DNA of 25,274 nt, taken from assembly GCA_031256615.1 (NCBI GenBank), contig JAIRQG010000149.1, positions 1 through 25,274 of the forward strand. Direction: 5' to 3'. Positions 1 to 25,274 of the stretch are shown piece after piece. The notes below the pieces were generated by a model. That model had not been told where the DNA came from and searched no databases. It saw only the letters and a program-made list of their open reading frames with translations. The translations under genes were made by a program, and so were the position numbers. Positions within the stretch are counted from its first letter, which is position 1, and each line of letters begins with the position of its first letter. Origin of the DNA: Candidatus Methanoplasma sp. (lineage in GTDB: Archaea > Thermoplasmatota > Thermoplasmata > Methanomassiliicoccales > Methanomethylophilaceae).

Positions 1-125
1 CCGTGCCTGTCCCTCAGAGTTATGAAAGATATGCCGCCGAGGTTCCTTACGTCCTGAACCCATCCTTTTACCGTTACGGTCCCGTCTTCTTTGCTTATGT
101 TACCAGAGTCTCTGATGGAAGTCAT
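1..125 (-). CDS. aspS: Aspartyl-tRNA synthetase, N-terminal fragment (cut by window edge)
   Basis: Reading the minus strand from the ATG at 125 gives 41 complete codons plus two bases, open to the window edge. The peptide starts MTSIRDSGNISKEDG and continues with VTVKGWVQDVRNLGG and ISFITLRDRHG. This is the OB-fold anticodon-binding start of class IIb Asp/Asn-tRNA synthetases: a GWV strand, then xxRxLGGIxFxxLRDxxG. AspRS and AsnRS share this fold. The DVRNLGG wording is closer to archaeal AspRS, which is often non-discriminating, but the catalytic domain lies outside so this cannot be settled. A T-rich TATA-like stretch near 155-163 lies about 30 bases upstream of the ATG and no Shine-Dalgarno is visible, so a nearly leaderless transcript is likely. 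Confidence 0.8.
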   Translation of the reverse strand, partial: MTSIRDSGNISKEDGTVTVKGWVQDVRNLGGISFITLRDRH

Positions 126-256
126 TTATAACAATCGGAGTAGGTCTGCAACCGATAAAAAGTTTACAGTCAAGCCCATTCGGTTTCAGGATGCCGCTTT
201 TTGTTTGGTCCCGCCTGACAGATGCCGTGATCCGATCCTTTCAGACCGTCCTGCGG

Positions 257-275
257 ACACCTGTCAGACAGGTGT
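257..275. repeat. 19-bp perfect palindrome just after the adhesin stop codon
   Basis: ACACCTGTC-A-GACAGGTGT is a perfect 9-1-9 inverted repeat (as RNA, an 8-bp stem with a CAG loop). It lies 6 bases beyond the stop codon of the minus-strand surface protein, between it and aspS. On the plus strand it is followed by TTTTGGTTT; on the minus strand, the direction of the upstream gene, no T-run follows. It could be a 3'-end processing or protective hairpin for the adhesin mRNA, or a protein-binding site for the aspS promoter region. The remaining bases 126-256 hold only the presumed aspS promoter. Confidence 0.45.
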
Positions 276-281
276 TTTGGT

Positions 282-3200
282 TTATGGTTTATCTGCAGGG
301 TCCTGCTCTTCCGTCTCCTCATCAAAGCGGAAACTGACCGCGGTAACTATGAAGGATGCAAGGAACAGTATGAACATCAGCAGCGTCCACTCATCCACTG
401 CTACGGCCGGCAAGGTCCAGTCTTCCGTCAGGAAGAAGATTATCACCGAAACTATTCCGAAGATCAGCGCCAGGACCCTTAACAACAGAGCGGTCTTTGA
501 TCTCTTTCTGTCGTCTTCGTCTATCTCGCTGTTCTTCTCCGTGCTGTCATCATCTTCCTTCTTTCTGCGGTCTCTTCCCGTTATGACTGCGATAATGCCA
601 ACGAATATCGTCAGTACTGCGCAGATAAGGTTCAGGACGGCCCATTCGTCTCCTTTACCGTCTTCACCATCATTGCCGGCGTTACCGTTATCATTGCCGC
701 CTGTGGGGCTGCTTCCGAGTTTGGACTCAACGCGGATGGTGTGGTTGCTGTTAACATCGTGGAATGTATACTTCCCGGATGCCAATTCTTCGGAGGGGAT
801 CGCGACATCGTCCACGTAGACGGCAGAGATCCCATACCCATCCTTCGCAGAGAACACGAATGCCATATCGGTACCTCCGGTCACAGACACTGTACCGGTC
901 GGGGAGATCATCGATCCCGTATCGGAGGATGCTGTGATGAAGTATGTCTTCGCAGACGGGTCTACTTCAACATAATACTTCCATACAGCATAGACGGTCA
1001 CGTCGGAATCCGTTATGGTCACGCTCGTGACTATCGCAGGTATGGCATCGCCTTTAGAGAGGATATCGGCTGCGGTGCTGAGAGACCATCCGACGAACAG
1101 CACGGGGACGCCGCCGGCGTCTTCGTGTACCGGTACGGTCGATGAGAGCGTATGCGTTCCCTCAAGCAGTCCAGTCTCGTCTGCCGGACAGGAAGTCTGG
1201 TCTCCGCCGTTGGCATCGTATGATAGCGTATACAGAGGTTCGAACACATCCGGCGTTCCGTTGTCGTTGGTGTCGTAGCCCCATACTGCGTAAACGGTGA
1301 TGTCATCATCGATTATCGTGACATTCGCGATGGTCGTTGGGGCGGTGTCGTCTTTAGCGTATATCTTGGAATCGGCTGTCTCGGTCCATCCGATGAAGAT
1401 TATGGCCGTTCCGTCGGTGTCGTCGGCGTGGGTCGGAACCGTTGTGTCATCCAAATCATAAGTGTTGGGGACAACCTCCGCATCTGCCGGACAGGAAGTC
1501 TGGTCTCCGCCGTTGGCGTCGTAGTGTATCGTGAAGGTTTCCAAATCCCACTGCGCATAAAGCACAGTATCTCCCTCTACAATATCTGAAGAGAAATCCC
1601 AGGCAGTCTGGAAGTTTGAATCTTTATACCATCCGTTGAAGACATAGCCCATCCTGACGGGATCCGCCTTTGGCTGTATGACGTGGTCGCCGTAAGGCAC
1701 TCCCACATAAGGCGGGGCGATTATTCCCGATCCTGCGCTGTCATAACCTCCCTGAGTTATGTCTGAGAGATCAGGAAGCCAATAGTTGTCTTCTGCTGTC
1801 GGATGCGCTGGCGGATCCTCATAGTTGAGACTGAAGTCCACTCTGTATTCGTTAAGCCTCCATTCTGCGGTGAGGACCTGCTTTATCGACGGTACAAGCT
1901 CTCCGGGTTGGTACAGAGGGAAGGCATCTGCAGGAAGGCTGGATACCGTATGCGTGAGCAGGTAATCGCTGAGATTGGTCTCTGTCACGCCGTTGGCATC
2001 TGCCCAGTCCTGGTCCCACCAGCCGAGGTCAGGCTGGCTGCTTCTCCACCCTGCAAAGCCGTATTGGGCATTGTCTGGGATGAGCGCCGACCGCGGCATG
2101 GCGACTGTTTCGGGAGAGGGAAGCCCGTTGTCTGTCGCAACATAATACATTTTGTTGCTTGCAAAATTCAGGCTTTTCACAACGAAATACGGATCGGTAA
2201 TATCTGCCGGATTGTTGATCTGAGTTGGTACAGATGACCACGCGCCCTCAGGGCCCGGGTTGAATTTTGTCCAATATATTTCGATCGCACCAGCATTAGG
2301 GAAAACATCGCGCGGATTCCCGAGTGCATCGACTGATGTAAAGGCAGAGTCGAAATACGGGCCGGAGCCGTCACGGTAGAGTTCATCCGACGTCGGGCTC
2401 GGCATATAGTAATACCGCTGCCCTTTGTTCCCTTCGGCACCCACAGGGTCTCCGAGGGCTTCTTTGATGGGTACTCCGCCGGATACATTAATGAAAACGT
2501 TCTTCACGGTCAGACCGGATTCGGCATCGATTCCCAGGTCGTCTGCGTAATTTGTCAGACCATAGCCGCCGTTGCTGGATTTGCCTCTGTCAAAGGCGGT
2601 GTTCCCGTTATCGTACCCAATGTTGCCGTTGTTGGTAATGGGGCGAGCGATAACAAGGGGGTTCTGACGGTCTGCGTCGGCTCCTGTGAATACGAAAACG
2701 TTGCCGGTATACGGAGTCGGGATTGCGTTGAACTTAGTAGATATGTTCACACCCGCAATGGTATTGGTATTGTGAATGTTCTTGTTCACATAATTGCCGA
2801 CGAAGATATTGTTGCTCAGCACCGGGCACGGCGGTAAAAGCGAAGGATCAGTGATTCCGTCATCGGTATCCACACCGATGGCTCCTCCTCCGCCGATGTT
2901 GCCGCAGTTGGTTCCCTGTCCTTTATAAGCGTTTGTTATGCCGTTGTTATAAAATGTGCAGTTGGTTACAGACGATTCCGTCAGCCCAAAGTAACTGACG
3001 GCTCCTCCGGAACCGTTAGTTATTCCGGCCGTGGCGGAGATACCAAGTATCGTCGCTGTTGACCAATAGGATGCGCCGGCTGCGGTGTTCCCGGTGAATG
3101 TGCAGTTGATTATATGGCTCTGGATGCCGGTGTAGGTCTTTGCGCCTTCCACTATGATTGCTCCTCCGTCATCCTGAGCGAAGTTGTTCTCAAAATACGA

Positions 3201-3953
3201 GTCGATAATGTTCAAACGGCACCCCTGACCATAGGATGCGTTGATGTACAATGCACCGCCGTCGACCCTGTTGTCGCTGCCGTGTGTCGTGCCTGTTCCG
3301 ATCGCTTTGTTGCCAAGGAACGCACAACTGTCGATGTCTATGCTGACATAAGAGGTCCATGTATAGATGGCCCCTCCCCCGCCGCCGGATACGGTGTTGT
3401 TCTCGAACAGGCAGTTCTTGAATTCGTATTCGGCTATGTTGCCGGACACTCCGCCCTCTAGGAACAATGCCCTGCTGCTGTTGCCGCTGAATGTACAGTC
3501 GGTGAAAGAGGCATGGTTCGGAGCTCCGCCGAATGTTATTGCCGTTTTTGTGAGATTCTTGAACGTACAGTTCACGAACTCCCAGTTCCCACCTTGCAGC
3601 TGCATGCCGCCGGTGCTTGCACTGCCGGTGTTCGCGAATTCTATGTTTTCGAATATTACTGTGCCTTTGCCGTTATTTGTGATGTTGAAATGAAGAGTCC
3701 CGGTCTTTGCTGTCAGCGCCCCGCTGCTACTAATTGTTATGTTATAACTGTGATTGATGACCGCCTGCACAGTACCGCTCTGCAAAAGATCATCGGCAAA
3801 GTCTTCTGTCAGGCCGATGCCGGTGTCGGATGATGCGTTGATCATCGCATCTGAAAGGTCCGAAACAGTATCAACCATCAGATCGGGATCCCCGATCGTC
3901 TCTCCTGTTTCAGCGAAAAAAGCTGATATTGCGAATACAGACAGCAATATCAC
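282..3953 (-). CDS. Large surface protein: Pmp-like beta-helix, Listeria-Bacteroides repeats, C-terminal membrane anchor
   Basis: Adhesin-like protein of 1223 residues from the GTG at 3953. Residues about 1-15 are hydrophobic and resemble the core of a signal peptide. Residues about 85-400 carry CxFxxN motifs (CTFSGN 153, CLFENN 181, CAFLGN 210, CTFTGN 284, CTFYNN 332) alternating with GGAI-type motifs (about 190-197, 232, 263, 316, 354-360). This is the right-handed beta-helix repeat pattern of chlamydial polymorphic membrane proteins. Residues about 710-1020 contain Listeria-Bacteroides (InlB B / Flg_new type) repeats: a GW...LYAQW unit and two copies of YDANGGDQTSCPAD (about 811 and 912), each leading to VYAVW. 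The C-terminus has three hydrophobic helices (about 1104-1126, 1154-1176, 1188-1210) split by acidic/basic linkers, so the protein is probably membrane anchored and displayed outside. The chosen GTG leaves no positively charged n-region; see findings. Ligand unknown. Confidence 0.85.
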   Translation of the reverse strand: MILLSVFAISAFFAETGETIGDPDLMVDTVSDLSDAMINASSDTGIGLTEDFADDLLQSGTVQAVINHSYNITISSSGALTAKTGTLHFNITNNGKGTVIFENIEFANTGSASTGGMQLQGGNWEFVNCTFKNLTKTAITFGGAPNHASFTDCTFSGNSSRALFLEGGVSGNIAEYEFKNCLFENNTVSGGGGGAIYTWTSYVSIDIDSCAFLGNKAIGTGTTHGSDNRVDGGALYINASYGQGCRLNIIDSYFENNFAQDDGGAIIVEGAKTYTGIQSHIINCTFTGNTAAGASYWSTATILGISATAGITNGSGGAVSYFGLTESSVTNCTFYNNGITNAYKGQGTNCGNIGGGGAIGVDTDDGITDPSLLPPCPVLSNNIFVGNYVNKNIHNTNTIAGVNISTKFNAIPTPYTGNVFVFTGADADRQNPLVIARPITNNGNIGYDNGNTAFDRGKSSNGGYGLTNYADDLGIDAESGLTVKNVFINVSGGVPIKEALGDPVGAEGNKGQRYYYMPSPTSDELYRDGSGPYFDSAFTSVDALGNPRDVFPNAGAIEIYWTKFNPGPEGAWSSVPTQINNPADITDPYFVVKSLNFASNKMYYVATDNGLPSPETVAMPRSALIPDNAQYGFAGWRSSQPDLGWWDQDWADANGVTETNLSDYLLTHTVSSLPADAFPLYQPGELVPSIKQVLTAEWRLNEYRVDFSLNYEDPPAHPTAEDNYWLPDLSDITQGGYDSAGSGIIAPPYVGVPYGDHVIQPKADPVRMGYVFNGWYKDSNFQTAWDFSSDIVEGDTVLYAQWDLETFTIHYDANGGDQTSCPADAEVVPNTYDLDDTTVPTHADDTDGTAIIFIGWTETADSKIYAKDDTAPTTIANVTIIDDDITVYAVWGYDTNDNGTPDVFEPLYTLSYDANGGDQTSCPADETGLLEGTHTLSSTVPVHEDAGGVPVLFVGWSLSTAADILSKGDAIPAIVTSVTITDSDVTVYAVWKYYVEVDPSAKTYFITASSDTGSMISPTGTVSVTGGTDMAFVFSAKDGYGISAVYVDDVAIPSEELASGKYTFHDVNSNHTIRVESKLGSSPTGGNDNGNAGNDGEDGKGDEWAVLNLICAVLTIFVGIIAVITGRDRRKKEDDDSTEKNSEIDEDDRKRSKTALLLRVLALIFGIVSVIIFFLTEDWTLPAVAVDEWTLLMFILFLASFIVTAVSFRFDEETEEQDPADKP
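1180..1220 (-). repeat. Direct repeat copy A inside the adhesin gene (encodes YDANGGDQTSCPAD)
   Basis: This 41-base stretch matches 1483-1523 with one visible mismatch (an A/G difference at a third codon position). The copies lie 303 bases apart, exactly 101 codons, so they are units of a tandem Listeria-Bacteroides repeat. Near-identity in DNA, not just protein, suggests recent duplication or gene conversion. Confidence 0.8.
1483..1523 (-). repeat. Direct repeat copy B inside the adhesin gene
   Basis: Partner of the 41-base repeat at 1180-1220, in the same reading frame 303 bases away. Each copy begins a repeat of roughly 100 residues ending in VYAVW. The surrounding repeat sequence is less well conserved than this core. 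Confidence 0.8.
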
Positions 3954-4215
3954 TATTGCAACTGTGATCTTTGGTATCGTTTTCCTTAATTTCGCTGGAT
4001 ATGCTTGCTCAACATGCCCCCCTGTATTCTTCTGGTCGCTTGGTTTAATAATATAGCCCCTCTTTTTATCTACATATTTTTTTTAAATATAATAATATCC
4101 ATCTAACAATTTTTTTTTCCTGAATCATTGTTTATATATGTTTGCATTATGAAGATTTGTTCCGATAACTATCTAACATATTGTTATTTAATAGTAAATA
4201 ATATACAGTAAATCC
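3954..4215. promoter_or_regulatory. Divergent promoter region between the surface protein and fbp
   Basis: This 262-base AT-rich gap serves two divergent genes. On the plus strand there are TATA-like stretches at about 4130-4137 (TTTATATA) and 4187-4200. The second lies about 25 bases before the fbp ATG, which lacks a Shine-Dalgarno, so a leaderless fbp transcript is plausible. On the minus strand, about 4082-4094 reads TTATATTTAAAA and is the best TATA candidate for the surface protein. The part at 3954-4082 is open in the frame of the surface protein on the minus strand but has no ATG, GTG or TTG. Confidence 0.45.
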
Positions 4216-5361
4216 ATGGCAAAAGAGAAAGTAACCGTCTCGGTTATCAAAGCGGATGTTGGGTCCGTTGTAGGGCATTCAAGACCTCATCCATCTATGA
4301 TGCAGGTTGCCAGAGATATTCTGGCGGACAAACAGAAAAAAGGGATCCTCGAAGATTTCTACGTGACCAGAGTCGGAGATGACATCAATCTTTTCATGTC
4401 CCATTACAAGGGAGAAAACCACAAGGATATACACGGCGCAGCATGGGAATGTTTCCAGGAAGCCGCTAAGATCGCAAAATCAATGAAACTGTACGCAGCT
4501 GGCCAGGACATCCTCACCGATGCGTTCTCCGGAAATGTGAAAGGCGCAGGACCCGGTTCGGCAGAGATGACCTTCGAAGAAAGGGGATCGGAACCGCTGC
4601 TGTTCTTCATAGCGGACAAGACCGAGCCGTCCGCATATTCTCCGATATTGTCAAGGGTCTTCCTCGACCCTTTCACAACGACCGGTCTTGTTGTCGATGC
4701 AAGAGCGAAGAAAGGGTTCGATGTAGAGGTGCATGATGTCATTGAGAACAAAAAAGTGGTCATGTCCTCGCCGGAGGAGACCTTGAGCATCCTCGCGCTT
4801 CTGGGAGACACGTCCAGATATGCAATAAAGAGGATAACGTCCAGAGCGGGGATAGGTCCCGCCTGTGTTGTTTCAACAGACAAGCTCAATCTCACAGCAG
4901 GGAAATACGTCGGAAAGGATGATCCGGTATGCGTCTGCCGCAGCCAGAGCGGTCTCCCGTCCGTTGGAGAATATACGCAGCCGTTCCTGATGACATCCTG
5001 GATAGCGGGAGGGTGGATGAGAGGGTCCCACTACGGCACATTCTACCCCTGCTCGCCGGAAGATTCAGACCCCACATACTTTGACGGACCGCCGAGGATA
5101 TGCTGTCTCGGCCTCCAGCTCAACGAGGGAAAGTTCCAGGGACTGGAGGAACCCAACTCCAAAGGCGGAAAGCATATCCCGGTAGACTTCTTCGGCAACT
5201 CCACATTCGATCTTGCCCGCACAAATGCGATCAAGACAAGCAGGTTCCTCAGGACACAGGGCCCCTTCACGCCGTCCATCCTCGGGGCGGAGGAGATGGA
5301 ATACACATCCCGGCCAGAAGTGCTTAAAGAACTGAAGACGAGGTTTGAGAAGCTTGGTTAA
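4216..5361 (+). CDS. fbp: Fructose-1,6-bisphosphate aldolase/phosphatase (type V, archaeal)
   Basis: Bifunctional gluconeogenic enzyme that condenses dihydroxyacetone phosphate and glyceraldehyde-3-phosphate and then removes the C1 phosphate to give fructose-6-phosphate. The 381-residue length is normal for the family. Visible features are the N-terminal metal-ligand region (KADVGSVVGHSRPHP, D14 and H21; DD at 55-56) and the Schiff-base segment DTSRYAIKR with Y202 and K205. These have the same Tyr-x-x-Lys spacing as the catalytic pair known in crenarchaeal Fbp. The C-terminal part has the expected PVDFFGNSTFD and TQGPFTPS segments. The ATG at 4216 gives the usual N-terminus. The next gene, tpiA, overlaps its end, so the pair supplies and uses triose phosphates from one transcript. 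Very secure. Confidence 0.97.
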   Translation: MAKEKVTVSVIKADVGSVVGHSRPHPSMMQVARDILADKQKKGILEDFYVTRVGDDINLFMSHYKGENHKDIHGAAWECFQEAAKIAKSMKLYAAGQDILTDAFSGNVKGAGPGSAEMTFEERGSEPLLFFIADKTEPSAYSPILSRVFLDPFTTTGLVVDARAKKGFDVEVHDVIENKKVVMSSPEETLSILALLGDTSRYAIKRITSRAGIGPACVVSTDKLNLTAGKYVGKDDPVCVCRSQSGLPSVGEYTQPFLMTSWIAGGWMRGSHYGTFYPCSPEDSDPTYFDGPPRICCLGLQLNEGKFQGLEEPNSKGGKHIPVDFFGNSTFDLARTNAIKTSRFLRTQGPFTPSILGAEEMEYTSRPEVLKELKTRFEKLG

Positions 5362-6034
5362 GAAGATATCAAAACCCGTTATAATAGTGAACTTCAAAAC
5401 ATATATTGAAGTGGAGAAGGACGGCGCGCTTGCTATAGCCAAAGCATGCGAATCCGTGTCGGAAGAGACGGGAGTGACGATATGCGCCTGCCCGCCGATG
5501 GTGGATCTGGGGCTTATCTCAAGGAGCGTCTCGATCCCGGTTCTCTCTCAGAATGTGGACCCGCACGCGGCAGGTTCGGCCACCGGATGGGTAACGCCGT
5601 CGATGGTGAGGGGCTGCGGCGCGGCGGGAACACTGATAAATCATTCTGAGCACAAGATACCCAAGAGACAGATAGAAGAGTGCATCGAACTGTCAAAAGG
5701 GGTCGAACTGATAACCGTTGTCTGTGCAGAGAATGTTAAGGTCGCGGTGCAGATGGCGGAGTTCAGGCCCGACTTCGTTGCGGTGGAGCCTCCGGAACTC
5801 ATCGGAGGGAATGTTTCGGTGACAACGGCGAATCCCAAGATAATAGAAGAGACGGTAGAAGCGGTCAGAGCGGTGAACGGCTCTGTCTCGGTCCTTTGCG
5901 GCGCCGGGGTGAAAACGGGAACCGATGTCAAAAAAGCAATTGAGCTCGGAGCATCAGGAGTTCTCTTGGCATCAGGCGTCGTTAAGGCAAAGGATCCGAA
6001 AGCTGTGCTCCTCGATCTTGTGAAGTACCTTTAA
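5354..6034 (+). CDS. tpiA: Triosephosphate isomerase (archaeal short type)
   Basis: Interconverts dihydroxyacetone phosphate and glyceraldehyde-3-phosphate, the substrates of the upstream Fbp. From the TTG at 5354 it is 226 residues, the normal archaeal length (bacterial forms are about 250). Catalytic residues are visible: N13 and K15 in NFKTY, H97 in INHSEH, and E145 in VAVEPPELIGG; the phosphate-binding loops GGNVS and GASGVLLASG follow. Two TTG starts are possible (5345 and 5354). I chose 5354 because GAGGT at 5340-5344 is well spaced as a ribosome binding site and the result begins MVKKISKPVIIVNFKTY, like other archaeal TIMs. The start lies 8 bases inside fbp, implying translational coupling. 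Confidence 0.95.
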   Translation: MVKKISKPVIIVNFKTYIEVEKDGALAIAKACESVSEETGVTICACPPMVDLGLISRSVSIPVLSQNVDPHAAGSATGWVTPSMVRGCGAAGTLINHSEHKIPKRQIEECIELSKGVELITVVCAENVKVAVQMAEFRPDFVAVEPPELIGGNVSVTTANPKIIEETVEAVRAVNGSVSVLCGAGVKTGTDVKKAIELGASGVLLASGVVKAKDPKAVLLDLVKYL

Positions 6035-6091
6035 GGGATGTTACGGAATCATAATAATGACTATTTTATCTCTGACTGCTTATAGGTAAAT

Positions 6092-6472
6092 ATGGTTTCC
6101 AGGATCTCTGTTGAGTTTATCAAAGAGGTACACGGGCTGGCCATTCTGTCGGGAAAGAATGACGAATCAGACCTTGTAGGCCTCGTAAGAGACGAAGCTA
6201 CATTATTTTTCATCGCAGACCGCTCAAATACGATTGTAGATAAGGTAAAGCGCGCATCATTTTTACTTTTCAGTATCGCAAATTATCATCCATTTGTTGA
6301 TGGCAATAAGAGGACTGCCGTATTGGTTGCCGAACTTGTTCTGGGGCAAGATCTATCCATTAAAGCGACTGCAGAAGAACTGAACATTGCCGTAAGGAAG
6401 ATCGGCTCACCCGATGGAAATCTTGAATATACAGAAAAATGGCTAGAAGACAATATAGAGAAAATTTGTTGA
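6092..6472 (+). CDS. Doc/Fic-family protein, orphan (no antitoxin seen)
   Basis: A 126-residue single-domain Fic-fold protein of Doc (death-on-curing) size. The core motif HPFVDGNKRTA at residues 66-76 matches the canonical HxFxDGN(K/G)R and keeps the catalytic His, the Asp and the nucleotide-binding Asn/Lys/Arg. Doc of phage P1 phosphorylates EF-Tu; other Fic proteins add AMP to targets, so the reaction is not fixed by sequence. Doc usually follows a Phd-type antitoxin gene, but the 57 bases between tpiA and this gene are too short for one and downstream is a convergent gene. No inhibitory (S/T)xxxE(G/N) helix is obvious. A T-rich box at 6061-6070 about 27 bases upstream and the lack of a strong Shine-Dalgarno suggest a leaderless message. 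It sits at the edge of an AT-richer accessory patch. Confidence 0.85.
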   Translation: MVSRISVEFIKEVHGLAILSGKNDESDLVGLVRDEATLFFIADRSNTIVDKVKRASFLLFSIANYHPFVDGNKRTAVLVAELVLGQDLSIKATAEELNIAVRKIGSPDGNLEYTEKWLEDNIEKIC

Positions 6473-6475
6473 AGT

Positions 6476-6655
6476 TTACAGGCTTAGTAATTCTAGTCCG
6501 CGCTTGTGTTTTTTAAGAGCATATTCTAGTTTTACTCTGTCTTCTTCCGAGAGCGTGGATTCTTCCACTATTGGCAATGCGTATGTGTAAGACATAGCAA
6601 CATAGCTGACAGATTCCGAAGCGGATGAGAGACTTGTTCCTTGAACGTACATCAT
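6476..6655 (-). CDS. Small 59-residue protein overlapping the serine protease gene
   Basis: On the minus strand an ATG at 6655 overlaps the protease stop codon (ATGA) and opens a frame of 59 codons ending in TAA at 6478-6476. The peptide starts MMYVQGTSLSSASESVSYVA, has a Ser/Tyr-rich first half and an acidic-to-basic helical second half (EESTLSEEDR, then KLEYALKKHKRG). No family is recognised. The tight overlap with the preceding gene, an intact frame and a plausible folded composition argue that it is real and co-translated with the protease, as a partner, regulator or substrate. A second in-frame ATG at 6652 would shorten it by one residue. It ends four bases from the convergent Doc gene. 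Function unknown. Confidence 0.6.
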   Translation of the reverse strand: MMYVQGTSLSSASESVSYVAMSYTYALPIVEESTLSEEDRVKLEYALKKHKRGLELLSL

Positions 6656-7674
6656 TTATTGCCCCCATTATCGATCCTATCCCACCCTAGAGGTATAACA
6701 TCTACAGCCATATTAACCTGAGGGATGTTACTCACCATCTGCATAATATGCGTAAGCGACACCACAGTCTGAACTCTGCATGTACTTTTTAAACCTTTTG
6801 ATTCTAGCACAGCAATATCGGTATTTTCTTTTGCAGATTGTAACGGTGTCCCTTGTGCATTTATTCTACCAATGATTAAGCTCGGCGGATAAAAAGGAAC
6901 TCTGCATTTTAATTCGGATTCGATATCTGTCCAAATGTCCCACATTAATTTTTCTAATCTCGGGGTTGGATTTTTTACCGGTAGGCCCGCGGATTTTGCC
7001 TCGCTTCGGCTTATTGTATAACCATGGTGGGATTTATTATTATATTCTCTGACAATAGTTTTTATTTTCTGTTCATCGCTCATATGTAAGGATAACAGTT
7101 TGCTGGCAAGGTTTTCGGATAATTTCATGCTCTTCTTTGCAGCTCCTATTGAAAGAGGATCCAACACACGACCTAAAAATTCAATAGAACTCTTTCCGAA
7201 GTCTACATCGGATACTTTCATATCTGATGACATAAACTCAGCAAAACATTTGAGATCCTCTGCTGAAAATACTCTTGGCATCTGTGGATTTGTAAGGTCA
7301 GTTATTTGGGGGTCTATTGGACCAAGGCATGCAAATGGGTGCATTATTATTTCATCAGCTCCAAAAGAAAGGATTGTCGCTGCACTCTGAGCCGCATAGG
7401 GAATTATTATGCCAATCGCATCGAACCTTTCCCTCAATAATCCCATGATTCTCCAAGGTACAATGGGATCCCCACCTTGGCTTATTACTAAAAGATCTAT
7501 TTTTCTCTTTGTCTTTGGTATTCTGTTTATCTGTTCACAAAACTCTGGTATTACATCAGATCCCATCTGGCCGCCGTTCCCTCCTTGGCGATTGCTAGTG
7601 GCATAAACAATAAGCGGTCTGTTGCGGATTTTTTCTATTTCCTTATACATCTCTGTTCTTTCCGCATATGACAT
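6652..7674 (-). CDS. SDH-type (ClpP/SppA-like) serine protease, cytosolic
   Basis: A 340-residue protein of the serine dehydrogenase proteinase group in the ClpP/crotonase fold. Visible marks are the strand LLVISQGGDP (residues 61-70, oxyanion-type GG), the nucleophile segment PYAAQSAATILSFGADEIIM with S97 as likely catalytic Ser, and the following LGPIDPQI at 117-124. The same arrangement (GG loop, S-A-A, G-x-x-D-P) occurs in SppA-like and SDH proteases. No signal peptide or membrane helix is seen, so it is probably cytosolic. Residues 130-340 form a mixed helical region without a family name I can give. It is followed by an overlapping 59-residue gene. Base composition looks AT-richer than the metabolic genes around it, hinting at transfer. 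A TATA-like TTTAATAAG at about 7699-7707 lies about 28 bases upstream of the ATG. Substrate unknown. Confidence 0.8.
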   Translation of the reverse strand: MSYAERTEMYKEIEKIRNRPLIVYATSNRQGGNGGQMGSDVIPEFCEQINRIPKTKRKIDLLVISQGGDPIVPWRIMGLLRERFDAIGIIIPYAAQSAATILSFGADEIIMHPFACLGPIDPQITDLTNPQMPRVFSAEDLKCFAEFMSSDMKVSDVDFGKSSIEFLGRVLDPLSIGAAKKSMKLSENLASKLLSLHMSDEQKIKTIVREYNNKSHHGYTISRSEAKSAGLPVKNPTPRLEKLMWDIWTDIESELKCRVPFYPPSLIIGRINAQGTPLQSAKENTDIAVLESKGLKSTCRVQTVVSLTHIMQMVSNIPQVNMAVDVIPLGWDRIDNGGNK

Positions 7675-7868
7675 GCAAACAACAATGCAATTTGCCTTAT
7701 TAAATGTAGTTTGAAATGCCTACATGCTTACTTAACAGTGTCCCTGCCGTCCAGAGAAAAACGGGGGCGCAGAGCACATGAGAAGTTGTGGCCAAGAATG
7801 TTTTTGATAGCCCCTAATGGCTAACTGTATGTTTTCCAACTAAAATACTGTCTTACCGTAGGGCAAGT

Positions 7869-9437
7869 ATGTTCAGAAAAAGGTATGTTATTCTTTTAAC
7901 ATTCATCATTTTTGCTGTGCCTTTGCTCTTCGAGGACACTGCCTCGGGAGAGGAGACCGGCAGCATACTGTTCTACGAGATATATCCATTCGGCGACCAT
8001 GAGGGGATATCTCTTTTCAACTACGGCCAAAAAGACATGAATCTGAAAGGCTGGTCGGTATCGGACGGAGAGGGGACGCTCACTTTTGTAAAAGATGTCC
8101 TCATGGCACCCGGGACGAGATTGACGGTAACGAAGGCGATCGGCACGGACGACTGGTTCTCAGGAAGAGACAGAACGGTCGCCTTCAGCGACGACAGTAT
8201 TGAGAGGAAGGGGAGTTTCATCCTTGCGAACACGGGCGACGATGTTTCCCTGATCCGCAGCGGCGAGGTAATGGATGCGGTCTGTTACGGGAATAAAAAG
8301 ACCGAGACGGGCTGGAAAGGGGAACCAGCAGACCTTCCGTCGAACAAATATCTGCTTCGCATAGGCTCCGACGATACCGACACTTTATCGGACTGGGTCT
8401 CTACCAAACCGGGACTTACCAACCGCACCTTTGATCCGGAACTGTATTTTGATGCTAAGGTGACGCCGTTCAGTTTCCCTGAGTCGCAGGGGGTCCCGAT
8501 ACTCAGGGAACTGGAGAGCGCTGAGCACGAGATCCTGATATCGATGTATCTTCTGACAAGCGTTCAGCTGGCTGCTCTGCTTTGCGAATCAGCGTCCGAA
8601 AGGGGCGTGTCGGTCCGCATCCTTCTGGAAGGAGATGTCCTGGGACATGATATGACGACCGAACTCACGCTCATGAGATCCGTCGTAGACGCCGGAGGGG
8701 AAGTGTATCTCATCAATGACCAGGTTCCGGGCAACTATGAGCGCTTCTCTTTTTTCCATAACAAATATGCGGTGATCGACGGTAAAAAAGCGATCGTTAC
8801 ATCCGAAAACTGGACATCAGGCAATCTGAGTTCCGACGGTTCCAACCGCGGATGGGGGGCCGTGATCGAAAGCGAAGGTCTTGCTGAATATATCCGGGAA
8901 GTGTTCTTCTGCGACCTGAGTCCTGAACACGGGGACGTAAATTCTCTGCTGAAGAGCTACCCCGGTCTGAAACCCTATCAGGGAATCATGACCTACAACG
9001 GGGTTGGGCTTTATGATGCTCAATCTTTTGATGCAAGGGTCATGCCCGTCCTGTCCCCCGATAATTCGTGGCAAGCGTTAAAGTACATCATTGAGAAAGC
9101 CGAGACGAGAGTATACTCTCAGCAGCTGGATCTGGGAAGCTCGTATCAGATCATATCCGACCGATCGCCGCTGGAGTGGATGTCATCCGCTGCGGACAGA
9201 GGGGCCGATGCCAAGCTCATCCTTGACTCTTCCGGAGGCGGCAACGGCGAGGTGGTCAACATGATAAACAATACCACCGGGATCAAAGCAATATCCGTTA
9301 ACGGCAGAGAATCTTTTTCTCTAATACATAACAAAGGAGTGGTGACAGATGATCTTGTGTGGATCGGGTCTGTGAATTGGACCGAGACCTCCTTTATGAA
9401 TAACAGAGAATTCGCAGTCGTCATCGATTCTCCGTAA
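7869..9437 (+). CDS. Secreted phospholipase D-like protein with lamin-tail domain (front part; in-frame TAA)
   Basis: A 522-residue frame starting with a basic-hydrophobic signal peptide (MFRKRYVILLTFIIFAVPLL). Residues about 30-185 look like a lamin-tail (LTD) beta-sandwich (strands around FYEIYPFG, GISLFNYG, LKGWSVSDGEG, VSLIRSGEVMDAVCYG). Two PLD half-sites follow: HNKYAVID with H297, K299, D304, and HNKGVVTD with H487, K489, D494. Each is followed by a (S/T)xNWT segment, so both HKD motifs of a phosphodiesterase are intact. The substrate could be phospholipid or nucleic acid. The frame ends in TAA directly after FAVVIDSP, where PLD proteins normally continue into a last helix. The same frame resumes immediately with that helix (next feature), so the ancestral gene was 7869-9869. 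The start has no clear Shine-Dalgarno; an AT-rich box at about 7840-7848 suggests a leaderless transcript. Confidence 0.85.
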   Translation: MFRKRYVILLTFIIFAVPLLFEDTASGEETGSILFYEIYPFGDHEGISLFNYGQKDMNLKGWSVSDGEGTLTFVKDVLMAPGTRLTVTKAIGTDDWFSGRDRTVAFSDDSIERKGSFILANTGDDVSLIRSGEVMDAVCYGNKKTETGWKGEPADLPSNKYLLRIGSDDTDTLSDWVSTKPGLTNRTFDPELYFDAKVTPFSFPESQGVPILRELESAEHEILISMYLLTSVQLAALLCESASERGVSVRILLEGDVLGHDMTTELTLMRSVVDAGGEVYLINDQVPGNYERFSFFHNKYAVIDGKKAIVTSENWTSGNLSSDGSNRGWGAVIESEGLAEYIREVFFCDLSPEHGDVNSLLKSYPGLKPYQGIMTYNGVGLYDAQSFDARVMPVLSPDNSWQALKYIIEKAETRVYSQQLDLGSSYQIISDRSPLEWMSSAADRGADAKLILDSSGGGNGEVVNMINNTTGIKAISVNGRESFSLIHNKGVVTDDLVWIGSVNWTETSFMNNREFAVVIDSP

Positions 9438-9869
9438 GTGACCGAGTTCTTTGCCGGACTTTTCATTGAAGATTGGGGCGTAAATGAGCATACCGTTGAA
9501 GAAATAGGCCTTGAGATAACATGCGAAGTGCTCTCTGTCAACGGCAGATCGGTCTATGTCTTCACTGTATCGGGGCCGGAACACTCCGAGTACATCTGGG
9601 ATGTTCTCGGCGACGGTGTTCTCAGAACATCATCCGTCAATAAGATCGTCTCTGCGGACCTTCCTCCCGGAATATACACCGTAAGCGTTACAATGGACGG
9701 GACCAAGCACTCTGCCGCCGCCGAGTACACGGTGATACAGGACGAAAAGCCGCCCGTGAAGAAGAACTATTATTGGACCGCAGCTGCGGCAGGGCTCGCG
9801 GCAGCAGCGGGAGCCGGGGTCGCCATCCGAAGGAGGAATAATAATCATCGAGATGCGATACCTCCGTGA
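9438..9869 (+). pseudogene. Detached C-terminal part of the PLD-like protein (last PLD helix, Ig/PKD-like domain, membrane anchor)
   Basis: This stretch is in the same reading frame as the PLD gene and begins on the very next codon after its TAA. Its first residues (VTEFFAGLFIEDWG) are the terminal helix expected at the end of a PLD domain, so it is a continuation and not an independent gene. Residues about 30-105 form a beta-rich Ig/PKD-like module (VYVFTVSGPE, LPPGIYTVSVTMDG). A membrane helix (YYWTAAAAGLAAAAGAGVAI) and an RRR stop-transfer follow, giving an outward-facing C-terminal anchor. GTG at 9438 could allow re-initiation, but no ribosome binding site precedes it. Changing the TAA to GAA, CAA or AAA would restore one 666-residue product. 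The choices are a nonsense mutation, stop readthrough or a sequencing error. Confidence 0.7.
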
Positions 9870-10318
9870 TGTTCGTAAGGCAGATGCTCGTTTCTGACAT
9901 CGACCAGGTATATGAGGTCGCCTGTCAGTCGCTTGATGAGACATATGTTAAAGAGGTATTCTTCTTCTTCATAAACGGCTGGCCGGCAGGCCAGCTGGTG
10001 GTTGTCAGCGGCACCGGAGAGCTGGTCGGATTCTTGTCAGGGGTCAAGCTTACGCCCGACAAGGCAACGATAATGCTCCTCGGGGTATCCCCGAGATACA
10101 GAAGGGCAGGGGTCGGGAGCAGGATGATGGACGAGTTCAGGATCCGCACCATGATGGAAGGCATGCACTACATACAGCTGGAAGTAAAGGACTCGAACTT
10201 CCCCGCAACGGAGTTCTACAAGAAAATGGGGTTCGCTGCTGTTGAATATCTGGAAAACTTCTACAACGACGGCGGGAACGCAGTCAGGATGATATGCAGA
10301 GTCCGCGGGAACGCATGA
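9869..10318 (+). CDS. GNAT-family N-acetyltransferase (RimI-like)
   Basis: A 149-residue acetyl-CoA-dependent N-acetyltransferase. The acetyl-CoA loop is RYRRAGVGSRMM (RRAGVG at 78-83, the Q/RxxGxG/A motif A), preceded by the strand MLLGVSP and followed by YIQLEVKDSN and the C-terminal FYKKMGF typical of RimI-type enzymes. RimI-like proteins acetylate protein N-termini, but small-molecule substrates are equally possible. The ATG at 9869 shares one base with the TGA of the PLD tail; GTG at 9866 is an alternative one codon earlier. The overlap suggests co-transcription with the PLD gene. It converges on the MazG-like gene with no gap. Confidence 0.88.
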   Translation: MFVRQMLVSDIDQVYEVACQSLDETYVKEVFFFFINGWPAGQLVVVSGTGELVGFLSGVKLTPDKATIMLLGVSPRYRRAGVGSRMMDEFRIRTMMEGMHYIQLEVKDSNFPATEFYKKMGFAAVEYLENFYNDGGNAVRMICRVRGNA

Positions 10319-10642
10319 TCATTTCATATCGTCAACGGATTCCAGGAAGATCTGCGATCTGAAGGCACCGCGCTCAATGGCTTTTTCGTCTCTCAGATAT
10401 TCAAGTTCTTTTTGTCCGCCGCCGATGATCTCAGATATTGCGCAGATCACCTGAAGGATATCAGCAAGTTCTTCAAGGCCCCTGGATTCCTGATATTCTG
10501 CGACCTCTTCCAGAAGTTTGTCGTTAAGCGCCTTAAGGAATTCACCGTCATCAAGTATTCTGAAGTTTGGGATCTCTCCGCTCTCGGTAATGATACTTGG
10601 GATATTGTCCCTGACAAGTTTGTTTACTGTCCTGACGGCCAT
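10319..10642 (-). CDS. MazG-like NTP pyrophosphohydrolase
   Basis: A 107-residue all-alpha NTP pyrophosphohydrolase-type protein. It opens with NKLVRDNIPSII, the hallmark N-terminus of a phosphoribosyl-ATP pyrophosphohydrolase-like MazG subgroup. The metal-binding helices follow: LLEEVAEYQES (EExxE type) near residues 43-53 and ELADILQVICAI (ExxD) near 57-68. Members hydrolyse non-canonical or surplus nucleoside triphosphates to monophosphates; the exact substrate cannot be read here. A TATA-like AAATTATATCG at about 10676-10686 sits upstream on the minus strand. It is unlikely to be HisE itself because no his genes are near. Confidence 0.85.
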   Translation of the reverse strand: MAVRTVNKLVRDNIPSIITESGEIPNFRILDDGEFLKALNDKLLEEVAEYQESRGLEELADILQVICAISEIIGGGQKELEYLRDEKAIERGAFRSQIFLESVDDMK

Positions 10643-10759
10643 GATGATACACTGTCAAAGGGATTCAATAAGGTCGATATAATTTGTTCGGACCGTCTGG
10701 CCTTGCCTCTCTTTCCGAACATGGCATCTATTAAATAGATTGAATACGTTCGATGGATA

Positions 10760-10778
10760 ATTGGATTATACATCCAAT
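10760..10778. promoter_or_regulatory. Operator 1 of the proposed metal/tetrapyrrole regulon (upstream of cbiM)
   Basis: ATTGGAT-TATAC-ATCCAAT, a perfect 7-5-7 inverted repeat. The same half-sites recur at 10840, 19175 and 19220. It lies 141 bases before cbiM and about 25 bases after a TATA-like sequence (10729-10737), where a start point would be expected. Confidence 0.75.
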
Positions 10779-10839
10779 ATGATATGAGGAGATTGAATAA
10801 AATCAAGGGGCAAACATATGATCGGATTTCATTTAATTC

Positions 10840-10858
10840 ATTGGAGTATACCTCCAAT
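10840..10858. promoter_or_regulatory. Operator 2 (upstream of cbiM)
   Basis: ATTGGAG-TATAC-CTCCAAT, a perfect 7-5-7 inverted repeat. Compared with operator 1 the innermost base of each half-site has changed in a compensating way (T/A to G/C), so the symmetry itself is kept. It directly follows a TATA-like TTTAATTC at 10832-10839; a bound protein would probably block transcription initiation. Confidence 0.75.
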
Positions 10859-10900
10859 AATGGCCGCAGAAACAAAAACAAAATGGCAAAGGTGTGAATA

Positions 10901-11935
10901 ATGCACATAATGGAAGGTTACCTGCCAATAGAGTGGGCAATTTTCTGGACACTTGTCACCATACCGTTTTGGATATGGGGAGTAAGGGCTTTGAGAAAGT
11001 TCTTCATCGAACATCCCGAAAAGAAACTATCTCTTGCATTGTCAGGTGCATTTGTGATAATTCTATCATCACTTAAGATACCGTCTGTAACCGGGTCGTC
11101 ATCGCACCCTACAGGCACAGGACTGTCCGTGATGATCTCCGGGCCATGGATCACAGTCATCATATGTACGATCGTTCTGCTGTTCCAGGGGACATTCATG
11201 GCGCATGGCGGGTTCACAACGCTTGGGGCGAATGTGTTCTCAATGGGTATCGCCGGGCCGTTTGCTGCATATTTCCTCTTCAAGTATCTTAGAAAAATGA
11301 ATGTCAATGCGACAGTAACGGTTTTTGCCGTGGTATTCGTCGCAGATATAGTAACATACGTGGTGACCGCATTACAACTATCTCTTATCGTTCCTTACAC
11401 AGGCATAGGGGCATTCGCCTCTACGTACGGCACATTCTTTGGGATATTTGCGGTGACACAGATACCTATCGCTATCGCCGAGGGTTTAATGATGGTGTTC
11501 TTCTTCAAGTATCTGGCTGATGTGAGGCCGGATATGGTCAAAGGCATAGGATTCGATACAACGGTCCGCAACACAAGAGGAATACTGAGCGGCGAGGCAA
11601 AGGAAGGTATGGTCCGCATAACGAACAAGACCAAAACCCGTCTGATGATCGCAGGCTTCATCATAGTAACTGCTGTGATGGTACTTCTTGCACACTTCAT
11701 GGCTTTCTTTGGTGATATCGGCGGTGCGGACGATGCCGGCGCAGAGAAAATAGAATCACTTATCCCCGGATTCTCGCAATTGACAGAAAACTTCATACAG
11801 CTGGGCGAATACCAGCTCAGTTGGCTGTTCGTGCTTCAGACAGTGATCGGAGTTCTGATCCTTGCCTTTGTTGTGCGTCTGCTCATAAAGAGGAAACACG
11901 ATAAGGAAAAACGGGAGATCCAGGAAGAAACATGA
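10901..11935 (+). CDS. cbiM: Cobalt ECF transporter, CbiM-CbiN fusion (substrate-binding membrane component)
   Basis: S-component of the Co2+ ECF transporter. The mature-type N-terminus MHIMEGYLP places His2 next to the N-terminal amine, the known metal-binding arrangement in CbiM/NikM; H69 and H102 (FMAHGGFTTLGAN) are further candidate ligands. This fixes the start at 10901, backed by GGTG at 10891-10894. CbiM covers about residues 1-215. Residues about 247-332 resemble the usually separate CbiN: a membrane helix, an external segment FGDIGGADDAGAEKIESLIPG-like at 270-290, then a second helix. The 344-residue length against about 220 for CbiM alone supports a fusion. First gene of cbiMN-cbiQ-cbiO; its TGA overlaps the cbiQ ATG. 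Ni2+ as substrate cannot be excluded, but the cobalamin genes downstream favour cobalt. Confidence 0.92.
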   Translation: MHIMEGYLPIEWAIFWTLVTIPFWIWGVRALRKFFIEHPEKKLSLALSGAFVIILSSLKIPSVTGSSSHPTGTGLSVMISGPWITVIICTIVLLFQGTFMAHGGFTTLGANVFSMGIAGPFAAYFLFKYLRKMNVNATVTVFAVVFVADIVTYVVTALQLSLIVPYTGIGAFASTYGTFFGIFAVTQIPIAIAEGLMMVFFFKYLADVRPDMVKGIGFDTTVRNTRGILSGEAKEGMVRITNKTKTRLMIAGFIIVTAVMVLLAHFMAFFGDIGGADDAGAEKIESLIPGFSQLTENFIQLGEYQLSWLFVLQTVIGVLILAFVVRLLIKRKHDKEKREIQEET

Positions 11936-12735
11936 GCGAAGAGCACAGCAGTGAGTTCAATTCGGTGGATACGGCCGCATACAAGAGCCCTATGCTTAAT
12001 TGGTCTCCACTGGCCAAACTTTTTCTTATTCTTTCACTGCTTGTGCTGGATATTATTTCAAAATCAGTATGGATGTCAGCCTTTGCTTTTGCGGTGGGGC
12101 TGGTGTTATTCCTTTACGCCTCTTACCTGAGGCCGCCGAAGGTACTGATGCTGCTTTTCATTTATGCTCAGGTGCTGATAATCATCAGCGCCTTCGTTTT
12201 TATGGTAGTAACGCCGGGAGCAACTGTGGCGTCTGTGTGGATCGGCATGACGGTCAACATCACCGATGCAGGCGTTTCCTTTGGTATATTGATATACGCA
12301 AGAGCGACGGCAGCGCTTCTCCTTCTGTATTCTTTTGCGGTGTCAACACCGGTCCCCCGTTTGGCGGAAGCACTGAGGAAGCTCAGGTTCCCGGATGTCT
12401 TTGTGGAGCTTATGATCCTGATATACCGTTACACGTTCTTGCTGATGGAGACCGCGGAAAAGATGCATCTGGCCGCTGAATGTAAATTCGGCTATTCCGG
12501 ATACAGGAAAAGCATGAGCACCACATCAAAACTGGCGGTTGGTATTTTTATGCGTTCGCTTGAAACGGCAGAGAGAGGCCAGGTCACTCTTCAATGCAGA
12601 AACTACAGAGGGGAATTCAAAAGCTTATCCTCGTATAACAAACAGAACAAAACCGCGACAGTGCTTTGCGCTTCTATTGTTTGCATCGCAGTGGTGTTTT
12701 TCTTTGCACTGCGGTACGGAGTGCTGCCGATATGA
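11932..12735 (+). CDS. cbiQ: Cobalt ECF transporter T component CbiQ
   Basis: A 267-residue membrane scaffold protein that couples CbiM/N to the ATPase. It has about five to six hydrophobic helices (starting LAKLFLILSLLVLDII, then about 50-66, 70-93, 113-137, 160-173, and a last one at the C-terminus). Cytoplasmic coupling segments with the EcfT-type Ala-Arg-Gly signature are visible: ARATAALLLLYS and AERGQVTLQCRNYRG (ARG-like motif at 213-216). The start overlaps cbiM by four bases (ATGA) and its stop overlaps cbiO likewise. Family assignment is firm. Confidence 0.93.
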   Translation: MSEEHSSEFNSVDTAAYKSPMLNWSPLAKLFLILSLLVLDIISKSVWMSAFAFAVGLVLFLYASYLRPPKVLMLLFIYAQVLIIISAFVFMVVTPGATVASVWIGMTVNITDAGVSFGILIYARATAALLLLYSFAVSTPVPRLAEALRKLRFPDVFVELMILIYRYTFLLMETAEKMHLAAECKFGYSGYRKSMSTTSKLAVGIFMRSLETAERGQVTLQCRNYRGEFKSLSSYNKQNKTATVLCASIVCIAVVFFFALRYGVLPI

Positions 12736-13838
12736 CAAACGGAACGGCAACGATAATTGAGACGAAGGATCTCAGTTTTACGTATGAAGGCGGGAAACGG
12801 GCCCTGAAGAACATATCTGTCAAGATCCCGGCAGGGCGCAAGATCGCTTTCATAGGACCTAACGGTGCAGGAAAAAGCACATTGTTCATGCATTTCAACG
12901 GGATACTGAAACAGACGGAAGGGGAAGTCGAATACAACTCAAAGAAGGTCGAACATTCAAAAAAAGAACTGATCGAACTCAGGAAAGAGGTCACATTCGT
13001 TACGCAGAACCCAGACGATCAGATATTCAATGTAATTGTGGAGGATGATGTTGCCTTCGGCCCATTCAATTTGGATCTTCCTATTGAGGAGATCCGCAAA
13101 AGGGTCGATGATGCCCTCATGATGGTCGGCATGGAGAGCGAACGGCACAGACCGATCCACCATCTGTCTTTCGGACAAAGAAAAAGAGTGGCGGTCGCCA
13201 GCGCGCTTGTCATGAACCCTAAGGTATTGATAATGGATGAACCGACCGCAGGTCTGGATCCGGAAATGGTACACCGCCTTTATGAAATAGCGGACGAAGT
13301 GAACATGAAGGGTTCCACCGTAATAATATCAACTCATGATATCGAAACAGCATATTCATGGGCAGATATCGTGGTCGTTCTTGTTGACGGGGAGGTACTT
13401 GCGCAGGGAACGCCGTTCGAGGTGTTCTCCATGAAGGATGTGCTTGACAGGGCAGGTCTTTCTGTCCCGATGGTCCACGGGCTCAATGAGTTCATGAGTG
13501 CGAAGGGACACAGCACATACGGAAGGACAATGTCGACCGCATTGCTTAACATACGCAAAGAGGCGGAGCCCGGAATGCTTTACGTTATGAGGCCCGGACG
13601 CGAGGGGGAAATGTACGGCTGCGTCGGCATGTACGGAAGTTCATCCCGCAGCTTCATTGAGAATAAGGAGATAAGCGTGCAATTCAGATTCAACGCCATA
13701 GAGAGGTGCATCGAAGAGGTTCTGAGCGGGAAAGATTCAACGCTCTATCTTGATGAGTCTCTCAGCCATGTTCTTGACCATAAGCTCTCTGATGTTGCTG
13801 AGCACGGCATAACCATATCGGTGAAAGAATGCATATGA
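12732..13838 (+). CDS. cbiO: Cobalt ECF transporter ATP-binding protein CbiO, with C-terminal extension
   Basis: ABC ATPase of the cobalt ECF transporter, 368 residues. Walker A GPNGAGKST is at 42-50, Q-loop VTQNPDDQIFN at 90-100, signature LSFGQRKR at 145-152, Walker B LIMDEPTAGLD at 166-176 and H-loop His at 202. The Q-loop wording NPDDQIFN is characteristic of CbiO/EcfA proteins. Usual CbiO proteins are about 270-290 residues; here some 100 extra residues (about 265-368) form an alpha/beta tail of unknown role. Start at 12732 was chosen because it gives the ATGA overlap with cbiQ and the normal N-terminus; an upstream in-frame start would read through cbiQ. Confidence 0.94.
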   Translation: MTNGTATIIETKDLSFTYEGGKRALKNISVKIPAGRKIAFIGPNGAGKSTLFMHFNGILKQTEGEVEYNSKKVEHSKKELIELRKEVTFVTQNPDDQIFNVIVEDDVAFGPFNLDLPIEEIRKRVDDALMMVGMESERHRPIHHLSFGQRKRVAVASALVMNPKVLIMDEPTAGLDPEMVHRLYEIADEVNMKGSTVIISTHDIETAYSWADIVVVLVDGEVLAQGTPFEVFSMKDVLDRAGLSVPMVHGLNEFMSAKGHSTYGRTMSTALLNIRKEAEPGMLYVMRPGREGEMYGCVGMYGSSSRSFIENKEISVQFRFNAIERCIEEVLSGKDSTLYLDESLSHVLDHKLSDVAEHGITISVKECI

Positions 13839-13868
13839 CACTTTGATCGGAGACAATCGGCAGGAGAT

Positions 13869-13931
13869 ATGATTTGGAGAAGAAGCATGCAGAAAACGAA
13901 CGCCGAAACAATCCCTGAGGCAGATGTATGA
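13869..13931 (+). CDS. Possible 20-residue leader peptide between cbiO and the hydrolase
   Basis: A short frame beginning MIWRRSMQKTNAETIPEADV ends in a TGA that overlaps the hydrolase ATG (ATGA), like the real junctions around it. AGGAG at 13862-13866 precedes it but too closely for good initiation. An internal ATG at 13887 would give 14 residues. Could be chance. It might couple translation to the hydrolase. Confidence 0.2.
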   Translation: MIWRRSMQKTNAETIPEADV

Positions 13932-14728
13932 AAGATGTCGTTCTTTCTTTGGCACAGATGCGTTCTGTCGTGGGGGACGTCCGGGGCAACTTTGAACGAA
14001 TGAAATCCCTTACGGAAAGCGTCCTCGGCATCTCCGACATCATTTGTTTTCCTGAGGCGTGTCTTACCGGCTACGAAGCAGGGGACCCAGAGCCGTTCTG
14101 CATAGACCTGGAAGACGCAAGCATCTCAAGCGTATCCGAGCTTTCAAAAGAATGCGGCATGAACATCGTTTTTGGGTTCATGGAAAGGCGGAGGCCGCAT
14201 CTGCATATGACCCAATCCATCTCAGACCGCAATGGGAACATACATGTGTATCGGAAGACGCACCTCGGCCGGAAAGAGCGTAAGAAGTTCGTTCCCGGAA
14301 ATGAGATCCCGGTTTTTAAACTGCCAGAAGCGGCCGTCGGCATTCAGCTTTGCTGGGAATCCCACTTTCCGGATATTTCTACGAAGATGAGGAAAGACGG
14401 GGCGGATGTGATCCTGATCCCATATGCGTCGCCCAGTACGCCCCGCGACCGAAGGGAGATATGGATGAAACACCTTCCCGCCAGAGCTTATGATAACAGC
14501 GTATTTGTCGGTGCGGTGAACGCGGTCGGCGATAATAACAGAGGAGTTACTTTCGGAGGAGGCATAATGGTCTTTGACCCCAAAGGCAGTGTCCTGGCGG
14601 AACATTTCAGCAGAGGGGATTCTGTTGTGACGGTAGAATTGTCATCTGTCCTCCGCAGCAGTCTGGGTCAGGATGACAGCATGGGCAACACGGATTTCTT
14701 TCTGTACAGGCGCGACGATCTTTATTGA
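13928..14728 (+). CDS. Carbon-nitrogen hydrolase (nitrilase superfamily) in the cobalamin locus
   Basis: A 266-residue single-domain enzyme of the nitrilase/amidase superfamily, normal length. The Glu-Lys-Cys triad is visible: E43 in FPEACLTGYE, K110 in YRKTHLG, C142 in IQLCWESHFPD. It hydrolyses an amide or related C-N bond; the substrate cannot be told from the motifs. It lies between the cobalt transporter and CbiL on the same strand, so a role in corrinoid or F430 side-chain amides, or in metal-linked nitrogen metabolism, is a reasonable guess only. GAGG at 13917-13920 serves as ribosome binding site. A gap of 98 bases with its own operator-like site separates it from cbiL. Confidence 0.88.
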   Translation: MKDVVLSLAQMRSVVGDVRGNFERMKSLTESVLGISDIICFPEACLTGYEAGDPEPFCIDLEDASISSVSELSKECGMNIVFGFMERRRPHLHMTQSISDRNGNIHVYRKTHLGRKERKKFVPGNEIPVFKLPEAAVGIQLCWESHFPDISTKMRKDGADVILIPYASPSTPRDRREIWMKHLPARAYDNSVFVGAVNAVGDNNRGVTFGGGIMVFDPKGSVLAEHFSRGDSVVTVELSSVLRSSLGQDDSMGNTDFFLYRRDDLY

Positions 14729-14767
14729 TGAAAAAACCAATTACTTTTTGAGAATGCCGTTTGATGT

Positions 14768-14786
14768 GTTGGATGTATGTGCCAAA
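14768..14786. promoter_or_regulatory. Operator 5, degenerate copy upstream of cbiL
   Basis: GTTGGAT-GTATG-TGCCAAA keeps TTGG and CCAA at exactly the same 9-base spacing as the four perfect operators but loses symmetry elsewhere. It sits directly before a TATA-like CTATAATATG (14787-14796) and 40 bases before the cbiL ATG. Taken alone it could be chance; its location makes it a candidate weak site. Confidence 0.4.
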
Positions 14787-14826
14787 CTATAATATGCAGA
14801 ATGGTCATTGACCCCCTGGTGCCAGA

Positions 14827-15567
14827 ATGAAAGGAAAACTATACGGGGTTAGTGTAGGTCCGGGCGATCCCGAACTACTGACCCTTAAGGCTAAAAGGAT
14901 CATCGAAGAATGCGACGTCGTTGCGTATCCCGTCAGAGTGACCGGCGAACGCAGCGTTGCGCTTGGCATAATCGGAGGAACCGTTGATGTTTCTCGGAAG
15001 TGCATCCTGGAGCTCGTGTTCCGGATGTCCTCTGATAAAGAGATCAGGGCATTAGATTATGATGATGCAATAGCCAAGCTGACATCCGCGCTTGAAAAGG
15101 GGCATCGCGTATGCATGATAACACTCGGCGATGCGATGGTCTACAGTACATTCATGCGGGTAGGCAAGGAAATTGAGAACAGAGGTTATGAGATAGAAGT
15201 GATCCCCGGAGTGCCGTCATTCTGTGACGGGGCCGCAAGGGCGAAGATACCGCTGATGATAGGCACCGAAGGCCTTGCTGTTGTTTCAGCCGCAGAAGGA
15301 TCGGATTTTTTCCGTACTGCCCTGAATGATTTTGATAATGTTGTGATAATGAAAGCCTACGGCTCAATGGAAAGGATATCTGAGGAAATAGAGAGCCTCG
15401 ACAAGGCCCCGGATGTTTTCGTGGTAAGCAACATCGGCCTCGAAGATCAGTACGTAGGACCTCTGGACAAGAACAGGAAATATGGCTATTTCACCACGAT
15501 CATAGTGAAAAAGACGAATGGAGACCGAGAGGCAGCTTTCAGAACAAGCATAAGCATGGGAGAGTGA
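14827..15567 (+). CDS. cbiL: Cobalt-factor II C20-methyltransferase CbiL
   Basis: SAM-dependent tetrapyrrole methyltransferase of 246 residues that methylates C20 of cobalt-factor II (cobalt-sirohydrochlorin) in the anaerobic cobalamin route. The fold markers are KLYGVSVGPGDPELLTLKA at the N-terminus (SAM-binding GxGPGDxxxLT), the HRVCMITLGDAMVYST loop at about 96-112 and EVIPGVPSFCDGAARAKIPL at about 123-143. These are specific to the CobI/CbiL branch. The cobalt transporter and CbiX-type chelatase in the locus favour CbiL over aerobic CobI. GGTG at 14818-14821 precedes the ATG by five bases. Its stop lies four bases before cbiH. Confidence 0.93.
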   Translation: MKGKLYGVSVGPGDPELLTLKAKRIIEECDVVAYPVRVTGERSVALGIIGGTVDVSRKCILELVFRMSSDKEIRALDYDDAIAKLTSALEKGHRVCMITLGDAMVYSTFMRVGKEIENRGYEIEVIPGVPSFCDGAARAKIPLMIGTEGLAVVSAAEGSDFFRTALNDFDNVVIMKAYGSMERISEEIESLDKAPDVFVVSNIGLEDQYVGPLDKNRKYGYFTTIIVKKTNGDREAAFRTSISMGE

Positions 15568-15571
15568 GGCC

Positions 15572-16306
15572 ATGTCCGGAAAATTATATGTTGTGGGGTT
15601 TGGACCCGGAAGCAAAGAGGACATGACCCTGAGGGCGGTCAATGCGATAGAGGGCGCCGATCTGATCATAGGTTACATAACGTACACGGACCTCCTCAGA
15701 GAATACTTCCCGGACAAAGAATACAAGGCGACCGGTATGATGAAAGAGATCGAGCGCTGCAAGATAGCCATTGAGGAGGCCGAGAAAGGCCAGACGGTCG
15801 CGATGGTAAGCAGCGGAGACTCAGGGATATACGGCATGGCCGGAATAATCTATCAAATGGCGGAAGAGATGAGATCCGATATCGAGATAGAAACGATACC
15901 CGGCGTGACCGCAGCATCATCAGCCGCATCGATACTGGGCGCGCCGTTGATGCACGACCTTGCGATCATAAGCCTCTCTGATCTTATGACCCCTATTGAC
16001 CTGATCATGAAACGCATCGACCGGGCAAGCGAAGGTGATATGATAATCGCTCTGTATAACCCGAAGAGCAAGAAGCGTACAGACCATCTTCAAAAGGCGG
16101 CGGAGATTATTTGCAGATACCGTTCTCCAAATACTCCCGTGGGCATCGTGAGGAACGCCGGCAGAAAAGGTGAAAGCAAGGTCATTACAGAACTGGGCTC
16201 GATGGATTATGATGAAATAGATATGTTCTGCATTGTGATAATCGGCAATAGCCAGACGTATATTTCTAACGGAAGAATGATCACGCCGAGAGGTTATAGA
16301 ATATAA
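15572..16306 (+). CDS. cbiH: Cobalt-factor III / precorrin-3B C17-methyltransferase CbiH
   Basis: SAM-dependent ring-contracting methyltransferase, 244 residues, that methylates C17 of cobalt-factor III in anaerobic cobalamin synthesis. Diagnostic segments are KLYVVGFGPGSKEDMTLRA, IIGYITYTDLL at about 32-42, MVSSGDSGIYGMAG at about 72-85, IPGVTAASSAASILGAPLMHD at about 108-128 and LYNPKSKKRTDHL, all typical of CobJ/CbiH. There is no fused [4Fe-4S] or CbiG-like domain. The start follows cbiL by four bases, with GAGG just upstream. It ends in TAA, 26 bases before the chelatase ATG. Confidence 0.94.
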   Translation: MSGKLYVVGFGPGSKEDMTLRAVNAIEGADLIIGYITYTDLLREYFPDKEYKATGMMKEIERCKIAIEEAEKGQTVAMVSSGDSGIYGMAGIIYQMAEEMRSDIEIETIPGVTAASSAASILGAPLMHDLAIISLSDLMTPIDLIMKRIDRASEGDMIIALYNPKSKKRTDHLQKAAEIICRYRSPNTPVGIVRNAGRKGESKVITELGSMDYDEIDMFCIVIIGNSQTYISNGRMITPRGYRI

Positions 16307-16332
16307 GGGCGCATCAAAGGGTGTTTGAAACA

Positions 16333-17142
16333 ATGAAAACTGATAAAAAGGAATGCGCCACGCCCGGCGATATATTTGTGCTGCTGATCGGACACGGGTC
16401 CAAGTTGCCGTACAACAGAGAAATGGCAGATATGCATGCAAGATTGCTGAGGGATAAAGGGTACAGGGTCTACATGGCGTTCAATGAGATAACTGACCCG
16501 AACATAGAAGATACGATGATGCTTATGATCAAAGACGGAGCCGAAGAGATAGTAGCACTGCCTCTTTTCATCGCGTCCGGTAAGCATACGGAGAAAGAGA
16601 TACCTTTCAAACTTGGGATCCCGGAGGGATACGGGACAGGCAAGTCAACAAGATACGGCAGGGAGGTCACAATCCATTATAATGAACCTTTTGGCGATGA
16701 CCCAGACGTTACACAGGTACTCTTCCAAAGGTTGAAAGAGACAGGCTGTTCCGATGATGCAGGGGTGCTGCTTGTTGCTCACGGTTCCTCGATGAGACAT
16801 AATTCTGACCTTGCGAACGAGACATCCGACCGCCTCAGAGCGGCAGGCATCAGGAACGTGTTCGTGGGTTTCAATGAATACAACGAACCCACGATAGAGG
16901 ATTCATATGCTAAGATAATAGACGCAGGGTGTGATGAGATCGTTGTACTTCCGATGTTTCTTGCTTCGGGCACTCATGTGAGCGAACAGATACCGGAGAA
17001 ACTGGGCATACAGAGAGATCGTAACTTTGGGATCGTCAAAAAAGGAGACAGGAACATAGCCATATACTACGCAGAAACCCTCGGGCTCAATCGAGGTATG
17101 AACGATATCCTGGTTAAAAAGATCCAGAGATCAGGAGTGTAA
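16333..17142 (+). CDS. cbiX: Tandem-domain sirohydrochlorin chelatase (CbiX/CfbA family)
   Basis: Inserts Co2+ (cobalamin route) or possibly Ni2+ (F430 route) into sirohydrochlorin. The 269-residue protein contains two CbiX-type domains, about 14-130 and 143-262. Domain 1 has GHGS (H21) and SGKHTEKEIP (H85); domain 2 has AHGS (H150) and SGTHVSEQIP (H215). The His-His spacings of 64 and 65 equal that of single-domain archaeal CbiX (His10/His74 in the A. fulgidus enzyme), so both sites look complete. Archaeal CbiX/CfbA are usually about 120-140 residues and act as dimers; this is a covalent dimer. No His-rich or iron-sulfur tail as in long bacterial CbiX. I chose the ATG at 16333 (GGTG at 16320-16323 upstream); a GTG at 16321 would add four residues. 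Confidence 0.92.
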   Translation: MKTDKKECATPGDIFVLLIGHGSKLPYNREMADMHARLLRDKGYRVYMAFNEITDPNIEDTMMLMIKDGAEEIVALPLFIASGKHTEKEIPFKLGIPEGYGTGKSTRYGREVTIHYNEPFGDDPDVTQVLFQRLKETGCSDDAGVLLVAHGSSMRHNSDLANETSDRLRAAGIRNVFVGFNEYNEPTIEDSYAKIIDAGCDEIVVLPMFLASGTHVSEQIPEKLGIQRDRNFGIVKKGDRNIAIYYAETLGLNRGMNDILVKKIQRSGV

Positions 17143-17153
17143 TGTTCAGGCAG

Positions 17154-17172
17154 GAACATCTCAGAGATGTTC
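17154..17172. promoter_or_regulatory. 19-bp perfect palindrome before the metal ATPase
   Basis: GAACATCTC-A-GAGATGTTC is a perfect 9-1-9 inverted repeat located 12 bases after the chelatase stop and 40 bases before the ATPase GTG. A further half-site ATGTTC lies at 17142-17147, six bases upstream, so three half-sites are spaced across 31 bases. As RNA it makes an 8-bp stem with a CAG loop, followed by T5 at 17181-17185. It could be a metal-regulator operator for the ATPase or a partial terminator/attenuator between the two genes. It shares no sequence with the ATTGGAT operators. Confidence 0.5.
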
Positions 17173-17211
17173 TCATTCAATTTTTATGAGGTCTGCACAG
17201 GAGGCGTTTGT

Positions 17212-19062
17212 GTGCTGAAAGAAGAAAAACGGAACATTGTTTTTGTTATAATTTCGGCGGCGGCGCTTCTATTAAGTCTGTCCGGTGTCCTGAAAGATCC
17301 GCTGCCCTTTGACATTGCATGGGTGGCTATTGTGCTTTGCGGAGTCCCGATAGTGATAAGCTCCGCGACAGCTTTGATCAAAGAACACAACATCAAAGCC
17401 GATGTATTGGTCTCGATCGCGCTGATAGCGGCCGTCATCATCGGCGAATATTTCGCCGCGGGCGAGGTCGCTTTGATAATGGCGGTCGGCACGCTGCTCG
17501 AAGACGCGACAGCCCGCAAAGCAAGAAAGGGAATAGAGAAACTCATAAAACTTACGCCCAGAACAGCGAGGGTAAAGAGAAACGGCAAGGAAGAGATCAT
17601 CCCGGCAGACGATTTGCGTGTGGACGATGTGATAGTTGTATTCGCCGGCGAAACCATTGCAGTGGACGGGATCATCGTTCTCGGCGAAACATCGGTCGAC
17701 CAGTCGGTCATGATGGGCGAATCCATCCCCGCGGACAAAACCGTTGGCGATGTGGTGATAAGCGGAACGACCAATCTCTTCGGCACCTTTGAGATGCGGT
17801 CGACAAAGATCGGTAAAGACAGTTCGCTGCAAAGGATGATACAGCTTGCAGAAGAGGCGGACGCCAATAAAGCCCCCATTGTCAGGCTGGCGGACCGATG
17901 GGCAACATGGCTTGTTGTTGTAGCGCTCACTGTGGCAGGATTGACATGGATGCTCACCGGCGAATTGGTGCGCGGGGTCACAGTGCTTGTTGTTTTCTGC
18001 CCCTGCGCTTTCATCCTCGCAACGCCTACCGCGGTCATGGCATGCATAGCGAATGTAACGAGATTTGGCATCATTGTACGTTCCGGCGATGCCCTGCAGC
18101 GGTTTTCTCAGATCAGTAATGTTGCATTCGATAAGACGGGTACGCTTACACAAGGGAAGCCGGAAGTAATAGGGGTGAACAGTCTCGATCCCTCGTTTAG
18201 CAACGATGAACTGCTCAGGTTGGCTGCTTTGGCGGAACAGCGTTCCGAGCATCCGTTCGGGAAAGCTGTATTGAAGCATTATCTAAGCCACGGCGGCACA
18301 CCGCAGGAGATACAAGACTTCGTGCTGTCAGCCGGCATGGGGGTCAGCGCAACAGTGGACGGTCACGCCGTCTCCGTCGGAAAAGCAGGTCATATCCGAA
18401 AAGAGAATATCTTCATTTCCGATACAGCATTACATATTGCGAGTGAATATCAAAACAGGGGTGCGACCATTATCTACGTTGGTGTGGACGGCAGACTGGC
18501 GGGAACGATCGCACTCGCGGATGTCTTGCGGAGTACGGCAAAACCCTTGATCGCGGAACTTAAGCGCATCGGCGTGCATCCTATTCTTTTGACAGGGGAC
18601 AACAAAGCAACCGCGCAGTTCATCGCATCCGAGGCAGGCATCGAAGATGTAAGATCGGACATGCTGCCGGAAGATAAGATGAGAGTTATCAAAGAATACA
18701 CAAGTGACGGAAAGAACATATGCATGATAGGCGACGGCATCAATGATTCGCTCGCATTAAGGTCTGCTTATGCAGGGATAGCAATGGGCGGAGTGGGCAG
18801 TGACATTGCCGTTGAAGCCGCGGACGCGGTGCTTGTGAGCGACAATATCGAAAAGATCCCCCACCTTTTCAAAATGGCAAAGAAAACCATGAGCAGGATA
18901 AGTTTCAACATTGCAGCCGCCATGGTTTGGAATGCATTTGCAGTAGCCTTTTCCGTGATGGGCATGCTTAACCCTGTGACCGCAGCATTAGTGCACAATA
19001 TAGGTTCAGTTTTCGTTGTTGTAAGCTCTGTGCTGCTGATCTCTAATAAAGCCGATATGTGA
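17212..19062 (+). CDS. P1B-type heavy-metal transporting ATPase
   Basis: A 616-residue metal-pumping P-type ATPase, normally an exporter. Motifs in order: actuator loop GES at 169-171, metal-site CPC at 263-265 in the membrane, phosphorylated D307 in DKTGTLT, HP at 347-348, TGDN at 461-464, GDGIND at 507-512. The last membrane helices carry WNAFAV, then LNPVTAALVHNIGSV with H595-N596, in place of the Cu-type MxxSS or the Zn/Cd-type Lys/Asp pair, so the metal cannot be assigned. There is no N-terminal CxxC metal-binding domain. The GTG at 17212 was chosen for its AGGAGG seven bases upstream. An ATG at 17167 would add 15 residues including CTGGVC but starts within the palindrome. Position between a metal chelatase and tetrapyrrole genes suggests cobalt or nickel balance, but copper or zinc remain open. 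Confidence 0.9.
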   Translation: MLKEEKRNIVFVIISAAALLLSLSGVLKDPLPFDIAWVAIVLCGVPIVISSATALIKEHNIKADVLVSIALIAAVIIGEYFAAGEVALIMAVGTLLEDATARKARKGIEKLIKLTPRTARVKRNGKEEIIPADDLRVDDVIVVFAGETIAVDGIIVLGETSVDQSVMMGESIPADKTVGDVVISGTTNLFGTFEMRSTKIGKDSSLQRMIQLAEEADANKAPIVRLADRWATWLVVVALTVAGLTWMLTGELVRGVTVLVVFCPCAFILATPTAVMACIANVTRFGIIVRSGDALQRFSQISNVAFDKTGTLTQGKPEVIGVNSLDPSFSNDELLRLAALAEQRSEHPFGKAVLKHYLSHGGTPQEIQDFVLSAGMGVSATVDGHAVSVGKAGHIRKENIFISDTALHIASEYQNRGATIIYVGVDGRLAGTIALADVLRSTAKPLIAELKRIGVHPILLTGDNKATAQFIASEAGIEDVRSDMLPEDKMRVIKEYTSDGKNICMIGDGINDSLALRSAYAGIAMGGVGSDIAVEAADAVLVSDNIEKIPHLFKMAKKTMSRISFNIAAAMVWNAFAVAFSVMGMLNPVTAALVHNIGSVFVVVSSVLLISNKADM

Positions 19063-19139
19063 GAAAACTGCCGCTGAGAAGAGTTTCCGCAATGCTCCGA
19101 CCAGGACGCCAGGTCTGCGGGGAACATTCGCGGCACGCC

Positions 19140-19145
19140 TTTTTT
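19140..19145 (+). terminator. U-tract terminator after the metal ATPase
   Basis: A T6 run about 80 bases after the ATPase stop, preceded by a GC-rich stretch (GCGGCACGCC) and imperfect stem arms CCGCA/TGCGG. Archaeal termination mainly needs a T-run, so this is a likely end for the upstream operon and separates it from the sirC promoter that begins about 20 bases on. Confidence 0.45.
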
Positions 19146-19174
19146 CTTCAAGGTCAAACCATCATTTAAAACTG

Positions 19175-19193
19175 ATTGGATTTATCGTCCAAT
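19175..19193. promoter_or_regulatory. Operator 3 (upstream of sirC-hemA operon)
   Basis: ATTGGAT-TTATC-GTCCAAT, a 7-5-7 inverted repeat with one imperfect pair at the innermost position. It directly follows a TATA-like TTTAAAAC (19165-19172), the same geometry as operator 2 before cbiM. Confidence 0.72.
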
Positions 19194-19219
19194 ATATTAT
19201 TATAAAAGATTAACATTTA

Positions 19220-19238
19220 ATTGGATGGCTAATCCAAT
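19220..19238. promoter_or_regulatory. Operator 4 (at the start of sirC)
   Basis: ATTGGAT-GGCTA-ATCCAAT, a perfect 7-5-7 inverted repeat, 45 bases centre to centre from operator 3. It lies about 13 bases after another TATA-like sequence (TTATAAAAG, 19199-19207), so it would cover the start point of transcription. It contains the earliest possible sirC ATG, one reason to prefer a later start. Confidence 0.75.
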
Positions 19239-19248
19239 GATGATGAAC

Positions 19249-19872
19249 ATGGCAAAAATGATCCCTTTATTTATGTCACCGGAAGACCTGAAGGTGCTTG
19301 TTGTGGGCGGAGGAAAAGTCGCACTTCGGAAATGCATCCACTTTGAGGGCGCAGAGATCACTGTGATCGCTGAAGAGACCGTACCGGGAATTGAGGATGT
19401 GGCCGCATCTGTGATAAGAAAAAGGACAACCTCATTGGAAATACGAGAAATGATGGATGAATTCGACATTGTGGTAGCGGCAACCGATGATATGACCTTG
19501 AACTCAGAGATAAAGGACGAAGCGCTGCGCCTGGGCCTCTTTGTCAATTCTGCGCACGGAGGAGGCAACATCACAATGCCGTCCACCCTAAGAAAGGAAA
19601 ATTACACGGTATCAGTATCGACCGAGGGAAGGCTTCCCGCATTCCCTCCGTATGTGGTAAAAGAGCTAGAGACGTTCCTTGACGGAAGGTTCGACGCCAT
19701 GTTCGATGTGCTGTATGAATCCAGAAAGATGTGTGCGGGGAAAGGGACTCAGGCGGAGCGCGCCGAGTTCCTGAGGAGAGTATCTCTCGACCCGGAAGTG
19801 GGCAGGTTGGTCAAAGCGAAGGATGTGGCATCGGCCATGGAGAGGGTCAGAACAATGGGAGTGCCGCAATGA
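19249..19872 (+). CDS. sirC: Precorrin-2 dehydrogenase (sirohydrochlorin-forming)
   Basis: NAD-dependent enzyme that oxidises precorrin-2 to sirohydrochlorin, the substrate of the chelatase encoded upstream. Of about 207 residues, the N-terminal Rossmann part shows LKVLVVGGGKVALRKC; the middle has FDIVVAATDDMTLNSEI, then LFVNSAHGGGNITMPSTL, as in the N-terminal domain of CysG/Met8 and SirC. A helical dimer tail follows (FPPYVVKELETFLDG). There is no ferrochelatase domain signature, so it is most likely a stand-alone dehydrogenase. Several ATGs precede the domain (19225, 19237, 19240, 19243, 19249, 19258). 19225 lies inside an operator and 19249 gives MAKMIPLF, close to the usual family N-terminus; the exact start is uncertain. 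Head of the tetrapyrrole operon; ends in an ATGA overlap with hemA. Confidence 0.9.
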   Translation: MAKMIPLFMSPEDLKVLVVGGGKVALRKCIHFEGAEITVIAEETVPGIEDVAASVIRKRTTSLEIREMMDEFDIVVAATDDMTLNSEIKDEALRLGLFVNSAHGGGNITMPSTLRKENYTVSVSTEGRLPAFPPYVVKELETFLDGRFDAMFDVLYESRKMCAGKGTQAERAEFLRRVSLDPEVGRLVKAKDVASAMERVRTMGVPQ

Positions 19873-21107
19873 TCATCAGCCTGCATGTAACGCATTCTGA
19901 AGCAGGGGTCGAGGCAATGAGCGGGGTTGCGCAGAAAATGGAATCTAACATTGCCAAATACTTGCAGAATACAACATCCAAGAATGAATATGTGATCCTG
20001 AAAACATGCAACCGTTTCGAGATATATGTGGGAACGGATGATGTTGAACCCGTAAAAAAGGAGTTCGAGTCCTTCATTGAGAACACCGTACCAAATTCAA
20101 AGGAGCAGTGCACGCCCTTCATACGGCAGGAACAGGGGGCGGTCAGACATCTTTTCAGGGTGTCGTGCGGCCTGGACTCTCTCATCGTCGGAGAAGACCA
20201 TATACAGGGACAGATCCGGGATGCATACACTCTGGCAAAAGAAGAGGGACATGTCTCCAAGCATATTTCCAAACTTTTTGACAGGGCCCTTTGGGTCGGT
20301 AAAAGGGTAAGGACAGAGACAAAGATAAGTTCTGGCTCAGTGTCGGTCGGGTCTGCGGCCGTGGAATTGGCGGTGCAGATGACCGGAGGATTGAGAGGCA
20401 AGACCATCACGATCTTCGGTTCAGGGAGCATGGCAGCAGCGATCGGAGAGAATCTTTTGGATAAAGATGTGCAGATAGCCATCGTCTCAGGCCGGACATA
20501 CAACAGAGCTGTTGATCTGGCACATATGTTAGGAGGTACCGCCCTGAGTTTTGAGTGCCTTGCACTGGCGGCCTCAGAGAGCGATGTTCTGTTCGTCGCC
20601 ACTTCTGCCCCGCATATAATAATCACTCCGGAGATGATCCGTTCCACAGGAGAAAGGAACAAGCCGCTGTATATTGTGGATGTGTCTGTTCCAAAGAATG
20701 TGGACGATGCCGTAGGAGATATCTTCGGCGTATCGCTGAAGGGAATGGACGGGCTTCAGGGAGTGGCAGCCGAGAATATACGGAGGAGGAGAGAAGGGAT
20801 CTCCCAGGCTGAGCGCATCGTGGATGAAGAGGTTGCCAGGGTTGACTCCGAGCATTTGGAGGAAAAAGCGGACCATGTTATCGGGGAGATAAGCAGAAAA
20901 GCGGCCATAATAAGAGAAGAAGAGGTCTCCAGAGCAAGATGCAGGGCCGCATATGCTGATATCAATGAGGTGTTCGACGATCTGTCAAGAGCGATCGTTT
21001 CAAAAATACTTGCCGACACTTACAAAAAACTCAGAAGCTCTTCGGCCAATGGAGAAAGCGGCATCATAGATGCCGCGAAAGACCTTTTCGGGCTGGAGGC
21101 GAAATAA
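19869..21107 (+). CDS. hemA: Glutamyl-tRNA reductase
   Basis: NADPH-dependent reduction of glutamyl-tRNA(Glu) to glutamate-1-semialdehyde, the committed step of C5-pathway tetrapyrrole synthesis. The product is 412 residues, a normal length. The catalytic Cys is C47 in LKTCNRFEIY; the substrate-recognition segment FRVSCGLDSLIVGEDHIQGQ follows near residue 97. The NADPH Rossmann motif ITIFGSGSMAAAIGENLL lies near 180, and the C-terminal helical dimerisation region contains RRRREGISQAERIVDEEV. Start at 19869 gives the typical MIISLHVTH N-terminus and a four-base overlap with sirC. An upstream in-frame start at 19731 would lie inside sirC and is rejected. Its TAA shares one base with the hemB ATG. 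Confidence 0.97.
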   Translation: MIISLHVTHSEAGVEAMSGVAQKMESNIAKYLQNTTSKNEYVILKTCNRFEIYVGTDDVEPVKKEFESFIENTVPNSKEQCTPFIRQEQGAVRHLFRVSCGLDSLIVGEDHIQGQIRDAYTLAKEEGHVSKHISKLFDRALWVGKRVRTETKISSGSVSVGSAAVELAVQMTGGLRGKTITIFGSGSMAAAIGENLLDKDVQIAIVSGRTYNRAVDLAHMLGGTALSFECLALAASESDVLFVATSAPHIIITPEMIRSTGERNKPLYIVDVSVPKNVDDAVGDIFGVSLKGMDGLQGVAAENIRRRREGISQAERIVDEEVARVDSEHLEEKADHVIGEISRKAAIIREEEVSRARCRAAYADINEVFDDLSRAIVSKILADTYKKLRSSSANGESGIIDAAKDLFGLEAK

Positions 21108-22075
21108 TGTTCCCGGCGGACAGGATGAGGCGCGTGCGCCTGAACGAAAGAGTAAGAAACATGCTGACAGAGACCAGGCTGCATCCGGATGACCTCGTGC
21201 TTCCGCTGTTCTTTGATGAGACAATTGACAGCGTGAAATACGTTGACTCCATGCCGGGGGTCCCCACATATCCTCTGAGCAAAGCAGAGGAGGTCGCCGA
21301 GAGGCTTCACTCATCGGGGATCAATGCCGTCTTGCTTTTCGGAGTGCCGAAACATAAGGACGGCACAGGCTCCGGCGCGTATTCGGCAGACGGCGTGGTG
21401 CAGAATGCCGTAAGAAAAATACGGTCCTGCTCAGATCTGGTTGTCATCGCAGATCTCTGTATGTGCGAATATACGGACCATGGGCACTGCGGGATAATCA
21501 CTGATGGAAAGGTGGACAATGACGCCACTCTCCCGTACTACGGAAAGATCGCAGGGTCTCTTGCGGAAGCGGGCGCCCACATGGTGGCCCCGAGCGGCAT
21601 GATGGACGGTCAGGTATTGAGCATAAGGGAAGCGCTTGACGACGGTGGTCATGAAGAAGTTTCGATAATGGCGTACAGCGCAAAGTTCTGCAGTTCATTC
21701 TACGGTCCCTTCAGAGATATAGCGCATTCGGCCCCCTCCGCAGGAGGCAGGGAATCTTACCAGATGAATCCTGCAAACGGAAGAGAGGCAATGTCCGAGA
21801 TAATCCTGGACATCCAGGAGGGAGCGGACATCATCATGGTGAAACCGGCGATGCCGTACCTCGATATCATAAGGCAGGCAAGAGATGAATTCAGCGTTCC
21901 AATAGCGGCGTACCAGGTCTCCGGAGAGTATGCAATGATAAAGGCAGCGGCCGCGAACGGATGGATAGACGAGCGCAGAGCAATGATGGAGTCCCTGACA
22001 TCGATAAAAAGGGCCGGTGCCGATATACTGATATCATATTTTGCCGAAGAAGTTGTAAAGGAGCTGCGGCGATGA
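21107..22075 (+). CDS. hemB: Porphobilinogen synthase (delta-aminolevulinate dehydratase), Zn type
   Basis: Condenses two 5-aminolevulinates to porphobilinogen. 322 residues, normal length. The two Schiff-base lysines are K193 (YSAKFCSSFYGPFRD) and K246 (IIMVKPAMPYLD). The metal site C118, C120, C128 in DLCMCEYTDHGHCG is the three-cysteine zinc type. The N-terminal RMRRVRLNERVRNML and the PSGMMDGQV loop are standard. Translationally coupled on both sides: one-base overlap with hemA and four-base overlap with hemL. Confidence 0.97.
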   Translation: MFPADRMRRVRLNERVRNMLTETRLHPDDLVLPLFFDETIDSVKYVDSMPGVPTYPLSKAEEVAERLHSSGINAVLLFGVPKHKDGTGSGAYSADGVVQNAVRKIRSCSDLVVIADLCMCEYTDHGHCGIITDGKVDNDATLPYYGKIAGSLAEAGAHMVAPSGMMDGQVLSIREALDDGGHEEVSIMAYSAKFCSSFYGPFRDIAHSAPSAGGRESYQMNPANGREAMSEIILDIQEGADIIMVKPAMPYLDIIRQARDEFSVPIAAYQVSGEYAMIKAAAANGWIDERRAMMESLTSIKRAGADILISYFAEEVVKELRR

Positions 22076-23322
22076 ACAGAGGAACATCTCAGTGCAATTA
22101 TCAGGAAATGAGAAAACTCACACCCGGCGGAGTATCCAGCCCTGTCAGGGCCTTTGAACCTCATCCTATTTTCATCAAAGAAGGAAAAGGATGCATGATG
22201 ACCGATGTTGACGGAAACGAGTATGTGGATCTATGCATGGCATACGGGCCGCTGATACTCGGCCATTCCCATCCGTCCGTCGTGTCGGTGCTGGAACGAC
22301 AGATCGGCAAAGGGACGGTCTTCGGCGCACCCTCTCCCGAAGAGAAGGACCTGATCGCAGAGATATCCAAAAGGGTCCCCTGCGCAGAGATGGTGCGTCT
22401 CGTCAACTCCGGGACCGAGGCCACGATGCACTCCATACGCCTTGCGAGAGGGTACACGGGCAAACGCGGCATCATAAAGATGAACGGGGGGTTCCACGGA
22501 TCGCACGATGCGGTCCTGTCGGACAGTTCGCAGCCTCCGAAAAAGAACGGGATACTTCGAGAGACGGCGTCCTTCACGCACGTTGTCGAATACAACTCCG
22601 AAGAACAGCTGGCATCTGTCCTGGAAAAGAACGATGACGTAGCAGCCGTGATAATGGAGCCTGTGCTGGGCAATGTGGGAGTGGTCGCGCCGAAGAAGGA
22701 TTATCTTGAAAATGTCAGGAAGATGACCCGGGAGAAAGAAGTATTGCTGATATTCGATGAGGTGATAACAGGATTCAGATTATCATCCGGAGGAGCACAG
22801 AAATTCTACAATGTGATCCCGGACATATGCACAATGGGCAAGATCATGGGCGGCGGCCTTCCGGCAGGAGCGTTGGCAGGACGCAAAGACATAATGCAGA
22901 ATCTTGCTCCGGAAGGGCCTGTGTATCAGGCGGGCACGTTCTCCGGCAATCCGATGACGGCAGCCGCAGGAACGGCGGCGCTGAGAGAGATGACGGAAGA
23001 AAGATACACCGCGCTGAATAAAATGAGCTCGGAACTCATATCTTCCGTTTCGGATTCTCTGGAGGATAACAGGATATCCGCCGCACTGAATGCGGCAGGA
23101 TCGATGTTCCAGATATTCTTTGATGTAAGCGCCGTGAACAACGGAACGGATGCGCAGAAATGCAATAGGGGAAAATATACAGACCTTTTCAGACGCATGC
23201 TTGACTCCGGAGTATACATGCCGCCGGCGGCTCTTGAGGTAAACTTTATGTCAACGGAGCACAGGTTGAAACTTCAAAAATTATCAGAGGAATTTGACAA
23301 AAACCTAAGGTGCATAGTATGA
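22072..23322 (+). CDS. hemL: Glutamate-1-semialdehyde 2,1-aminomutase
   Basis: PLP enzyme that moves the amino group of glutamate-1-semialdehyde to give 5-aminolevulinate, acting between HemA and HemB. 416 residues. The PLP lysine is K257 in TMGKIMGGGLPAGALAG. Upstream are the cofactor-binding segments VNSGTEATMHSIRLAR (112-127), NGGFHGSHD (138-146) and FDEVITGFR (228-236), all specific for the GSAM group of class III aminotransferases. The N-terminus has LTPGGVSSPVRAF, the usual GSAM signature. ATG at 22072 overlaps the hemB stop; a frame extension back to 21961 lies within hemB and is not used. Confidence 0.97.
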   Translation: MNRGTSQCNYQEMRKLTPGGVSSPVRAFEPHPIFIKEGKGCMMTDVDGNEYVDLCMAYGPLILGHSHPSVVSVLERQIGKGTVFGAPSPEEKDLIAEISKRVPCAEMVRLVNSGTEATMHSIRLARGYTGKRGIIKMNGGFHGSHDAVLSDSSQPPKKNGILRETASFTHVVEYNSEEQLASVLEKNDDVAAVIMEPVLGNVGVVAPKKDYLENVRKMTREKEVLLIFDEVITGFRLSSGGAQKFYNVIPDICTMGKIMGGGLPAGALAGRKDIMQNLAPEGPVYQAGTFSGNPMTAAAGTAALREMTEERYTALNKMSSELISSVSDSLEDNRISAALNAAGSMFQIFFDVSAVNNGTDAQKCNRGKYTDLFRRMLDSGVYMPPAALEVNFMSTEHRLKLQKLSEEFDKNLRCIV

Positions 23323-24179
23323 TCATCGGCACAAGGGACAGCAGGCTGGCGCTTGCTCAAACAGACCTATTCGTCAAAACGGCTGCCGCGCACGTCCGTA
23401 CGGAAATGAAGATAAAGAAAATAAAGACCGCAGGGGATACAGATCAGATATCCGACCTGAAAGACATGGGAGGGTACGGAGCTTTTGTCAGGGAATTGGA
23501 CAGTGCCTTGATGGCAAGAGAGATAGACGTATCCGTGAACTCCATGAAAGATGTGCCAGTTCTCAGAGATCCCGGAATAATGATAGGTGCGGTCCTTCCG
23601 AGGGCTCCCTGCGAGGACGTGATCCTTCCCACCAAGCTTGACAAGCTTCCTTTCGGAGCGGTTGTAGGGTCATCATCGGTCAGAAGGTCCGTGATCATAA
23701 ACCACATGCGCCCGGACATTGAGGTCAGAGGATTGCGCGGAAACATTGACACAAGACTCAGGAAGCTCGACAGCGGCGAATATGACGCGATCATCCTGGC
23801 AAAGGCCGGGCTTGAACGCCTGAATATCAGGAGGGAGATGCACACCCTCGATATGGATATGTTCGTACCCGCTCCGGCACAGGGCGCGATAGCGGTTGCC
23901 TGCAGGTCGTCCGATACAGAGACAATAGAGGTCCTCAAAAAGATCGACGACATCGACACAAGGATAGAAACACAGGCAGAGCGCGCCATAATGAAGATAA
24001 TGGGCGGCATATGCTCGTCGCCGATCGGCATAAACGCAAAAAGAGAGAAGGACGAACTGAGGATAAGGGCGATCTTCTTCGACGGGACTGTACTCAGGAA
24101 ATGCGACACCGTGATACCTGCAGACCATACTGTCTCCGACCTGGAAAAGATCGCCGCGGAACTGAAAGGGGTCTTATGA
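23319..24179 (+). CDS. hemC: Hydroxymethylbilane synthase (porphobilinogen deaminase)
   Basis: Polymerises four porphobilinogens into hydroxymethylbilane. 286 residues. The dipyrromethane cofactor attachment Cys is C232 in GGICSSPIG. Arginines and loops of the active site are seen in IGTRDSRLALAQT, DVSVNSMKDVP, GSSSVRRSV and VRGLRGNIDTRLRKL. The FVPAPAQGAIAVACR segment is standard. ATG at 23319 overlaps the hemL TGA (ATGA). It ends in TGA overlapping the start of cobA. Confidence 0.97.
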   Translation: MIIGTRDSRLALAQTDLFVKTAAAHVRTEMKIKKIKTAGDTDQISDLKDMGGYGAFVRELDSALMAREIDVSVNSMKDVPVLRDPGIMIGAVLPRAPCEDVILPTKLDKLPFGAVVGSSSVRRSVIINHMRPDIEVRGLRGNIDTRLRKLDSGEYDAIILAKAGLERLNIRREMHTLDMDMFVPAPAQGAIAVACRSSDTETIEVLKKIDDIDTRIETQAERAIMKIMGGICSSPIGINAKREKDELRIRAIFFDGTVLRKCDTVIPADHTVSDLEKIAAELKGVL

Positions 24180-24916
24180 TGAAAGGCAAGGTATATTTGG
24201 TAGGGGCGGGGCCCGGCGATACAGATCTGATAACCGTAAGAGGCCTGAACCTCCTGAGGACAGCTGACGTTGTGGTACATGATGCGCTGATTGACAGATC
24301 GATACTGATTGAATGCGGAAATGCGGAGATGATAGACGCAGGCAAGCGCGGCGGAGACCACACAATGAGCCAGAGCGAGATAAACAGCACTCTGGTAGAG
24401 CTCGCGAAAAAAGGCAATACCGTCGTCCGCCTGAAAGGAGGAGACCCGTTCCTTTTCGGAAGGGGGGCGGAAGAGGCTGCTGAACTCAGAAAAGCGGGGA
24501 TAGAAGTGCATGTGGTCCCGGGGGTGTCATCATCGATATCCGTGCCGGAACTCGCGGGAATACCGCTGACGCACAGAGACCATGCGCCCATGGTAACCAT
24601 CGTAACAGGTCATGAGAGATCGGACAGGGACGGCGACAGAGTGGACTGGAGAAAGTTAGCCTCGACGGGAGGAACGATAGTCATACTGATGGGCATGAGC
24701 AATTCAGAGTACATATCCAAAGAACTCATCGAGGGAGGAATGGACCCGGAGACTCCCGCAGCAGTGAATATTCGGGATAAGGGAAAGCAGAAAACGGAAA
24801 CAGCATCGCTGAGTTCGTTGTCCTCAATGATATCAGAAAAGAAACTGAAAGCGCCGGGCGTGATCGTCATCGGCGGGGTAGTAAAGGAAAGAGGTACTTT
24901 GGGGGACCTCTATTGA
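24176..24916 (+). CDS. cobA: Uroporphyrinogen-III C-methyltransferase (SUMT)
   Basis: SAM-dependent enzyme that methylates uroporphyrinogen III at C2 and C7 to give precorrin-2, substrate of SirC. 246 residues, a single SUMT domain without the CysG dehydrogenase half or a fused HemD. Markers are GKVYLVGAGPGDTDLITVRG at the N-terminus, VVVHDALID, VVRLKGGDPFLFGRGAEEA at about 83-101, VVPGVSSSISVPELAGIPLTHR-like segment at about 113-134 and a TGHE motif. ATG at 24176 overlaps the hemC stop; a second ATG at 24179 is equally possible and changes one residue. Its TGA overlaps the next start. Confidence 0.97.
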   Translation: MMKGKVYLVGAGPGDTDLITVRGLNLLRTADVVVHDALIDRSILIECGNAEMIDAGKRGGDHTMSQSEINSTLVELAKKGNTVVRLKGGDPFLFGRGAEEAAELRKAGIEVHVVPGVSSSISVPELAGIPLTHRDHAPMVTIVTGHERSDRDGDRVDWRKLASTGGTIVILMGMSNSEYISKELIEGGMDPETPAAVNIRDKGKQKTETASLSSLSSMISEKKLKAPGVIVIGGVVKERGTLGDLY

Positions 24917-25274
24917 CGGTCATTGCGTTCACAAGGCCTGAAAGAAGGCTGCTGCAATCGGTATCCGCCGCAGAGGCTGCGGGATTCACGGTCATGGCGG
25001 CGCCGTCCCTTGAGATAATACCCTGCAGCATTCAGGATATGGAAAGTCTGTTCCGAACGATAAGGAACGGCGATGTTGTTATTTTCACTTCGGCCACATC
25101 GGCCGAGGAATGCGGAAGATCTCCTTTGTTCAAAGGTTCAATGGAAGGCGCGCATATAATCTCCATTGGACCGGGGACCGCAGAGGCCTTAGAACGACTG
25201 GGAGTTGCTACGGACGTTATGCCGTCGGAATACAGTTCAGAAGGCATAGTGGAGCGCCTGCGCGATACGGTAGC
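24913..25274 (+). CDS. hemD: Uroporphyrinogen-III synthase, N-terminal part (runs off the window)
   Basis: From the TTG at 24913, overlapping the cobA TGA, a frame stays open for 120 codons to the right edge. It begins MTVIAFTRPERRLLQSVSAA and continues through a HemD-like alternation: a strand AAPSLEIIPC, then GDVVIFTSATSAEECGR (the conserved (F)TSxxxA-type segment near residue 58-66), then IISIGPGTAEALERLG (the xxIGxxTAxAL motif of uroporphyrinogen-III synthases) and YSSEGIVERL (the SEGLxxxL motif). HemD cyclises hydroxymethylbilane with ring-D inversion, exactly the step between the neighbouring HemC and CobA. TTG is the only start that fits the tight operon spacing. The C-terminal half lies outside. 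Confidence 0.9.
   Translation, partial: MTVIAFTRPERRLLQSVSAAEAAGFTVMAAPSLEIIPCSIQDMESLFRTIRNGDVVIFTSATSAEECGRSPLFKGSMEGAHIISIGPGTAEALERLGVATDVMPSEYSSEGIVERLRDTV

Follow-up and report, generated by a model that had tools for sequence, protein, structure and literature searches.

Sites before cbiM and sirC

The DNA analysed here, a 25,274-nucleotide stretch of Candidatus Methanoplasma sp. (hereafter the window), raises the question of whether cobalt import and tetrapyrrole synthesis answer to one regulator, given that similar palindromes precede both cbiM and sirC. Corrinoid methyl transfer is indispensable to the methylotrophic methanogens of the Methanomassiliicoccales, and how well they are supplied with cobalt and corrinoids should therefore affect methane output. 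Our literature search found no described transcriptional control of cobalt or B12 genes for this order. The window carries the following genes:

10901..11935, + strand: cbiM, cobalt importer S component whose C-terminal part is CbiN-like (TIGR00123 over cut-off)
11932..12735, + strand: cbiQ (TIGR02454 over cut-off)
12735..13838, + strand: cbiO (TIGR01166 over cut-off)
14827..15567, + strand: cbiL (TIGR01467 over cut-off)
15572..16306, + strand: cbiH (TIGR01466 over cut-off)
16321..17142, + strand: sirohydrochlorin chelatase with two CbiX/CfbA-type domains (NF033198 over cut-off; PF01903)
19225..19872, + strand: sirC, precorrin-2 dehydrogenase (TIGR01470 over cut-off; start possibly 19252)
19857..21107, + strand: hemA (TIGR01035 over cut-off)
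21107..23322, + strand: hemB and hemL (assigned by reading the ORFs alone)
23310..24179, + strand: hemC (assigned by reading the ORF alone)
24176..24916, + strand: cobA, uroporphyrinogen-III methyltransferase (TIGR01469 over cut-off)

The promoter elements are as follows, the palindromes being given without strand:

10760..10778: putative operator 1 before cbiM, ATTGGATTATACATCCAAT, exact; counterparts in G016 and G005
10840..10858: putative operator 2 before cbiM, ATTGGAGTATACCTCCAAT, exact; counterparts in G016 and G005
14768..14786: candidate for a weaker operator upstream of cbiL, with a mismatch at one core base
19175..19193: putative operator 1 before sirC, ATTGGATTTATCGTCCAAT, exact; counterparts in congeners
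19193..19207, + strand: TATA-like stretch between the sirC sites, from alignment, with presumed promoter function
19220..19238: putative operator 2 before sirC, exact; overlaps the possible ATG at 19225

A pattern scan of the window recovered all four palindromes of the initial annotation as exact matches to ATTGGA-N7-TCCAAT, compared with 0.0075 expected per order-1 Markov window (400 windows). The other four of the eight palindrome places listed have 3 mismatches each. With up to 3 mismatches allowed, the window held fewer matches than its shuffles (8 versus a mean of 15), which leaves only the exact palindromes as informative. The centre-to-centre spacings of 80 bp for the cbiM pair and 45 bp for the sirC pair were also correct as first described. 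The symmetry then ascribed to the 7-bp half-sites is complete at 10760 and 19220 and is preserved at 10840 by a paired G/C change, but the site at 19175 is asymmetric (T..G). Similarly, the TATA-like element said to adjoin each site was found at sirC, where TATATTATTATAAA lies between both sites, but no clear conserved one was seen at cbiM. In alignments, TATATTATTATAAA is common to G016 and partly to other congeners, and the palindrome sites stand out as conserved islands in the promoters. The place at 14768, 40 bp upstream of cbiL, has 3 mismatches to the 12-base pattern, yet matches nine of the ten core bases TTGGA/TCCAA. Since it has one core mismatch at this short distance, and since sites precede cbiL in two of six other loci examined (L046, exact; L137, one mismatch), its sequence may represent a weaker operator of cbiL.

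Distribution of the motif in the genome and in relatives

Across the genome, 13 sites matched TTGGAK-N5-MTCCAA, whereas the reversed pattern had none; with up to one mismatch, the counts were 16 and 2. For every one of the 13, the centre is no more than 132 bp from an ORF start, and the genes behind them are nearly all of cobalt or corrinoid function. Site-linked families include Btu-type binding proteins and permeases, CobN, and zinc-ribbon proteins, together with CobT, CbiT, and NrdJ at or over the family cut-offs. In the complete genome G187, 10 of 14 sites adjoin cobalt/corrinoid-type genes; the control pattern had three matches there and two in G175. The shared, selected operator for cobalt import and sirohydrochlorin supply stands, with a wider regulon than first proposed. 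The gene set predicted for the motif was borne out for cobalt and corrinoid genes (Btu-type uptake, CobN/chelatases, CobT, CbiT, CbiK-like, and B12-dependent ribonucleotide reductase), but F430 synthesis is represented by one CfbC-like gene only, below its family cut-off. Other site-linked genes, encoding an isochorismatase, an adenosylhomocysteinase, and a dehydrogenase, have no obvious cobalt role. The B12-dependent reductase is a poor fit to simple corrinoid repression.

The strict motif was present in 52 of 61 relatives' genomes; genome scans found no site in G017 and G043 and one each in G040 and G012. In a draw of genomes from the phylum, 20 of 21 from the order had the strict motif versus none of the 23 that belong to the class's other orders, and in the remaining phylum 25 of 103 genomes had a motif match versus 7 with a control match. 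Near sites were found at 14 of 30 cbiM orthologue loci (0.39 expected; 16 without) and at 18 of 30 sirC orthologue loci (0.37 expected; 12 without), counts to which the contig-end row L146 added no match. The 44- to 45-bp spacing of the sirC pair was kept in seven of nine genus loci. At cbiM, pair spacing is less well conserved than at sirC. Neither random scatter nor absence from relatives, which the initial annotation had named as grounds for refutation, was seen in the reversed-pattern controls, the relatives' genomes, or the orthologous promoters.

These controls, the Markov windows, and the conservation of the sites also lead us to reject the reading of the palindromes as chance matches or RNA hairpins, which we regard as barely credible. 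Some sites do overlap start codons, and a tRNA anticodon arm can match the pattern: the site at C1:242063 of G041 is the anticodon arm of a tRNA-Ser, and the same sequence in six other phylum-draw genomes probably has the same cause. However, 150 of the 151 sites in the loci used lie outside tRNAs (the G041 match being the exception), and sirC site 1 is upstream of the TATA-like stretch. Cobalamin riboswitches control the same kinds of genes in bacteria. In contrast, the element here is a DNA palindrome, and the window contains no tRNA and no Rfam match.

Proposed control of cobalt and B12 supply

Taken together, the exact sites, the bias toward cobalt and corrinoid genes, the recurrence at orthologues, and the sirC spacing make it very probable, on sequence grounds, that a single dimeric regulator governs a Methanomassiliicoccales cobalt/corrinoid regulon with the palindrome as its operator. 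As far as the DNA indicates, the cell probably adjusts its supply of cobalt and of B12 through one regulator. A homodimer would read the two half-sites, and binding at sites adjoining the TATA element or lying across the start would repress transcription, with paired sites perhaps bound cooperatively. Cobalt import, chelation, tetrapyrrole supply, and corrinoid uptake would then be shut off at sufficiency, the effector more likely being a corrinoid, or else cobalt (Co2+). The map of operators identifies the genes under control, joining cobalt uptake to the early steps of tetrapyrrole synthesis in a single circuit; it also supplies a testable candidate for an archaeal B12 regulator and helps to tell cobalt and corrinoid transporters from look-alikes.

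Candidate regulators

Fur-family regulators typically bind 19-bp dyads, and a Fur-like gene precedes cbiM in 16 of 30 loci, making the encoded protein a conceivable binder. Among these loci, an exact site lies upstream of fur in two and between fur and cbiM in L106. However, the distribution separates motif from gene: a near-cbiM site was found at 1 of the 16 fur loci versus 13 of the 14 others (p = 2e-6, kinship uncorrected), or at 3 of 16 when sites before fur are included (p = 6e-5, kinship uncorrected). In G000, one cbiM is under site control and lacks fur, while another, paired with fur, has no exact site. Motif and fur thus mutually exclude rather than accompany each other, and we consider Fur a very unlikely binder. 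A DtxR-type regulator, whose archaeal sites are similar in length and symmetry, is unsupported: no such gene was recognized by eye beside the sites examined.

The best candidate is a winged-helix DUF4443 protein (PF14544, PH0730-like), for which the evidence points both ways. The binder would be either a zinc-ribbon-linked paralogue or the core copy, and its C-terminal domain would serve as the sensor; we hold this plausible but somewhat short of even. The protein has a DNA-binding winged helix of the CggR_N type as well as the DUF4443 domain, and its predicted model is nearest to PH0730 and DNA-bound CggR. The gene order site, zinc ribbon, DUF4443 occurs in G000, G001, G007, and G041 and twice in G116, spanning two families, and in G116 and G041 the DUF4443 gene follows Btu-type permease/ATPase genes. 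In G038, G049, and G052, a site lies 67 to 120 bp from the core copy; G049 and G052 have no other strict site. Against this, a zinc-ribbon gene of G187 that is headed by a site has no DUF4443 gene next to it, the core gene is mostly beside SAM synthetase, its loci listed for the family lacking an exact site, and the single Thermococci homologue seen has other neighbors. A site thus accompanies zinc-ribbon-linked copies but not most core copies. Nor does core-copy presence track the motif: the copy is absent from G027 (99% complete), which has sites, and present in G017, G040, and G043, which have none or one. This pattern weakens the core copy as sole binder. A literature search on DUF4443 gave no match. 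The identity of the binder as DUF4443 is a separate claim, compatible with the operator and regulon explanation.

The evidence against DUF4443 favors some other, unrecognized transcription factor, to which we give close to an even chance. Lone regulators near sites, assigned by reading, are of the AsnC type (L074) and the TetR type (L178); however, no further regulator family recurred beside the sites examined.

Relation to archaeal CBL-boxes

Rodionov et al. reportedly described in 2003 a predicted cobalamin regulon with a CBL-box (CBL-box/CblR) in some archaea, leaving the B12 regulator unidentified; the initial remark that no published archaeal regulator with this motif was known therefore needs a qualifier. 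A second comes from the predicted cobalamin regulon of P. furiosus, whose regulator is given as "CblrR (unknown)" in PMC10746257. A literature search on the CBL-box term gave no match. As in the CBL-box regulon, whose genes are B12 genes under an unknown regulator, sites here precede cobalamin genes; in contrast, the box is TTGGAT-N5-ATCCAA and often paired, and the gene set is wider, including cobalt import and sirC-hemA.

A search for palindromes through hexamers shared among CobS loci yielded nothing useful. Upstream of cbiB, the TTGGA-type core with up to 2 mismatches gave a weak signal (7 of 30 loci versus 2.73 expected, one exact). Within the order to which a Thermococci MAG belongs, the TATA element at cbiB or the preceding gene is followed by a TGGA-N7-TCCA box, which has the same half-site core and spacing as the motif here and is possibly the CBL-box. 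This pattern had 34 matches versus 0 near cbiB (52 partly overlapping loci, one match apparently unrelated), a purely descriptive comparison because the pattern was written after the box was seen. We tentatively propose, while thinking it rather unlikely, that the DUF4443/PH0730 family is the archaeal B12 regulator so far missing: a corrinoid-sensing repressor that acts at TGGA-N7-TCCA boxes in Thermococcales as well as in Methanomassiliicoccales, where a zinc-ribbon partner would often add a metal signal. Such a repressor would govern functions from cobalt import and tetrapyrrole supply through B12-dependent ribonucleotide reductase.

Results

All four palindromes that the initial annotation placed before cbiM and sirC (ATTGGA-N7-TCCAAT) were exact and at the expected positions, with the remaining listed places in the window carrying three mismatches; order-1 Markov windows gave a mean of 0.0075 exact matches. 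The weak copy proposed at 14768 misses one core base but matches the other 9 of 10. Because of this near match, its position 40 bp before cbiL, and the upstream sites at two of six other cbiL loci (one exact, one with a single mismatch), it may be a real site. Using NCBIfam, we identified cbiM (with a CbiN-like tail), cbiQ, cbiO, cbiL, cbiH, a tandem CfbA/CbiX chelatase, a heavy-metal P-type ATPase, sirC, hemA, and cobA in the window; hemB, hemL, and hemC were assigned by inspection of ORFs. The ATPase gene (17167-19062) separates the cbi cluster from the sirC-hem cluster and has no exact operator.

The proposed link between the motif and these functions extended across the host assembly (1.18 Mb, 81% complete): 16 places matched at one mismatch or fewer, versus 2 for the reversed pattern, and the strict form TTGGAK-N5-MTCCAA occurred at 13 places versus 0. 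Centres of the 13 strict sites all fell between 132 bp upstream and 56 bp downstream of a script-called ORF start. Thirteen of the 16 places lay at the first seven locus types listed below (assigned partly by inspection).

Genes at the 16 places matched in the host assembly
cbiM: 2 of 16
sirC: 2 of 16
CobN-like genes: 3 of 16
CbiA-type amidase: among the 13
Btu-type binding proteins: 2 of 16
ABC ATPases: 2 of 16
Zinc-ribbon-DUF4443 operon: among the 13
Isochorismatase: 1 of 16
Contigs C8 and C114: 2 of 16, unrelated genes (within coding sequence in C114)

The motif was also retained in relatives, with the strict form in 52 of 61 genomes and a control hit in 2. When genomes were drawn across the phylum, it was present in 20 of 21 from the order Methanomassiliicoccales, in none of 23 sampled from other orders of the class, and in 25 of 103 outside the class (control hits, 7 of 103), one with three matches and the others with one each. 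Six outside-class matches were a single sequence, which in one genome (G041) is the anticodon arm of tRNA-Ser (gct) (locus L276, 3438-3522), a trap when scanning genomes with the operator pattern. Each gene was present in 41 genomes, from which 30 loci per gene were scanned. In these orthologous promoters, allowing no more than a single mismatch in the core and a distance of up to 400 bp, a site was found near cbiM in 14/30 (shuffles, 0.39) and near sirC in 18/30 (shuffles, 0.37), and in alignments the sites were visible as conserved islands.

The sirC sites were spaced 44 or 45 bp apart in seven of nine loci of the genus; of the exceptions, G009 lacked sites, and the two in G010 were weak and separated by 150 bp. 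This spacing (4.2 to 4.3 helical turns) is suggestive of cooperative binding, though imperfectly in phase. Spacing at cbiM varied (80, 85, and 101 bp).

Gene families within 2.5 kb of sites were tallied in the fetched loci, a sample of the sites. Site-linked clusters encoded Btu-type binding proteins (18 genomes), permeases (15), ABC ATPases (13), CobN (9), and zinc ribbons (4). CobT, CbiT, NrdJ, and adenosylhomocysteinase scored at or above family cut-offs; a CfbC-like protein, a corrinoid protein, and CbiK scored below, and CbiC and CbiX were assigned by inspection. In the complete genome G187 (3 control hits), 10 of 14 sites adjoin such cobalt/corrinoid-type genes; of the other four, one neighbours a gene resembling phosphohexomutase and three lie away from any called ORF. 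By inspection, binding proteins at L021 (1243-4240) and other site-linked loci often carry dockerin-like repeats, unusual for B12-type uptake; this kind occurred in nine genomes.

Discussion

Sites that closely flank TATA on either side, or that overlap the start, usually prevent initiation in archaea; the predicted operators would hence act in repression. Site 1 before sirC presumably acts as DNA rather than leader RNA, because it lies upstream of a TATA-like stretch. Judging from the controlled genes, the effector would be a corrinoid, with Co2+ as second choice; a B12-dependent reductase among the site-linked genes fits a corrinoid poorly.

A Fur-like gene directly precedes cbiM at 16 of 30 loci, in near mutual exclusion with the motif. 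Because the host has one cbiM with the motif and a second with a Fur-like gene (L323, contig C67, 4365-5680), cobalt import may be under two separate controls.

Across the order to which one Thermococci MAG belongs, presumably Thermococcales, a box, TGGA-N2-TTTTATCCA, follows TATA at cbiB or the preceding gene (34 matches versus 0 reversed in 52 partly overlapping loci, with a pattern chosen after the fact). A CBL-box, assigned to a hypothetical B12 regulator of archaea, was reportedly described by Rodionov et al. in 2003. A cobalamin regulon with unknown regulator is predicted in P. furiosus (PMC10746257). Given these precedents, a regulon of this kind is already known in outline. The open-licence literature surveyed (including PMC10746257, PMC6316755, PMC2667541, PMC7689651, and PMC3840689) yielded no mention of such a regulon in Methanomassiliicoccales, of the consensus and the paired sites, or of the wider gene set.

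The motif could be bound by a DUF4443 protein, a tentative assignment whose chances we put a little short of even. These proteins have a CggR-like winged helix, and the predicted structure (pLDDT 88.6) is nearest to Pyrococcus PH0730; homologues with 66-74% identity to one host protein occur in Methanomassiliicoccaceae and Candidatus Methanoplasma MAGs, so that the host itself is probably a methanogen of the Methanomassiliicoccales. The order site-zinc ribbon-DUF4443 recurs in six cases (five genomes, two families), Btu-type transport genes adjoin DUF4443, and in G049 and G052, of one family, the sole strict site adjoins the core copy (mostly found with SAM synthetase). However, G027 has sites without a core copy, and G017, G040, and G043 have a core copy with 0 or 1 sites. 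G116 carries eight DUF4443 copies (L181-L186), several by zinc-ribbon genes or Btu-type transporters. By inspection, a longer host DUF4443 protein (∼330 aa; L093, contig C77, 2702-3727) is encoded beside presumed mcrC and AtwA-type ATPase genes, hinting at a methanogenesis-linked regulator; similar long copies occur in most genomes searched for DUF4443.
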